In this document: piece by piece, positions 1-64,000 of the stretch | How positions within the stretch are numbered: position 1 is the stretch's first letter | Layout of the letters: the number at the start of each line of letters is the position of its first letter | DNA from: Fimbriiglobus ruber | Lineage (GTDB): Bacteria > Planctomycetota > Planctomycetia > Gemmatales > Gemmataceae | DNA length: 64,000 nucleotides | Assembly: GCF_002197845.1 (NCBI RefSeq) | Contig: NZ_NIDE01000009.1 | Location: 1 to 64,000, forward strand | Reading direction: 5' to 3' | Translations under genes and position numbers: made by a program | The notes under the pieces: generated by a model | Seen by the model: the letters and a program-made list of their open reading frames with translations, nothing else | Databases searched by the model: none | What the model was told of the DNA's origin: nothing

Positions 1-11
1 AACTCCGCCCG

Positions 12-1283
12 TCACTTCGTCCCGATGGCCCAGAGGTAGTTCCAGCCACGAAAATAGATCCGGCCGCCGGAAACGGCCGGGGACGACGAGAAGATATCGG
101 GCAGTTTATTCTTGGCGAGCAATTCGAACGTGGTCCCGGCCTTGACCACGGGCATTGTCCCCTCGCGACCCACCAGGAAGATCTTGCCGTCCGCGTAGAC
201 CGGATTCGCGCGGTGCCGTTCGCTGGTCACAGTCTCGCTGTAGAGCGGCTTGCCGTTCTTGGCGTCGTAAGCGGCGATGGTTGAGGTTTCGCGTTCGATG
301 TAGACGACGCCGTCGACCAAGAGCGGCGAGGGAACGTCCGGCGTACCCTTTTCGAGCCGCCAGAGTTCGGCCGGGTTACCGGGGAGGATCGTCCCCTTGG
401 CCTTGTTCGGGTCGATGGCCACCGTCACGCCGTTCTTGCAGGACGGGACCACGATCAGATTCGGCGTCACCAGCGGCGACGACACGGCCCGCCAGGCCAT
501 GTTGTACTTCGCCTTCGGGTTGAGTTCGGCCACCCGCCAGACTTCGGCACCGTTCTCCAGGTCGTGGGCGGTGCAGTAGTCATTGCCGTGGTAAATCAGC
601 AATGCTTTCGTGCCGGCCTCGTTTTCCCAGATGAACGGCGAGGCGTACACGTCCAGCGCTTCGCCCTTACCGTCGCTCTTGCGGTCCGCCTTCCAGACTT
701 CGGCCCCGGTCGCCTTGTCGAGGGCAACGATCATCTGAGTCTTGCGGTGCATCAGGCAGAGGTAGAGCCGGTCCTTGTACAGCACTGGCGTCCAGTGCCC
801 GCCGAACTGAATGGTGAACTTGCCGTAAGTGGCCTGGGCGTCGAGCGTCCAGACGACGTTGCCGTTGAAATCGAAACAGCCGAGGTGGCCATCGCCCATA
901 AAGGCGTAAACGAGTTTCCCATCGGTACTGCACGAGGCGGAGGCGGCGTTGCCCTCATCCCCGCGGGCCTTCATGCTGCCGCTGCCGAGTTTTCGCTTCC
1001 ACTTCTCCGCCCCGTCCGTGCCGATGCAGACGACGACGAGGTCGGCTCCCTCCTCGGCCGTGATAAAGATGCGGTCGCCCCAGATGCACGGCGTCGACGC
1101 GCCGGGGCCGGGGAGCTTGGCTTTCCAGACGACGTTGTTGTTCGGCCCCCAGGTGGCGGGCAGGCCTTTCTCGGTACTGTGGCCGTCGTTCTTCGGCCCG
1201 CGCCATTGGGGCCAGTTCTCGGCGGCCGCCGGCGCCGCGGCGGCGATCGCAAGAAGGGTGGTCAGCAGGTATCGGCGGGACAC
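12..1283 (-). CDS. Exported PQQ-type beta-propeller (BamB-like) protein
   Basis: About 423 residues. A signal peptide (SRRYLLTTLLAIAAAAPAAA) is followed at once by the planctomycete hallmark NWPQWRGPKNDG, then repeated blades containing W-x-A/G-L-D-x-x-G-type turns (for example ALDKATGAEVWKA). This is the PQQ-like/quinoprotein beta-propeller fold; no dehydrogenase active-site residues are evident, so a periplasmic scaffold or binding role is more likely than enzymatic activity. I chose the GTG at 1283 because it is preceded by GAGG at good spacing and begins a proper signal peptide; the longer upstream reading is arginine-rich and not signal-like. A second protein of the same kind lies at 27824-29086. 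Family assignment is firm, function unknown. Confidence 0.85.
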   Translation of the reverse strand: MSRRYLLTTLLAIAAAAPAAAENWPQWRGPKNDGHSTEKGLPATWGPNNNVVWKAKLPGPGASTPCIWGDRIFITAEEGADLVVVCIGTDGAEKWKRKLGSGSMKARGDEGNAASASCSTDGKLVYAFMGDGHLGCFDFNGNVVWTLDAQATYGKFTIQFGGHWTPVLYKDRLYLCLMHRKTQMIVALDKATGAEVWKADRKSDGKGEALDVYASPFIWENEAGTKALLIYHGNDYCTAHDLENGAEVWRVAELNPKAKYNMAWRAVSSPLVTPNLIVVPSCKNGVTVAIDPNKAKGTILPGNPAELWRLEKGTPDVPSPLLVDGVVYIERETSTIAAYDAKNGKPLYSETVTSERHRANPVYADGKIFLVGREGTMPVVKAGTTFELLAKNKLPDIFSSSPAVSGGRIYFRGWNYLWAIGTK

Positions 1284-1516
1284 GGCAAAACCTCGATGGG
1301 AAGTAGCGGGAGGCGACGGAAAGCGTACCTGACGGAACAAGTTTCGGCAACAGTCGGGCGGTCGGCACTCATCTTGTCTTCCCGACCGCGGCAAGCTCGC
1401 GCGGGAAATCAGTTCGGGGCCGGTCGTCCGGATCGCACGGCTGGCGGACGCCTCCCCTTCATCCTAAGTTAACCCCTCTCTGGCCGTTTGAGGCCGATTT
1501 TCGGGAGGGTGTCCCA

Positions 1517-3408
1517 GTGGGCGTGGTGGTCCAGAAGTTCGCGGGTCGAGTGTCAAGGACGCGGAACGGATGACGGAGGCGGCCCGCAAGGCGATCCGCG
1601 CCAAACATGCCGGCAATCACGTGATTGTGGTGGTCAGCGCCCAGGGCAGCACGACCGACGACCTGATCGCCAAGGCGGCCGAGATCACCGCCCGCCCGTC
1701 CCCCCGGGAGATGGACACGCTGCTCGCGACCGGCGAACAAATCTCCTGCGCGCTGGCGGCGATGGCCGTCCACGAACTCGGCGAAAAGGCGATCAGCTTC
1801 ACCGGCCCGCAGATCGGTATCGTCACCGACAGCACCCACCGCAAGGCCCGGATCAAGAAGATCGACACCCACCGGCTCCGCGAGGCGCTGGACGACGGGA
1901 ACATTGTGATCGTAGCCGGGTTCCAGGGGATGGACGAACTCGAAGACATCACGACCCTCGGCCGCGGCGGGTCGGACACGACGGCCGTCGCCGTGGCCGC
2001 CGCCATGAAGTTGGCCGGGTACGAGGTCGAGTGCGAGATTTACACGGACGTCGACGGCGTCTACACGACCGACCCGCGGGTGGTGCCGGACGCCCGCAAG
2101 ATGGACGCGATCAGCTACGACGAGATGCTCGAAATGGCGAGCATGGGGGCCGGAGTCATGCACTCCCGGTCGATCGAGTTCGCCAAGAAGTTCGACGTCC
2201 CCCTCATGGTCCGCAACGCCCGATCGGACGCGATCGGGACGTGGATCGTCCCGACGGCCGCGTGGATGGGCGAGATCCCGGTCTGCGGCGCGGCCCTCGC
2301 GGCCGACGAGGCCCGGATCGCGCTGGAGGGCGTCCCGGACCAGCCGGGCGTCAGCCACAAGATCTTCTCGGCCCTCGCGGCGGCCAACATCGCGGTCGAC
2401 ATGATCGCTCAAAGCGTCGGCCGCGCGGGCCGGGCGACGATCGGGTTCACCGTCATCAACACCGACCTCGATCGGACGATCAAGACGCTCAAGCCGATCG
2501 TCGCCGAACTCGGGGCGACCCTGGTTCAGATCGGGAAGGTGAGCAAGGTGTCGGTGGTCGGGGCGGGGATGCGAACGGTTAGCGGGGTGGCCGAGAAGAT
2601 GTTCAACGCCCTCGCGGCGGAGGGCATCAACCTCAAAATGGTCACGACCGGGGACATCAAGATCAGCGTGCTGATCGAAGAAGACGCGGCCGACCTGGTC
2701 CTCGAACCCGGGGACGCGCCGACGGAAAAGGTCAAGAAATCTCACGAGGATGCCAAGAAAGCTATTATCGGCCGCCGCGCTCTCCGGGCGGTCCACGCGG
2801 CGTTCGGCCTCGCCAAGCCCCGCAAGGGGGCCGGCGACAACACGCCGGCTATCGGGTACAAGCCCCGCTCGGCCCCGCTCGTCGAGGCCGCGGCCAAGGA
2901 CCGCGAGTCGGCCGTGGCCCGGTTGGACGGCATGGAAGACGTGCTCGTGAGCGGCGTCCACCTCAACACCGACCAGAGCCGGATCACGATCTTCGACCTG
3001 CCGGACGTGCCCGGAAACTGCGCCCGGGTGTTCAACGCGGTCGCCTCGGGCGGGACGCTGGTGGACATGATCGTCCAGAATATGACTGCCCCCGGACGGG
3101 CCGAGTTGTCGTTCACGGTGCCCAAAGTCGACCTGGCTCACGCCCTGCAGCGAACGCAAGACGTCGTCCGCGCACTCGACTCCGTCGCGCGGGTGGTCGG
3201 CGACGCCGACGTCGCAGTCCTGTACGTCCTCGGCGTCGGCATGCGGACGCACACGGGCGTGGCCCGGAACATGTTCGGGGCGCTGGCCCAAAAGGGCATC
3301 AACATCCGGATGATTAACACGAGCGAGGTGTGTATCGGCGTGGTCGTCGAATCCGCCCGCGGCGACGAAGCGCTGGCCTGCCTGAAAGCGGTGTTCAGGG
3401 TGAAGTGA
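1517..3408 (+). pseudogene. lysC: Aspartate kinase with an apparent one-base deletion near the start
   Basis: Phosphorylates aspartate in the lysine/threonine/methionine pathway. From 1570 the frame encodes 612 residues: the amino-acid kinase domain (IVVVSAQGSTTDDL, SFTGPQIGIVTDS, LGRGGSDTTAVA), then four ACT-like regulatory segments (DQPGVSHKIFSAL; VSGVAEKMFNALAAEGINL; DVPGNCARVFNAV; HTGVARNMFGALAQKGINI). Immediately upstream the DNA reads VVVQKF in one frame and GSSVKDAERM in another, so the ATP-binding KFGGSS motif is split. Adding one G near 1541 would join them from a GTG at 1517, which has a GGGAGG site upstream. Either a sequence error or a true null; starting at 1570 would lack the essential lysine. 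Family certain, intactness doubtful. Confidence 0.85.
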
Positions 3409-3459
3409 ATTCACGCCTGGCGCATCTCGCGTTTAAAATCCGGGCTGTGGTACGCCGAC

Positions 3460-4428
3460 ATGAACCTTCACGGTTTATTGATAGCCCCGACAGGCGAACG
3501 CCAGCCGCTGGCGGTATCTGCCGCCGTAATCCGGTTGGGGCGCGATCCCGAATGCGAGATCTGCGTCGACGCAGCCCTGTATTCTAATGTCTCGTCCGTT
3601 CACGCTCGTATTGACCAGTCGGCGGCTGGGTTTTTGCTAACGCATTTGAGCAAGAGTAACAAGACGTTGCTCAACGGCAGCCCACTTAGCGGGCTCACGC
3701 CGATTAAAGCGGGCGACAAAATCCGCCTGGGCTATACCGGCCCGACCGTACAAATCCTGCTCGTCGCCGTACTCATGGTCATGGTGTTCGGGCGGTTGCC
3801 CGACATCGACAACCCCATCGAGCGCGGCCAAAAAACGGTGAGTTTGTTATTCCTGCTCGCCGTGTCGAGTTTCTGGCTCGGTTGCAACAATTCGGCCAAG
3901 GAGTTGGTTAAGGAGCGAATCATTTTCCTTCGGGAGCGCGACTTCAACCTCCGCGTCGACAGCTACTACCTGTCGAAATTTGTGGTCATGGTCGGGATCG
4001 GGTTGTTGCAGATCCTTCTCCTCCTCGGAATCGTCCGCGTGGCATGCGATCCCGCGGGGAGTCTGCTCGGTCAGAAGCTCATTCTCTCGCTCCTCGCCGT
4101 GACCGGGACGACGGTCGGGTTGTTCATCTCGTCCGCACCGCGGACGGAGGAGATCGCGACGGCCCTCGTTCCTGTGGCGGTGCTGCCGCAGATCGTTTTG
4201 GCAGGCGTCATCGCTCCCTTATCCAGCGCTCCCAAGTTCGTCGCAAAAGTGTTCATCACGTCCTACTCTGGTCAACGAAGTTTGGAATCCCTACTCCCCG
4301 CGGCCGATGTCGCCTTCCTGAAACGGGAAGACGCGATTGTCGTCGGGGCGCTCAGCTTTGTATTAGGCCACGTCGTTATCTTTTCCGCGCTGACCTACTA
4401 CCTGTTGCTGCGGGGGTCTTCAAAATGA
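3460..4428 (+). CDS. FHA domain fused directly to ABC-2 type permease; ATPase domain absent
   Basis: 322 residues. Residues 1-95 form an FHA phosphothreonine-binding domain (IRLGRDPECEI, SSVHARI, NKTLLNGSPL, GDKIRLGYTGPTV). The sequence then passes without linker into a polytopic membrane region of about five or six helices with the ABC-2/ABCG signature ELVKERIIFLRERDFNLRVDSYYLSK. Family members known to me have FHA, then an ABC ATPase, then the membrane domain, at roughly 800-900 residues. Here the Walker A, signature and Walker B motifs are missing, consistent with an in-frame internal deletion. It follows lysC by about 50 bp on the same strand. It could be a non-functional remnant, or a half-transporter using an ATPase encoded elsewhere. 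Confidence 0.75.
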   Translation: MNLHGLLIAPTGERQPLAVSAAVIRLGRDPECEICVDAALYSNVSSVHARIDQSAAGFLLTHLSKSNKTLLNGSPLSGLTPIKAGDKIRLGYTGPTVQILLVAVLMVMVFGRLPDIDNPIERGQKTVSLLFLLAVSSFWLGCNNSAKELVKERIIFLRERDFNLRVDSYYLSKFVVMVGIGLLQILLLLGIVRVACDPAGSLLGQKLILSLLAVTGTTVGLFISSAPRTEEIATALVPVAVLPQIVLAGVIAPLSSAPKFVAKVFITSYSGQRSLESLLPAADVAFLKREDAIVVGALSFVLGHVVIFSALTYYLLLRGSSK

Positions 4429-4430
4429 GG

Positions 4431-4473
4431 ATCGGTTGTGGCGGCACGTTGGAAACGTGCCGCCACAACCGAT
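4431..4473. repeat. Perfect 20-bp inverted repeat (GGTTGTGGCGGCACG family)
   Basis: Arms 4431-4450 and 4454-4473 are exact reverse complements around a 3-base loop. A close relative lies at 54898-54935, in inverted orientation and with shared flank (GACGGCCTCATCGG), so this is a dispersed element. Position 3 bp after the FHA/permease stop would also suit a transcription terminator, though there is no T-run. Confidence 0.8.
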
Positions 4474-4880
4474 GAGGCCGTCACGTACAAGTCGATGCTA
4501 GCCGATGAAACGCGGCCCACTGGGCTGACATTTTTCCGTGCAGGAATGTCCTGGTCCATCCACTGTCAACAAACGCGATTTAAGGTGCGAAAAGCGCAGA
4601 AACCCCCTCGGGCCCCGGTTTCGTGGCCCGGCGTCCCCTCCGCATTACGACTGGCGGTCGGACACGGCTCCCCTCCTACCCGGGGTACGGGGTTAGTCTG
4701 AGGTCGAAGGGGGAGGACCGATCCGCTCCGGGGATTAGCTTGTCAGGACCGCTGCGAGTGGCGGTCCACCGCGCTGGTCCTCCAGACACACCGCCGCGGT
4801 TGACGGTGATGGTCGAACGGACGCGCTCTGGGCGGAGGCAGGGCGTAAACATCCCGCCGCAATAGCCCCCCGCACCGGGG

Positions 4881-5030
4881 CTCGGCGCGGGTCTCCGACC
4901 CCGCCGTTCGGCCCGACCGCAGGTCTCCGGTCCACGGCGCGTGCCCCTCCGGTCGGTGTCTCGTGCGGCGTGCGTCGGGCGGGGATACCTGCGGTCGGGC
5001 CGAACGGCGGGGTCGGAGACCCGCGCCGAG
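4881..5030. repeat. Inverted pair of dispersed palindromic repeat, locus 1
   Basis: Left arm 4881-4928 (CTCGGCGCGGGTCTCCGACC, then CCCGCCGTTCGGCCCGACC, then GCAGGTCTCC) and right arm 4987-5030 in reverse orientation. The arms share the locus-specific core GTTCGGCCCGACC. Related pairs lie at 46136-46311 and 54942-55489, with a solitary fragment at 55663-55685. Confidence 0.85.
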
Positions 5031-5191
5031 CCGTCCCTCCCCGACCCCAAGCCCAGCCCAAAGAGCTTATGGGTACAACGAGGGTTCACACCCGGGGCAC
5101 CGCCACCCCTTCCCGCGACCAAAACACCCCACACGCGAACGGTCGCGTCAAACGAGAAGTCTTCCCGTTTTCGGTGAATATCAGCATCATG

Positions 5192-7525
5192 TTACGCCGG
5201 CAAAAGCCCGTACTCCCGCAACGCGGCGACGACCTGTCGCCCGGCGGCCTTCCACGTGAACCCCTTGGCTCGTGCGGCCGACGCGGCTCCGAGTCGTTCG
5301 ACTTCCGCTCGATCGGCGTACACCCGCCGCATCTGGGCAGCCAGCGAATCGTCGCTCGGCTCGGCCCAGTGGCCGGTGTAAATCTCGTTCCGCACCGGGA
5401 CCAGCGTGTAGTCCACGGCGTACCCGATCGACGGGTCGAAGAACGCGGTCAGGCCGGTATGGCACGGGGTCACGAGCGGCCGCCCGCACGCCATCGCCTC
5501 AATCAGGTGGAGGCCAAATCCTTCACCGCACGACGCGTTCACGTAAGCCGTCAGCGACCGATACCAGTCCGCCAACTCGGCCATCGGGAGGGCGGCCCGG
5601 ATCACGTCGACCCGGGGGTCGTCGTAGGTTTCGACGCCGGGCGAGCCGTGGCTGATCTTGACCCGCAGCCGGACGTCCGCTTCGGTCGGGAAGGCCCGGC
5701 GGAAGAGGTCGATCACCCGTTGGGCGTTCTTCCGCACGCCGCCGGCCGTCAGTGCCCCGGCTGTTCCGAACGTGCAGACCTCGGGGAACCCGCCGACCGG
5801 GTGGTAAACGAGTGGGTCGAAGCCGAGCGGGGCGACGGCGATCGGGGCCGTGATCCCGTCCGCCCGGAAACAGCCCGCCTGCCACTGACTCGGGACGATC
5901 ACCAGCCCGGATTTGTTCAACTCCGAAACCCAGTGCGGGTCGAACCGGTCGGTTTCCCACATGGTCAGCACGGCCGAGGCGCGATCGAGCCCGAACCGCG
6001 GGACCAGGAACGGCGGTCCCATCACCAGTTGCGGGTCGCCGGCGCGCCGCGGGGCCGCGAGGGGCAGTAACCCGGGCGGGACGAGGTCGGCCCGGACGGC
6101 GGCCACGGGGTGCATCCGCAGGTCGGCCCCGGCCGACGCCAGCCCCTTGAGCAACGCGAACGCGACGTGGTCGTACCCGCCGATCCCGCGGACGTCGGCC
6201 CCCAGGAACAGCCGCCGGCCCTTGCCGGTCGGGGCCGGTCCCACGCGCCCGCGGTCGAGCAGCGGGCGGCCGTCCGGCGGGTACGCGAGGACCGGCTCGA
6301 GCAGGCTCCGCGGCCCTTCGGTCCCGCCCGTGACCCATGTTCCAAGGGCGGCCGGGGTCAGTTCGGAAGGTACGTCGTCGGGCAACCGCCTCGTCTTCGT
6401 CACCCAGACCGCGTTCGCCACCCCGTCGTCCGGTGCGTCCGTTCCCGTCGCGAGCGTCCCGGCGACCCGGCCGCCGAAGACCCCGATCCCCGGGTCGGCC
6501 TGGACCGACTTGGCGAAGTAGTAGAGGGCGTGCTCGGTCAGTTCGATCCCGGGCGGGAGGACCACGATGCGCTCGCAATCGGTCCGGGCCAGCGCCTGGG
6601 CCACGGCGGCGGCCCGCCCGGCAGACGCCGTCGCCCGAACGACCGTCACCCGCGGGTCGGCGGCGAGGGTCCGGGTCAGGTCCGCGACGATCGCGGGCGG
6701 GCCGGACGCCGCGACGAGCAGGTGCCAGTGCGGGTACATCTGCCGGCGGACCGAGTGGGCGGACAGCTGGGCGGCCTCGGCCGTCGGCCCGTCGACCGCG
6801 ACGAGGACCGCGAACGGCGGCGGGTCGCTCATGGCGAGGACGGCGGCCCGGACGCGGTCGGCCTCGTCCGCCGGGAGCGCGTGCCGGCGCCGCCACCCGC
6901 CATCGATCTCGCCGACCTGATTGCCCCCGATCTGCATGACGCGGGCGTCTGTCAGCCCGCGGAGGAGCTTCGTGCCGAACTCGCGGAACCGGCCACTGAG
7001 GAGCATCCGGCCGCCCCGCTTGAGCGCGGGACCGAAGCATCGGTAAGCGAGGGTGAGCCGGACTTTCTCGCGGACCGCGCGGGCTATGGTAGACGGCCGG
7101 GACACCCGCCGGACGACGAAATCGGTGAGCGTCAGGCGACCCTCGGCGTGCCACACGTCGACCCGCACCCCGGCCGCCGGGCGGGTCAGGCGGATCATGA
7201 ACGTCTCGCCGAAGCTCCGGTTCCACGCGAACGCCTCGCGGGCGGCCGGCCGCGAATCGCCGTCGCCCGGGTCGAACGTGACTTCGAGCCGCTTGCGAAT
7301 GGTGAACCGGTCCGCGGACGCCGCCCCGATGCGGACCTCATACCAGCCCGGGTCCAACAGGCCGGGGGCGGTAAACCGCACATGTGGGGCGGCAACGGCC
7401 CAGCCGGGTTCTCCGCCGACCGCGTCCGCGCCTGCGCCCGGCGCGAGATCGGTCAGGGTGAGCAGGGCGACCGGCGCGGGGCGGCCCGGCGGTTCGCTCG
7501 TGGGGATCGGGCTGGCGGTGGACAT
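5192..7525 (-). CDS. Two-domain glycosyltransferase (GT2-like plus GT4)
   Basis: About 777 residues. The N-terminal 160 or so residues are a carbohydrate-binding-like beta region. A GT-A/GT2-like segment follows (FAVLVAVDGPTAEAAQLSAHS, then RIVVLPPGIELTEHALYYFA), though its DxD is not obvious. The C-terminal half is a GT-B/GT4 glycosyltransferase with RLFLGADVRGIGGYDHVAFA and the nucleotide-sugar-binding E-x7-E region ASCGEGFGLHLIEAMACGRP. It probably builds cell-surface polysaccharide or glycosylates proteins. The ATG at 7525 has GAGGAG about 11 bp upstream and starts a low-complexity Pro/Ser leader; extension to 7729 adds implausible arginine-rich sequence. No other polysaccharide genes are adjacent, so the product is unknown. 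Confidence 0.8.
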   Translation of the reverse strand: MSTASPIPTSEPPGRPAPVALLTLTDLAPGAGADAVGGEPGWAVAAPHVRFTAPGLLDPGWYEVRIGAASADRFTIRKRLEVTFDPGDGDSRPAAREAFAWNRSFGETFMIRLTRPAAGVRVDVWHAEGRLTLTDFVVRRVSRPSTIARAVREKVRLTLAYRCFGPALKRGGRMLLSGRFREFGTKLLRGLTDARVMQIGGNQVGEIDGGWRRRHALPADEADRVRAAVLAMSDPPPFAVLVAVDGPTAEAAQLSAHSVRRQMYPHWHLLVAASGPPAIVADLTRTLAADPRVTVVRATASAGRAAAVAQALARTDCERIVVLPPGIELTEHALYYFAKSVQADPGIGVFGGRVAGTLATGTDAPDDGVANAVWVTKTRRLPDDVPSELTPAALGTWVTGGTEGPRSLLEPVLAYPPDGRPLLDRGRVGPAPTGKGRRLFLGADVRGIGGYDHVAFALLKGLASAGADLRMHPVAAVRADLVPPGLLPLAAPRRAGDPQLVMGPPFLVPRFGLDRASAVLTMWETDRFDPHWVSELNKSGLVIVPSQWQAGCFRADGITAPIAVAPLGFDPLVYHPVGGFPEVCTFGTAGALTAGGVRKNAQRVIDLFRRAFPTEADVRLRVKISHGSPGVETYDDPRVDVIRAALPMAELADWYRSLTAYVNASCGEGFGLHLIEAMACGRPLVTPCHTGLTAFFDPSIGYAVDYTLVPVRNEIYTGHWAEPSDDSLAAQMRRVYADRAEVERLGAASAARAKGFTWKAAGRQVVAALREYGLLPA

Positions 7526-7902
7526 CGTGTCTGTGACTCCTCGCCGCGGGGTCCGGCCGCGGTAGCCAGATAGAGTGCGATGGCCGGCGCGGGATGTCAA
7601 TGCCGATCGCCTAACCCGATGCCGCACACGGACAAAAATGAGAGAAACATATCGGACGAGCGAAGTGACAGATGACGCATTGAGGAGGAATTGGTGAGCG
7701 GATGGGAGCGGTGTGGAGTTGGTCGGCAAAACGGGAATCTTCTTGGACTCGATTATCGGATCAAATATTATGCGGTGAAACGTATGTAAGCGATTGCATG
7801 TCGACGAGCGATCACCTACCGTCGCGGCGACGATGCAGGTGATCCCGTCCCGGTAACAATGGTTCTGCCCGTCGACTCGTTTAAGAAAAGGAGAAAACGG
7901 TA
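7526..7902. other. Divergent intergenic region
   Basis: Separates the divergent glycosyltransferase and small membrane protein genes and presumably carries both promoters. AT-rich around 7740-7800. Apart from the candidate promoter at 7743-7771, nothing else is recognisable. Confidence 0.5.
7743..7771 (+). promoter_or_regulatory. Candidate sigma-70 promoter for the small membrane protein
   Basis: TTGGAC (7743-7748), a 17-bp spacer, then TATTAT (7766-7771), close to the housekeeping consensus in an otherwise GC-rich genome. It would give a leader of about 125 bases before the ATG at 7903. Sequence match only. Confidence 0.4.
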
Positions 7903-8151
7903 ATGGTTCTCGCTGCCACCTTGATCGAAGGGAAGATCATTGTCTTCGGGCTTCTCGCTTTCTTTGGGCTGATCGCCCTCATTGTCTACTTGCCGGTCGC
8001 TCTGGTCCGCGAAGTAGCCCGACGCGATGACGAAGAATTGCCGGATTGGATGGGCACGGTCCGCGGTCGGCGGATGAGGCTACGAGTCGTGTTCACGATC
8101 CTCGGCGGGTTGGCCGTTGCGGCGGTGGCTGCCGCACTCAGCGCCGGGTAA
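7903..8151 (+). CDS. Small two-helix membrane protein
   Basis: 82 residues with two hydrophobic helices (about 10-32 and 62-80) around a charged loop (REVARRDDEELPDWMGTVRG). An AAAAGGAGAAAACGGTA ribosome site precedes the ATG, supporting a real gene. No recognised family; topology suggests a cytoplasmic or periplasmic loop of about 30 residues. Function unknown. Confidence 0.65.
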   Translation: MVLAATLIEGKIIVFGLLAFFGLIALIVYLPVALVREVARRDDEELPDWMGTVRGRRMRLRVVFTILGGLAVAAVAAALSAG

Positions 8152-8213
8152 GTTGCGATTGACGGTAGTGCGCCGGCAGAGTTTGCGCGACGCGTTCTCA
8201 TACCGCTATGCCG

Positions 8214-9187
8214 CTATGAGTCCGAGTTAGGCCGCGCGTCGGCTGTCATCCGCTGCGACAGCCGACGCTTTTTCGTCCTCGCGACCGGTTGTGTCTTCCA
8301 GCGGCGGTGTAGCCAGAAGTATTGCTCGGGGTACCGGCGGATGAGTTGTTCGAGGGCGGTGTGATACCGCTGGGTGACCAACTTCACGGCGTCCGGGCGG
8401 TCGGCGTAGTCGCGGATGTCGATCAGATCTTCACACACGACCTCGTACTGCAGGTACCCGCCGACGCGGGGCGCGCCGACCACGACGATCCGCGCGTCGT
8501 ACTCCAGTGCCATCAGCGCGACCGCCTTGTGGGCCGACGCCGGGCGGTTGAAGAAGTTGACGAACACGCCCCGGCTGCCGGCGTCCTGGTCGGCCAGCGT
8601 GGCCACCTTCGCCCCGACCTTCAGGGCGGCATTCAGCCGCTCGAAATCGTCCTTCTTGGCGATGATCGTCTGCCCAGTCGCCTGGCGGAACTGCTTGAGG
8701 AATCGTTCCAGGTGCGGGTTGTCGAGTACCCGGGCGATCGCGTACATGCGGAACCCGAACAGACCGAGCGTGTACCCGGCCATTTCCCAGTTCCCGAAGT
8801 GGGCGGTCACGACCAGGAGCGGCCGGCGGTCGAGGAACGCCGGCATGGTCCAGTACACGCCGTTCAAGGTTGCGTACCGGCGCCAGTTTTCGAGGTGCAA
8901 CTTCCGCGGCAAAAGGATGATTTCGACGAGCAGGCCGGTGAAGTGCCGGTAGCACGCCCGGACGAGGGCGTCGATGGCGGCCGGGTCCGCCGCGCGGTCG
9001 GGGAAGGCGTGCCGCAGGTTTTCGGCAGCCACCGCGCGGTGCCGCTTGTCGACCTTGTACGCGAACCACCCAGAAATTCCGCGAACGCGAACGCATACCG
9101 GACCGGGAGCGCCTGGATGACACACACGACGGTCCGGACGGCGATGTAAATGGCAAACTCGAGACCCGGGCGGCGCGGCTTGGCCAT
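8214..9187 (-). pseudogene. Lipid A acyltransferase (LpxL/HtrB family), frameshifted
   Basis: Lysophospholipid/lipid A acyltransferase family, which adds secondary acyl chains to lipid A at the inner membrane. The C-terminal part contains the HX4(D/E) site as HFGNWEMAGY, followed by RVLDNPHLERFLKQFR and LADQDAGSRGVFVNFF, all conserved in LpxL. The N-terminus (MAKPRRPGLEFAIYIAVRTV, a membrane anchor) lies in another frame. The frames meet at 9069-9071, where CCC on the plus strand would need to be CCCC to give EFLGWFAYKVDKRHRAVAAE. ATG at 9187 has GGAGAGGGAG upstream. Likely a homopolymer error or a recent mutation. Presence implies LPS, in line with planctomycetes being Gram-negative. Confidence 0.8.
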
Positions 9188-9276
9188 CTCCCTCTCCGTG
9201 ACGCGGGTAGACCCACTGCGGGAGATCATACCCACACGGCCGGGGATTCGTCAGCATCAAGTGGCGCGGCCCGTCG

Positions 9277-10875
9277 CTACGCTTTTTTCACCCCCGCGGC
9301 GCCGGCTTCGACCACGAACGCAGCCTTCTCAACGGCAGGTGCCCCCGGCTTGGTCACGTCCGCGACCACCACGTATTCACTCCGCCAGGATTTGGGGGTG
9401 ACGACGCAGCGGACGTACCCGCGTTGGCGGTCGTAGAACTTCACGCAGGGGTTTTCCGCCAGGATGGAGTCGTGGTTCTTCGGCTCCACCGGTCCGTTGC
9501 CACCCGTGGTGATCGACGTTCCCACGAACTCGGTCGCGACGACCGGGGCTTCGGCTTTCCGGTCGTCGACCCGCAGGTCGTTCACCCAGTTCGAGTGAAT
9601 GTCGCCGGACAGGATGACCGGGTTCGGCACCTTTCGGTCTGCCAGGAACTGGACGAGCTTCATCCGCTCGTGGGCGTACCCCGGCCACTGGTCCATCGAG
9701 TACTTCTTCGGCTCGCCCGCGGCGGTATCGACCATGCCCATCATCACCTGCTGGGCGAGGACGTTCCAGGTCGCGGGCGAGCGCAGCAGCGCCCCTTTCA
9801 ACCACCCGGCTTGTTCTGCCCCAAGGATAGTGTTCTTGGGGTTGAGTGCGTCGTCGTTTAACTCGGCCGGCTTGTCGCCGTTCGGTTGGTCGGTCCGGTA
9901 CTGGCGGGTGTCGAGTACCTGGAACTCGGCCAGTCGGCCGTAAGGCAGCGTGCGATAGATTTTCATATTCGGCCCCTGCGGGACCGACTTCCGGCGGAGC
10001 GGCATCATCTCGTAATACGCCTGATAAGCGTTAGCCCGAATTTCGAGGAACGCGGCGGGATCGACGCCCTTCCGTTCCGAGATGTCGTTGGCGTAGTTGT
10101 TTTCGAATTCGTGGTCGTCCCACGTCACGACCCACGGACAACGGGCGTGCATCACTTGTAGGAGGCGGTCGGTTCGGTACTGGGCGTGGCGGGCGCGGTA
10201 ATCTTCGAGGCTGGCCAGTTTCTTCCCGTGGTGCTTGCGGACGAGTTTGTCCCGTCCGGCGTACTCGTAGATGTAGTCGCCGAGGTGGAACACGAGGTCG
10301 AGGTCGTCCTTGGCCATGTGTTCGTAGGCGGTGAACAACCCCTGCTCCCAGTGCTGACAGGAGGCAAAAGCGAGCCGCAGCTTTTCCGGGATGCTGGCCC
10401 GCTCGGGCGTCGTCCGGGTGCGGCCGACCGGGCTGGTGGCGTCGCCGGTTCGGAATCGGTAGAAGTACCAGTGGTCCGGCTTGAGCCCTTCGACTTCGAC
10501 GTGAACCGAGTGGGCGAGTTGCGGCGTCGCGACGGCCGTGCCATGGCGAACGACGTTCTTCATCCCTTCATCGTCGGCGACTTCCCATGTCACTTCGAGG
10601 TTTTCGCGGGGCATGCCGCCGCCGTCTACCAGCGGGTTCGGGGCGAGCCGGGTCCACAGAACCACACCCGTTTCGGTCGGCTCGCCGGACGCCACCCCGA
10701 GGGTAAATGGGTCGCCAGCGAGCGGAGCCCGGCGGAGGACGCGGCCCTCAACGCGCAGGTCCAGCGACGGGATCGCGGCCAACGCGGCTCCGTAAGCAAG
10801 AAACAATCGGCGGGAAACGCCGCCTTCGGAACGGACGGCGGCCCGTAAGTTCGACAGGTCGAGCATGGCGTTCAT
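9277..10875 (-). CDS. phoD: PhoD-family alkaline phosphatase/phosphodiesterase
   Basis: About 532 residues. A twin-arginine signal (SRRLFLAYGAALAAIPSL) is followed by a PhoD N-terminal beta domain (FTLGVASGEPTETGVVLWTR) and a metallophosphatase domain: FASCQHWEQGLF, DLVFHLGDYIYEY, WVVTWDDHEFENNYAN, VILSGDIHSNWVND. These cover the metal-binding residues of the Ca2+/Fe3+ PhoD site. It hydrolyses phosphodiesters or monoesters outside the cytoplasm for phosphate acquisition. I chose ATG 10875 (MNAMLDL) since sequence further upstream is not signal-like; a start nine bases later is possible. Monocistronic between convergent or distant neighbours. No Pho box identified. Confidence 0.9.
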   Translation of the reverse strand: MNAMLDLSNLRAAVRSEGGVSRRLFLAYGAALAAIPSLDLRVEGRVLRRAPLAGDPFTLGVASGEPTETGVVLWTRLAPNPLVDGGGMPRENLEVTWEVADDEGMKNVVRHGTAVATPQLAHSVHVEVEGLKPDHWYFYRFRTGDATSPVGRTRTTPERASIPEKLRLAFASCQHWEQGLFTAYEHMAKDDLDLVFHLGDYIYEYAGRDKLVRKHHGKKLASLEDYRARHAQYRTDRLLQVMHARCPWVVTWDDHEFENNYANDISERKGVDPAAFLEIRANAYQAYYEMMPLRRKSVPQGPNMKIYRTLPYGRLAEFQVLDTRQYRTDQPNGDKPAELNDDALNPKNTILGAEQAGWLKGALLRSPATWNVLAQQVMMGMVDTAAGEPKKYSMDQWPGYAHERMKLVQFLADRKVPNPVILSGDIHSNWVNDLRVDDRKAEAPVVATEFVGTSITTGGNGPVEPKNHDSILAENPCVKFYDRQRGYVRCVVTPKSWRSEYVVVADVTKPGAPAVEKAAFVVEAGAAGVKKA

Positions 10876-11343
10876 CTCGGTCAAGATGCGGTGGAGTGCG
10901 CGAGTGATGTCAGCAGTGGGGATGCGGGTTACTGTATTTCGACGCCGCGAAACGGTCGAGAAGATCGTGTGAAGGCAGGAGAGTTCGGACGTTCTGGTCG
11001 AGTGAGCCCGTCGGCAATTGCGGTGGATGGCGCAAGAGAACCAAAATCTTAAAAACCGTTTTAGTAGTATTGCCGCATTTTCAGGGATTATCGGCGTATT
11101 CCCATACAAATTAAGGTTTTGCGAACCGCTTCGAGTGGTCAGAATTAGGCAGATGTAGTCGGGATTTAGCCTCGGTTGGCACCCATAAGTTCGGCTATGG
11201 TTCGGCAAACTTATCGCCATTTTGAGCCGATCTCGCGAGTTCATCGCCGTAGTATTCCGGCTCTCTTACCCTCAACTCTGTGCTTCTTTCGAGTAGACCC
11301 AGTTCGCATGCTTTCCACGATTTACCGTGCCCAGTGCAATCCA
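10876..11343. other. AT-richer intergenic region
   Basis: Lies upstream of phoD and downstream of the three-gene operon. Contains A/T tracts near 11035-11110, but no gene, clear terminator or repeat was found. Confidence 0.5.
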
Positions 11344-11877
11344 TCAGTCGACCACGCGATGAGGTTCTAATTTGTGAGAGACAGGTGCCTTTTCACGAAT
11401 AGGAATTTTTTGATTTGGTTTAACAATTGGATCCATCACTTGAAGCAAAGCCAACCGCCATTTTAAGTGGATGTCTTCGGGCAATGCTTCGGACAATTTG
11501 ATGTGTTCACCGTTGTTGTAGACTCGCACCTCTGTATGAGGGTAGTCCTTTTCAAGAGGATCGTGAGTAGGGGTGAACGTGAACTTATAGACCCCCAATT
11601 GCCAATACTGGGGCGGGATATCCTCTACCCGGAAAGCGAGAATGCCCCAATCTTCAAAATAGCGGTTGTTCAGCACATCAAAACGCACCCACTCCGCGTG
11701 TCCGTATTTACTGCGCCCAACTGACATGTCAGGAAGCTCGACCGCTTCGGGGCCAGGTCGATCAGCCGGATCTTCCCACATCCAAATTGGAATCCTGCGG
11801 AAAAGACTTTCGTCGGGATTAAAGTATTGATCAGGACGGCGATCTTTTGTCCTCATTTCATCGGGCGGTTTGCTCAT
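11344..11877 (-). CDS. Hypothetical protein, third gene of a compact three-gene operon
   Basis: 177 residues, soluble, no signal or membrane segment. Notable stretches are YFNPDESLFRRIPIWMWED, ELPDMSVGRSKYGHAEWVRF, WGILAFRVEDIPP and FTPTHDPLEKDYPHTEVRVY. I recall similar 'SVNRSKYS...' proteins in other bacteria but cannot name a family. Its start overlaps the preceding gene by 20 bp, indicating translational coupling. The operon has noticeably lower GC and different codon use from its surroundings, which points to horizontal acquisition. Function unknown. Confidence 0.7.
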   Translation of the reverse strand: MSKPPDEMRTKDRRPDQYFNPDESLFRRIPIWMWEDPADRPGPEAVELPDMSVGRSKYGHAEWVRFDVLNNRYFEDWGILAFRVEDIPPQYWQLGVYKFTFTPTHDPLEKDYPHTEVRVYNNGEHIKLSEALPEDIHLKWRLALLQVMDPIVKPNQKIPIREKAPVSHKLEPHRVVD

Positions 11878-12682
11878 GGAGATACTTCTCGACCATGCTA
11901 AGTATCTCGGCGTAGCCCTTCCTGCCCTTGGTCACTTTGACGACCTCGGGATCTGAGCTACTGCCGATAAAAGCAGCATGCACATTATCCGTATTTCGGA
12001 ACTCAATGTACACCGACCGTGAGTCTCTGCGGAAGGTAAACCCCACTCCACCAATCACTGCCGGATTAAGCTTGGACAGTTCTATGCCTTCTTCGCGAAC
12101 CGTGTTGAGGAATTCGGCGGCGGCCAGTAGAGCCCCTTTTGATGGCGGTTCGGCGCGGTAGCTATCCCATCCCTTTTCAAGGCTCGCGAACCCCTCTAGG
12201 CGGGCCGTCCACTTATCAACGGGACCTGCCGTGAATGAAGCAAGCGTCACGGGGCCGAAACGCTTAAGTAGCTTAACAGCCTTTTGAAAGGTGGCAATCT
12301 GCGCATCAATGAAGCCGAAGGCAATTTCAGGGGTACGAGAAGCTTGGTCCAAAAGGCAACATGTTGTAGGCACCGATGTGGCAGCCTTTACCGCCCGCCG
12401 AATCAAATCAAGAGGATCTCTTGGTTCAGCAGCCTGCTTGGCCGGTGCGCGGGCACCATAATAGCCCCCAGCGACTAACGTCGGGATCGGTTGAATTTCG
12501 GTCGTCCACTCCGTCAGATCACGGTATGCACGAAAGCTGTTAACGTAAGTATCTTTTTCTGCGGGAAATTTTACCGCCGCGCAGTAGGATTCAGCGGGTA
12601 GTCCGGGATCATAACCGAGAAACTGTCGCAGGTCGCCCTTTTTGGGTGAAATCGCAGGATGCGTTAAACGGAGAGTATTCAT
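11858..12682 (-). CDS. Hypothetical protein with a C-terminal 'GWDSY' domain, operon gene 2
   Basis: 274 residues. The first 140 residues are unrecognised. The C-terminal part contains LEGFASLEKGWDSYRAEPPS, then ALLAAAEFLNTVRE, then GGVGFTFRRDSRSVYIEFR. This resembles a short recurrent domain (WD-x-Y-x-A-x-PPS ... A-x-x-FL ... GG-x-x-x-W/F ... IEF) that I know from scattered accessory genes, without an assigned function. It overlaps gene 1 by 4 bp (ATGA) and gene 3 by 20 bp. Soluble; no catalytic motif visible. Conserved coupling suggests that the three products act together. Confidence 0.7.
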   Translation of the reverse strand: MNTLRLTHPAISPKKGDLRQFLGYDPGLPAESYCAAVKFPAEKDTYVNSFRAYRDLTEWTTEIQPIPTLVAGGYYGARAPAKQAAEPRDPLDLIRRAVKAATSVPTTCCLLDQASRTPEIAFGFIDAQIATFQKAVKLLKRFGPVTLASFTAGPVDKWTARLEGFASLEKGWDSYRAEPPSKGALLAAAEFLNTVREEGIELSKLNPAVIGGVGFTFRRDSRSVYIEFRNTDNVHAAFIGSSSDPEVVKVTKGRKGYAEILSMVEKYLHEQTAR

Positions 12683-13344
12683 GATGACTGACCTAATCCA
12701 GCTGCCGTGAGGGTCTGAACAGCCTCATTTCGGACAATATCCCATTCCGAAAACCGTCTCGCTGCTTCCTTAGCTGCTTCCTGGTCCTGCAAAAAATCAG
12801 AGTGAAAGTTGAAACCGAACTGAATCCGGTCGACCTTCTCCCCACCTGGAAGTTCGATGCTAACCGGCTTAATGTCCACTTTCATCCTGAAGGGACCGAA
12901 GTCTTTACTTAAGTACGTTCCGAATCTTGCGTTTGGATCACTAAATCTTTCAAAAATCCCGTCCTGCTTGCCAGCAAAAAGATTCCGCGTGACGCTCGGC
13001 ACCTCTTCGTCATTAACCGCCAGATGCCAGTTAAAGTTCAACCCAACAGAGCGGTAGGGTACGTGCGGCAGTTTTCCTACCAAAGTTCCTAGTTTGTCTT
13101 CTATGAGCTTCTGTTGCCGTTCAGGAAGTACGTTAGGGATGAACTGCAATTGTTCTGGCAACACCGCCAGGACGAATTCGTCTGTTATGACCTGAACAAA
13201 ATTCTCCGCGAAAATCGAATTTGCTCTCACAGTTCCGTCGGCATCAAGAATTCCATTCTTGGCAAGCCATACTTGAGATAGGACGCTCGGGTTAAACTGT
13301 CGAGCAAGCAACACGACGACTGGCGGGTTTTCGATCAAGTTCAT
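12679..13344 (-). CDS. Hypothetical protein, first gene of the three-gene operon
   Basis: 221 residues, soluble. Begins MNLIENPPVVVLLARQFNPS and continues with ENFVQVITDEFVLAVLPEQL, VGLNFNWHLAV and FGFNFHSDF. Its length, the N-terminal 'NPP(V/I)V' opening and a closing helical segment faintly recall TIGR04255-type proteins, but I would not assign it. GAGG lies 6 bp upstream of the ATG. Being promoter-proximal and overlapping gene 2 by 4 bp, it starts the operon. AT-richer than neighbours. No enzymatic motif seen; a binding or sensor role is only a guess. Confidence 0.7.
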   Translation of the reverse strand: MNLIENPPVVVLLARQFNPSVLSQVWLAKNGILDADGTVRANSIFAENFVQVITDEFVLAVLPEQLQFIPNVLPERQQKLIEDKLGTLVGKLPHVPYRSVGLNFNWHLAVNDEEVPSVTRNLFAGKQDGIFERFSDPNARFGTYLSKDFGPFRMKVDIKPVSIELPGGEKVDRIQFGFNFHSDFLQDQEAAKEAARRFSEWDIVRNEAVQTLTAAGLGQSS

Positions 13345-14066
13345 GTGGGCCTCGCTCCGCGGCTGCGTTCTGCGGCGCGTTTCATGTCCCAGTAGCCAAA
13401 AGCCTACCGTAATTTAAAAGCTGCCTAAATAAAAAAAATGCACAGCCAGCACAAGATGGAAATGATAACTGAATTCTAGGGAAGTCAAGGCCCATTGGCA
13501 ACATAGCGAGCCGCAAAGTATTTCTAGACAACAATTTATCACGCATTTTTTGCAACCGTCTACGATCAATCGCCCATTTGTATTTTGCAATTGAAGTCTT
13601 CCTCAAGGTTATCCCTGCTCTCGCGCAGCCGTCGGTCGGTCGGGGGTTTCGGGGGGTAAAGGACCACTCCCGCGCTTCACGGGTACAAAGCGGTCCGGAC
13701 CCGAAAAGCATGAACGAACGCGGCGAGCATGCTCCTATTCGCTCTGATGGGCGGGTGCCATCTCGATTTGCTTGCGCGGGCGATTCGGATGGGTTCCGTG
13801 ACGGGCGATGACATTTTCACCCCTGAGCAGAGCAATGGACGAAAAGCTCGGCGGGACTCAAAGAAGCCGTCGTCAAGATGGGCTACCCATCGCATCGGGG
13901 AGTTACTCGGTCAGGATTCAAACTCAGGCAAAGACCACCTCGGTTCGGTGGGTGCCATTCTGCGTCCGGTGGAAGAAAATGTTTCGATTTCCTTGTGACC
14001 ATCACTTGGTTGCGTCGATAGAGGAAAGGATTGCGCGCTGACAGTTCCCTCGCAGAGAGAATAAAC
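13345..14066. other. Intergenic region, no gene recognised
   Basis: About 720 bp between the divergent operon and the transglutaminase-like gene. The part near 13380-13600 is AT-rich like the operon; GC rises after 13620. ORFs present look non-coding. A promoter for the operon presumably lies at the left end. Confidence 0.5.
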
Positions 14067-16034
14067 GTGCCCTCTATTCCCTCCAATCGCTCCGGCCGCT
14101 GGGCGATCGTGACTCTCATCGTTCTCGCCGCCGCGACCGCCGGCCCCGCCCAGACTTCGCCGATTCTCAAGCTGAAGGAAAACAACCAGTTACACGCCAA
14201 CGGCGACTGCACGTTCCAGTACGAGGTTCAGCTGCCCGTGGCGATGTACACGACGTTCAAACGTAATACGCCGAACACGGCCGTTTTCATCCGCAAATTC
14301 GTCCTGAGCGATCAGAACGTCGTCCTCGACGGCCAGACCGGGGAATGGGTCGACGCGGACAGCACCCTTAAAATCCGCTTCAACGCGCGCGGCATCGCCC
14401 GGGTGACCAAGGGGGGCGCCTGGGAAATCCCGCTGATCGACAGCATCGACACCGAACTCGTCGCCGTGGCGGAGAACACCGCGATTCTCACCCAGGCGGC
14501 CGAGATCTCGGGCCTGGGCCTGGCGACGAACACGATCCGGGTGGCCATGCCGGCCGGCACCACGGACGTGAAGATACTCAAGTCCCCGACGCGGCTGACC
14601 TACCACCTGCCCGCCCCGACCGCCGCCGACGGTGAGGCCAAGGTGGACATTGAGCTGGAAGCCAAGGATCAGGTGATGACGAGCCTGGCCAAGGCCTTGA
14701 GCAACAAGGCGTTCGGCCCCCTCTGGACCGCCCGGAGCAAGTTCAAGAACATGGGGACCGTCGCCCTGCACGACTACCGCATCCGTTTTCGGATCCCGGA
14801 GTACGCGCCGACCTGGAGTTCCTGGCAGGGCACCCCGCTGGTGGTCGCCGGGCAAACGGTCCTCGACGGCTACTACCCCATCTTTGAGATGGAAAAAATC
14901 GGCCGGCTCACCGGTCAGACGAAGGCCGCGCTGGAGATCCAGTATCAGTACAAGGGGCCGGACGGCAAACTCGTCGAGGAGACCGAGACCAAGGAACTCA
15001 TCCTGCTGAGCCGCAACCAAGTCTATTACACGAGTCTGAAATCGTCGGAGTGTGTGGACTGGGCCGACCGGGACAACCTCGGGGCGGTCGTTCTCTCGTC
15101 GTTCGTCACCCACGAAGACCCGGTCATCCAGCAGGCGGCCGGGCGGATCGCCAAGTGGTCCGGCGGGGCCAACGCCGCCGGCAGCGACGACGAGGCGATC
15201 AAGTTCATGGCCGCCGTCTACCTGTTCATGGCCGAGAACATCGCCTACCAGACGCCCCCGTTCGGCCAGAACGAGGCGAAGTTCATTCAACACGTCAAAT
15301 ACGGGCGGGACGTTCTCAAAAATAAGGCGGGCACCTGCATCGACCTGGCGATCCTCTACGGCAGTCTCTGTGAAGCCGTCGGTCTTGAACCGGTGCTTTA
15401 CAACATCCCCGGCCACACCTTCCCCGCGGTCCGATTGCCGGACAGCAAGAAGGTTCTCGCCGTGGAAGCGACGTTGATCGGCCGCGGTTCGTTCCAGGAC
15501 GCCGTCAAGACCGCCGAAGAGACGAACATGAAGGCGATGCGGGCCGGGAACAAGTCCTTCACCGAGGTCATGGTCTCGAAACTCCACAAGGCCGGGGCCG
15601 TGCCGATGGACCTGCCCAACGTCGGCGAAGACCCGCTGGAGAAGTGGGGCATCAAGATGCCGAACCCGCTTGCCGTACAAAACCAGAACCAGAACGCGGA
15701 CGTAGTCAAGAACGACGGAAACCCGGCCCCGCGGCGGGCCGTCGACCCGATCGTCGGCACCTGGACGGCGGTGTTCAACGCCAACGGTTTGAAGGTCGTC
15801 GGGGTCGCGATGTTCAAGGAGGGCGGCGCGTTCGAGGGGGCCTGGGTGTTCGGCGACGGCGTTGGCCGGCGGGTTTCTTCGGACACCGGGAGCTGGAGTG
15901 TTAACGGAAACAACCTGACCATCAAGGGCGACAACTCCGGGACCGTGGTTCGCCGCTTCGAGGCCAAGGGCGACGAGGTGAAAATGGAACTCAAGGAGTT
16001 CGGGCTGGTCGTCACCTTTACCCGCAAGAAATAG
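14067..16034 (+). CDS. Exported transglutaminase-like protein with C-terminal lipocalin-like domain
   Basis: About 655 residues. Signal peptide (GRWAIVTLIVLAAATAGPAQ), a long beta-rich region (residues about 40-340), then a transglutaminase-like core with catalytic Cys in KAGTCIDLAILYGSLCEAVG, His in PGHTFPAVRLP, and an acidic residue in KKVLAVEAT, where Glu replaces the usual Asp. The C-terminal 90 residues (VGTWTAVFNANGLKVVGVAM to VTFTRKK) match the small beta-barrel domain common in Gemmataceae exported proteins. Likely acts on proteins or peptides in the periplasm. GTG 14067 gives the best signal peptide; a TTG at 14031, six bases after GAGG, is an alternative. Ends against groEL with a shared terminator. 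Confidence 0.75.
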   Translation: MPSIPSNRSGRWAIVTLIVLAAATAGPAQTSPILKLKENNQLHANGDCTFQYEVQLPVAMYTTFKRNTPNTAVFIRKFVLSDQNVVLDGQTGEWVDADSTLKIRFNARGIARVTKGGAWEIPLIDSIDTELVAVAENTAILTQAAEISGLGLATNTIRVAMPAGTTDVKILKSPTRLTYHLPAPTAADGEAKVDIELEAKDQVMTSLAKALSNKAFGPLWTARSKFKNMGTVALHDYRIRFRIPEYAPTWSSWQGTPLVVAGQTVLDGYYPIFEMEKIGRLTGQTKAALEIQYQYKGPDGKLVEETETKELILLSRNQVYYTSLKSSECVDWADRDNLGAVVLSSFVTHEDPVIQQAAGRIAKWSGGANAAGSDDEAIKFMAAVYLFMAENIAYQTPPFGQNEAKFIQHVKYGRDVLKNKAGTCIDLAILYGSLCEAVGLEPVLYNIPGHTFPAVRLPDSKKVLAVEATLIGRGSFQDAVKTAEETNMKAMRAGNKSFTEVMVSKLHKAGAVPMDLPNVGEDPLEKWGIKMPNPLAVQNQNQNADVVKNDGNPAPRRAVDPIVGTWTAVFNANGLKVVGVAMFKEGGAFEGAWVFGDGVGRRVSSDTGSWSVNGNNLTIKGDNSGTVVRRFEAKGDEVKMELKEFGLVVTFTRKK

Positions 16035-16056
16035 ACGACGGGGTGTGAATAAAAAC

Positions 16057-16092
16057 GGCACGGCCCGCGGGATGAATCCCGCGGGCCGTGCC
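16057..16092. terminator. Bidirectional hairpin terminator between convergent genes
   Basis: A 16-bp perfect stem (16057-16072 / 16077-16092) with a TGAA loop lies between the transglutaminase-like gene and groEL, which converge. It is preceded by an A-run (16051-16055), which is a T-run for the groEL strand. Confidence 0.85.
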
Positions 16093-16116
16093 ATTTACGC
16101 GTTTAGCGTATCGGCG

Positions 16117-17748
16117 TTAGTACATGTCTTCGTCGCCGCCGCCGGCCGACTTCTTCTCGCCATTCTTGGGCGCGTCGGCGACCAAGGCGTCGCTGGTCAG
16201 GAGCAGGGTGGAGACGCTGGCCGCGTTCTGGAGGGCGCTGCGGACGACCTTCGTCGGGTCGATGACGCCCTTCTTGACCATGTCCGTGTACTCGCCCGCG
16301 CGGGCGTCGTACCCGTAGTTCTGTTCCTTGTTCTTCAGCACTTCGTTGGCGATCACGTTCCCGTCTTCGCCGGCGTTGTCGACGATCTGCTTGATCGGGG
16401 ACTTGCACGCCCGGACGACGATGTTGTACCCGATCTCTTCGTCGTGGGTCAGGCCGGTCGGCTTCAGCCCTTCGCTGGCGCGGAGCAGCGCGACCCCGCC
16501 GCCCGGGAGGATGCCTTCCTGGTTGGCCGCGCGGGTGGCGAACATCGCGTCCTCGACCCGCATCTTCTTTTCCTTGACTTCGCTCTCGGTAGCCCCGCCG
16601 ACGTTGATCTTGGCCACGCCGCCCTGGAGTTTGGCGATCCGCTCGCTCAGCTTCTCGCGGTCGTAGTCGCTGGTGCTCTTTTCCAGTTCCCGTTGGATCT
16701 GGCTGGCGCGGGCCTTGATCGCTTCCTTCTTACCGGCCCCTTCGATGACGACCGTGTTGTCCTTGTCGATCTTGACCTTCTTGGCCCGGCCGAGGTCGGT
16801 CAGGGCGACGGTCTCGAGTTGCACGCCGAGGTCTTCGAAAATCGCCTTGCCGCCGGTCAGGATGGCGAGGTCTTCGAGCATCGCCTTGCGGCGGTCGCCG
16901 TACCCCGGGGCCTTGACCGCGCACGCCTTGAACGCGCCCGGGTTCCGCATCTTGTTCACGACCAGGGTGGCCAGCGCCTCGCCGTCCACTTCCTCGGCGA
17001 TGATCAGGATCGGCTTGCCTTGTTGCAGGACCTTTTCGAGGACCGGGACGAGGTCGCGGTTGCTGCTGATCTTCTTCTCGTAGATCAGGATGTACGGGTC
17101 GTCGAGTTCGCACTCCATCGATTCGAAATCGGTGACGAAGTACGGCGACAGATACCCGCGGTCGAACTGCATGCCCTCGACGAACTCGTGGTCCGTCTCC
17201 ATCGTCTTGCCTTCTTCGACGGTGATGACCCCGTCCTTGCCGACCTTGTCCATCGCCTCGGCGATGATCTGGCCGATCTTGCTGTCCCCGTTCGCGGCGA
17301 CGGTGGCGACGTTTTCCAGATCCTTCTTGCTCTTGATCGGGATGCTCATGGCGGTGAGCTTGGCGACGATGTCTTCGACTGCCTTTTCCATCCCGCGCTT
17401 CATGAGCATCGGGTTGGTCCCGGCGACGACGGCCCGGAGCCCTTCGTTGAAGATCGCCTCGGCCAGCACGGTCGCGGTCGTGGTCCCGTCGCCGGCCACG
17501 TCGGAGGTCTTGGAAGCGACTTCCTTGACCATTTGGGCGCCCATGTTCTCGTACGAATCCGGCAGTTCGATTTCCTTGGCGACGGTCACGCCGTCCTTGG
17601 TCACCGTCGGGCTGCCGAACGACTTCTGGATGATGACGTTCCGGCCCTTCGGCCCGAGCGTGACCTTGACGGCGCGGGCCAGCTTGCTGATCCCCCGCTT
17701 CATCGCTTCACGGGCTTCCTGGTCAAACGCGATCTGCTTGGCGCTCAT
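16117..17748 (-). CDS. groL: Chaperonin GroEL
   Basis: 543 residues, full length for Hsp60. Visible hallmarks: [18 protein letters not shown], the nucleotide-binding [28 protein letters not shown] in the apical domain and [15 protein letters not shown]-type sequence near residue 410. Folds proteins in an ATP-driven double ring with GroES. The C-terminus ends GGGDEDMY rather than the repeated GGM tail of E. coli GroEL. Downstream of groES by about 80 bp in a classic groES-groEL operon. I found no canonical CIRCE (HrcA) operator before groES. Confidence 0.97.
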
Positions 17749-17830
17749 GAAAACTCCTCGGCGTCGGTGGAAGTTCGGGTGTATTGGTAGAAAGTCCGGC
17801 GGCCCGCGGGATTCGCGGGCGGGTGGCCGA

Positions 17831-18133
17831 TTACTCGATCACGGCCAGCACGTCGTCTTCGTTCATGATCAGGATGTCGCCGGCTGCGGCGGGCTTGCGG
17901 TCCTTGAATTCGTCACCGGCCCACGACGTGAACAGCACCTTGTCCCCGTTCTTGAGTTGCATCGGGGCGCGGGTGCCGTCCTTCTTGTTGATCTTGCCCG
18001 GGCCGACGGCCAGGATGGTCCCGCGCTGGGGCTTCTTCTTGGCAGCGTCGGGGAGCAGAATCCCGCCCGCGGTTTTTTCGTCGGACAGTTCGCGGCGGAC
18101 GATGATGCGGTCGCCGATCGGTTTCAAGTCCAT
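17831..18133 (-). CDS. groS: Co-chaperonin GroES
   Basis: 100 residues: [20 protein letters not shown], the mobile loop with [16 protein letters not shown], then [11 protein letters not shown] and the C-terminal [11 protein letters not shown] with [15 protein letters not shown]. The usual size for the heptameric GroEL lid. I moved the start to ATG 18133, which matches the family N-terminus and has GGAG at about 7 bp. First gene of the groES-groEL operon. Confidence 0.97.
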
Positions 18134-18328
18134 CGCCGTCTCCGGCCGGGTGCGAGGGGTCAACCTATTGAGTGCGGTGCCGGTATGCAATCCGCGTGCC
18201 CGGTTGATAACCGTGTCGAAACCACAATACAATTCGAGACTTGCGCCGACGGAAGCGATGCGGGAGGGGGCGGCGTTCTGCCAAGATGACGCGACGCAAG
18301 TTGGCGCCGGCTGTCGGTTTGGCAGAGG

Positions 18329-19078
18329 TTACTTCTTTTTACGCCGGGCCGCTTCGGCCGCCAGTTTCGCGACAAAGGTACCGTGTTCTGGCGACGCAAG
18401 CCCCTGCTGGAGAATGGCTAACACTCGGGGAACGTTTCTGTCAAGTAAAGCGTCTCGATCGAGCCATAATCCCGGAAAGATCTGACTTCGCAAGAAACCG
18501 TCCACATCTGGGTCGAGGGAGATGTATTTTTTACGTTTCAGAACGAACCAATCGATGACCGACTCCGCCGTCCGCCAGACGATGTATTCGGAAACCCCAT
18601 CCTCCAAGTAGGCATCCATTTTCGGTCCCAAATCACGACCCGCCGACGTATTCGAGATCTCGACAACAAGTTCCGGAGTTCCGTGCAAAAAGCTTTTCTC
18701 ATCCTCCGTCATTTTGCCGCCGAATTCTGATGGAACATAAAGCAATAAATCGGGTTCCGGCGCGTTTGATTGTGAGGGCAGATAAATGGAACACGACGAC
18801 ATGGCTTCCGTTCCCGGTGTGGCATAGGCGTAGCTCTGCAACCAATAGCCGAGGCTTGAGAGAGGAGCGGCATGGCCTCCCTTACTAATTGGCGACACGG
18901 ATTGTCCTTTGCCACCAGAGGTGATGCGAGAATTGACGTAGACAACGCCTTGAATGAGTTCTGCACGAAGAACGTCCTTGGACGCCTCGTACCGGCGAAT
19001 GAACTCGTCTCGGGTGAGATGGTCGCCGTCGCGCAACGGGGGAATCGTCTTGGCAGCGCGGTCGATCGTTTTCCCCAT
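18329..19078 (-). CDS. Uma2 family (DUF820) endonuclease-like protein, copy 1
   Basis: 249 residues. Restriction-endonuclease-like fold: DEFIRRYEASKDVLRAELIQG, then APEPDLLLYVPSEFGG, PELVVEISNTSAGRDLGPK and EYIVWRTAESVIDWF. The PD-(D/E)xK-type residues appear as E in AELIQGVVY, D in EPDLLL and E-x-S in VVEISN. Uma2 proteins are abundant in cyanobacteria and planctomycetes; their true substrates are not established. A close paralog with the same lysine-rich tail (ARRKKK) lies just upstream on the same strand at 19182-19928, so this is a tandem duplication. Confidence 0.85.
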   Translation of the reverse strand: MGKTIDRAAKTIPPLRDGDHLTRDEFIRRYEASKDVLRAELIQGVVYVNSRITSGGKGQSVSPISKGGHAAPLSSLGYWLQSYAYATPGTEAMSSCSIYLPSQSNAPEPDLLLYVPSEFGGKMTEDEKSFLHGTPELVVEISNTSAGRDLGPKMDAYLEDGVSEYIVWRTAESVIDWFVLKRKKYISLDPDVDGFLRSQIFPGLWLDRDALLDRNVPRVLAILQQGLASPEHGTFVAKLAAEAARRKKK

Positions 19079-19181
19079 TGTCGCTACTCGTCGAGGTGGA
19101 ACGAAATCACATACGAGGGATCATTTTGCCTTATTTTTCTTCGCCGTCTGTTCATTTCACGTACCGCAGCGCCTTACAAGC

Positions 19182-19928
19182 CTACTTCTTTTTGCGCCGG
19201 GTCGCCTCGGTCGCCAGTTTCGCGACAAACGTGGCGTGTTCGGGCGACGCAAGCCCTTGTTGGAGAATGGCTAGTACCCGTGGCATATCCCAGTTCAGCA
19301 GGGCGACTGGGTCAAGCCACAACCCGGGAAAGATCTGGCTCTGAAGGATGCCATCCGCATCTGGGGCGAGGGGTACGTATTTCTTGCGCTTCAACACGAA
19401 CCAGTCGATGACGGCCTCTGCCGTCCGCCAAACGATGTATTCGGGAACCCCATCTTCTTGGTACGCCAACATTTTGGGACCGAGGTCGCGGCCCGCCGTC
19501 GTGTTAGCGACTTCGACGACAAGTTCCAAAGCACCGTGTAAAAAGCCTTTCTTGTCTGGCTTCGTTCTCCCTCCGAAATCTGGCAAGATTCTGAGCGATG
19601 TGTCGGGTTCGGGAGCATTTTCAGGAGAAGGAGCATAAAGGGTTCCCGACGTGCTGGCTTTCGTTCCCGGCGTTGCGTATGCGTACGTGCCCAACCAATA
19701 ACCAATGTCGAAAAGTGGGTCCGAGTGGGCCTCAAAACTAATTGGCGTCACGGCCTGCCCACCCTTCGATGTCACGCGAGCATTGACGTAGACCACGCCC
19801 TGAATGAGTTCCGCGCGCAGAACATCTTTGGATGCCTCGTAGCGGCGGATAAATTCATCCCGCGTTAGGCGATCACCGTCCCGCAACGGCGGAATGGCGG
19901 TCGTTGCACGATCGAGTGTCTTTCCCAT
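19182..19928 (-). CDS. Uma2 family (DUF820) endonuclease-like protein, copy 2
   Basis: 248 residues from ATG 19928, chosen by alignment with copy 1 and a GAGG site; a longer start at 19970 is possible. Same order of motifs: DEFIRRYEASKDVLRAELIQG, APEPDTSLRILPDFGG, ELVVEVANTTAGRDLGPK, EYIVWRTAEAVIDWF. By eye the pair is well over half identical, with the N-terminal 60 and C-terminal 60 residues most alike and the central DNA-contact region diverged. The gap between copies is about 100 bp without a terminator, so they may be cotranscribed. Confidence 0.85.
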   Translation of the reverse strand: MGKTLDRATTAIPPLRDGDRLTRDEFIRRYEASKDVLRAELIQGVVYVNARVTSKGGQAVTPISFEAHSDPLFDIGYWLGTYAYATPGTKASTSGTLYAPSPENAPEPDTSLRILPDFGGRTKPDKKGFLHGALELVVEVANTTAGRDLGPKMLAYQEDGVPEYIVWRTAEAVIDWFVLKRKKYVPLAPDADGILQSQIFPGLWLDPVALLNWDMPRVLAILQQGLASPEHATFVAKLATEATRRKKK

Positions 19929-20001
19929 TTCCGTCCTCATCGCACTGAAGCGATTTCGTTGGCTCGACATCCATCGTACTCAATTTATTCCGCCTGCTCA
20001 T

Positions 20002-20772
20002 TCATTTCACGCTCCGCAATGCCCGGCGGCAAATCCGCTCGGTCGCCGGGTGGTTCTTCTCGTCTCGCCATCGCTTGCAGAGTGCCGTCACCCATTCAGG
20101 CTCGGACTTGGCGGCGTCGTTGAGCCAATTCGCCACGGATGTCTGGACGTAGGCTTCCAGGTCGGCTTTGAGCGGTTCGAGGAGGGGCAAGCCGAGGGCC
20201 GGGTTTTGTTTGAGCTGGGCGATGTGGTTGGTCCAGACCCCGCGCGGGCGGGTGACTTCGACCGCGAACCGGCGGACGTTCGGCGACGTGTCCGCGACCC
20301 ACGGCGTGAGCGCCTTGATGGCGTGCCCGACGTTGGCCGCGATGTGCGACCGCATCGGCAGCCAAGCCCACTCGCGGACGCCGAAGTGCGGGTCGTCGGC
20401 GAGCGGGCGAATGAGGGCGAGGCGGTCTTTGAGCTTGAGCTTGGGCGCGAGTCCGATGAGGTAGCACGCCCACCCGCGGGCCGTGTCCGACGAGTGCGTG
20501 GCGACGCGAGCCACACCGTCGACGCCGAGGTGCGCCAGCAGCAACCCGCCGACCAGTTCCATTCGCCGCGTCACACCCTGGGTCGCGGCTTCACGCACGA
20601 GCCGGACCGCGTCGGCCGGGACGTCCGGAACGGTGGCCGCGAGGAGTGCGGCGAAGTCGATCGCCAGTCCTTCGGCGAGCGTGGCCGATTCGAGTTCGCC
20701 CCCGTTGAGTTTCGCGAGGACGTCGGCCGGAATGTCGGCGCGCTTCGAGGCGCCTTTGCGTGGGGTGGTCAT
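20002..20772 (-). CDS. AlkD-like DNA alkylation repair (HEAT-like repeat) protein
   Basis: 256 residues of helical HEAT-like repeats: RGWACYLIGLAPKLKLKDRL, LADDPHFGVREWAWLPMRSH, VADTSPNVRRFAVEVTRPRG, LEAYVQTSVANWLNDAAKS. These match the AlkD/DNA alkylation repair family, whose members hold DNA and excise alkylated bases, but I cannot confirm the catalytic aspartate or tryptophans. The reading frame continues upstream to 21084, but that part is another gene's debris; ATG 20772 begins the conserved protein and overlaps an upstream stop as ATGA, suggesting coupling. Confidence 0.75.
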   Translation of the reverse strand: MTTPRKGASKRADIPADVLAKLNGGELESATLAEGLAIDFAALLAATVPDVPADAVRLVREAATQGVTRRMELVGGLLLAHLGVDGVARVATHSSDTARGWACYLIGLAPKLKLKDRLALIRPLADDPHFGVREWAWLPMRSHIAANVGHAIKALTPWVADTSPNVRRFAVEVTRPRGVWTNHIAQLKQNPALGLPLLEPLKADLEAYVQTSVANWLNDAAKSEPEWVTALCKRWRDEKNHPATERICRRALRSVK

Positions 20773-20903
20773 GCGGAGGCGTCCCTTCGGGCCCAGCGGA
20801 TCAATTTGCGAGCTGCCACATACCAATCCACTTCGATCCAGTCGTCCCCGATCGGCAGAATCCGACGGTACTTCCACCCCGCGAGGGCGAGGTCGCCTTC
20901 CAT
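20769..20903 (-). pseudogene. Short fragment with conserved-looking C-terminus upstream of the AlkD-like gene
   Basis: 44 codons (EGDLALAGWKYRRILPIGDD, then WIEVDWYVAARKLIRWARRD) ending in a TGA that overlaps the AlkD-like ATG. The coding look extends upstream (TRKTGRHTSNNARGD) without a start, so this is probably the 3' end of a gene that lost its beginning, now joined to a HAD gene fragment. I do not recognise the family. Confidence 0.35.
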
Positions 20904-20957
20904 CGCGTCGCCGCGGGCGTTGTTGCTGGTATGACGGCCTGTCTTCCTGGTGCAAGT

Positions 20958-21084
20958 TTTCGGACTCGTTCTCGCCGGCCGCCAGGAGCCTGCTCAAGTC
21001 CGCGCGCATCTGGCCTTCGTAATCGAACAGTGTGCCGTCCATGTCGAACAGGCCGATGGGTCGCTCTTGAGGCTCTTCTGTCAC
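20958..21084 (-). pseudogene. N-terminal fragment of a HAD-superfamily hydrolase
   Basis: About 42 residues beginning MTEEPQERPIGLFDMDGTLF from a GTG at 21084 with GAGGAG upstream. The DMDGT motif is HAD motif I, carrying the nucleophilic Asp. Then the similarity stops and the frame runs through unrelated sequence into the AlkD-like gene. Motifs II-IV are absent. A truncated gene left by a deletion. Confidence 0.6.
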
Positions 21085-21167
21085 CGGTCTGGCTCCTCGT
21101 GAACATTGGCCTTTCGATCAAAGTCGGCCTGGGCGCGGTTTTACGGGCGGGCCGTGATCGCGTCGAA

Positions 21168-21911
21168 TCAATCCCGTCGGCGACGACGGGTGGGTTGACC
21201 ATCGTCGTTGTCGTTTCGCCGTCTCGCCGGCCGTGATTTCAACGGCGGAGGGTCTGCCAGGTCGCTCAGGAAGTAGACGCCGGGTTTGAGGGACCGCGGC
21301 AGAATATCCAGTCCCCCGTCCAGCATGGCCCACTCCCGTTTCGAGATGGTCCGGAGCGTCCGCCGGACGGCTTTTTCGTTCGCGGTGGCCGCGCGGATGA
21401 TGCCGGGGTGCAACCCGCCCCACCGCTCGTCCGGCAGATCGCGATCGGTGTCGTGGTATAGGCAGGCGACCGCGAACCGGTCGCCCTCCTCGAGCGCGTC
21501 GCCCGACAGCCCGCCGAGGCTTTCGTTGAAGACGAGGAAGGCGGGGTGGCTCACCGATCCCTTCGTCAGATCGGCGTAGACCACGAATTTGTCCGGCTTT
21601 CGGGAGACGACCAGCGCCGGGCAGACGTCGCCGAACCAGTAGTGATTGGATTGGCCGAAATAATAGAAAACGAAAAACAGGGCTGTTAACAGGAACAGCA
21701 ACCAACACCACTTCGATACGAAGATCGCGAGCGGGACGAAGAGAACCGCGCTGACGACGGAGAAAATGACGAAGACTGGGACGTGGTTCCTGAGAAAGTA
21801 CAGCAGGCTCAACCTCACCCGAGCCGGATTCCGGGCCACGGAACCGTGGAATAACTCGCGCTCGGTTATCGCTTCGAAGTCGTCTTCCTCGTCCTCATTT
21901 CGGTCGCGCAT
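21168..21911 (-). CDS. DUF3239-like membrane protein, copy 1
   Basis: 247 residues. Acidic start (MRDRNEDEEDDFEAI), then two adjacent transmembrane helices (about 45-95), then a soluble domain: YWFGDVCPALVVSRKPDKFV, LPDERWGGLHPGIIRAATAN, LPRSLKPGVYFL, and a basic Arg-rich tail. I associate the 'GDVCPA(L/V)V' core with DUF3239, function unknown. A paralog lies at 22520-23287 with the same layout and an acidic linker in its tail. The region between the paralogs holds a triplicated repeat. Confidence 0.7.
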   Translation of the reverse strand: MRDRNEDEEDDFEAITERELFHGSVARNPARVRLSLLYFLRNHVPVFVIFSVVSAVLFVPLAIFVSKWCWLLFLLTALFFVFYYFGQSNHYWFGDVCPALVVSRKPDKFVVYADLTKGSVSHPAFLVFNESLGGLSGDALEEGDRFAVACLYHDTDRDLPDERWGGLHPGIIRAATANEKAVRRTLRTISKREWAMLDGGLDILPRSLKPGVYFLSDLADPPPLKSRPARRRNDNDDGQPTRRRRRD

Positions 21912-22519
21912 GGCTCATTCCCCGATGCCTACTGCCTCCAAACTCGCGCGGTCGGAACGGAAATGCTTCGACGACCCGCTGAACGGGAGCAATCGCAGCC
22001 CCCGCGTTCACGTCCTGTCTGTCACCGACACCTCGGGACGAGGTCAGATACCTTTCGGATCGTTGGAGCCCCGGCATACGTTTTTACCAAACGAACCCAT
22101 TTTTCGTCGGTATTCGTCACCCCATGTCGGTTCTCGCGCGACGCCGGCACCCGTTTTTACCAAACGAACCCATTTTGCATCGTCTAGCCGTGGTCTGAGG
22201 TTGATCGTCCGCGGCTCCACGGTACGCATTTTTACCAAACGAACCCAATTCTATCGGACCGGCGTCTGGCATTCGCTGAGCCAAGTTTTCACCCAGTCTG
22301 TGCCCGACAAAGTCGCGCGATCGTAGATACAGGATAACCGTCCCGCGCCGGTAGCCGCGAGACTTCAATAACGAAGCACGACAGACAACAATCCGCTCTC
22401 GTTCAACATGTAGCAGCGTGCAAAATGTTGCAAATCGACAGACGTGAGCCCGGCGACCACGAATCGAACTGTACCCGAACCACTCCGGGGTCCGACCGTT
22501 ACCCTGACTTCGCGGCCCG
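21912..22519. other. Gene-free region between DUF3239-like paralogs, with triple repeat
   Basis: About 600 bp without a credible gene. It carries three copies of an intergenic repeat (22081-22250). The part after 22320 shows nothing recognisable. Confidence 0.6.
22081..22250. repeat. Three direct copies of a TTTTTACCAAACGAACCCA repeat
   Basis: Copies begin at 22081, 22154 and 22229, so the period is 73-75 bp. Each has TTTTTACCAAACGAACCCA followed by an AT-rich tail and preceded by a GC-rich, variable stretch. On the plus strand one frame reads FTKRTHF, and I recall such peptides as spurious ORFs in many planctomycete genomes, so this is probably a dispersed intergenic repeat rather than coding DNA. 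Confidence 0.8.
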
Positions 22520-23287
22520 TCAGTCCCGCCGACGCCGGTGACGCTGCGGCCGGTCGTCGTCCTCGTCATCCTCATCATCCTCATCGTCCAGAATCGGTTT
22601 TGCACGGCGGGGTTTGGGCGGCGGGCGGTCGGCCAGTTCGTTCAAGAAGTAAACGCCGGGTTTGAGCGAGCGGGGCAACCGTTTCAAGCCGCGGTCTAAC
22701 TCGTTCCACTCCTCCGCATCGATGCTTTTGAATGTCCGCCGGATGGCTTTCTCGTCCGTCGTCGCCGCGAGGATGACGCCCGTGTGCAGCCCTCCCCACC
22801 GCTCGTCCGGCAGTTCTTCATCCGTGTCGCGGTAGAGATTGGCTGTCGCAATCCGATCGCCTTCCTCCACCGGGAGTCCTTCCAACATGAACACGCTGCC
22901 TCCCTGGATCACGATTGCCGGGTGGGAGACCCAGCCCTTCGTCATGTCGGTGTAAACGGCAAACTTGTCCGGGTTGCGCGAGAGGACCACAGCCGGACAA
23001 ACGTCGCCATACCAAAAATTCTTAGCCGTTCCCAGATAATACATTACGAGCAAAGCGGCAGTTAAAAGGAACAAGAACCAACACCACTTGGATGCGAATA
23101 CGGCGAGCGGGACCACAACGGCCGCGGACACGAGACAAATGGCGATGACCGTCACCGGCTGACACGTTACGAAATGCCAAACCGTCAGCCGTACCCGGGC
23201 CGGGTTGGACGCGACTGCCCCGTGAATGATTTCGAGTTTGTCAGGGTCAAACTCGTCCTCATCGTCTTCGTCGTCTCGGTTGCGCAT
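22520..23287 (-). CDS. DUF3239-like membrane protein, copy 2
   Basis: 255 residues from ATG 23287: acidic start (MRNRDDEDDEDEFDPDK), two membrane helices, the soluble core YGDVCPAVVLSRNPDKFAVY, LPDERWGGLHTGVILAATTD and LPRSLKPGVYFLNELADRPP, then a Asp/Glu-rich and Arg-rich tail. The ATG follows the stop of the dihydrolipoamide dehydrogenase gene by two bases, so the two are cotranscribed. The reading frame extends far upstream but only as a shadow of that gene. Paralog of 21168-21911; the two likely arose by tandem duplication. Confidence 0.72.
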   Translation of the reverse strand: MRNRDDEDDEDEFDPDKLEIIHGAVASNPARVRLTVWHFVTCQPVTVIAICLVSAAVVVPLAVFASKWCWFLFLLTAALLVMYYLGTAKNFWYGDVCPAVVLSRNPDKFAVYTDMTKGWVSHPAIVIQGGSVFMLEGLPVEEGDRIATANLYRDTDEELPDERWGGLHTGVILAATTDEKAIRRTFKSIDAEEWNELDRGLKRLPRSLKPGVYFLNELADRPPPKPRRAKPILDDEDDEDDEDDDRPQRHRRRRD

Positions 23288-23289
23288 GG

Positions 23290-24711
23290 CTACTTCGCCA
23301 CCGCCTTCTTCTTCCCGCCGACGTGCGTGGCCGAGCCGTAGGCCATCTCGGCGCTTTCCATGACCGTCTCGGACAGGGTCGGGTGCGGGTGGATGCTTTC
23401 GAGGACGTCCCGCGCGACGGCTCCCATTTCGATCGCCAGCACCGATTCCGCGATCATCTCGCCGGCCCCGGCCCCGACGATGCCGACGCCCAGGACGCGC
23501 TTGGTCGCCGGGTCGACGAGCATCTTCGTCAGGCCCTCGGTCCGAGCAATCGACACCGCCCGGCCGGACGCGGCCCACGGGAACTTGAGTACGTCCACGG
23601 GGACGTTCTGCGCCTGAGCTTCCCGCTCGGTCAGCCCCGCCCACGCGATCTCCGGGTCGGTGAAGATCACGGCCGGGATCGCGCGGGGCGACCATTCGGC
23701 CGGCTCGCCGAGCAGGACTTCGACCGCGACCCGGGCCTCGGCCGTCGCCTTGTGCGCGAGCCCCGGCTCCCCGGCCACGTCCCCGATCGCCTGAATGTGC
23801 GGGACGGCCGTCCGCCGCTGTTTGTCGACGGGGATGAAGCCCTTCTCGTCGGTCTTCAGGCCGGCTTTCTCCAACCCGAGCCCCGCGCTGTTCGGCCGCC
23901 GGCCCACGGAGACCAGAACGCGGTCGAAGGTGATTTCCGCGGGCGCGTCCTTCCCTTCGAGGGCGACCACAATGCCCGCCGGCGAGGCTTTCAGGCCGTT
24001 GACCTTGGTACTCAGGAAAATCGCCTCGAACTCGGCGCGGAGTTTCTTTTCCAGCGGGGCGACGAGGTCGCGGTCGGCCAGCGGGAGCAGTCCGTCGGTG
24101 GCCTCGACGACCGTGACCTTGCTGCCCATCGCGGCGTACACGCTGCCGATTTCCAGACCGATGTACCCGCCGCCGATGACGAGGAGTTTCTTGGGCACGT
24201 CCGGGATGAGTAGCGCGCCGGTGCTGTCCATGACGCGGTCGTCGCCGATCTGCCAGGGCTTCGGGACGGCCGGCAGCGAGCCGGAGGCGATGATGCAGTT
24301 CTGGAACTTGACCCGCGTGGTGCCGTCGACGACGACCGTGTTGGCGTCCTCGAACACCGCCCGGCCCTTGAGCGTTTCCACCCCGCGGGCCTTGCACAGG
24401 AGGGCAATCCCGCCGGTCAGCTTGTTGACCACCTTGCCCTGAACGAAGTCGCGGAGTTTGGGCAGGTCGAGTTTGGGCTCGCCGAACGTGATCCCGTGGT
24501 CGGCCGCCTCACGGGCCTCGCGGACCACCTTGGCGATGTGCAGCAGAGCCTTGGACGGGATACACCCGCGGTTCAAGCAGACCCCGCCGAGCCGCGGGTC
24601 TTCGTCCACGAGCAGCGTCTTGATGCCGTGGTCGGCGGCGTGCAGGGCGGCCGGGTATCCGCCCGGGCCGCCACCGATGACGAGGAGTTGAACTTCGCGG
24701 ACGTCGGACAT
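23290..24711 (-). CDS. lpdA: Dihydrolipoamide dehydrogenase (E3)
   Basis: 473 residues. FAD site [20 protein letters not shown], redox disulfide [20 protein letters not shown] site [21 protein letters not shown], second FAD motif [14 protein letters not shown], and the catalytic HPHPTLSE near the C-terminus. It reoxidises dihydrolipoamide in pyruvate and 2-oxoglutarate dehydrogenase complexes or the glycine cleavage system, passing electrons to NAD+. No E1 or E2 genes are nearby; instead the next gene, two bases downstream, is a DUF3239-like membrane protein. Confidence 0.95.
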
Positions 24712-24806
24712 TGCGCACTCCGGCTAACTGGGGGGCGTTAACTCATACGGGGCGAACCCCGAACGTGCGCTAATTGTATGGACCGGTGTCCAGCGGCGGA
24801 GGCGGG

Positions 24807-25340
24807 TCAATCCTCGGAGTGACCGAACAGTCCGCGGACGAATGCGACCAGGCCGAGTATGAACATGACCGGTGGATAAAAGAAGAGGATACCGGCCGCC
24901 AGGCCGACGACAAACCAGATGACGGCGCCCACCATCATGACCAACCCGCCCCCGACGGCCGGGCTGATACTGAACCCGGACCGCTCGCCGCCGGACGACC
25001 GCCCTCGCCCTTGTTTCCGCCGCGCGCGACTCTCTTGTTCCTTGGCTTCCGCCGCCCGCATCGCGGCCGCCGCGGCGTCGGCGGCCAGTGGGTTCGCGGG
25101 TCGGGAAGGCGGCCGCGGGGCGGGTGCCGGGTCGAATCGGGTGGGGCGGGATTGGGGCGCCGGGTCGTCGCCTTCATTCAACAGCTTGAAGGCTTCGTCT
25201 TCGGAGCTGGGGGCCGGTGCCGCGGGTTTCGGGATCGTCAAAACGGCGAAACACTGGGTACACTTGGTCTGCCTTCCGGCGTATTGATCCCCCACTTTAA
25301 ACGGCTTGTCACACTGGTCGCAGGCGAACGAAATGGGCAT
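24807..25340 (-). CDS. Zinc-ribbon protein with two C-terminal membrane helices
   Basis: 177 residues. N-terminal zinc ribbon with two CxxC pairs (FACDQCDKPFKV ... TKCTQCFAVL), a long Pro/Ala-rich and basic linker, then two hydrophobic helices (about 128-150 and 152-168). Planctomycetes encode many such ribbon-linker-membrane proteins of unknown function. I moved the start to ATG 25340, which follows CGAGG at good spacing and gives the ribbon at the very N-terminus. Confidence 0.75.
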   Translation of the reverse strand: MPISFACDQCDKPFKVGDQYAGRQTKCTQCFAVLTIPKPAAPAPSSEDEAFKLLNEGDDPAPQSRPTRFDPAPAPRPPSRPANPLAADAAAAAMRAAEAKEQESRARRKQGRGRSSGGERSGFSISPAVGGGLVMMVGAVIWFVVGLAAGILFFYPPVMFILGLVAFVRGLFGHSED

Positions 25341-25593
25341 TAGAACCTCGGGGCGAACCTTAAGTCGGGATATGACGCGGGTCGTTTTTGTGCCCACGTC
25401 GTAGTCAAGAGGTTCGAAGGATCGAACCGTAAGAGATCAATGTCGTAATTTTAAACAGTTACCTCGTTCAACGCAATCGAAGACCATTGCCTTCCGGTCG
25501 CCGCGAGCGATCCCGGGGCTGTCCTTGCCGGTCTACCGCCCGGCGGGTACGATTTTCCCACCCCGCCTTTCCCTCCTCTCCCTCGGAGTTCCG

Positions 25594-26940
25594 GTGCCTT
25601 CTTCACCGTCCGATGTGGTCGCTCCCACCCAACCCGGCAAGATCGAGCAGTGGCGGTGGGGCGTCGTCTGGCTGATGTTCCTGGCCACGCTCATCAACTA
25701 CTCCGACCGACTCGCGCTCAACAACACACAACGATATTTCCTGCCCGAGTTCGAGCCCGACCCGGACCTGCGGAACGAGGTGTACGCGAACATTAACTTC
25801 GCGTTCGGCTTGTCGTTCGGGCTATTTCAGATCGCCGCCGGATTCCTCATCGACCGCTTCAGTCTGCGTTACCTTTACCTCGGCGCGATTCTCATCTGGT
25901 CGGCGGCCGGCGTGATGACCGGGTTTGTTCCGAAAGAGGCGGTGGCTGCGTTAATCGTGTGCCGGGTCGTTCTCGGGGTCGGGGAGGCGTTCAACTGGCC
26001 GTGTGCCGTGGCGTGTATCCGGCGGGTGATTCCGCGTGAATCGCGCGGGCTGGCGAACGGAATCTTCCACAGTGGCGCGTCGATCGGCGCGATCCTTACG
26101 CCGCTCCTCGTCCTCGCACTCGTGGACACCTCGACCGGTGTCGGCTGGCGGACGGTTTTTATCGTCGTCGGGGCGGTCGGCGCGCTTTGGGCGGTGCTGT
26201 GGATGCTCTTTACGGCCGGCGCACGGGCCGTCGTCATCGACTCTGAACCGTCGCCCGACCCGCTCCCGGCAAGAACCGACCAGCCCACGGCCGACGAGAA
26301 CGTTGCAGTATCAACATCATCCGTAACGTTTTGGGACGTTCTCGGAATGCGGCTATTCTGGATTTGTCTCGGGACCGGCGTTTGCGTGAACATGTGCTGG
26401 CATTTCTATAATCAGTGGTTTTCCCGTTACCTGACCGAAGACTTGAGGGTGAGCGGCCGGTCCGAGCAGCTGATTCTTGCGGGCTTTTACGTGGCAGCCG
26501 ACCTGGGAAGCATCACGTCAGGATGGGTGATACGAGGGCTCATCCGCGGCGGGTATACCGTCGAATCGTCTCGCAAGCTCGTCATGACCGGGTTGGCCGT
26601 GAGCGTGTTTCTGGCGACGATCCCGGCGGCCTATCTTCCCGCCGACCTGATGCCCGTAAAGTTGGGGTGCTTCTACCTGGTGGCGGCAGCCGCGGTCGGC
26701 GGTTTCGCGATCTTCTTTTCGCTCGCCCAGGACATCGTCGCGCGGCGCACCGCCCAGATCCTTGGTGTCTGCGGGTGCATGTCCTGGTTGGTGATTTCCG
26801 GGGTCACAAAGACGATCGGTGATCTTCACCTGGCGGGCCCGGGGAAGTACGCGAGCCTGTTCATCGGGGTCGGCTGCGTGCCGCTGATCGCGGCCGTGAT
26901 CGGGTGGTTCTGGCCCGAACCGGGCGGCAAGAAAGAGTAG
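25594..26940 (+). CDS. MFS transporter, anion:cation symporter (ACS) type
   Basis: About 448 residues with twelve predicted helices: WLMFLATLINYSDRLALNNT in helix 1, the GLFQIAAGFLIDRFSLR loop 2-3 region, RVVLGVGEAFNWPCAVACIR in helix 4, GIFHSGASIGAILTPLLV in helix 5. The NYxDR start and the GE-x-x-x-WP pattern are typical of ACS members such as hexuronate or glucarate permeases. The substrate is probably an organic anion or sugar acid but cannot be read from sequence. The GTG at 25594 has GGAG upstream. Convergent with the HEAT-repeat gene, sharing a terminator. Confidence 0.85.
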   Translation: MPSSPSDVVAPTQPGKIEQWRWGVVWLMFLATLINYSDRLALNNTQRYFLPEFEPDPDLRNEVYANINFAFGLSFGLFQIAAGFLIDRFSLRYLYLGAILIWSAAGVMTGFVPKEAVAALIVCRVVLGVGEAFNWPCAVACIRRVIPRESRGLANGIFHSGASIGAILTPLLVLALVDTSTGVGWRTVFIVVGAVGALWAVLWMLFTAGARAVVIDSEPSPDPLPARTDQPTADENVAVSTSSVTFWDVLGMRLFWICLGTGVCVNMCWHFYNQWFSRYLTEDLRVSGRSEQLILAGFYVAADLGSITSGWVIRGLIRGGYTVESSRKLVMTGLAVSVFLATIPAAYLPADLMPVKLGCFYLVAAAAVGGFAIFFSLAQDIVARRTAQILGVCGCMSWLVISGVTKTIGDLHLAGPGKYASLFIGVGCVPLIAAVIGWFWPEPGGKKE

Positions 26941-26970
26941 CTCCTTCCCGGACGGCCATCTCCACCCCAA

Positions 26971-27021
26971 AACGCCGAACGCCCCCACGCTCGTCATCGG
27001 AGCGTGGGGGCGTTCGGCGTT
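26971..27021. terminator. Long perfect hairpin between convergent genes
   Basis: Arms 26971-26992 and 27000-27021 pair over 22 bp with a 7-base loop. It lies between the MFS gene and the convergent HEAT-repeat gene and probably terminates both. Confidence 0.85.
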
Positions 27022-27039
27022 AAACCATGATCTGTGGGG

Positions 27040-27564
27040 CTACTTCTTCTTCGGGTTGATCGACTTCATCGCGTTGTTAACTGCCATCGCCACCTTGTCC
27101 TTCTTGTCCTTGTCCTTGGCGACTTCGCGCATGTCTTTAACCGCTTCCTTGGCATTCGGGCCCATTGCGGCCAGCCCCTGGATGGCCGCAATCTTGACGG
27201 CTTCGACCTTGTCTTCTTTCATCATTTTCACCAGCGGCGGGATGACCTGAGACGGCTCCAGGTCGATCATACCGACCGCCTTGGCGGCCGCCGCACGAAC
27301 GGTCGGGTCTTTGTCTTCCAGGGCCTTCATCATGTCCGGGATGGCGTCGGTGATGAGCCCCTGTTGAATCTGGCCGGCTTTGCCGAGGTCTTCCAGGGCC
27401 GCCACCTTCGCCTTCGGATCCTTGGACGTCTTGAGGGTATTGGTGTTCTTAATAATGTCCTTCGGCTTGATGTCGGCCGTCGCAGCTCCAGTCCAGGCGA
27501 GGAGAAGCAACCCGAAAGCCAGCCCGAGAATCGCGGACGCCTTGAACAGCCGGCGCATCGACAT
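27040..27564 (-). CDS. Exported HEAT-repeat protein
   Basis: 174 residues. Signal peptide (RRLFKASAILGLAFGLLLLA ... TGAATA), then three or so HEAT-type helical repeats (KVAALEDLGKAGQIQQGL; VRAAAAKAVGMIDLEPSQV; VKIAAIQGLAAMGPNAKEAV) and a lysine-rich tail. Probably a periplasmic protein-protein interaction module. ATG 27564 is preceded by GGAG at 6 bp. No enzyme motif. Confidence 0.8.
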   Translation of the reverse strand: MSMRRLFKASAILGLAFGLLLLAWTGAATADIKPKDIIKNTNTLKTSKDPKAKVAALEDLGKAGQIQQGLITDAIPDMMKALEDKDPTVRAAAAKAVGMIDLEPSQVIPPLVKMMKEDKVEAVKIAAIQGLAAMGPNAKEAVKDMREVAKDKDKKDKVAMAVNNAMKSINPKKK

Positions 27565-27823
27565 GGTTTGCTCCGTGAACGGTTGGGAAAGACTGAGTGG
27601 ATTGTAACACAGGTTACTGAATAAAACCCGGTGTCGTTAACAAGTTCCGTCTGCCAACGCGACCGCCCCGCCGATCGTTTGGCTTTTGCCGACGGTCGGG
27701 CGGCCGGAACGCGAACGTTTGTTTTTTGGACGCACGGCCCGGATTTTCGTTCCCGATGCCGGTCGGGTGTGCTTGAATATTTTCACCCACCACCGCGCAC
27801 TTCGCCGATTCGGAGACGAGTTC

Positions 27824-29086
27824 ATGATTCGTTGCGTCGTTTCTCTCGCCGCGTTTGTCGGCTGCGTTATGGCAACCTGCCGGACCGCGAGTTCCGCCGA
27901 TTGGCCCGGCTGGCGCGGGATCAACGGCGACGGCACGACCACCGAGACCGACTTCCCGACCAAGTGGTCGCCGACCGAAAACGTGAAGTGGAAGGCCGCC
28001 ATCCCGGGCGACGGCCACTCTTCGCCGGTCGTCTCCAAGGGGAAGGTGTTCGTCACGTCCTGCCTGGTCGCGGAGGGCGACAAGACCGCGCCCAAAAAAC
28101 GAATGCTGTACTGCCTGGACCGGAAAGACGGAAGAATCCTGTGGGAGCAGGTGGTGGTTGTCGCCCCGCTGGAAGGCAAGCACAAACTCAACAGCTACGC
28201 CTCCGCTACTCCGGCCGCCGACGGCGAACACCTGTACGTGACCTTCTACGACCGGCCGAACCTGCGGGTCTACTGTTACGACTACTCGGGCAAGCGCCTC
28301 TGGGACGTGTCGCCGGGCGAATTCCACTCGGTCCACGGCTTCTGCAGCTCGCCCGTGTTGTACAAGGACTTCGTCATCGTGAACGCCGACCAGGACCCGA
28401 AGCCGGGCGGGAAGGCGTACATCGTGGCCCTGGACAAGCGGACCGGCGAGGAGAAGTGGCGGATCGACAGGCCGAACAAACTCCGATCGTACTGCCCGCC
28501 GGTGATACACGAAGCGGCCGGGAAGACGCAAATGGTCCTCACCGGCTCCAAGTGCGTGACCAGTTACGACCCGGACACGGGTAAACAGAACTGGATCGTG
28601 ACCGGCCCGACCGAGCAGTTCGTTTCCAGCGTGGTCTTTCAAGAAGGCATTGTCTTCCTGACGGCCGGGTTCCCCGAATACTGGCTGATGGCGATCGATC
28701 CTTCCGGGACCGGCAACGTGACCAAGTCGCACGTGATCTGGTCCAAGAAGACCAAGGACGCGGGCTACGTGCCGTCGCCGGTCGCTTGGGGCGGAAAGTT
28801 CTTCGTGGTCAGCGACGACGGCGTCGGCAGCTGCTGGGACTTGAAGACAGACAAGGAGTTCTGGAAGGAGCGGCTCGGCGGGCACCACAGCGGGGCCGGC
28901 GTCGTGGCCGGAGGGAAAGTCTACTTCACCGACGACAACGGCGTCACCTTCGTCATCGCCGCCCGCGACGAGTTCGACCTGATCGCCAAGAACACCATCG
29001 GCGAGAAGTGCTTCTCGTCGCCGGCACTCTCGGACGGTGACATCTTCATCCGCGGCGAGAATCACCTGTTCTGCATCGGGAAGTAG
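27824..29086 (+). CDS. Exported PQQ-type beta-propeller protein, second paralog
   Basis: 420 residues from ATG 27824. Signal peptide (MIRCVVSLAAFVGCVMATC ... SSA), then DWPGWRGINGDGTTTETDFP and propeller blades (KVFVTSCLVAEGDK, MLYCLDRKDGRILWEQVV, DLKTDKEFWKERLGGHHSG). Same family as 12-1283, with the W-P-x-W-R-G opening that marks the planctomycete group. Not adjacent to quinoprotein partners. Function unknown. Confidence 0.85.
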   Translation: MIRCVVSLAAFVGCVMATCRTASSADWPGWRGINGDGTTTETDFPTKWSPTENVKWKAAIPGDGHSSPVVSKGKVFVTSCLVAEGDKTAPKKRMLYCLDRKDGRILWEQVVVVAPLEGKHKLNSYASATPAADGEHLYVTFYDRPNLRVYCYDYSGKRLWDVSPGEFHSVHGFCSSPVLYKDFVIVNADQDPKPGGKAYIVALDKRTGEEKWRIDRPNKLRSYCPPVIHEAAGKTQMVLTGSKCVTSYDPDTGKQNWIVTGPTEQFVSSVVFQEGIVFLTAGFPEYWLMAIDPSGTGNVTKSHVIWSKKTKDAGYVPSPVAWGGKFFVVSDDGVGSCWDLKTDKEFWKERLGGHHSGAGVVAGGKVYFTDDNGVTFVIAARDEFDLIAKNTIGEKCFSSPALSDGDIFIRGENHLFCIGK

Positions 29087-29207
29087 CAGCTGCGAACCGG
29101 CGCAGTCCTCTGTCATTCGCGGCTGCGTCGAACCGCCCGGCCGGGACCGCTAATCATATCCTGTCACCTGAAGTGTCACGTCGACCGGTTCTGCCGCGGG
29201 AGTTCTG

Positions 29208-29765
29208 ATGGGCAAGGTGTTGGTTCTCTACCACTCGGCCAGTGGGAACACGGCGGCGATGGCCCGGTTGGTCGGCGAGGGCGCGGGGCTGATCCCCGGC
29301 ACGGAGGTCCGGCTGCGGGAGGTGGAGGCGGCCGCGCCCGACGACGTTCACTGGTGCGACGGGTTGGCCGTCGGCAGCCCGACCAACATGGGCGTGTTGT
29401 CCTGGAAGATGAAGCGCTTCTGGGACGAGACCATGTTCGACCACTGGGGCAAGGTGGATGGGAAGATGGCGTGCGCGTTCTCGTCCAGCGGCGGGTGGGG
29501 CGGCGGGGCCGAGATCGCCTGCCAGTCGATCCAGATGGTACTGATGAACTTCGGGTTTCTGGTATTCGGCGTCACCGATTACGCCGGCAAGTTAACCACC
29601 TGCCACTACGGCGCGATCGCCGCCCGGGAGCCGCGGGACGAAGAAGTGAAGGACGCCTGCCGGCTGCTCGGCCGACGATTGGCCGAGTGGGTGGCGGTGG
29701 TGGCCGACGGCCGACGGGACCAGCACCCGCTCGCCAAGCCTGAATCGCGCACGCTGCCGGGGTGA
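29208..29765 (+). CDS. Flavodoxin/WrbA-like NAD(P)H:quinone oxidoreductase
   Basis: 185 residues. FMN-binding loop LYHSASGNTAAMARLVGEG, then the second loop DGLAVGSPTNMGVLSWKMKR and FSSSGGWGGGAEIACQSI, as in WrbA and flavodoxin family proteins. Likely a two-electron quinone reductase in the cytosol or a flavodoxin electron carrier. The arylsulfatase gene follows 19 bp downstream, so the two may be cotranscribed, though no functional tie is obvious. Confidence 0.82.
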   Translation: MGKVLVLYHSASGNTAAMARLVGEGAGLIPGTEVRLREVEAAAPDDVHWCDGLAVGSPTNMGVLSWKMKRFWDETMFDHWGKVDGKMACAFSSSGGWGGGAEIACQSIQMVLMNFGFLVFGVTDYAGKLTTCHYGAIAAREPRDEEVKDACRLLGRRLAEWVAVVADGRRDQHPLAKPESRTLPG

Positions 29766-29784
29766 ACTGCCATAGAGGTAAGAC

Positions 29785-31281
29785 ATGAAACCGTGCTTTC
29801 TCGCGATGGCGATGATTCTCGTATCGTTCTCGCGTCTCGCCGCGGCCGAGCCAGCCACGCCGGCCAGGCCCAACATCGTCATCCTCCTCGCCGACGACAT
29901 GGGGTTCGGCGACCTCGGTGTTCAGAACCCCGATTCCAAGATCCCGACGCCGAATCTCGACCGCCTGGCGAAAGAGGGCACGCGGTTCACCGACGCACAC
30001 AGTTCGTCGGGCGTCTGCACGCCCAGCCGCTACGCACTGCTCCACGGCCGCTTCCACTGGCGGAAGTTTCACGGAATCGTGAACTCCTTCGACCAGACGG
30101 TCCTCGATAAAGACCGCGTCACGTTGCCCGGATTGCTCAAGACGAAGGGCTACCGCACCGCCTGCATCGGCAAATGGCACCTCGGCTGGGACTGGAAGGC
30201 GATCCAGAAGCCGGGAACCAAGCCCGGCGCCGGCGGGTACTCACCTGACGCCTTTGACTGGAGCAAACCCATACCCGGCGGCCCGCTCGCGTTCGGCTTC
30301 GATTACTATTTCGGCGACGACGTGCCTAACTTCCCGCCCTACACATGGTTCGAGAACGACCGTGTGCTGGCAGCGCCGACCGTGGCCGTGATGACGCGGG
30401 GCAAGCCGGCCGAGGGTGCCTGGGAAGCGCGGCCCGGGCCGTCAGTCAAAGATTGGGACTTCGCCGCGGTCATGCCGAAGCTGACGCAGAGAGCCGTCGA
30501 ATGGATCGGGAAGCAGAAGGCCGAGGAGCCGTTCTTCCTCTACTTCCCGTTCACGTCGCCGCACGCGCCGATCGTGCCGGCGAAGGAGTTCGTCGGCACG
30601 TCGAAGGCGAACGGGTACGGCGACTATATGGCCCAGACCGACTGGGCCGCGGGCGAAGTTCTGAAGGCCCTGGAGAAGCACGGCCTCGACAAGAACACGC
30701 TGGTGATTTTCTCGTCGGACAACGGGCCGGAACGCTACGCCTACGATCGCGTGAAGAACCACCAGCACCGCAGCATGGGCCCGTTGCGCGGGGTCAAGCG
30801 CGACCTCTGGGAAGGCGGGCACCGCGTCCCGCTCGTCGCCCGCTGGCCCGGCGCGATCGCCGCGGGTGCCGTCTCGGACGGGCTCGTGAGCCAGGTCGAT
30901 GTCTTTGCCACGGTAGCCGCCATCGTGGGGTATGACATCCCCGCCGGCAGCGGCGAGGACAGCTACAACCAACTGCCATTGCTGCTGGGTAAAGCCAAAA
31001 GCGCCCGCGACGCGATTGTACACAACACCAACGCCAACGGGTACGCCGTGCGGTCCGGCGACTGGGTGTACGTCGACGTGAAGACGGGGAGTGTTACGCC
31101 CGTGCCGGCGTGGTTCAACGAGACCAACGGCTACAAGGACAACCCACACCCGGGCGAACTCTACAACCTCCGGGACGACCTCGCCGAGAAAAATAACCTG
31201 TACGCCGAGAAGCCGGAGAAGGTGGCCGAAATGAAGGCTCTGCTGGCCAAAATTCGAGCCCGGGGACAAGTCCGTTGGTAA
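29785..31281 (+). CDS. Arylsulfatase, formylglycine-dependent (Cys type)
   Basis: 498 residues. Signal peptide (CFLAMAMILVSFSRLAAA), metal site NIVILLADDMGFGDLG, activation motif GVCTPSRYALLHGR, whose Cys must become formylglycine, then YRTACIGKWHLGWDWK, TSPHAPIVPAKEF and FSSDNGPERY. Cleaves sulfate esters, probably of sulfated polysaccharides, in the periplasm. The stop codon now lies inside the terminal repeat of the IS66-type element: the original end was ...GQVR followed by TGA, the present one adds one Trp. The enzyme should therefore be unaffected. Needs a formylglycine-generating enzyme elsewhere. Confidence 0.92.
   Translation: MKPCFLAMAMILVSFSRLAAAEPATPARPNIVILLADDMGFGDLGVQNPDSKIPTPNLDRLAKEGTRFTDAHSSSGVCTPSRYALLHGRFHWRKFHGIVNSFDQTVLDKDRVTLPGLLKTKGYRTACIGKWHLGWDWKAIQKPGTKPGAGGYSPDAFDWSKPIPGGPLAFGFDYYFGDDVPNFPPYTWFENDRVLAAPTVAVMTRGKPAEGAWEARPGPSVKDWDFAAVMPKLTQRAVEWIGKQKAEEPFFLYFPFTSPHAPIVPAKEFVGTSKANGYGDYMAQTDWAAGEVLKALEKHGLDKNTLVIFSSDNGPERYAYDRVKNHQHRSMGPLRGVKRDLWEGGHRVPLVARWPGAIAAGAVSDGLVSQVDVFATVAAIVGYDIPAGSGEDSYNQLPLLLGKAKSARDAIVHNTNANGYAVRSGDWVYVDVKTGSVTPVPAWFNETNGYKDNPHPGELYNLRDDLAEKNNLYAEKPEKVAEMKALLAKIRARGQVRW
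31270..31277. repeat. Left 8-bp target-site duplication of the IS66-type element
   Basis: GTCCGTTG, repeated at 34491-34498. These are the last bases of the sulfatase gene plus part of its original stop codon. Confidence 0.9.
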
Positions 31282-31648
31282 CTTCTCAATAACTTCCTGC
31301 GACGGTCGCCGAGCAGGGGGTGCTTGCGTTTAGAAATTCCGGGTCCGTGGCGCAGCTGATCGAAGGGGGGTTTCTTATGTTGGCCGCATGAACCTTTCCG
31401 CGAGTACTGACGGCAACGACTCCGGCCGGGAGGTGGCAACACCCGCGGCGGCGTCATGGCCAGAAGTCATCGCGGGCATCCGCGACGACGACAGAACCCC
31501 TCTCGTGCTTCTCTTGCTGAAGGTGATCGAAGAGTACTCCCAACGCATTGCGGATCTCGAAACCGAACTTACGCAACTCACGGGAGAGATCACACAACTC
31601 AAGGGAGGTCCGAAGAAACCCGCGTCCAACAGCAAGCCCAGCAAGTTA

Positions 31649-32955
31649 GGAACCCGGAAAGAAATAGATATCCCAGACTCCGAGGTTGATTGGTATATTG
31701 CTTCTCCACTCGTGGGAGGAGCAAGAACATGGAACTTACGGATGGGTTCAAAGCCACTCTCGCCGAAACGGCAAGAATGCTTCGCGGCTCGCAGCGCCGG
31801 CTGTTCATGGCGCGGACGGTTCAGTCGTTGGGAGCAGGCGGACAGCGGCGGGCCGAAACGGAGTTCGGCTGGAATCGCGTGACGATTCGTAAGGGGATGC
31901 ACGAACTGCGGTCCGGTATCACCTGTTGCGACGCCCCCACGGCACGCGGCCGCGCCCGCGCCGAGGAGAAATTGCCGCGTTTGCTCGCCGACATCCGGGA
32001 CATCGCCAAAGGATTCAGTCAAACGGACCCACAGTTTCGCAATCGGCGATTGTACACGCGGTTGACGGCGGAAGAACTGCGCCGGCAACTGATCGAACAG
32101 AAGGGATATCAGACGGCGGAACTGCCGACGCCGCGGACATTGCGCACGAAGCTCAATGACTTGGGGTTTCACCTGACCAAGGTGGCCAAGTGCAAACCCA
32201 AAAAAAGATCAAGCAGACCGACGCCATCTTCGCGAAGTTGAAAGTGGTCAATCGGTCCGCGGACGAAGCGGAAACGGTGTTGCGTTTGTCGTGGGATGCC
32301 AAGGCCGCCGTGAAAATCGGCGATTTTTCGCGTGGAGGCAAGAATCGGCTGGAGCGGAAGGGGGCGGACCACGATTTCCAACCGAAAGGGATATTGAATC
32401 CGTTTGGGATCTTTTTGCCGCAATGGGACGACCTGCACTTGTATTTCACGGCGTCGGCGGTCACGAGTGACTTCATCGTCGATGTGTTGGAACGGTGGTG
32501 GGGGAGCAACCGTCAGCGGTTCCCACGTGTGGATACGCTGGTGATCAACCAGGACAACGGCCCCGAGCTTCACAGTCGACGCACACAGTTTTTGAAGCGG
32601 ATGGTGCAGTTTGCGCGGGACCAGGCGTTGCGGATTCGGCTGGCCTATTACCCGCCGTACCACAGCAAGTACAACGCGATCGAACATTGCTGGGGCATCT
32701 TGGAAAACCACTGGAACGGCGAACTGTTGGACGATGTGGACGCGGTTCTGGAATTTGCCCGAACCATGACGTGGAACGGCAAAAAGCCCGAAGTCGAGCT
32801 GCTGTGTGGGACCTACAGGAAAGGCATTCGTCTCTCGCCACGCCAAATGAAAGTGGTCGAGAAACACGTGACACGCGATGCCGAACTCGGAAAATGGTTC
32901 CTCGATATCGACGGACCAAGTTTGCGGCTGGGATAATTATTACTTTCCGAGTCCC
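31649..32955 (+). mobile_element. ISAzo13-family element nested in the IS66 transposase gene
   Basis: Imperfect terminal inverted repeats of about 27 bp (left GGAACCCGGAAAG..., right GGGACTCGGAAAG... when complemented, both ending TATCCCA) flanked by TTA at 31646-31648 and 32956-32958. The 1,307-bp insert disrupts the IS66 reading frame exactly, and its removal restores it. Confidence 0.88.
31729..32936 (+). CDS. ISAzo13-family transposase in two overlapping frames
   Basis: Frame 1 (31729-32241) gives the helix-turn-helix half: LAETARMLRGSQRRLFMART, FGWNRVTIRKGMHELRSG and TPRTLRTKLNDLGFHLTKV. Frame 2 (-1 relative, to 32936) gives the DDE domain: WDAKAAVKIGDFSRGGKN, LVINQDNGPELHSRRTQFLK, RLAYYPPYHSKYNAIEHCWG. 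Other members are, as I recall, one protein of about 400 residues, which matches the sum. The frames meet at a run of seven A followed by G (32200-32207), suggesting programmed slippage or a mutation. GGGAGGA precedes ATG 31729. Confidence 0.82.
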
Positions 32956-34490
32956 TTAAGCAAGCCCTTCACTCCTCCATTGCCCGATGGCAAGAGGCCC
33001 GGTTCGCAGAAGCGTTCGAAGACCCACGATCTGCCGATTCACGCCGAGGTTCCGGTCACGCCGAAACCGTTGCCGCCCGACGCGAAGTTGTTGCGTCGCG
33101 ATGCGTTCGTCGTGCAGGATCTGGTGATCAAAACACACAACACGCGGTATTGGTTGGAAACCTGGCAGGCGCCGACGGGGGAGTGGATTCGTGGCGAACT
33201 GCCGGCGGGAATTCGCGGGCATTTCGGTCCCGGATTGCTTGGTTTCGTGTTGCAACAGCATTACGCGGCCCACGTTCCCCAGAGTCGCCTTCTCGAAGAA
33301 TTGCGGGATTACGGCGTCGACATTTCCGCGGGCCAAGTCAACAACATGTTGACCGAGAATCACGCGGCGTTTCACGCAGAGAAGGACGCCTTGTTGCCGA
33401 CGGCCTTGCAGGTTTTCACCTGCCTGAACGTGGACGATTCGGGGGCTCCCCACCAGGGACGTTACGGTTCGTGTCTGTGCATTTGCAATGAATTCTTCAC
33501 GTCCTTCCACAGCAGCGACACGAAAGAGCGGAGCAAATTCCTGGATGTGCTGCGTTGCGGTCGGATCGATTATGTGCTGAACGAGCATGCCTGGGCCTAC
33601 CTGACGCGACAGGGGTTGCCTGCCAAAATCTGGCCGTTGTTGCAAGCCGAGGTGTCGACCGGCGACGTGGGGGAGCGTCCGTTCGTGACACGGACGTTCG
33701 CGGATGTGTCGGCCTGGAATCAGCATTTGGATGGCCTGGGAATCGACAACGCGAAGCATCGTCAAACGATGACGGAGGCGGCGTTGCTGGGCAGCGCGAT
33801 TGCTCACGGCCTATCGCCGAACTTGGGCCTCGTCAGCGATGGCTCGGCGATTTATGCCCTGTTCGTTCATGGCTTGTGCTGGATTCACCAGGAACGCAAT
33901 CTGGCCAAGTTGACGCCGTGTGGCCGTGAGCAATGTCAAGCGATGGAAGAGGTGTTGACGGCGGTCTGGCAACTGTACGCCGACTTGAAGGCGTATCGTT
34001 TGGCGCCGACGCCGAGCCAGGCCGAGTTGCTGCGAGCGCGTTTCGATGCCATCGTCGGCCGCACGACCATCTGGCCGGAGTTGAACGCGGCGTTGCAGCG
34101 TATGGCGGGCAAGAAAGCGGACTTGTTACGGGTTCTGGATCGTCCGGACCTGCCGCTGCACACCAACACGGCCGAGCGTGATTTTCGGGACTGGGCGACG
34201 AAGCGGAAGATCAGTGCCGGCACGCGTGGCGAGTTGGGCAAGCGTTGCCGGGATACGTTTTTGAGTTTGAAGTCGACGTGCAAGAAGCTGGGAGTTCGCT
34301 TTACGTCCTACCTTCAGGATCGAATCCTGAAGGCGGGAGAGTTACTTCCTTTATCGGAGTTGGTCCGCCAGAGAGCGGCCGGTTCCGCAACGATATAGAC
34401 TTCTATTCAAGCTCTCGACGCCACCGAACTTCCTGTTCGGCGGGGCACCCGCGCGCGATGCCGACGCCCGCGGGGTTATTGAGAAGTTAC

Positions 34491-34498
34491 GTCCGTTG
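34491..34498. repeat. Right 8-bp target-site duplication of the IS66-type element
   Basis: GTCCGTTG, exact copy of 31270-31277. Joining it to the left flank restores the sulfatase's original TGA stop. Confidence 0.9.
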
Positions 34499-34520
34499 AG
34501 CCCGGGCTCGGTTTCCTGGG

Positions 34521-34907
34521 TTACTTCGTCAGGTCGAAGTCGTAAGTCGTTTTCCCCGGCCCGACGTCGGCTGTGAGTTGGGTCTTTTCGTTGTAAGCCG
34601 CCGGGATGAAGTTCTCGACCCAGTCCTCACCCATCGGTCCCTTCTTTCCAGGAACCTTCCTGATAGCGCGGATCTCGACCCGGTTCCGCCCTTCCCGTGC
34701 CCGGAGCGTATATTTGCCGTTCGTGATCTTTCCCGCCTCCGGCCCGGCGGACTTGTCTTCAGGGAAGAAGACGATCTCCCCGTCGGCCACCTCCCGGCCG
34801 TCGTACTTGAGTGCCCCCGAAACGTCGTACTTTTTCGGCCCCGACTCGCCGCACCCGGCGGTCAGGGCGAATCCCGCCGCGACGGCGAACGCGCCCATTC
34901 TTCTCAT
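34521..34907 (-). CDS. Small lipoprotein, planctomycete carboxypeptidase-regulatory-like type
   Basis: 128 residues. Lipoprotein signal with lipobox FALTAGC, then a short beta domain: KYDVSGALKYDGREVADGEI, FFPEDKSAGPEAGKITNGKY, AAYNEKTQLTADVGPGKTTY. This matches the many small exported proteins of Gemmataceae with a transthyretin-like fold, often next to DUF1559 genes as here. I moved the start to ATG 34907, preceded by AGAGGA. Confidence 0.85.
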   Translation of the reverse strand: MRRMGAFAVAAGFALTAGCGESGPKKYDVSGALKYDGREVADGEIVFFPEDKSAGPEAGKITNGKYTLRAREGRNRVEIRAIRKVPGKKGPMGEDWVENFIPAAYNEKTQLTADVGPGKTTYDFDLTK

Positions 34908-34984
34908 CGCAATCCTCTCGATAGAAATTCGGGAAGCAACCGCCCCGGTGCGGCACCCTGCCGGGGACGGTGCAATTGGCTTCA

Positions 34985-35020
34985 GTGGGTGTCCCCGGGC
35001 GTCCGCCCGGGGACACCCAC
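34985..35020. terminator. Strong hairpin downstream of the DUF1559 gene
   Basis: 17-bp perfect stem (34985-35001 / 35004-35020) with a 2-base loop between the DUF1559 gene and the lipoprotein gene. No T-run, so it may be a partial terminator or processing signal that separates expression of the two. Confidence 0.6.
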
Positions 35021-35088
35021 GAACTGCTTCCGGCACGCGCGAGGCACGATCTTTTGCCGAGATCCTGTCGCGTCGATCGAGAAATCTC

Positions 35089-36039
35089 TCAGAGGCTGCC
35101 CGGGATCTCGCCGCCGGCCCGCGTGCCGGCGTTCAGATAGGCGGTCGGGTCGACGCTGTTGCTGACGAACCGGACCGACCCGTCGCCGAGGGCGGTATTC
35201 ACCCCGCCGGTGTGCCGGCTCCGGCTCGACAGAATGGACGGCCCGGGGGTCGACGTGGTGACCGGCGCGAAGGGGATCGACACTCCCTGGTAACTCTGAA
35301 CGTCCGATACCGTGGTATTCGGCGGGTACGCGGTGCTGAACCAGTTGTTCCCGTCCCACGCGTTGCTGTACCGCCCGCGCATGTCGTTAACCGTCGTGTC
35401 CGGCGAGACCAGTATTTCGCCCAACATCAAGGTGTTCGTGGTCCCGTCGGTGACGTCCGTTATTCTGGTCATGGATTGAACGTAAAACATCCCGTTCAGG
35501 TTCGCGGCGTTGGCCGCCGACCAGCTCGTCGAGCCGGCGCACGCGACGTAGTTGGTGTGCAGGCCTTGCACCTCCAGTAACCCGGTCAAGCCGGCCGCGG
35601 TCGAGGTGTGGTTTTTGTCCACCGTGTTCGTCTTCGGACTGTTGGGGTCCGACGGGCAGACCAGCGGCGGGACGATGGTGTCCTTCTTGGTCGCGACCAG
35701 CGCGCTGGAGGTCTTCATCACGTCGAAGTTGCTGTACAGCGGACCTTGTTCGACGTATGGCAGGATGCCTTGCACCCAACAGGCCCGGTTCCAGAGCGTG
35801 GCGGTGCCGGTGTACCCGTTGTACTGGCCGACCGGGAACGCGCCGTTCGCGTCGTGGTACGCGTGGAGGGCAATGCCGAGTTGCTTGAGGTTGTTGCTGC
35901 ACTTGGCCCGGGCGGCGGCCTCCCGGACTTTCTGAACCGCGGGCAATAGGAGCCCGATCAGGATCGCGATGATCGCGATGACGACGAGTAACTCGATCAG
36001 GGTGAACCCCGACCGAAGCCGAAGCTGCGGACACTTCAT
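35089..36039 (-). CDS. DUF1559 protein with prepilin-type N-terminus
   Basis: 316 residues. Type IV pilin-like leader [20 protein letters not shown], cleaved before Phe, followed by [23 protein letters not shown]-type conserved helix and a beta-rich body, ending with the H-x-G-G-x-N-x-x-x-x-D-G-S motif ([20 protein letters not shown]). DUF1559 (SBP_bac_10) proteins are expanded to dozens or hundreds of copies in planctomycetes and are thought to be pseudopilins or surface filaments. Next gene downstream is the small lipoprotein, a common pairing. Confidence 0.95.
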
Positions 36040-36183
36040 ACCAGATCTCCACGCAACCGACGCAACCGGGTTTGGGGGTCGGTCGGGAACGGAATGAGGA
36101 ACGAACAGAGACGTACCTCCCCCCTCGTCGGCGGACCTGGGCCCGCCGACGCTCGGGTCGGGAAATCGTCCCGAACTATCCGG

Positions 36184-38973
36184 CTATCTGGCCCCCGGTG
36201 GAGGCGGAGAGATTTGAGTCGACGACTGCCCCTCGGCGAGTAATCGACTCCGTTCACTGGCAGGAAGAGAGAAGTTCTTGATCAAGGCGGCGACTTCGTC
36301 GTGGCACCGTCGGGCGGCCAGGACACTCCCGGCCCGGAATTGCGTCATCGTGAGGCAGAACAAGTCGTAAGCATCCGGCACCTTCCGCGCCCGCGCGGCG
36401 GCTCTCAAGTCGGCGACCGCGGCGGCCAGATCACCGGCCCGGAGCCGACAGACCCCGAGGGTGAAACGGTATTCGGTATTGGTCGGGGCGATGGCTACCG
36501 CCCGCTCGGCCAGGCGCACGGATTCCTGTCGGTCGGTGTCCGTGGCCGTTCGATTTTGTGCAATCGCCCAGGCACCTCGGCTCAACACGGCCGGGTTATC
36601 CGGGTCGATTTCCTTGACTTTACGGTACACCGCGATGGCTTCAGTGTACCGGTCCTCGTCTTCGAGGATTTTCGCAAGAATCAGGAACCCGCGGACGATC
36701 TGTTGCCGGACCCTGATTTCGGAGGGGTATGTGGCGATCAACTGCTCGGCGTGGGCCAGTTCGTCGCGGGCGACCGCCTCGGCGGCGTCCAGACGGCCGG
36801 CGAACCAGAGTGCGGCGGCCCGGCTGCTCTGAACGGTCTTCAGCTCCGCATACCCGTGGGCGGATGTCGGCCGGTCGACCGTGACCTGGGTCAGGATGTC
36901 GGCCGCGGTCCGGTACTCCTGGTCCGCCTCGTCCCACCGCCGCCCGAGGGCCAAGATTCCCGCCAGCCGGGCGTGACTGCGGGCCAGATAATGGCGGGCG
37001 GCCACGTCCTGCGTCCGGGCCAGTTCCGTGCGCATGTCGAGAACCCGGCGGCAAAGCTTCTCGGCCCCGGCCTGGTCGCTGCGGGCGAGGAGAATCGGGC
37101 AGAGTTCGTCGAGCGACATCGCCAGCTCGCCCAGGCCCGCGGTCCCCGCCGATTCCTGGAGGCGGGCCGCTTCTTTGATCGCCGCCTCGGCCTCCGCGCG
37201 CCGGTTCGTGTCCCGCAGGAGGACGGCGCGGTTGACGAGCGTGTTGGCGTGGGCGAGCCGGTAACCGACGTCGTTCGGCCGGGCGGCCACCGCGGCCCCG
37301 GTATGGCGTTCCGCCGCCACGTACGTCTCGTCTGCTTCCGCCTTCCGGCCGGATTCCCGGTAGAGATTGGCAAAATCACGGAGGCAGACGCCCAACTCGT
37401 ACCGGAACCCGATCTCGTCCGGGTGGTCGGCGGTGAGCCGCTCGAACAGCCCGGCCGCCCGCCGGAAGGCTTCTTTCGCCTGCGGGTAGCGGCCCAGGCG
37501 GTAACAGATCTGGCCCACCCGGAAGTGGGCCCGCGCCACCTGCCGGTAAACGTCCGGGGCGTCCCCGTGGTCGGCCAGAAACCGTTCGTAGAACACCAGC
37601 GCCTGTTCGAGGACCGCCCGCCCGGTCGCCTCGGAGGCGGGCTGGCGGGTCAGCTCTTCGCCCAGGTTGGTCAGTCGGTCGACCGCACTATGGGCGTGCC
37701 GGTAGTCCCGCTCCGCCGTCTCCTGGGCCGCCCGGGCGAGGTCCCGCTCCCGGCCGTGGGCGGCCGCCAGATGCTCCGCCCGCCGCCACTGCCAAACAAC
37801 CCCAGCCGACCCGGCTACGACTGCGACCGCCAGCGTCGCCGCCAATCCGGCGACCGCCGGCTTCTGCCGGGCCCAGCGGACCGCCCGCCCGGCCAGACCG
37901 AGCGGCCGCGCCACCACGGGTTGTCCGGCCAGGAACCGGCGCAGGTCGGCGGCCAGGGCGGCGGCCGTCGCGTAGCGTCTCCCGGGTTCTTTTTCCAGGC
38001 ACTTCATGCAAACCGTTTCCAGATCCCGGGCCAACCCGGGGCGGAGGCGGGACGGCGGGACCGGGTACGCGGTCCGAACTTGATCGAGGATGTCCAAGGG
38101 GGTGTCGCCGGTGAACGGAGGGCGGGTGGTCAGGACTTCGTAAAGGATCGCCCCGAGGGCGTAGACGTCGGTGGTCGGGCCGACCTTGTCGCCGCTCCCG
38201 CGGCACTGCTCGGGAGCCATGTAACTCGGCGTCCCGAGGGCCGCGCCGGTCACCGTCGCCACGCCCCGGCCGAGGAACTTGGCCAACCCGAAGTCGCCGA
38301 CGCGCGGGGTCGCGGTCGACAAGTTCGTTCGGTCCGGCGTGCCGGCCGGCCATTCGAGCAGGACGTTCCCCGGCTTCAAATCCCGATGTAGGATGCCGTG
38401 GTCGTGCGCGTGCTGGACGCCGTCGGCGAGTGCCGCGAGTAACCCCGCTGCTGCCACCCCCGAAACCGGTCGAAGCCGCTCGCTCAACCACCCGGCCAGA
38501 CTCCCGCCCGGGCAATACGTCGACACCAAATAGAGAACCGGCCCGACCTGTCCGGTCTCGAACACCGGAACCACGTTCGGGTGGTTCAACCCGGCGGCCG
38601 CCTGCGCCTCGCGGCGAAATCGCTCAAGGAGGTCGGGGGTTTCCAGCAGCCCGGCGTGCGGCACCTTCACGGCGACCGAGCGGTCGAGAATGGGGTCGAC
38701 GGCCAGAAACACGACCCCGAAGCCGCCGCGGCCGAGTTCCCGAACCACCTCGAACCGGCCGACCCGGGTGCATCCTCCCGGGTCGGCGGCGGGACCGATC
38801 GCGGGCCGCAGTTGTTGCAATCGGTGAAGCAGTTCGATCCGCTTTTCGATCCGCGGTTGCTGGTCGCTTGGCGTATCGAACGGGAGGATCGACGACCCGC
38901 CGGCAATGGCTTCGTCGTAGGCCGCCAGGCGGTCGGCGAACTCCTGTTCGGACGTCGCGGCGTCGTCGGTCAC
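36184..38973 (-). CDS. Transmembrane Ser/Thr protein kinase with TPR region
   Basis: About 929 residues. PknB-type kinase domain: GRFEVVRELGRGGFGVVFLA, VAVKVPHAG, HRDLKPGNVLLEW, VGDFGLAKFLGRG, GTPSYMAPEQCRG. A transmembrane helix follows (VAGLAATLAVAVVAGSAGVV), then a long region with about eight TPR-like repeats for partner binding. Starts at GTG 38973, overlapping the stop of the ECF sigma factor gene (GTGA), so the two are translationally coupled. Such sigma-kinase pairs are typical of planctomycetes, and the kinase may control the sigma factor or its regulon. Frame extends upstream only as the sigma gene's shadow. Confidence 0.9.
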   Translation of the reverse strand: MTDDAATSEQEFADRLAAYDEAIAGGSSILPFDTPSDQQPRIEKRIELLHRLQQLRPAIGPAADPGGCTRVGRFEVVRELGRGGFGVVFLAVDPILDRSVAVKVPHAGLLETPDLLERFRREAQAAAGLNHPNVVPVFETGQVGPVLYLVSTYCPGGSLAGWLSERLRPVSGVAAAGLLAALADGVQHAHDHGILHRDLKPGNVLLEWPAGTPDRTNLSTATPRVGDFGLAKFLGRGVATVTGAALGTPSYMAPEQCRGSGDKVGPTTDVYALGAILYEVLTTRPPFTGDTPLDILDQVRTAYPVPPSRLRPGLARDLETVCMKCLEKEPGRRYATAAALAADLRRFLAGQPVVARPLGLAGRAVRWARQKPAVAGLAATLAVAVVAGSAGVVWQWRRAEHLAAAHGRERDLARAAQETAERDYRHAHSAVDRLTNLGEELTRQPASEATGRAVLEQALVFYERFLADHGDAPDVYRQVARAHFRVGQICYRLGRYPQAKEAFRRAAGLFERLTADHPDEIGFRYELGVCLRDFANLYRESGRKAEADETYVAAERHTGAAVAARPNDVGYRLAHANTLVNRAVLLRDTNRRAEAEAAIKEAARLQESAGTAGLGELAMSLDELCPILLARSDQAGAEKLCRRVLDMRTELARTQDVAARHYLARSHARLAGILALGRRWDEADQEYRTAADILTQVTVDRPTSAHGYAELKTVQSSRAAALWFAGRLDAAEAVARDELAHAEQLIATYPSEIRVRQQIVRGFLILAKILEDEDRYTEAIAVYRKVKEIDPDNPAVLSRGAWAIAQNRTATDTDRQESVRLAERAVAIAPTNTEYRFTLGVCRLRAGDLAAAVADLRAAARARKVPDAYDLFCLTMTQFRAGSVLAARRCHDEVAALIKNFSLPASERSRLLAEGQSSTQISPPPPGAR

Positions 38974-39560
38974 TCGCGGTCCCTCATCTCGTCTTCGAGC
39001 CGTTCGACGGCCCGGGCCCAGAGCTTCCGGGCGGCGTTGGGAGTCCGGTCCAATTTGGTGGCGACCTCCTCGAACGACAGCCCGTCGTCGTACCGGAGCG
39101 TCAAAACGGTTCGGTACTCTTCCGGCAGGCGCGCGATCGCGAGCCGGAGCTGGTCGACCTGCTCGTCGGCCATGATCCGGCCGCTCGGCGTGGGCGCGCG
39201 GGCGGGAACGTCGTGGTCGGCCCCGTCCAGCGGGACTTCCCGGGACGCGAGTCGTTTCGCCGTACCCCGGTAGTGGCGGGCGAAGTTGTGGACGTTGTTC
39301 AACAGCAACCGCCGGAGCCAGGCAATCAGTTCCGCCTCGGACGTCCCGCGAAACCCGGCAAAGTCCCGCTGGGCCTCCAGGAAGGTCTCCTGGACGATGT
39401 CCGACGCCCCACCCTTCCCCCTGAGGGCGTCGTCCATCTCCCGGTCCGCCACCCCGAGCAGGTACACCCGGCAAGCCTCCAGCGCCTCACCCAACGCGTC
39501 GACCGAACCGTCGCGGGCGGCTGCCAATTGGGCGGCGAATTCACGCTGGCGAACAGCCAT
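38970..39560 (-). CDS. ECF-type sigma-70 family RNA polymerase sigma factor
   Basis: 196 residues from ATG 39560, with GAGGG upstream. Region 2 (SDIVQETFLEAQRDFAGFRG, AELIAWLRRLLLNNVHNFAR) and region 4 (ARLPEEYRTVLTLRYDDGLS FEEVA-type helix-turn-helix, TPNAARKLWARAVERLE) are clear. Belongs to the planctomycete ECF groups that sit next to protein kinase genes; no anti-sigma factor gene is beside it, and the coupled kinase takes that place. Upstream extension to 39878 is not needed for the family. Confidence 0.92.
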   Translation of the reverse strand: MAVRQREFAAQLAAARDGSVDALGEALEACRVYLLGVADREMDDALRGKGGASDIVQETFLEAQRDFAGFRGTSEAELIAWLRRLLLNNVHNFARHYRGTAKRLASREVPLDGADHDVPARAPTPSGRIMADEQVDQLRLAIARLPEEYRTVLTLRYDDGLSFEEVATKLDRTPNAARKLWARAVERLEDEMRDRE

Positions 39561-39936
39561 CTCTAATCCCTCAAGCCCGGACCGGCCGAGAAAAGGCCCC
39601 AAAAAATCTCCAGATTGATTATTCCACAACGAGAAGCCGACTGCCCTGATTAACGATGGGATTTCGCCAGGAACGACGATAGCGGCCCGCGAACCGATTT
39701 TGCCCGAATAGAACAACCTGCTCGCGGAGAAGCCGGACGCGGTCGCCGGTGTCTCTCGCACCCCACTTCGGGCGACGGTTTCTTCCATTCGCCCGAAGAC
39801 TGGGTGATACATCCGGTTACAATCGTTTCCACTCCGACCGCTCGACTCACACGACCTCTTCGGGCGGAGCAACCCCACGTTGACCCCCCGCGCGGCCGCG
39901 CCGTATCATGCCTCCGGTGTTCCACCGGAGGTGCGC

Positions 39937-40815
39937 ATGTCCCTGGCCGAAGCGTTTCCCCAGATCACGAAGACCCGCGAGCCGCTCGCGCCGTACACGC
40001 ACCTGCGCATCGGCGGGCCGGCCGAGTTCTTCGTCCAGCCGCGGACCATGGACGAGCTGAAGGGCGTTCTTCGGTATTGCACCAAGAATTCCGTCCCGCT
40101 CCGGATGCTCGGCGGCGGCTTCAACCTGCTCGTTCGCGACGACCCGGTGCCCGGCGCCGTGATGCGGCTCGGCGGGCCGGCGTTCGACTGGATCGAGGCC
40201 AGTGGGCGGACGATCCGCGCGGCCGGTGGCGGCCAGCTCTACGACCTGATCGCTCACGCCGTCAAAGCCGGGCTCGGCGGTCTGGAAACGCTCGTCGGCC
40301 TGCGCGGTAGCGTGGGCGGGAGCGTCCGGTGCAACGTCGGCGACCGGTCGGGCGAGATCGCCGCGGCCGTCCGCCGGGTCGCGGTGCTCACCGACGAGGG
40401 CACCGAACAGATCCGCTCCCGCGACGAACTGAACTTCGGCGACCATTCGAGCGACCTGGACGAGCCGGTCATCTTGTGGGTGGAGTTCGAGCTGGAAACG
40501 GACGCACCGGACGCGATCCTCAAGCGCATGCGCCGCGCGTGGGTCATCCGCAAGGGGGGCGAACCGCTCAGCTTCCAGTCGTCGGTACGGATGTTCCGCA
40601 ACCCGTCCGGCGGGTCGGCGGCAGCCCTCGTCGACCGGGCCGGGCTCGCCAAAACCAAGGTCGGCGGGGCCGAAGTGAGCGACCGGAATGGGAACTACGC
40701 GGTCGCGCATCCCGGAACCACCGCCCGCGACATCCTCCGCCTGATCGACCTCGTGCGGACGAAAGTGAAGGACAGCACCGGCGTCTCGCTCCAACAGGAA
40801 TTGCACGTCTGGTGA
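39937..40815 (+). CDS. murB: UDP-N-acetylmuramate dehydrogenase-like protein
   Basis: 292 residues. FAD-binding PCMH fold: YTHLRIGGPAEFFVQPRTMD, LRMLGGGFNLLVRDDPV, GLETLVGLRGSVGGSVRCNV, and the MurB C-terminal domain with RAGLAKTKVGGAEVSDRNGN and GVSLQQELHVW, where the Glu matches the catalytic acid. MurB reduces UDP-GlcNAc-enolpyruvate to UDP-MurNAc in peptidoglycan synthesis. The usual GSxFKNP serine loop instead reads VRMFRNP, so the proton-donating Ser is not in its normal place. ATG 39937 has CGGAGG upstream. The FtsQ-like gene follows, as in cell-wall clusters. Confidence 0.82.
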   Translation: MSLAEAFPQITKTREPLAPYTHLRIGGPAEFFVQPRTMDELKGVLRYCTKNSVPLRMLGGGFNLLVRDDPVPGAVMRLGGPAFDWIEASGRTIRAAGGGQLYDLIAHAVKAGLGGLETLVGLRGSVGGSVRCNVGDRSGEIAAAVRRVAVLTDEGTEQIRSRDELNFGDHSSDLDEPVILWVEFELETDAPDAILKRMRRAWVIRKGGEPLSFQSSVRMFRNPSGGSAAALVDRAGLAKTKVGGAEVSDRNGNYAVAHPGTTARDILRLIDLVRTKVKDSTGVSLQQELHVW

Positions 40816-40897
40816 GCGAAGCCGGAGCGGCGGAACCGCGGCCCGCGAGCGGGCCGCCCACCTTCACACGCGGCCGCCGGGCGGGTTACTGATTCTC

Positions 40898-41584
40898 ATG
40901 GCACCCAAGCGCGGGAAAGCGAAGCGCGGCGCGAAATCGGGGGGCTCTCCGAGGCGGGGGCTCTTCGTCTGGGTCGTGGTCAAGATCGGCATCGCAGTCG
41001 GCATTGTAGCCGCGGTGGTGGCCGGCGTGGTCTGGCTCGGCTCGCGGGCCGGCGAGAGCGTTGCGAACCGCGATCGCTACGCGATTCCGGTCGCCAGTAT
41101 CGCCTGCCCCGCACCCCCCGGGCTCGACCGCGAAACATTCCTCACCGAAGTTCGTTACCTCGGCAATCTACCCGAGACAATTCAAGTCGTTGACCCCAAC
41201 CTCCGCACCAAACTCTCGGCCGCGTTCGCTAAACACCCGTGGGTCAACGAGGTGGGAGACATTATGGTCGACGCGGATACGACGGTCCGCGTCGACCTGA
41301 AATTCCGAGTGCCGGTCCTGGCGGTCCGCGTTCCAGGCGACGCCGAACTGCGGTGCGTCGACCGCACGTGCGTCTTGTTGCCCTCCGTCCCCAACGCGGC
41401 CGAACTCCCGCTCTTCGCGACACCGACGGCCACGCCCACTCCTCCGACAGGCGAAGTCTGGATAGACCCCGCCGTCAAGCGGGCGACCGAGCTTGCGATC
41501 ACCTATCAGCCCAAGCGCATCGAAAAGACGGATAAAGGTTGGCGGCTCACCACGGACGGAAAGGTGCTGGTGGTGAGTTGGTGA
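40898..41584 (+). CDS. FtsQ/DivIB-like protein
   Basis: 228 residues. Short basic cytoplasmic tail (KRGKAKRGAKSGG), one membrane helix (VVKIGIAVGIVAAVVAGVVW), then a POTRA-like segment: DRETFLTEVRYLGNLPETIQ, AAFAKHPWVNEVGDIMVDAD, VDLKFRVPVLAVRV. This is the FtsQ layout; FtsQ links FtsL/FtsB to the divisome in other bacteria. Assignment is by architecture, pattern and its place 80 bp after murB, the standard dcw order. Interesting because planctomycetes lack FtsZ. Confidence 0.65.
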   Translation: MAPKRGKAKRGAKSGGSPRRGLFVWVVVKIGIAVGIVAAVVAGVVWLGSRAGESVANRDRYAIPVASIACPAPPGLDRETFLTEVRYLGNLPETIQVVDPNLRTKLSAAFAKHPWVNEVGDIMVDADTTVRVDLKFRVPVLAVRVPGDAELRCVDRTCVLLPSVPNAAELPLFATPTATPTPPTGEVWIDPAVKRATELAITYQPKRIEKTDKGWRLTTDGKVLVVSW

Positions 41585-41597
41585 GATAGGGGTCGCA

Positions 41598-42206
41598 TTA
41601 CCTGCTAACGTGGCCGAGTAATTCCGCCAGCACGAACTGCGACCACGTTTCAAACTCTTCCCGCGCCTGCCACAAGGTATCCATCGGCTCGAACCCCGTC
41701 CCGACGAGTGCGTCTTCGCCCGGCAGGGCATTCGGGCTCTCCAGTTCGAAGAGATGAACGACGCCCAGGTGGACGCTGCCGACCGGCGTGGAGTCGTCGT
41801 TGATGAACCCGTAGAGTCGTTCGGAGTACCCACACCCGATCGCGACTTCCTCCGTTACTTCGCGGAGCATCCCGGTCTGGTACGGGTCGGACCCGCCTGC
41901 CGCGTCCGCCTCGGAAATGTGCCCGCCGATGCCGACCGACCGCTTGGCGCGGAGTCGGGCTTCCGTCCCGGCCGCCCCGCGCCGGTAGTGAAACAGCTCC
42001 GGGCCACATTTCAGCACGACGTATGGAATCAATTGCTTGAACGACGGGTCGGTCTCGACCTGCGACCGCGGGCGGAACGAGTAAACCGCGGGATCGAGCA
42101 GGGCCGCACGGTACGCGGCGTCCGACGGGCGAAACCCGTGGAAATACCCCACCGCGCGGAAATGGGCGGTGGGCACACAGAGAACAGATTCGTCGGACGG
42201 GGGCAT
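41598..42206 (-). CDS. Nudix-type hydrolase/phosphoesterase
   Basis: 202 residues. Contains a Nudix-like box with an insertion: SVGIGGHISEADAAGG, then QTGMLREVTEEVAIGCGY (the R-E-x-x-E-E part is intact). Also FELESPNALPGEDALVGTGF. Nudix enzymes hydrolyse nucleoside diphosphates linked to another moiety; the substrate is unknown. ATG 42206 has GGAAG upstream; the longer frame runs back into the shadow of the neighbouring gene. Same strand and 20 bp after the gene at 42227-43078. Confidence 0.7.
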   Translation of the reverse strand: MPPSDESVLCVPTAHFRAVGYFHGFRPSDAAYRAALLDPAVYSFRPRSQVETDPSFKQLIPYVVLKCGPELFHYRRGAAGTEARLRAKRSVGIGGHISEADAAGGSDPYQTGMLREVTEEVAIGCGYSERLYGFINDDSTPVGSVHLGVVHLFELESPNALPGEDALVGTGFEPMDTLWQAREEFETWSQFVLAELLGHVSR

Positions 42207-42226
42207 GTGTGCTTCCGGCGGGAAGG

Positions 42227-43078
42227 TCAGAAAAAGAGTTTGCTCGCGACCGCGAGAACGACGGCGGCCGCGAGCATGTAGAGTGCGAGCCGTAGCGTAT
42301 CCCGGCTCGACCGCCGCGCGAGGAGCGTGTCGAGGTCGGACTGGTTGCCGGACTCGACTGCCGTCTGAATCGCCAGTTCGTACCGGCCCTCCGGGTAATC
42401 CCGGGCCTGATCCTCGGTCAGATGCCCGGGCGGCCACGGGACTGGTGGCTCGGGCACGACGGCGACGTGGAAGCCGAGGTCGATGGAGAACGCGAACGAG
42501 GCCGGCCAGAGGTCGCCCCGGGTCCGGCTCGGGAGCAGTTGCCACAGCCCTCGAACGAAGCCCTCGTTCGGCTGGCGCGATTCCAGAACCAGTCGGCCGC
42601 CGTCGATCAACGACTGCGCCCCGCCGAGCAGGAGGGCCATGTCGCCGGACTTGAGTACTCGGGTGACGTCTTCCACCGTCCGCGGAGGCAACGGCTCCGG
42701 GGGCCATTCCAGCGGGGGCAACGACCCGCGAGCCGCCCAATTCGGGGGGAAGCGATCGGCGATGGCGAACGGGTCGCCGAGGGCTTCATAGGTGGCTCGG
42801 ACGAAGACGAGGAAGCGAAACCCGAGAGGCACGGTCTCGGCCGCCGCGGCCGGCAAGTCCGCGACCTGGACGACGGCGACGTGGGCCTTCCCGACCGGGC
42901 ACGCGAACACCGCCCCCTGGCACGCCACCCCGGCGGGGCGGCGGCCGAACCGCACGCACGCAGCCGACGCCCCAGTCTCCCAGGCAGGCAGGAAGTCGTC
43001 CGACTTCGCTACCACGGTCGGCCCCGAGCCGTCAACGATCACCAGCGATTGTGCAATAGCCAGTTCCGGCCGCATCAT
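42227..43078 (-). CDS. Conserved-looking tail-anchored protein of unknown function
   Basis: 283 residues, no recognised family. N-terminal part: SLVIVDGSGPTVVAKSDDFL, FGRRPAGVACQGAVFACPVG, and FLVFVRATYEALGDPFAIAD. Later GFHVAVVPEPPVPWPPGHLT and DYPEGRYELAIQTAVESGNQ. Ends in a single hydrophobic helix (LALYMLAAAVVLAVASKLFF), so it is a tail-anchored membrane protein with most of its mass in the cytoplasm. ATG 43078 (two tandem Met codons) is preceded by GGGG; upstream sequence is not protein-like. Likely cotranscribed with the Nudix gene. Confidence 0.65.
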   Translation of the reverse strand: MMRPELAIAQSLVIVDGSGPTVVAKSDDFLPAWETGASAACVRFGRRPAGVACQGAVFACPVGKAHVAVVQVADLPAAAAETVPLGFRFLVFVRATYEALGDPFAIADRFPPNWAARGSLPPLEWPPEPLPPRTVEDVTRVLKSGDMALLLGGAQSLIDGGRLVLESRQPNEGFVRGLWQLLPSRTRGDLWPASFAFSIDLGFHVAVVPEPPVPWPPGHLTEDQARDYPEGRYELAIQTAVESGNQSDLDTLLARRSSRDTLRLALYMLAAAVVLAVASKLFF

Positions 43079-43377
43079 GTTCCCCGGTGTCTTCGCAGGT
43101 CGCCCGTCGCGTCTTCTCTTTTTCCGAATGCCGCGGTCGTCGTCCAGCAAGCGCCCGCAAATTGCCGGGAGGCTCGTCGTTTTCCGCGATCGGGTATACG
43201 AGAAAAATTTCGAGCACATTTCGCGAGAAGGGTTTGTTATCTCCGCAGCCGCTCGTCGCAAGAATGTCAACTTCCAGGCAAGCAAAAAGCCCTGATCGTG
43301 GGTAAAGTAAGAATGCAGCGATTGGGCTGTCGGGTTCCGCCCGCGGCGACTTGATACGAACGGCTTCTGGTTCGTCC

Positions 43378-44103
43378 ATGACCGATTTCACCGCCGAAGA
43401 TCTGTTCGACGTCGTCGACCGTATCGTCGCCGATTTGCTCGGCCGGAACGGGATCGACGGCCCGCCGGTCGACGCGGTGGCCCTCGTTCAGGACGCGTTC
43501 GGAATCCCGGTCACGGAATCCGACGCCGAGGAGGAAGAATCCGGACGGTTCGGTCCGCGGGCACGCCGGGGCCGGCGCCGCGAGATTGTGTTGCGGCCCG
43601 ACCAGTCGAACGAGTCGCGGCACGCCGTGTGCGCGAGGGCTTGCGCGAAAGAACTGCTGCCGACGATCCTGGCCAAACTCGGCGTCGTGCCCGGGACCGA
43701 AAACAAGGGCGCGCAAACGTCGCTGATCGGTCTCGTCGCCCCGCGCCTTTTGCTCCCGACCCGGTGGTTCGAACGGGACGCTCGAAAGGCCGGATACGAC
43801 TTGACTGAACTGAAAACCCGGTACGATACAGTCGGGTACGAACTCCTCGCGGCGCGGATGCTCGACCTGGACGAACCATGCGTGATCGCCGTGGTGGACA
43901 ACGGAGCCGTCGTGAGCCGCCGCGGGAACCGCGAGGCCGCGACGAAGAAATTGACCCCGGCCGAAGAGACGTGTATCGGACTGGTCGAGACCGCCCGCGA
44001 GTCGTGCGTCGCCCGCAAGGGCGGGTGGACGGTCCGGGGGTGGCCGGTACCGACCGGGCCGTTTAACCGAATCATTTTGCGGAGCGTCCCGGACGACCTA
44101 TAA
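43378..44103 (+). CDS. IrrE/ImmA-like protein with degenerate metallopeptidase site
   Basis: 241 residues. General ImmA/IrrE pattern: an N-terminal helix (DLFDVVDRIVADLLGRN), a strand with REIVLRPDQSNESRHAVCAR, then LIGLVAPRLLLPTRWFERDA and YELLAARMLDLDEPCVIAVV. In active members the helix carries HExxH; here the place reads CAKELLPTIL, with Glu but neither His, so zinc binding is unlikely. Family members cleave repressors or regulate DNA-damage genes. ATG 43378 chosen as the first Met that starts the domain. A strong terminator follows directly. Confidence 0.6.
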   Translation: MTDFTAEDLFDVVDRIVADLLGRNGIDGPPVDAVALVQDAFGIPVTESDAEEEESGRFGPRARRGRRREIVLRPDQSNESRHAVCARACAKELLPTILAKLGVVPGTENKGAQTSLIGLVAPRLLLPTRWFERDARKAGYDLTELKTRYDTVGYELLAARMLDLDEPCVIAVVDNGAVVSRRGNREAATKKLTPAEETCIGLVETARESCVARKGGWTVRGWPVPTGPFNRIILRSVPDDL

Positions 44104-44119
44104 TGGTCGTTACGTTCGT

Positions 44120-44161
44120 CCCGGCGGTCGCAGCTGATTGCGCGACCGCCGGGCGTTTTTT
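44120..44161 (+). terminator. Rho-independent terminator
   Basis: A 12-bp GC-rich stem (CCCGGCGGTCGC, 44120-44131, pairing with 44142-44153) followed by CG and six T (44156-44161), just downstream of the IrrE/ImmA-like gene. Confidence 0.9.
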
Positions 44162-44297
44162 CATGAGCGTGTCGCGGCGGGACACGGCCCGAACCCCGCC
44201 CTCCGGGGCTTGACGGTCCCCGGGAGCGCCCGCCACGATGGATGAGACACAAAAGTCGCCCGCGGACTGCGGACGGATCGACGAGGAGCAAGCGGCC

Positions 44298-44786
44298 ATG
44301 GCAGACGACCGAATCCCGATGACCCGGGAAGGGTACGACAAGAAGAAGGCCGAGCTGGACCAGATGCAGAACGTCGAGATGATCGAGATCACCAAGCGGG
44401 TGGCCACCGCGCGCGACCTCGGCGACCTGAGTGAGAACGCCGAGTACCACGCGGCCCGCGAGGACCAGGGGATGCTCGAGGCCCGGATCAACATGCTCCG
44501 GTATCAGCTCTCCCGCGCCTACATCATCGACAAGGACACGCTCCCGACCGACTCGATCGCGTTCGGCAGCCGGGTCAAGGTGAAAGACCTGGACATGGGC
44601 GAGGAAGAGGTGTTCGAGCTGGTCGGCCCGGGTCAGGAAAACCCCGACAAGAACCGGATTCTCACGTCGAGCCCGATCGCCCAAGGGCTGCTCGGGAAGA
44701 AAAAGGGCGACAAGGTCGAGATCCAGGTTCCCCGCGGGGTGATCCGGTTCAAAGTGCTCGAGATCTCCGTCGCCGACCTGGACTGA
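44298..44786 (+). CDS. greA: Transcription elongation factor GreA
   Basis: 162 residues. MTREGYDKKKAELDQM, the coiled-coil tip DLGDLSENAEYHAAREDQG with the acidic residues that reach into the RNA polymerase secondary channel, and the FKBP-like C-terminal domain (SPIAQGLLGKKKGDKVEIQV). Rescues backtracked polymerase by stimulating transcript cleavage. ATG 44298 gives the standard N-terminus, with GAGGAG about 10 bp upstream; the longer start at 44238 adds unconserved residues. Confidence 0.95.
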   Translation: MADDRIPMTREGYDKKKAELDQMQNVEMIEITKRVATARDLGDLSENAEYHAAREDQGMLEARINMLRYQLSRAYIIDKDTLPTDSIAFGSRVKVKDLDMGEEEVFELVGPGQENPDKNRILTSSPIAQGLLGKKKGDKVEIQVPRGVIRFKVLEISVADLD

Positions 44787-44856
44787 GGTTGGTGGCGTTT
44801 GTTTCGCACCCGTCCGTAACGACCAACCCGTGGGCAGCTGGCCAGGAACCTGATTC

Positions 44857-45408
44857 ATGCGAATCCTGGCCCTCTCCGGAAGCCTGCGGGCGGCGGCGTC
44901 TAACAGCACGCTACTCCGGGCGGCCATCGCCTTGGCTCCGACCGGGGTAGCCGTCGAGATCTTCGACGGCATCGCGAACCTGCCCCACTTCAACCCGGAC
45001 CTGGACGACGAGGCGAATCCGCACCCCGCCGTTCAGCATTTCCGCTCTCAACTCAAGGCCGCCGACGGCGTCGTGATTAGCAGCCCGGAGTACGCCCACG
45101 GGATGCCCGGCGTTCTCAAAAACGCGCTCGATTGGGTAGTCGGCAGCGGCGAATTCTCCGGCAAGCCCGTCGGTTTACTCAACGCCTCTCCGGTCGCCAC
45201 CCACGCCCACGAATCGCTCCGGGAAGTCTTGAAAACGATGGACGCGCGGGTGATCGATGCGGCGTCCGTGCGCATCCCACTGGCGAAAAAACGGACCGAC
45301 GTGCAGGGCATCATCGCTGATCCGGTGCTATCCAGTTTATTGTCGGCTGCCCTCACTGCCCTCGTGGGAGAAATGAGCGTCCTGCGAGACGATTCGACGA
45401 CCGCCTGA
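44857..45408 (+). CDS. NADPH-dependent FMN reductase
   Basis: 183 residues. Flavodoxin-like fold with LALSGSLRAAASNSTLLRAA (phosphate loop) and SSPEYAHGMPGVLKNALDWV (flavin ring loop), both diagnostic of the FMN_red family. Probably reduces FMN, quinones, azo compounds or chromate with NADPH in the cytosol. 70 bp after greA on the same strand; possibly cotranscribed. Confidence 0.9.
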   Translation: MRILALSGSLRAAASNSTLLRAAIALAPTGVAVEIFDGIANLPHFNPDLDDEANPHPAVQHFRSQLKAADGVVISSPEYAHGMPGVLKNALDWVVGSGEFSGKPVGLLNASPVATHAHESLREVLKTMDARVIDAASVRIPLAKKRTDVQGIIADPVLSSLLSAALTALVGEMSVLRDDSTTA

Positions 45409-45592
45409 CGCGACCCAAGCGGTCTTCCGCACTAAAATTATCAACATTCACTTTTGCGGCTCGCGTCCGTGACGATTTCACAAATCTTGCCGGTTCGTCT
45501 GTTGACCCACTAGATTCTGTGGCGAAAACTTCTTATAGCATTTTCCATTGTTGTGAGTGCGCCCGCGCCACGTTTCATTTGGCGGCACCGGG

Positions 45593-46081
45593 ATGTCGGA
45601 CCCTCGGTTTCAAAGCATGCACCTGGAAGCCCTGCCGCGGCGGGAAGAGTTCCGCGCGGCCCGGGAGCGCGTTCGCGCGGCGTGCGGGGACTGCACGCTT
45701 GCCGGCGAATTTGCCCTGTTGCCGGAAGGTGCGTCGGCTGGGGGGATGACGGTCACTTCGCCGGGAGCCGTCGGGCATGCCTATTTTTTGATCGACGGCG
45801 ACCACCGGTATCCCCTTGAGATCGGTGTGAACAGCGTCGGCCGCCTGAGCGACAACACCGTCTCGATCCGGGACGAACACGTTTCCCGCCGCCACTGTGC
45901 GATCATCATCCACCGCGACGGGCAGTGCGAGGTTCACGACGTCGCGTCCAAGAACGGGACCGTACTGAACGGCCGCAAAATCTCCGGCCCGACCCGCATA
46001 CGCCCGGGCGACCAGATCACACTCTGCACCCGCAAACTCACTCTCCAAAGCGATCCCGTCCTGCCCGCGGAAGCCGGGTAA
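45593..46081 (+). CDS. FHA domain protein
   Basis: 162 residues. The C-terminal 100 residues are an FHA phosphothreonine-binding domain: EIGVNSVGRLSDNTVSIRDE, VSRRHCAIIIHRDG, VHDVASKNGTVLNGRKI, RIRPGDQITLC. The GR, SxxH and NGT motifs are intact. N-terminal 60 residues are unrecognised. Presumably reads Ser/Thr kinase signalling. Start at ATG 45593; the family-like part does not require the upstream extension. Confidence 0.88.
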   Translation: MSDPRFQSMHLEALPRREEFRAARERVRAACGDCTLAGEFALLPEGASAGGMTVTSPGAVGHAYFLIDGDHRYPLEIGVNSVGRLSDNTVSIRDEHVSRRHCAIIIHRDGQCEVHDVASKNGTVLNGRKISGPTRIRPGDQITLCTRKLTLQSDPVLPAEAG

Positions 46082-46560
46082 ATTCTCACGTCTTGAAGCC
46101 ATAAAACGCACTCCGACGCAAAAATCGCGACATCGCTCGGCGTGGGTCTCCGACCCCGCCGATTCGCCGACCGCAGGTCTCCACGTCCCGCACCCGTCTC
46201 GGAACGCGCAGGCGGCGCGGGAATCCCGAAACCGCCGCTCGTGAGGTGGCAGGTTCCGAGAGTGGGAGACCTGCGGTCGGCCGAACGGCGGGGTCGGAGA
46301 CCCGCGCCGAGCGCGCGGCCCGAACGAAATCCGCGGGCGGGTCGTAATTCCGGGGTGATTTTGCCTATCAAACCATTGCGATTGCGGTTACACTCATCTA
46401 CTAAGTGATTTGATGCCCGCGATCCCGCCGATACGAACACCGCCGAAACTTGTTGTCGACGACTTGTTGCCGACTCTTGCCTCGAAGACACCCCCGCCGA
46501 CGCTTTTCGAGCGTTCATGTTTGTCGTGATTACAGTTGGTTAGCCCGCCGGAGCCTCGCC
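46082..46560. other. Repeat-bearing intergenic region
   Basis: Holds inverted repeat pair locus 2 (46136-46311). The rest, up to the DUF1501 gene, contains no gene I can support; its promoter is presumably between 46330 and 46540. Confidence 0.6.
46136..46311. repeat. Inverted pair of dispersed palindromic repeat, locus 2
   Basis: Left arm 46136-46182 (CTCGGCGTGGGTCTCCGACC ... GCCGACCGCAGGTCTCC) and right arm 46265-46311 in reverse. Both arms share the shortened core TTCG(G)CCGACC, lacking a C present at locus 1. Spacer of about 80 bp is unrelated to that of locus 1. Confidence 0.85.
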
Positions 46561-47892
46561 ATGACTCATCGCTTCTGTGACGGAGTGACCCGCCGGGACG
46601 CGATCCGCATCGGCACCGCCGCCGCGTTCGGGTTGCCGCTCACGCTGCCGCACCTGCTCCGGGCGTCCGAATCGGCGAAGAATAAGGGCCGGTCGGCGTC
46701 CGACGTGTCGCTCATCTACGTCTTCCTGCACGGCGGAATGAGTACGATCGACACCTTCGACATGAAGCCGGACGCGGCCAGCGAATTCCGCGGGGAGTTC
46801 TCGTCCGTCCCGTCGGCGACGCCCGGACTGCGCGTTTGCGAACACCTGCCGAAAGTGGCGAAGGAAACGAATCGCTTTTCGCTGATCCGGTCGTTCCGCC
46901 ACCACAACTCGGATCACGGTCCCGCCGACCACTACATGTTCACCGGCTACTTTCCGACGGCCGGCTTCAACCCGAACCTCTCGCCCAACAACCAGCGGCC
47001 GGCGTTCGGGTCGGTGGTGTCGCGCAAGCTCGGGCCGCGGGGGTCGGTTCCCCCCTACGTCTGCCTGCCGAAGCTACACCCGAGCGGCGGCCCGGCTTAC
47101 CTCGGCGCGCCGCACGCCCCGTTCGTGATCGACGGCGACCCGAGCGCGCCAAACTTCTCCGTCCCCGACCTCGTCCCGCCCCCAGCCATCGCCGCCGACC
47201 GCCTCGACGACCGGCGGAAGTTGCTGGCCGATGTGGACCGTTTCGGGGCGGCGGCCGAGGCGAAAGTGAACCGGCACGCCCGGGCGGTCGAGACGTTCCG
47301 CGGCAAGGCGTTCGACCTGATGACCTCGCCGGCCGCGAAGACGGCCTTCGACATCGCGGCCGAGCCAGACAAACTCCGCGACGAATACGGCCGGCACTCG
47401 CTGGGCCAGTCGTGCCTCCTCGCCCGGCGGCTCGTCGAATCGGGCGTCCGGTGCGTGACCATCGACCACAGCAACTGGGATACGCACGACGGCAACTTCG
47501 CAGTTCTGAAGAAGTCGCTCCTGCCCCAGTTCGACGCGGCCATCAGCACGCTTTTCCGCGACCTCGCCGACCGCGGCCTTTTGGAAACGACGCTCGTACT
47601 CGTGACCGGCGAGTTCGGCCGCACGCCGCGGATCAACAAGAACGCCGGCCGGGACCACTGGGGGCCGGCGTTCACCGTGCTGCTCGGCGGCGGCGGTATC
47701 CACGGCGGCCGGGTCGTCGGTAAATCCGACCCCCGCGCCGAGCGGCCGGCGAGCGACCCCTACGGCCCCGAAGACCTGGCGGCGACGCTGTTCGCCCGGC
47801 TCAGCATCGACCCGAAAGACGAATTCCTCACCCCCGAAGGCCGCCCGGTCGCCCTGGTCAACAACGGCAACGTGATCCACGAATTACTCTGA
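46561..47892 (+). CDS. DUF1501 Tat-exported protein
   Basis: 443 residues. Twin-arginine signal TRRDAIRIGTAAAFGLPLTL, then VSLIYVFLHGGMSTIDTFDM, SFRHHNSDHGPADHYMFTGY, VTIDHSNWDTHDGNF and VLVTGEFGRTPRINKNAGRD: the sulfatase-like/alkaline-phosphatase-superfamily core of DUF1501. Very common in planctomycetes, usually paired with a large cytochrome or beta-sandwich protein, here the gene at 48039. Probably periplasmic; substrate unknown. ATG 46561 begins at the Tat leader. Confidence 0.93.
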   Translation: MTHRFCDGVTRRDAIRIGTAAAFGLPLTLPHLLRASESAKNKGRSASDVSLIYVFLHGGMSTIDTFDMKPDAASEFRGEFSSVPSATPGLRVCEHLPKVAKETNRFSLIRSFRHHNSDHGPADHYMFTGYFPTAGFNPNLSPNNQRPAFGSVVSRKLGPRGSVPPYVCLPKLHPSGGPAYLGAPHAPFVIDGDPSAPNFSVPDLVPPPAIAADRLDDRRKLLADVDRFGAAAEAKVNRHARAVETFRGKAFDLMTSPAAKTAFDIAAEPDKLRDEYGRHSLGQSCLLARRLVESGVRCVTIDHSNWDTHDGNFAVLKKSLLPQFDAAISTLFRDLADRGLLETTLVLVTGEFGRTPRINKNAGRDHWGPAFTVLLGGGGIHGGRVVGKSDPRAERPASDPYGPEDLAATLFARLSIDPKDEFLTPEGRPVALVNNGNVIHELL

Positions 47893-47896
47893 TCAT

Positions 47897-48009
47897 TTCG
47901 CCGCAGATGAACGCAGATAAACGCGGATCAGAAAAGAGATCAAAACAAGAATCAATCCATTTTAAATCTTTTCTCAGATCCGCGTTTATCTGCGTTCATC
48001 TGCGGCGAA
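47897..48009. repeat. Long imperfect palindrome between the DUF1501 gene and its partner
   Basis: Arms of about 42 bp (47897-47937 and 47968-48009; TTCGCCGCAGATGAACGCAG ... complemented) around a 30-bp AT-rich centre; one 2-base mismatch. Looks like a dispersed hairpin element of the 'CAGATGAACGCAGATAAACG' kind that I know from many genomes. Confidence 0.85.
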
Positions 48010-48038
48010 GAATGATATTCGCGGCGGAGATCACTTCG

Positions 48039-50381
48039 ATGCTTCCTCGTCTCGCACTGACGTTATGCGCGCTCGGCGTTCTCGATAGCGAACGTTTGTG
48101 GGCCAACCCGCCCGTGGCCGCTTTCATTTACCCAGCCGGAGGCCAGCGCGGGACGAAGGTGCCGGTCCGGGTCGGCGGGTTGTACTTGCATCAGAAATGT
48201 GGCTTCGAGCTGGACGGTCGCGGGCTCAAGGTAACACCCGAACTTCGCCGCGCGCCCGCGCCGTGGTTCGAGGGGCCGTTGCTGCCGTTGCCGGAGTCGC
48301 AGCAAGCGGAGGACTACCCGGTCGAGATGGTTGGTGAAGTCGTGGTCGACTCGGCCGCGCCGCTTCAATCCGCCCGCGGGCGGGTGTGGACCTCACAGGG
48401 AGCCGCGGGCGGGTTGGTGTTCGTCGTCGGTGATTTGCCGGAAGTCGTGGAAAAGGAAATCGATGGCGACCCGATACCCGTGGCCGTGACGCTTCCGGTG
48501 ACGGCGAACGGCCGCATCTTCCCGCGCGAGGACGTCGACCTGTGGGCGTTCCGGGCCACAAAAGGCCAATCCGTGACGGCGCTGGCCGCGACAGCCGGTA
48601 TCCGGTCGCCGCTCGTCGCGAAGCTGGAAATACTTGATGGAGCAGGCCGTGTCCTGGCGGAAAACACTGCTCGGGCGGCGGCCGGCGCCGATGCTTCGGT
48701 CCGGTTTGTCGCTCCGGCGGACGGGTTGTATCAGGTCCGAATCAGCGACGCACGAACCCTCGGCGGCCCGGCTTACGTTTACCGCCTCACCATCACCGTC
48801 GGCCCAGTGATTGACCAGGTTTTTCCGCTCGGCGGCCGTCGGGGATTTACTTCGACCTTTCACCTTGATGGGCAAGTCGTTCCCAAAGACTTGGTGTCGA
48901 TCGCGATCCCGGCCGACGCCTCGGCCGCTTACCGTCACGATCTCAAACTCGAGAGTCATTCGGCCGCCTTACGACTCGATGTCGACGATTTTCCCGAATA
49001 CGTCGAGCCGTTGAAAATGTCCGAGCCCGTCTCGTTACCAGCCGTCCTGAATGGTCGCATCGACCACCCGGGTGCCTCCGGTGTCTGGCGCGTGTCGCTC
49101 ACGAAGGGTCGCCCGGTCGAACTGGACCTGCGGGCCCGTACGCTCGGGTCGCCGCTGTGCGGCGTCGTTACGATCTCGGATGCCACCGGGAAAGAAGTCG
49201 CGCGGGCGGATAGCCCCAACGACCTGTCCAAAGACCCGACGCTCCGTTTTACGCCGCCGACAGACGGAGTATACGCGGTGCGCGTGGCCGAACGATTCCA
49301 CGACCGTGGCGGCCCGGCGTTCGCGTACCGCCTCCGCATCTCGGAGTCGGCCACGGCGCCGGATTTTGCGCTGAAAGGACCGTCCGACATCATCACTGTG
49401 CCGCGCAACGGGACGTTCAAGGTGAAGGTTTCCGTCGAGCGGAAGGGCGGGTTCGCCGGGCCGCTCGAACTCACCGTCACCGGGTTGCCGGACGGTGTCG
49501 CCGCGGCCAAAACGACGGTCGCGGCCGGACAGAATGCGGCCGAAATGGTGCTGGCTGCCACCGCGACGGCCCCGGTCCGTCCGGCTCACATCGGGATTGC
49601 AGGTACGGCGGTCATCGGTAAGGAAACAATCCGCCGGCCCGTCCTGTTCCCGGAAACGGTCGGCGACCCCGGCGTCGAAAGCGCGTTCCTCATCGTGACG
49701 GTGCCGACGCCGTTCAAGATCGATGGCGAATACACAATGTCGTCCGCCCCACGTGGTCAGACCTACCGCCGGAAATACAAGCTCGTGCGCGACAACTTTA
49801 ACGGCTCGGTCGAAGTCCGATTGGCGGACCGCCAGGCGCGGCACCTCCAGGGCGTGACCGGGCCGACGATCGTCGTGCCGGCCGGCCAGAACGAGTTTGA
49901 ATACACCGCGTTCCTCCCGCCGTGGCTGGAACTCGGGCGCACCTGTCGGATTTGCGTGATGGCCACAGGTATGGTCAAAGACGCCGATGGCACCGAACAC
50001 GTTGTCAGCTTCAGTTCGACCGAGCAGAATCACCAGATGATTGCGGTGGCTGAGCCAGGGAAGCTCGACATCGACCTCGCCTCGGCTGTCGTGTCGGCCA
50101 AGGTTGGCGAAACCGTGCGAGTGCCTTTCCGTGTGACCCGGGCTGTGGATTTGCGTGGCGATGCGAAAGTCGAACTCGTCACACCCGCGCACTGGAGCGG
50201 CGTGTCCGCCGTCCCGGTCGTACTCTCCAACGGTGCCGAGCGTGGCGAACTACTGATCGCCGTTCGCAAGGATGCGCGAGGCCCATTTACGGCGCCGGCC
50301 ATCGTCCGCGTCACCGTCATCTGGCAGGGCGATCCCGTAGTAGCGGAACAAAAGCTGGAGTTACTGGGTGTAGAACCATAA
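48039..50381 (+). CDS. Large exported beta-sandwich protein (pre-peptidase C-terminal domain type)
   Basis: About 780 residues. Signal peptide (MLPRLALTLCALGVLDSERL), an N-terminal 'PAGGQRGTKVPVRVGG' domain, and at least two pre-peptidase C-terminal-like domains (VDLWAFRATKGQSVTALAAT ... FVAPADGLYQVRISDARTLG; HPGASGVWRVSLTKGRPVEL ... FTPPTDGVYAVRVAERFHDR), then Ig-like regions. Paired with DUF1501 on the same strand, a combination repeated across planctomycetes; probably binds substrate or surface structures. ATG 48039 has GGAG at suitable distance; ATG 48012 is an alternative. Confidence 0.82.
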   Translation: MLPRLALTLCALGVLDSERLWANPPVAAFIYPAGGQRGTKVPVRVGGLYLHQKCGFELDGRGLKVTPELRRAPAPWFEGPLLPLPESQQAEDYPVEMVGEVVVDSAAPLQSARGRVWTSQGAAGGLVFVVGDLPEVVEKEIDGDPIPVAVTLPVTANGRIFPREDVDLWAFRATKGQSVTALAATAGIRSPLVAKLEILDGAGRVLAENTARAAAGADASVRFVAPADGLYQVRISDARTLGGPAYVYRLTITVGPVIDQVFPLGGRRGFTSTFHLDGQVVPKDLVSIAIPADASAAYRHDLKLESHSAALRLDVDDFPEYVEPLKMSEPVSLPAVLNGRIDHPGASGVWRVSLTKGRPVELDLRARTLGSPLCGVVTISDATGKEVARADSPNDLSKDPTLRFTPPTDGVYAVRVAERFHDRGGPAFAYRLRISESATAPDFALKGPSDIITVPRNGTFKVKVSVERKGGFAGPLELTVTGLPDGVAAAKTTVAAGQNAAEMVLAATATAPVRPAHIGIAGTAVIGKETIRRPVLFPETVGDPGVESAFLIVTVPTPFKIDGEYTMSSAPRGQTYRRKYKLVRDNFNGSVEVRLADRQARHLQGVTGPTIVVPAGQNEFEYTAFLPPWLELGRTCRICVMATGMVKDADGTEHVVSFSSTEQNHQMIAVAEPGKLDIDLASAVVSAKVGETVRVPFRVTRAVDLRGDAKVELVTPAHWSGVSAVPVVLSNGAERGELLIAVRKDARGPFTAPAIVRVTVIWQGDPVVAEQKLELLGVEP

Positions 50382-50483
50382 AGACATTTTTCACCGCAGA
50401 GGGCGCAGAGAACGCGGAGAAGACAAAACATTAATTCTTATTGTCTTCTCCGCGTTCTCTGCGCCCTCTGCGGTGAAATGTCT
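50382..50483. repeat. Long palindrome between convergent genes
   Basis: Arms 50382-50426 and 50441-50483 (CACCGCAGAGGGCGCAGAGA and its complement) with an AT-rich centre. Near-perfect over 43 bp. Lies between the exported protein gene and the convergent pheT, so could also act as a terminator for both. Confidence 0.85.
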
Positions 50484-50502
50484 CTTGTATTCCTGAAGAG
50501 AT

Positions 50503-53058
50503 TTATACGCCGTCTTTGCCCCGAATCTGAGCTTTGAGTACGTGCCGCAGGCGGCCTTCGATCTTTTGATGAGCCTTATCGACTTCCTTAACGCTCAACT
50601 CGCGGTCGGCCACGCGGTAGGTGAGAGCGTAAGCCAGGCTTTTGGTGCCGGCGGGGATGCTGTCGCCGCGATAAACGTCGAACAGTCGCACGTCTTCGAG
50701 CAGTTCGGCTCCGGCCGCTTTCACCTCGGTTAGTACCTTCTCGGCGGGCACGTCGTCGCCGACCACCACCGCGATGTCTCGGGTCACAGGCGGGAACGGG
50801 CTAATCGCTCGGTACGCGAACCGCGCGGGGACGGCCGCGATGAGGGCATCCAGGTCGAGTTCGGCTGCCAGGAACGGCCGTTCCGCGATCTTGTGTTCTT
50901 TGATCAGCCCGGCGGCCACTTTCGGGTGCAACTCACCGAATGTCCCGACTTCGGTATCGCCCACGAACACTCTGGCTGCGCGGCCGGGGTGGAGGTGCGG
51001 AACATCTTTCGCCGACTCGAAGCGGACGCTCGGTAGATGCAAGTCGGCGGCGAGCCCGTCGAGGACGCCCTTGAGGTCGTAGAAGTCGTAGAGGGCCGGG
51101 CTCGTGCCGCGGGCGTCGTTCCACGCCGCCTCGGTCCGTTGACCCGATAGGACCAGGGCCAGCCGCCGCGGCTCACGTGGCAGTTTTTCTCCGGGCTCGG
51201 GCAGGTAAACGAACCCGATTTCGAACATCGCGACGCCGGGCTCGGACTTCAGATTGCTCGCGGCGACGGCGAGGATGCCCGGGAGCAAGGTCCGCCGCAT
51301 GACCGCCCGCTCGGGCGAGATGGGGTTCAACAGACTGACGTAGCTGGGGGCATCCTTCGGGTCGGCTGGTGCGCCCGGGACGAGCTTTGCCTCTTCCGCT
51401 ACGCCGGTCAGTGAGTAGGTAATCGCTTCCTGCAAGCCGGCGTCCGCGAGCAGTTGGCGAACCGCGTCTTCCAATTCGAGCGAGCGATTGCCGTAGTTCG
51501 CGGGCAGTTCCAGCGCGAGGCGGGTTTCTGGGAGGCGGTCGTACCCGGACACGCGGGCCAACTCCTCGATCAGATCGGCCGGCCCGGACTGGATGTCGAG
51601 GCGGGTCTGCGGGGTCGTGACCTTCCAGCCCCACAAAGTCGGCTCGACCTTGAACTGGAGAGCGGTTAGCACGCCCTCGACCATGTCGTCCGGCAGGTCG
51701 AAACCGAGAAGGCGGCCGATCTCGGTCTTGTTCAGGTCGATCACCTGCGGGGCGACCGGTGCCGGGTAGTTGTCGACCACGCCAGCCAGCACTTCGCCGC
51801 CTGCGTGGCGGTGGAACAATTGCGCGGCGCGACGCGCGGCGGGCAGTACGACCTCGGGGTGAACTCCGCGGCTGAACCGCGTACTCGCCTCACTGAAGAG
51901 AGTGAACTGGCGGGCGGTCTTCCGGACGCTGACGAAGTCGAAGCTGGCCGATTCGATCAGAATCGTCTTCGTGGCTTCGTTGACTTCCGTTTCTGCCCCG
52001 CCCATCACGCCCGCAAGGGCGATCGGCCCCGCGGTGTCCGCAATGACGAGGTTATCCGGCGACAGTTCGCGGTCCTGGCCGTCGAGCGTCTTGAGCTTTT
52101 CGCCGGCCTTTGCGGGGCGGACGATGATGGTGGGGGCTTTGCCGCCGGCCCGTTTGACCAGCGCGTCATAATCGAAAGCGTGGAGGGGTTGCCCGTATTC
52201 GAGCATGACGTAATTGGTCACGTCGACGGCGTTGTTGATAGGCCGCATGCCGGCGTAATGCAGGCGGGCCCGCATCCACCGCGGCGATTGGCCGACGGTG
52301 ATGTTGCGAATGATGGTGGCCGAGTAACGCGGGCAGAGCTTCGGGTCGGCGATCTCGACCTTGACTTTGCCGTCGATCGAGTCGGCGGCCGTCGGGAAAG
52401 TCAAATCCGGCTCGCGGGCGGTCGTGCCAGTCAGCGCGGCGACTTCGCGGGCGACGCCGAGGATCGCGAGGCACCGGGCCATGTTCGGCAGCACGTCCAG
52501 GTCGACGACGATCTCGCCCAGAACGTCCACGAGCGGCGTCCCCGGTGCCGGGTCGTTGTCGTCAAGGATGATGATGCCGTCGTGGTCGTCCGCGATGCCG
52601 AGTTCGAAGTTCGACATGCACATCGCGTCGTTCGGAATCCCCCGAAGATCCTTCAGCTCCAGGATAAAAACGCTCTTCTTGCCGTTCTTGTCCGTGTAGA
52701 AGTAGCGAGTGCCGCGGAGGCCGAGGACGACCTTCATTCCGCTCTGACCGGGGGCGATGTTCGGCGCCCCTGTGATGACATTCTTGGGCTCGGCCGCGCC
52801 GTAATCGAGCTTCACCACCTTCAGCTTGTCGGCGTCCGGGTGCTTGGTGATCTCGAGCACCTTGGCCACGACCACCTGGTCCCGCGGCCACGGCAGGCCG
52901 GCGTCGCCCGTCTTAACTCGCAAGCCCTCCGGGACGGGCATGCCAAACACTTGCACGCCACCAGCTTCCAGCCCGGCGAGGGTCAACCGCTCGACCAGTT
53001 CGGCCGGGTTGGCGGGGAGGTCGACGTAATCCTTCAACCAGTTCAGCGGCACGAGCAT
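50503..53058 (-). CDS. pheT: Phenylalanyl-tRNA synthetase beta subunit
   Basis: 851 residues, usual size. N-terminal start MLVPLNWLKDYVDLPANPAE, tRNA-binding (EMAP-like) domain (VVAKVLEITKHPDADKLKVV, GAPNIAPGQSGMKVVLGLRG), B3/B4 editing domain, B5 domain, the catalytic-like core with RRTLLPGILAVAASNLKSEP, and the C-terminal anticodon-binding (FDX-ACB) domain (ISPFPPVTRDIAVVVGDDVP). Pairs with PheS (alpha), not present in the window, so the genes are not adjacent or pheS is elsewhere. Start moved to ATG 53058 to match the family. Confidence 0.96.
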   Translation of the reverse strand: MLVPLNWLKDYVDLPANPAELVERLTLAGLEAGGVQVFGMPVPEGLRVKTGDAGLPWPRDQVVVAKVLEITKHPDADKLKVVKLDYGAAEPKNVITGAPNIAPGQSGMKVVLGLRGTRYFYTDKNGKKSVFILELKDLRGIPNDAMCMSNFELGIADDHDGIIILDDNDPAPGTPLVDVLGEIVVDLDVLPNMARCLAILGVAREVAALTGTTAREPDLTFPTAADSIDGKVKVEIADPKLCPRYSATIIRNITVGQSPRWMRARLHYAGMRPINNAVDVTNYVMLEYGQPLHAFDYDALVKRAGGKAPTIIVRPAKAGEKLKTLDGQDRELSPDNLVIADTAGPIALAGVMGGAETEVNEATKTILIESASFDFVSVRKTARQFTLFSEASTRFSRGVHPEVVLPAARRAAQLFHRHAGGEVLAGVVDNYPAPVAPQVIDLNKTEIGRLLGFDLPDDMVEGVLTALQFKVEPTLWGWKVTTPQTRLDIQSGPADLIEELARVSGYDRLPETRLALELPANYGNRSLELEDAVRQLLADAGLQEAITYSLTGVAEEAKLVPGAPADPKDAPSYVSLLNPISPERAVMRRTLLPGILAVAASNLKSEPGVAMFEIGFVYLPEPGEKLPREPRRLALVLSGQRTEAAWNDARGTSPALYDFYDLKGVLDGLAADLHLPSVRFESAKDVPHLHPGRAARVFVGDTEVGTFGELHPKVAAGLIKEHKIAERPFLAAELDLDALIAAVPARFAYRAISPFPPVTRDIAVVVGDDVPAEKVLTEVKAAGAELLEDVRLFDVYRGDSIPAGTKSLAYALTYRVADRELSVKEVDKAHQKIEGRLRHVLKAQIRGKDGV

Positions 53059-53354
53059 GGACAAAACCCTTCGCGTCGGGGGATGCCAAGCATGGTAGGA
53101 GACAGGGCACAGGGCGGCAGGGGTTCGGTGGGGGAAAGGGAAAACGAAGCGGTGTCGCCCGACGAGATAGGCTGGGTAAGCCTTTTTTGAGCTGGAATAG
53201 GACCGTAACGCGGGCATGGGGAAAGATTTCCGCGGAAATCGCATCCTTACATTGCCGATTCACTGACGATTCCTATACTTTTCCGGCGCACGACCTCGCC
53301 GGCCTGTTTCGGCGGGGATTCTCTCCTTTGCACGTTATTAAGGGACGAGCGGTC

Positions 53355-53531
53355 ATGGTTGCGACTTCCAGTATGCGAAACGTCGATTTAATCGAGGAAC
53401 TTCGCCTCCGCCGTTGGGCTCGGGAAAATTACGTCCCCGCCACTCAACGCGACACGGCCTGGCACCCGATCATTCTGGAAGAGATGACACGCAAGGACGG
53501 GGAGTCCCGCGAAGCTGCCCTGGCAGGGTAA
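53355..53531 (+). CDS. Small protein, 58 residues, upstream of the RdgC-like gene
   Basis: MVATSSMRNVDLIEELRLRR, then WARENYVPATQRDTAWHPII and LEEMTRKDGESREAALAG. Charged, soluble, predicted helical. The composition, codon use and self-consistent start suggest a real short gene, and I recall similar 'LRRWARENYVP...WHP(I/V)(I/V)LEEM' peptides in Gemmataceae. Lies 110 bp before the RdgC-like gene on the same strand. Function unknown. Confidence 0.6.
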   Translation: MVATSSMRNVDLIEELRLRRWARENYVPATQRDTAWHPIILEEMTRKDGESREAALAG

Positions 53532-53634
53532 GCACGACCGCGATGACCGGCCACCGCTTCGGCGTGTTTCGCCCCCGGTTTTTCCGGGGCGGGCACGCCG
53601 GTGGCATTTCCGGCCGCAGAACGGAGTTTACAGA

Positions 53635-54807
53635 ATGGGTTTCTTTACCGGCCGGGTGACGTTTCTGCGGTTTCACGTCAACGGACCGAACCAACGGATG
53701 TTCGGCGAGGAGCATATCGAGCGTCTGAAAGGGTTTGAGGCGGGCCGGTCGCGGATCGCCTCGGCGGACGGCATTGAGGTCGGTTGGACGGCCGGGGATC
53801 ACATCCTCGACACCGATTTCACCCTCGAAAAAAACATCATCAACGACACGCTGCACTTCGAGATGCGCGTCGACACGGAGAAACTGCCGGCGGACCTGTT
53901 CCGCGCGTATTACGCGGTCGAGCTGAAAGCCCTCTCGTCGAAAAACCCGAGCGGGATGCCGTCGGCCAAGCAAAAGCGCGAAGCCCGCGAGACGGCCCGC
54001 GAGCGTTTGGAGCAGGAGGCGAAGGACGGCCGGTATCGCAAGCGCAAGTGCGTCCCAGTGTTGTGGGACGCCAAATCGAACGAAGTCCTCTTCGGCGCCA
54101 CCTCGCTCACCCACGTCGACCGGGTGGTGAGCCTGTTCCAGCAGACCTTCGGCTACGCCCTGGACGCGATGAGCGCCGGCCGTCGCGCATACCAACTCGC
54201 CGAACTGCACCAGACGACGCGGACGGTGGACGACAGTAGTCCGTCTGCGTTCGTCCCCGGGGTAACGCCCGAAGACGTGGCCTGGATCGCGGACGAATCG
54301 AGCCGGGACTTCCTGGGCAACGAGTTCCTGCTCTGGCTCTGGTACAACAGCGAAGGCGAATCGGACACGGTCAAGGTGGCCGACGAGTCCGAAGTGACGT
54401 ACATGATCGCCCGGACGCTCACGCTCGAATGCCCCCGCGGCCAAACCGGCCACGAGACGATCACGCACGAAGGCCCGAGCCGCTTGCCCGAAGCGAAACG
54501 AGCCATCCAGAGCGGCAAGCTCCCGCGCAAAGTCGGCCTGACCCTGGTGCGGCACGACGACCAATACGAACTGACGCTGCACGCCGAAACCCTGGCCGTC
54601 GGCAGCGCCAAGCTCCCGAACCCGCCCGAGGACGTGACCAGCCCCCGCGCCCGCCTCGACGACCGCGCGACCCAGCTCCGCGACCTGATAGAAACGCTCG
54701 ACCTGCTTTACAACAAGTTCAGCGAGCAGCGCTTCGGCAAGCAATGGCAGGACACGCTGCCGCGGATGCAGCGCTGGCTCAGCCGGGAGGAACGGCGGGC
54801 GGCGTGA
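53635..54807 (+). CDS. RdgC-like protein
   Basis: 390 residues. Begins MGFFTGRVTFLRFHVNGPNQ and continues with EVGWTAGDHILDTDFTLEKN, LPADLFRAYYAVELKALSSK, SAKQKREARETARERLEQEA and RYRKRKCVPVLWDAKSNEVL. Resemblance in pattern and position to RdgC (recombination-associated DNA-binding ring protein) is moderate: a W-x-x-GDH-type region, the KREAREx-x-x-E helix and the P-V-L-W-D segment. RdgC modulates RecA. I would treat it as RdgC family until confirmed. Confidence 0.6.
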   Translation: MGFFTGRVTFLRFHVNGPNQRMFGEEHIERLKGFEAGRSRIASADGIEVGWTAGDHILDTDFTLEKNIINDTLHFEMRVDTEKLPADLFRAYYAVELKALSSKNPSGMPSAKQKREARETARERLEQEAKDGRYRKRKCVPVLWDAKSNEVLFGATSLTHVDRVVSLFQQTFGYALDAMSAGRRAYQLAELHQTTRTVDDSSPSAFVPGVTPEDVAWIADESSRDFLGNEFLLWLWYNSEGESDTVKVADESEVTYMIARTLTLECPRGQTGHETITHEGPSRLPEAKRAIQSGKLPRKVGLTLVRHDDQYELTLHAETLAVGSAKLPNPPEDVTSPRARLDDRATQLRDLIETLDLLYNKFSEQRFGKQWQDTLPRMQRWLSREERRAA

Positions 54808-54897
54808 AAGTCTGTTCCTTGAAATGGGTAGCCAGAGGATGCCCCCAGCGCCTCGTTGAAAACACCTTGTTTTCGCAATGTCGCTGACGGCCTCATC

Positions 54898-54935
54898 GGT
54901 TGTGGCGGCACGGTTGGAAACGTGCCGCCACAACC
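54898..54935. repeat. Hairpin repeat, second copy of the GGTTGTGGCGGCACG family
   Basis: 15-bp arms (54898-54912 / 54921-54935). Inverted relative to the copy at 4431-4473; shares GACGGCCTCATC flank on its left. It abuts the left arm of repeat pair locus 3. Confidence 0.8.
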
Positions 54936-54941
54936 ACCGCG

Positions 54942-55489
54942 CTCGGCGCGGGTCTCCGACCCCGCCGTTCTTCGCGACCGTAGGTCTCCCATCCGGGCGG
55001 GGGTCGCGACCTCACCCCACCCGCTCTCCACGTCGGAGAGCGGGAACCGGACCTAGAGATGGGGAATGGCCGCTCTCAAAGACGGAGATCGGAACCCTCT
55101 TGCTCCCCTCTCCGCGTCGGAGAGGGGGCTAGGGCTTTCAGGGGTAGGTCAGGTATAAGTCTGTGCCCCTGTGAGCTTTGCCCCGCGCTCCCGGTCACCC
55201 ATCGGCGGGACACGAGAAGCCCGGGCTGACGATTCCCCGGGAATCGAACCAAAATCGGCGTGTGTCTGAGACGCGAGGCAGGTCGGTCGGAGGTTCGGGA
55301 GCTGATGGTCGCGCATTTGGCACCGGAACTCCCTGCCCGGACCAGGGTTGTGCTGACCTACCCTTGTAAGGGGGCCGGGGGTGAGGTCAGCGCGGCTACC
55401 CGGAAGCGACCTCACCCCGAGGGTCGCGCGCTGCCCGGACGGGAGACCTGCGGTCGCGAAGAACGGCGGGGTCGGAGACCCGCGCCGAG
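54942..55489. repeat. Inverted pair of dispersed palindromic repeat, locus 3
   Basis: Left arm 54942-54989 and reversed right arm 55441-55489. Both arms share the core GTTCTTCGCGACC where locus 1 has GTTCGGCCCGACC. The spacer of about 450 bp is longer than at the other loci and itself contains repeats. A third, truncated copy lies at 55663-55685. Confidence 0.8.
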
Positions 55490-55662
55490 AACGTGTGAAT
55501 AAATCGGATCGGCGAATTTCTCAGGGGAAGAATCTTTCGCCGGATACCGAGATCGTCGATCCTGCGCGAACCTACGAGTTCATTTTTCGCTCATCATCGA
55601 CCGTACGGAGATTGGCCCGATTTATTCACACGCTCCGAGCGCGGGAGGCGAGCATCGCTAAG

Positions 55663-55685
55663 GGGAGACCTGCGGTCGGGCCGAA
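55663..55685. repeat. Truncated solitary copy of the dispersed repeat
   Basis: GGGAGACCTGCGGTCGGGCC followed by GAA, then unrelated sequence; only the outer half of an arm remains, with the locus 1 variant of the core (CGGTCGGGCCGAA). Confidence 0.7.
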
Positions 55686-55756
55686 AAAAGCCATTCCGCC
55701 TCATAACCCTAAATTTGTATCACATTAAATACATTCACTTGCCACCGTCACGAATC

Positions 55757-56547
55757 TTATGTGCGCAGGCGAAATCGCTGTTCGCCGATCTGGAACTGGA
55801 AAATCTTCGCGTCGGCGACCACCTGATCGACTTTAACCCATAATCCGTTTGCTGTCTTCGGGTGTTCGGCCGTCCACCCGCCCTTGGAGTTCCGATAAAG
55901 GCGAACGTGTCGGGATTCGCAGAACGGGTCGTCGGGACGGCGGATCGCGCAGGTCGGGTCGGTTCCGATCCAGTACTCCTGTCCGGTGAGAACGACACGA
56001 TTACCGATCCCGCCGGAGATCAGTTCCGTCAATGTCGCGTGTGCGGTCCCGGACGGGGCGTTCCCCCACCCGACGGTCGATCCGGTCGGGGTCGGGTCGC
56101 CGGGCAGGTGATCGACGGTCCCGTCTCCGGTCGGTGCCGGCCCGTCGTACCGATAGCGTCCGCGGCCGACGATGATTTCGCCGCGGTCGGACAGTGGGGT
56201 GCGGGTGACGCGAACGTATAACCCGTTGGTACTCTGTAGATCCGTGACGACCCACCGGTACGTGCCGCCGACCAACTGGCGGCTAATTTCGACGTGACGG
56301 GTCGAGATCAACCCGTCGTGAGGGATGCACAAGTCGCCCTCGGTCCGCCCGATGACGAAGCGATCGGTCCGGAGGCGGACGGTTTCGCCATCGGGTTGCC
56401 CGTCGTCGCAGACGGTTTGGCGTTCGGAGCGGGGGGAGAGTTCTGCGCTGCGGCATACCAGGGGCCGCCGTGCTGAGCATGTTGGATCTCTTCGGCGGAC
56501 TCGATACGAGTTCCGTCGGGTGGTGTCATTTCGGGCGGTAAAGGCAT
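55757..56547 (-). pseudogene. FHA domain protein with an apparent one-base deletion
   Basis: N-terminal part (MPLPPEMTPPDGTRIESAEE, GGPWYAAAQNSP) and the FHA part (DGQPDGETVRLRTDRFVIGR, HDGLISTRHVEISR, DLQSTNGLYVRV) lie in different frames. They meet at a run of six G on the plus strand (56431-56436); seven would join them. A second FHA-like segment follows (VVLTGQEYWIGTDPTCAIRR, CESRHVRLYRNSKG, HPKTANGLWVKVDQV). Domain order is N-terminal leader, FHA, Pro-rich linker, FHA. ATG 56547 has AGGGG upstream. Likely phospho-dependent signalling partner of the kinases nearby, if functional. Confidence 0.72.
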
Positions 56548-57095
56548 CGACAAACCCCTGTGAAAAAACGTAGTTCAAAGATGATATGGCATCCAGCCAA
56601 TTCCCGAGTTCGAGCATATAATAAACAACCATTCGATCAGCAATATATTAGATTGTATGTAAATTTTTAACGAATGAATTTACGGATTATTTTAGCGTAT
56701 TCATTTTATATAACATCGGCTACATTCAATCGTATCGAAATGCTACACGGAACCCCTGGTCGCCGTACCGTCCTTCCGGCGAACATTTATGTCGAAATGC
56801 GGAACGGCTGTATTGCGATTCGTTTCCCCACGACCCGCCTCGCACCGAACGGGTTCCGTCGAACTGATTATGCTTGTTTTCACACCATTCGTACACGTTC
56901 CCGTGCATATCGCATAACCCCCATGGGTGGGGGTATTCTTTCTCATAGCTCCCGACCGGCAGGGTTCTTTGCAAATCCGCGCCCCGGACAACAGTGCCAT
57001 ACGGAAACGTGCCATGACAATTGGCTTGAGAACCGTTGAGTGCATATCCGAAATAAAATGGCTGCTTATTAGCGATACCGCCACGACATGCGTAT

Positions 57096-58772
57096 GTATC
57101 CGTCCACGACTCCATTTCTGCTTCGGCTTGACAACCGCGACGGGTGCCGCGCATTTACTTGGCTATGCCGCGACCGCCTTCGATTCCTGACGACTTGTGG
57201 GCCACGTTTCCCGCGGCCGCGCAAGCCATCATCGCCGCTCTCACCGAAGAGATCGCCACCCTCCGCGCCCAGGTCGCCCATCTGTCCGAACGAGTCAGCC
57301 AGAACTCGACCAATTCACACAAGCCGCCGTCGTCCGACCCACCGCACGCCAAGCCGGCCCCGCCCCGAACGCCGTCCGGCAAGAGACGGGGTGGCCAACC
57401 CGGTCACCCGAAGCACGAGCGGACGATTCTTCCGGCCGACGAAGTCCTCGACCACAAGCCGACCCGCTGCGGCCGCTGCCAACAGGCCCTCACCGGTGAC
57501 GACCCCGAGCCCGTTATCGATCAGGTCATCGATCTGCCGGCGAAGATGCGGCACGTGATTCACCACCGCCGTCACACCCTGACCTGCCCGCACTGCCGCG
57601 TCCGGACGACCGCCCCGCCGGTTCCCGAAGCCGCCACCGGGTTCGGCCCGGCGGTCCAAGCGACCGCCGCGTACTTGACGGGCGGGTGCCGGATCGGCAA
57701 GCGGCCGACCCGCCAACTCTTCGAGGACGTCTTCGGCATCCCCATGAGTCTGGGCACCATCACCAATCTGGAGCACCGGACCAGCACGGCCCTCGGGCCG
57801 ATTCACACCGCGGCTCATGAGTACACCAAGACCCAGGATGCCAACCTCGACGAAACGACGTGGTATGAGGGCCGCCACCCGGCGACCCCGCCGGTCGAGT
57901 CGTCGCCCCCTCCGGACCCACCGACCGAAGCGCCCCCACCTCCACTGCCCCTGGACGCGCGCGGGACCACGCCGACCCACCAACGAAAGAAGAAGGCGTG
58001 GCTGTGGGTCGCCGTCACCCCCGCGGTCGTTGTTTTCCTCATCCGCGGGTGCCGCAACCGGGCCGCGTTCGACGACCTCCGGGGGGAGCCACGACGATCC
58101 ACACGACGGACCGGTACGTCGTCTATGACCACCTCACCCCGGCCCGGCGCCAACTCTGCGGGGCCCACCTCGCCCGCGATTTCCAGGCCATGATCGACCG
58201 GACGAACGCCGGGTCGGGGATCGGGGAGGAATTGTTGGCTCACGCCCGGATCTTGTTCGAACACTGGGAACGCGTTCGCGACGGGACGATCACCCGCGGC
58301 ACGTTCCGGCGGAATTACCTTCCGGGGTTGCGGGACGAGGTCCACGCCTTGCTCGCTCGCGGCCGCGCCTGCGGGTGCCCGAAGACGGCCGCCGTGTGCG
58401 CCAACCTGTGGGCGACGGCGGACGCCTTATGGACGTTCGCCCGCCGGTCGACGGTCGAGCCGACGAACAACGCCGCCGAGCGGGAACTCCGTCACGCCGT
58501 CTGCTGGCGGAAGACCAGCTATGGGACCGACAGCGCCCGCGGGAGTCGGTACGTCGAGCGGATCTTGACGGTGATCGCCAGTTGCCGGCGGCAGAAGCGG
58601 AACATCCTGGCGTTCCTGACGGCCGCGGTCGTGGCCGACCGGAATGGGACCGCACGACCCTCACTCGTCCCCGTAGCGGCCTGACCGACAACATCGCCCG
58701 CGTGAACCCATCGCGAAATGCCCTTAAAAATCCAGGCGCAGATCACGTGAGTCGGAGCCCGTGAACGGATAC
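57096..58772 (+). mobile_element. IS66-family element inserted in the kinase-SUMF1 gene
   Basis: Termini begin GTATCCGTCCACG (left) and GTATCCGTTCACG (right, complemented), imperfect after that. Flanked by a 9-bp exact repeat CATGCGTAT (57087-57095 and 58773-58781); IS66 members normally make 8-bp duplications, so one base may be coincidence. 1,677 bp long, with one transposase gene. Confidence 0.85.
57165..58684 (+). pseudogene. IS66 transposase, frameshifted
   Basis: About 506 codons in two frames. First part: leucine-rich coiled coil (LTEEIATLRAQVAHLSERVS), QNSTNSHKPPSSDPP, zinc finger (CGRCQQAL ... TCPHCRVR) and the DDE start with LDETTWYEGR. Second part: IHTTDRYVVYDHLTPARRQL CG-type catalytic strand, RRSTVEPTNNAAERELRHAV and RGSRYVERILTVIASCRRQK. 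The frames meet at six G (58081-58086); seven would give FDDLRGGATTIHTTDRY. Possibly programmed, more likely a one-base loss. Confidence 0.85.
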
Positions 58773-61545
58773 CATGCGTATTCCCATTCATTCTCGTGCG
58801 GCAAGACAAATTTTCCCGAATCTCCAAACGCCTTGCGGATCTCAGAGTTTCCGTTAAGTCTGTTTAAAAAAAATTGGCAGTCGCTCCACGATACATTTTC
58901 GACAGGAAACTGATTACCCCGTCGAAACCGGCTCGGATTGCTTCCCACCACCGCTCTCCATTCGGACTGTGTTACCTCGTATTTCCCCAGCCAAAATCCC
59001 TTTGAAACATGTTCGTGTTCGGTCTCGTCGCTTTGGCGTTGGGCTTCCGTTAGAGGTGATCCGAGGACCGCCTTCCCAGGTGGTACCCAACAGAATTTCA
59101 TTTTCACGCCTGCCGCGATCGAGGCTTCGACAACTTGGCCGGGTTTGAATTTCCCGACTTCGGGTAGAACCGTACTTGTGTCTGGTGCGGTTTGAGGGAA
59201 CGGCTGGGCCCGAACAATGGGCGAGATTGGTAAGGTTTGCGCATTACTAGAAAATGCGACAGCATGGTAAGCTACACGGAAGCCGTGGTGGCTGGTACGA
59301 TCACTAGGTTCATCATCGCCACGGCTCGCCGCGCGACAATGTCTAGCACTTCCATTCCAGGAGCCACCGCGAAGGGAACGATGCGATTTTGAATCTTGAA
59401 TTCTATTCTCGCACCATTCCCAGACGTTGCCGTGCATATCGCACAGCCCCCACGGGTGCGGATAATTTTTTTCGCAACTACCCACTTCGGCGGTTTTCCC
59501 CAGATACCGACCCTCGAATGTCGTCCCGTACGGGAAGTTCCCGTTGCAGTTCGACTGAGTCCCGTTACACACGTCCCCGAAGGAGAACGGCTGCCGAGTT
59601 CCTTTCCCGCCACGACATGCGTATTCCCATTCGTCCTCGTGTGGCAGCACGAACTTACCAGGACTATCGAATGCAATCAATTTTTCTTTAAATCGCTTAT
59701 CTATTTTGGCTAGAAAATCCTGACAATCTTCCCACGATGCTTGTTCCGCGGGAAACTGGCCGCCTTCCTTGAATTTGCTCGGATTATTGCCCATTATTGC
59801 CGTCCATTCCCCTTGCGTGACTTCGTACTTACCCAACCAAAACCCCCGAGACACGTACTCGTGTTCGATCTCGTTGTAGGACCGATCTTTCTCGCTCTCC
59901 GGCGACCCAAGCACCGCCTGTCCCGGTGGTATCCAACAGAACCGCATCTTCACGCCCGGCGAAATCTCGCAGTCGATGGTCTGGCCCGATTTTCGTTCCG
60001 CAAACGGCAGCGGTGGTGCGATGTTCGTCGCGGGTTGCAGCGAAGACCCGTCGGTGGCTGGTTTCTTGGCCTCCACAGATGGTCTTGTCCTGTTGGTTGG
60101 CATTGTTGGCGGCTGCACTACGGTAGATGGCGATGAGGAAACGGGTGCGGTGTCAACAACTTCGTTCGCCTTCGGCCTCGACCGGAACGCGCCCCCGACC
60201 CACGCGGCGAACAACCCGACGACGACTACGGCCAAGCTCACGCCCACGCCGATCGCGGTCGCCGTCCCCCGATCGACGCCTGCTTTGCCGCGCCGTCGCG
60301 GGCGGCGATGGACCACTTCATCCGATGAATCCGCGTCGTCATCCTCAGCAGGTGGCGGCGGATCCCGTGGGACCACCGTGGCCGGTGTCACGACCGGGCG
60401 AGCCAGCGATACTTCAGCCCTCACCGGCGCCTGGGTCGCGTGCCAACTCGCGGCCGGAGCGACCACGACCACCGGGGCCGCTGCCTGCGCGTCCACCACG
60501 ACTACCTCCGGAGTGGAACCATTTCCATTTCCGGGTTGGGTGAACGGCCGCAGGGCGGCGGCCACCTCGGCCGGCGTCTGATACCGGCGGCTCGCATCCT
60601 TGGCCATCATGCGGGCCACCACCGCGGCCAACTCCCCCGGGACATCCGGGCGGACCAGGTTCAGCGGGCGGGCCGCCTCCGACCGGTGGGCCCGCAACAG
60701 GGCGGCCAAATCCGCTGCCCGGAACGGGGGCGACCCAGACAGCAAGTAGTACAGGGTACATCCGAGGGCGTACACATCCGCCCGGATGTCAGCCGAGGCC
60801 GCGTCCCGGGCCTGCTCGGGGGCCATGTAGTCCGGAGTCCCCATCAACACCCCGTCAACCCGGCCCCGACCGGGCCGCCGAACGCCCCGACCGGACCGCC
60901 ACCTGCGTCCACTTCCCGGGTCGCCTTGGCCAACCCGAAGTCGAGGATCTTGACCACCCCGGTCCGGGTCAAAATCAGGTTCCCCGGCTTGATGTCCCAG
61001 TGGATCATCCCCTGCTCGAACGCATGCTGGAGACCTCCGGCTACCTGGGCGACGTACCCACACGCGACACCGACCGCCAGTGGGCCCCGCGACTTGACCA
61101 CCCGGGACAGGTCCTGGCCGTCCACGTACTCCATCGTGAATACCAGCCCGTCCCCGCACCGGACGGCCGCGTACGCGGACACCACGTTCGGGTGGTGCAG
61201 GCGGGCCGCCGACTGGATTTCCCGCAGGAACCGGTCCCGGGCTCCGGCCCACCCGAGGGTCGACGGGTGCAGCACCTTGAGCACCTCGACCCGGTCCATG
61301 AGGACGTTCCGGGCCCGGTACACGACCCCCATCCCGCCTCGACCGAGCGGCCGGATGTCGGCGTAGTCGGTCAATCCCGCCAACTCCGCCGGGACGCCCC
61401 CGGCGGACAAGTCGGCGGCGCGACCGCGGCAGTCGACGCACGTTTCCAGGTGGCGGCCGACCGTCGCGCCCGTCCCGCCGTCAAGGTGGCCCTGCTGGTA
61501 AGCCTCCAGCACCGCGTCGGTCGGGCAGTGGACAGGTGAGGGCAT

Positions 61546-61974
61546 TACACAGCCTCTGGGGAACACCAGGAGTAGATTAACGGCAGCCGGGACTTTGTCG
61601 GATCAATGCGCAGCACTCATCCGGCAAACGAAATGTCGCGCCGATCGCGCGGTTTTATTCTGTCCAAATGACATTTGGCAACAAAGACAAGCTTTTTAAT
61701 ACGGACTATGGACCAGTCGAAGAAAATTTGCCTCATGAGGCGGCAGAGGTGGAAAGGCGTTCGGCAGGAAATACGACCCCTCCGACGGCCTGGATAACTG
61801 TGGCGGCCCGCCGGTCCTAAAACCGGGGTTTTCGCGCAATAAACGCAAAAAATGCGCCCCGGCACCCCGGCTCGGCAGTCGCAGCAACGCGCCGGCCCCA
61901 AACCGGGGTTTCCGCGCAATAAATGCAAAAAATGCCCCCGACTCGACGACAGATCTCCTCTCCCGACACGCGCG
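61546..61974. other. Intergenic region with a tandem direct repeat
   Basis: No gene recognised between the kinase and TPR genes (same strand). Holds the 80-bp-period repeat at 61819-61940 and presumably the kinase promoter. Confidence 0.6.
61819..61940. repeat. Two direct copies of a 42-bp repeat
   Basis: Copies 61819-61860 and 61899-61940, about 90% alike (AAACCGGGGTTTNCGCGCAA then TAAAYGCAAAAAATGC). Period 80 bp, so each unit includes a 38-bp spacer. Resembles a dispersed intergenic repeat rather than coding DNA. Confidence 0.75.
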
Positions 61975-64000
61975 TCAGTTCGGGACCGACTTCTGTGGTC
62001 GTTCCGCGTCGAACAGCCGGTACTGCGGTAGGTCGGCGGGGTGTACGCTGCGGGGGTCGAGACCCCGGTCCTTCGCCTTGCGGAAGGCCTCCCGTGCTTC
62101 GCTCTTCCGGGACGGCGTCTGGCCCTCCTTGGCGAGCGCGAGGTGGAACATGCGCAGGGGTGTCTTCTCCTGTGCGAGCGCCTCAACGAGGTCTTTTTCG
62201 GCCATCTCGTACTGCTTGGCCGCGATCCGTACTCGTGCCCGCGTGTCGAGCAATTCGCCTGTCACGCCGACTTCGCCGACCGCGCGGTCGACCAGGGCGA
62301 GAGCCTGGGCCGCCGCCTCGGGCCGCGGGGCCAGGAGCCAGGCCAGGTTGTTGAGTGCGACCACGTTCTTCGGGTCGCGGTCCAACACCGCCCGGTAGGC
62401 TTCTTCCGCGTGCGGGAAGTCTTGCTTGATGGCGAAGAACTCGCCCTCGTTGAGCCGCAGGGCGATCGAGTCCGGGTCTTCGGCTCGGGCTGTCGCGAAC
62501 CACTCCTGCGCGCGGGCGATCTGTCGCTCCGACGCGCCGCCCGCCCGCAGGGCCGCCAACCCGGCGGCCGCTTTCAGTCGCGAGGGAAGTATCGCGGAGT
62601 GCTTCTCGATCAACGTGAACGCATCCCCATACCGCTCGTCGGACGCGAGCAAACCGGCGGCGGCGACTACCGCCTCGGGACGTTCGGCGATCAACCCCTC
62701 ATACTTCTCCACCGCCGACCGGACCATCTTGTGCCCGATCTCCGTCCGGCGGACGTTCGGCAACCGGGAGAGTTCGTCGAGCAGTTCGGCGGTCCGCGCG
62801 GACTTGGTCGGCAGGTCGCCGGCGTTGGCGTCAGCCGTCCGCGGGTACTCCTCGGCCATCACCAGGGCTCGTTCGGGGTGCCCGGATTTGCACTCGAACC
62901 GCGCGACGGCCGTGATCGCCCGAACGTCCGTCGGGTACAGGACCATCAGGCGGCGGGCGAACGGCTCGGCCGCCCGGAGGTTCTCTTCTTCGGTGAGCAG
63001 GTCGAGGGCCATCAGGTGGAAGTCGAGGTTCTTCGGGTCGCTGGTGTTGAGTTCGTTCAGCACCTTGATGCTGGCCGCCCGGTTCCCCGCCGCGCGGTAG
63101 ACCTGGGCGAGCAGGAACGCGTCCCGCGGCGACCGCGTCTCGGCGACGAGTTCGTCGAGGGCTTTGACCGCCCGGGCGAGGGCAGCCTTGCGGTCCGGGC
63201 CTTCCAGGTGGCGCGACAGCGCGGTCAGGACGGCCGCCGCGGACCGCTTCTCGTCGGGCGTCTCGCCGGCCTGGTCTCCCCCCTTCGCGAGCAAGTCCAT
63301 CGCCCGCTTGTGGTCGAGGGCACCGCCGCGGACGGCCAAAAGCATCGCCAAGTTCCGCGTGCCCCACGAGGCCGTCGGGGAACCGGCTGGCACGGTCTTC
63401 ACGAACGCTTCCAGCATGTCGACGGCCTCGGCCCGCTTCAGACAGGACAATTTGAGCGCCAGCCGGGCTTGGGCGTAGAGTTTCTGATCGGCCGGCGACT
63501 CGGTTTCAGGAAACCAGTTCACGGGCGCGGCCTTCGTTTCCGCGAACTCGGCCGCCACGGCGAAGAACTGCGGCGCCGGCAGCTTCTTCCGGGCGGCGGC
63601 CATACCTTCGACCGCGCCCTCGACGTTCCCGGCTTCCGCGGTTCGCACGGCGAGCCGTAAGTAATCGTCCGCGTTCGCCACGGCGGTGCCGACGGCCCGC
63701 TCGTAGCATGCCACGGCTTCCGGCTTGAAGCCGGCTGCTCGGTAAACGTCGCCGAGCCAGCCGAGACCGCCCGGTTCCGTCTCCAGGTACTGCCTGGCCG
63801 CGGCCAGAAGCGTCTTCGCGCCAGCGGAGGGAAGTTGCCGCGCCGCGCCGCGGACCGCGCGGCGGAACGGCTCACCGGCCCAACGGTAGTCGACTGCGAG
63901 CCGGGCTAACACGGCGGCGGTCGCCGCGTCCGCGCCGGTCGAAACGAGGTAAGCCAGTTCCGCCTGCACCGGCGGGAACCGGACCGGATCGAGCCGGGTC
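61975..64000 (-). CDS. TPR-repeat protein, 5' end beyond the window
   Basis: At least 674 codons, open to the window edge; the first in-frame GTG at 63969 is probably internal since the frame continues upstream as DPVRFPP. All-helical TPR array: WLGDVYRAAGFKPEAVACYE, LLAQVYRAAGNRAASIKVLN, YRAVLDRDPKNVVALNNLAW, YEMAEKDLVEALAQEKTPLR. Ends QYRLFDAERPQKSVPN. No enzymatic domain in the visible part. The planctomycete type of long TPR protein often starts with a signal peptide, not visible here. Confidence 0.8.
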   Translation of the reverse strand, partial: TRLDPVRFPPVQAELAYLVSTGADAATAAVLARLAVDYRWAGEPFRRAVRGAARQLPSAGAKTLLAAARQYLETEPGGLGWLGDVYRAAGFKPEAVACYERAVGTAVANADDYLRLAVRTAEAGNVEGAVEGMAAARKKLPAPQFFAVAAEFAETKAAPVNWFPETESPADQKLYAQARLALKLSCLKRAEAVDMLEAFVKTVPAGSPTASWGTRNLAMLLAVRGGALDHKRAMDLLAKGGDQAGETPDEKRSAAAVLTALSRHLEGPDRKAALARAVKALDELVAETRSPRDAFLLAQVYRAAGNRAASIKVLNELNTSDPKNLDFHLMALDLLTEEENLRAAEPFARRLMVLYPTDVRAITAVARFECKSGHPERALVMAEEYPRTADANAGDLPTKSARTAELLDELSRLPNVRRTEIGHKMVRSAVEKYEGLIAERPEAVVAAAGLLASDERYGDAFTLIEKHSAILPSRLKAAAGLAALRAGGASERQIARAQEWFATARAEDPDSIALRLNEGEFFAIKQDFPHAEEAYRAVLDRDPKNVVALNNLAWLLAPRPEAAAQALALVDRAVGEVGVTGELLDTRARVRIAAKQYEMAEKDLVEALAQEKTPLRMFHLALAKEGQTPSRKSEAREAFRKAKDRGLDPRSVHPADLPQYRLFDAERPQKSVPN

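Follow-up and report, generated by a model that had tools for sequence, protein, structure and literature searches.

A three-gene module with an exchangeable first gene and a predicted ADP-ribosyltransferase-like last product in Fimbriiglobus ruber and distantly related bacteria

Among the closest described systems, CmdTAC of E. coli has the named order toxin-antitoxin-SecB-like chaperone. The two reports on it describe that competition from a phage capsid protein deprives the antitoxin of the chaperone, whereupon ClpP removes the antitoxin and the ADP-ribosyltransferase (ART) toxin acts (PMC11618068, PMC9519451). The PADLOC candidate PDC-M32 is hypothetical, listed in prophages and composed of two named parts, M32A and M32B (PMC12429752). 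For ARTs, the catalytic triads R-S-E and H-Y-E are given, and for KptA the residue set H-H-V, in PMC8946771. The NCBIfam family TIGR04255 has no function named and its proteins went unnamed in the literature searched; no description of the three-gene set reported below was found there either, the literature being a limited collection that included part of PMC11514479.

The window analysed here, a stretch of 64,000 nucleotides from the F. ruber genome, carries on its minus strand three overlapping genes. Gene 1 (slot A, P0001, window-type A; 12679..13344) encodes 221 aa without a named family, gene 2 (B, P0002, family alignment A8; 11858..12682) encodes 274 aa and is the proposed antitoxin or partner, and gene 3 (C, P0003; 11344..11877) encodes 177 aa, the putative ART-fold effector according to its structure model. 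Genes 1 and 2 overlap by 4 bp (12679-12682) and genes 2 and 3 by 20 bp (11858-11877); the lengths and overlaps of the preliminary description were verified, the genes running 13344-12679, 12682-11858 and 11877-11344. The distinct base composition that it had claimed was equally evident: GC content is 0.48, 0.54 and 0.49 in genes 1, 2 and 3 versus 0.63-0.66 in the four flanking genes measured, and GC3 is 0.51, 0.53 and 0.49 versus 0.83-0.91. The flanks are, as had been described, AT-rich and gene-free, with a GC content of 0.53 in the gap on the gene 1 side (13345-14030) and 0.53 on the gene 3 side (11245-11343), or 0.51 over 10873-11343 if the PhoD-like gene has a later start. The listed start of that ORF (9277-11244) is probably about 350 bp too early, since the alignments of its relatives begin only at residue 117-127. 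A promoter-like match (10/12) was found 5′ of gene 1 at 13473..13501 on the minus strand, where two such sites against 2.1 expected are no excess over chance. Gene 3 has a single match in its own genome (12.36 Mb, 20 contigs; E 10). By reading, the neighbours encode a PhoD-like phosphatase, an LpxL-like acyltransferase, a transglutaminase-like protein and GroEL, all housekeeping, and no defence gene was seen adjoining this copy. An empty-site search gave no PhoD match in two genus mates. The PhoD homologue loci of five relatives (L096-L101, to approximately 1.5 kb on either side) matched none of the other window genes of 5-22 kb, so the flanks are unshared and a clean empty site is absent. No convincing repeats marking possible element ends were found.

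Gene 2 was unmatched in Pfam, NCBIfam and PHROGs. Its GWDSY domain (residues 152-266; 11885..12229, minus strand) matched positions 256-368 of the 375 of PADLOC PDC-M32A (E 9e-9), and the recurrence of the GWDSY...IEF stretch, asserted from the window alone, was found in relatives. Gene 2 does not cover the full-length PDC-M32A profile of about 375 positions and lacks the N-terminal two thirds of M32A; in L005, a full-length PDC-M32A protein, the GWDSY domain is preceded by a longer N-terminal part. The other half of the candidate is touched by the C-type protein of L008, which matched PDC-M32B weakly (E 0.0018), whereas gene 3 matched no PADLOC family at E 10, PDC-M32B included, and the window set has the additional gene A. 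With CmdTAC the likeness lies in a three-gene module, an ART-type effector (here predicted from a model), a middle gene without known domain and a further component, here proposed as sensor or stabiliser. The two differ in that the ART-like gene stands last here, gene 1 has no SecB match and the residue set on the catalytic strands is another.

When gene 3 alone was used as query, 4 of 294 Planctomycetota genomes were matched, and a profile of four gene 3 sequences matched 8 of 392, its own genome being counted in both. The order A-B-C was present in all 8 of the 8 Planctomycetota genomes matched by gene 3; in L070 (= L017) and L074 (= L004) B was assigned from its position and a partial pattern, the GWDSY-domain profile being unmatched. 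The scan of a collection of 84,980 species genomes yielded at least five loci, a floor because the patterns came from three sequences only. Two were the known L003 and L002. The three new ones all have the order A-B-C and come from a Coleofasciculus MAG (cyanobacterium), in which the gene C frame is broken, a Planctomycetaceae MAG and a Deltaproteobacteria MAG. In the phylum to which the Coleofasciculus MAG belongs, 8 of 339 genomes were matched by the B profile, and in that of the Deltaproteobacteria MAG 9 of 345, with the starting genome counted in each, and a PDC-M32A search matched 8 of 149 Planctomycetota genomes including the own genome and that of L003. Overall, relatives of the module were recorded in Cyanobacteria, Deltaproteobacteria, Bacteroidota, Actinomycetota and viral contigs, and the spread is sporadic.

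A further 26 loci were located through A or B, with no use of gene C (L050-L065, L066-L069, L026, L027, L079-L082), and gene C was found 3′ of B in 24 of the 25 that could be assessed, in three of them by eye only. L060, which reaches a contig edge, was excluded, and L027 has no gene C. Eight C genes (L050-L052, L055, L057-L059, L066) were recognised by profile with E no higher than 1e-7. The profile match in L054 had E 0.0086, and L053 is a near twin of L054. In L026 and L067-L069 gene C had been an eye-chosen seed of that profile (the frame is broken in L069), in L056, L061 and L063-L065 it is of group C4, tied in through profile-profile comparison, in L079 and L080 it was recognised through alignment, and in L062, L081 and L082 by eye. 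No A or C gene was recognised in L005 and L006, two loci with full-length PDC-M32A, and all locus counts leave them out. Measured from longest-ORF starts, the distance between A and B was −70 to +23 bp (31 loci) and that between B and C −74 to +21 bp (30 loci). The order holds at about 20-35% identity across several phyla. A-B-C is a real conserved set; the co-occurrence that the preliminary description had proposed to check was found in other genomes, and the identical three-gene order in other phyla is more than chance.

Gene 3 was unmatched in Pfam, NCBIfam and PHROGs, its profile was unmatched among PDB sequences, and sequence searches of solved structures yielded nothing credible. By profile comparison the C proteins are one superfamily: hhalign joined group C1, to which the window protein belongs, with C2 (97.9%, E 6e-13) and C2 with C4 (90.7%, E 1e-6), with no direct link between C1 and C4. 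The C alignment comprised 32 members with a mean pairwise identity of 21%, of which 28 do not exceed 60% identity. It omits the broken genes of L022 and L069, L060 because its contig ends, L027, which lacks C, and L081 as too diverged. Ser52 (codon 11722..11724, minus strand, as are the codons below) and His114 (11536..11538) are the sole invariant columns over the 32 proteins, and both are kept within each group aligned separately. Position 27 (11797..11799) is Arg in 24 of 32, comprising all 18 proteins of C2 and C4 and 6 of 14 in C1. Of the 32, 30 have Glu or Asp at position 23, 29 have Leu at position 25 and 29 have Pro at position 107. Glu116 (11530..11532), which completes an HxE, is a subfamily feature mostly absent outside C1 (C1 9/14, C2 1/13, C4 0/5). 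The gene 3 pattern pointed out in the preliminary description recurs in relatives as SV(G/N)RSKY...(Y)xHxE. The statement there that nothing catalytic is seen was not supported, in view of the enzyme-like invariant Ser52 and His114, the mostly present Arg27 and a model nearest to ART-fold enzymes.

The AlphaFold2 model of gene 3 reached pLDDT 81.7 and pTM 0.73 from an alignment of 7 sequences only, and four other gene 3 models reached pLDDT 60-74. Foldseek returned nothing for the gene 3 model at E 1e-3; its best matches were lipocalins and similar, and one rifampin ADP-ribosyltransferase ranked 13th (E 0.94). VIA, run over the best 1000 chains from Foldseek, placed the model nearest to Tpt1/KptA (best Z 5.8, rmsd 3.6-3.8 over 92-101 residues, 10% identity), where Z below 8 may, by the tool's own warning, reflect merely a common arrangement. 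All ten rows at Z 4.9-5.8 were read as Tpt1/KptA, seven by title and presumably also 1wfx, 9lda and 9ld3, from organism or entry series. Every one of the 17 rows with a Z of at least 3.1 was counted as ART-fold, 10 being titled Tpt1/KptA or ADP-ribosyltransferase; 9lda and 9ld3 were assumed to belong from their entry series, and 1wfx, 2o0q, 7zhl, 1s21 and 6b12 are chains that we take to be of the ART fold. The first row counted as unrelated followed at Z 3.0. In the predicted structure Arg27 lies on strand 1, Ser52 on strand 2, and His114 and Glu116 on strand 5, His114 at its start. The R-S-E or H-Y-E residues of ARTs sit on the corresponding first, second and fifth strands. The gene 3 product is thus predicted, at modest scores, to be nearest to ART-fold enzymes, Tpt1/KptA among them, from which it differs by the low identity, the empty profile comparison and other residues on the catalytic strands.

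We give even weight for and against a reading in which the set is a mobile toxin-antitoxin-like module, with C as ART-fold effector, B as antitoxin and A as exchangeable sensor or stabiliser. Several points on C weigh against its ART part, including the empty Foldseek search, VIA scores below 8 and the one model from 7 sequences, with all five models at pLDDT 60-82. To these are added the missing direct link of C1 to C4, the loss of Arg27 in 8 of 14 C1 proteins and the R-S-E Glu mostly missing outside C1, which is not decisive because KptA itself deviates from the triads. Nor did hhalign join C to KptA, represented by 5 sequences, or to RES; with a single sequence on the RES side and no link between KptA and RES, both of them ARTs, this test is powerless. 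C might instead differ in fold and activity or serve as a binding protein, within a trio that is a stress or regulatory operon with no toxin action. This would suit the Foldseek result, the profile without a PDB match and the Pfam and NCBIfam scans of C proteins, in which no ART family was matched. We consider this unlikely given the coherent VIA list of diverse ART chains, the two invariant polar residues on predicted strands and the mobile, sporadic spread (8/392, 8/339 and 9/345 genomes, starting genomes included).

Slot A is exchangeable, being filled by different protein families. Gene 1 itself was unmatched in Pfam, its weak matches being NF002175 in NCBIfam (E 0.17) and phrog_13433 in PHROGs (E 0.0078). 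It did not match TIGR04255 at E 10 (curated cut-off 30 bits) or in profile comparison, showed no similarity to the DUF3467-like group described below, and SecB in Pfam at E 10 was unmatched by gene 1 and by six other A proteins scanned. In the tally of 37 loci (35 tabulated together with L070 and L074), an A gene stood directly upstream of B in 33, often overlapping it, and was of at least six types. The TIGR04255 type was found in 17 loci: by NCBIfam in L066-L068 (= L007-L009), by annotation in L082, by tblastn in L079-L081, by profile in L055, as profile seeds and by alignment in L023, L071 and L073, and in L052, L056, L060 and L063-L065 through the match of the subgroup containing L055 to the other TIGR04255 members (hhalign 96.4%, E 1.3e-9). 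DUF3467-like proteins of approximately 130 aa, so called on a weak DUF3467 match (E 0.074), occupy the slot in 7 loci, L057 by profile (E 2.7e-49) and the remaining six as seeds; among these are L075 and L076, with C proteins close to the window's. The window type was found in 4 loci, the window, L061 (profile E 8.5e-5) and, by eye at 18-21% identity, L072 and L062. L058 and L059 have a type of their own (2/37), L053 and L054 a 100-aa protein (2/37), and L026 a DUF4209 protein (1/37), a domain assigned to the HEPN superfamily in PMC3710099. No recognisable A was present in L050, L051 and L069 (3/37), and L027 (1/37) has no A. Apart from the two TIGR04255 groups, hhalign found no link among the slot A types. 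For the TIGR04255 protein of L079, a weak model (pLDDT 67) gave an RNA polymerase III complex chain (E 3.6e-4) as best Foldseek match, a TBP entry (4.5e-3) and, by VIA, phosphagen kinases (Z up to 8.4); all three were set aside.

The set is in consequence less constant than the preliminary description implied, with B and C constant and the slot of gene 1 exchangeable. B and C may form the functional pair, a two-gene toxin-antitoxin or enzyme-regulator, to which A would be optional and without a shared role; the three B-C loci lacking a recognisable A, the six or more types of A and the two named parts of PDC-M32 all agree with this. We judge it unlikely nonetheless, as A is so regularly upstream of B and TIGR04255 recurs.

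In L027 (2473-7249), on a plasmid of Acetobacter persici, a gene with two GWDSY-type domains is directly followed by a gene annotated as the ClpXP specificity factor SspB, and another SspB-annotated gene lies approximately 3 kb upstream; a link of the B domain to proteolysis is possible from this context.

Some copies stand in mobile surroundings. Integrases adjoin L079 and L081 by reading, and Phage_integrase was matched by 2 of 97 neighbour proteins; on a plasmid of Mycobacterium paragordonae, L082 has a MobF relaxase on one side and conjugation genes on the other. In searches by tblastn, B of L009 matched two plasmids and no phages, and the TIGR04255 protein of L079 one plasmid and no phages. 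Plasmids were unmatched by gene 3, gene 1 and the L064 C protein, and plasmids and phages both by the L003 C protein. A TIGR04255 search matched three viral contigs; searches with two C profiles (A4 and A10) and with the DUF3467-like one (A11) matched none. In one viral contig a tyrosine-integrase-like gene is directly followed by the module (L079:4458-7776). Low GC3, the integrase and conjugation neighbours and the sporadic spread over phyla support a set that moves horizontally as a three-gene module in distantly related bacteria, in line with the transfer proposed at the outset. That three unrelated low-GC genes of housekeeping or metabolic role merely travel together as ordinary cargo is very improbable: none of the three is in a named family and the window neighbours were read as PhoD-like, transglutaminase-like and groEL, but the A-B-C order kept at such low identity over several phyla, with its sporadic distribution, already contradicts it. 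An assignment to housekeeping families, which would have spoken against the preliminary description, was likewise not found, Pfam being unmatched by all three genes.

From 34 loci, 109 neighbouring proteins were listed and 97 scanned, and PADLOC at 1e-10 matched 111 families among these. Among the matches listed (25 of the 111 families) were type I restriction enzymes, GajB/UvrD-like proteins and PDC-S05 with two proteins each, and HmaB, HmaC, type IIG, type III methyltransferase, type II methyltransferase, PDC-S01 and HEC-01A with one each; these counts, made without a control set, are descriptive and not enrichment. A type I enzyme adjoins the module in L065, a type IIG in L059 and a UvrD-type protein in L061, and in L071 (6-6645) approximately 140 bp separate a TIGR04255-B-C module from the upstream HmaB- and HmaC-type genes, which belong to the Hma defence system. 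Five of ten neighbour proteins checked singly (L080, two of L066, L073 and L069) were unmatched at 1e-20, and many of the remaining neighbours are metabolic genes. The proximity to defence genes that had been proposed as a check is seen for some copies, as restriction-modification or Hma, and, by reading, not in the window, with its housekeeping neighbours. On a Hymenobacter plasmid (L026:3911-6707) the DUF4209 gene precedes B and C, and a HipA-type toxin gene and a helix-turn-helix gene lie just downstream of the module. In L053 (1974-8172) and L054 (136-4418), two members of the cyanobacterial set, the module lies between Proton_antipo_M, of the NADH dehydrogenase type, and ChpXY, of CO2 hydration, which is odd for a mobile module.

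The proposed workings of the toxin-antitoxin-like module may be depicted as follows, by analogy with CmdTAC, from which the roles of C as effector, B as antitoxin and A as sensor or stabiliser are taken. C would be a small effector with an ART-like fold and a candidate R-S-H(xE) active site, and B, its constant upstream partner with the GWDSY domain, would keep it inactive. A would steady the B-C complex or detect infection or stress; a sensor would fit the way in which A is exchanged while B and C stay constant. Titration of A would leave C active, and growth or phage production would halt. The window module would then work like a toxin-antitoxin-chaperone system such as CmdTAC. Against this stand gene 1, which falls outside TIGR04255, the DUF3467-like group and Pfam with its SecB family, the housekeeping neighbours of the window and defence neighbours counted without a control. 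TIGR04255 fills the slot of gene 1 in many loci and the DUF3467-like proteins in others, although gene 1 resembles neither. More tentatively, the loci might make up a widespread abortive-infection family of an antitoxin B and an ART-fold toxin C with a novel R-S-H type of active site, in which a non-SecB protein replaces the chaperone as swappable sensor A, of TIGR04255, DUF3467-like, window or DUF4209/HEPN type; the toxin-antitoxin-sensor design would thereby be a general one. The earlier suggestion of a conflict, stress or immunity module thus holds as to a transferred three-gene module that recurs elsewhere and is related to the PDC-M32 candidate, while toxicity, neutralisation, sensing and a role in defence are suggested by analogy.

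Given the predicted likeness of C to toxin-type ADP-ribosylating enzymes, the set could represent a bacterial self-defence switch not yet described. The two invariant residues make the module directly testable by mutation. If the reading is true, it would give a first role to the TIGR04255 proteins and the GWDSY domain and would bear on the PADLOC candidate PDC-M32, and, with sensors exchanged on an unchanging effector core, the module would offer a natural test bed for how bacteria alter the triggers of suicidal defence.
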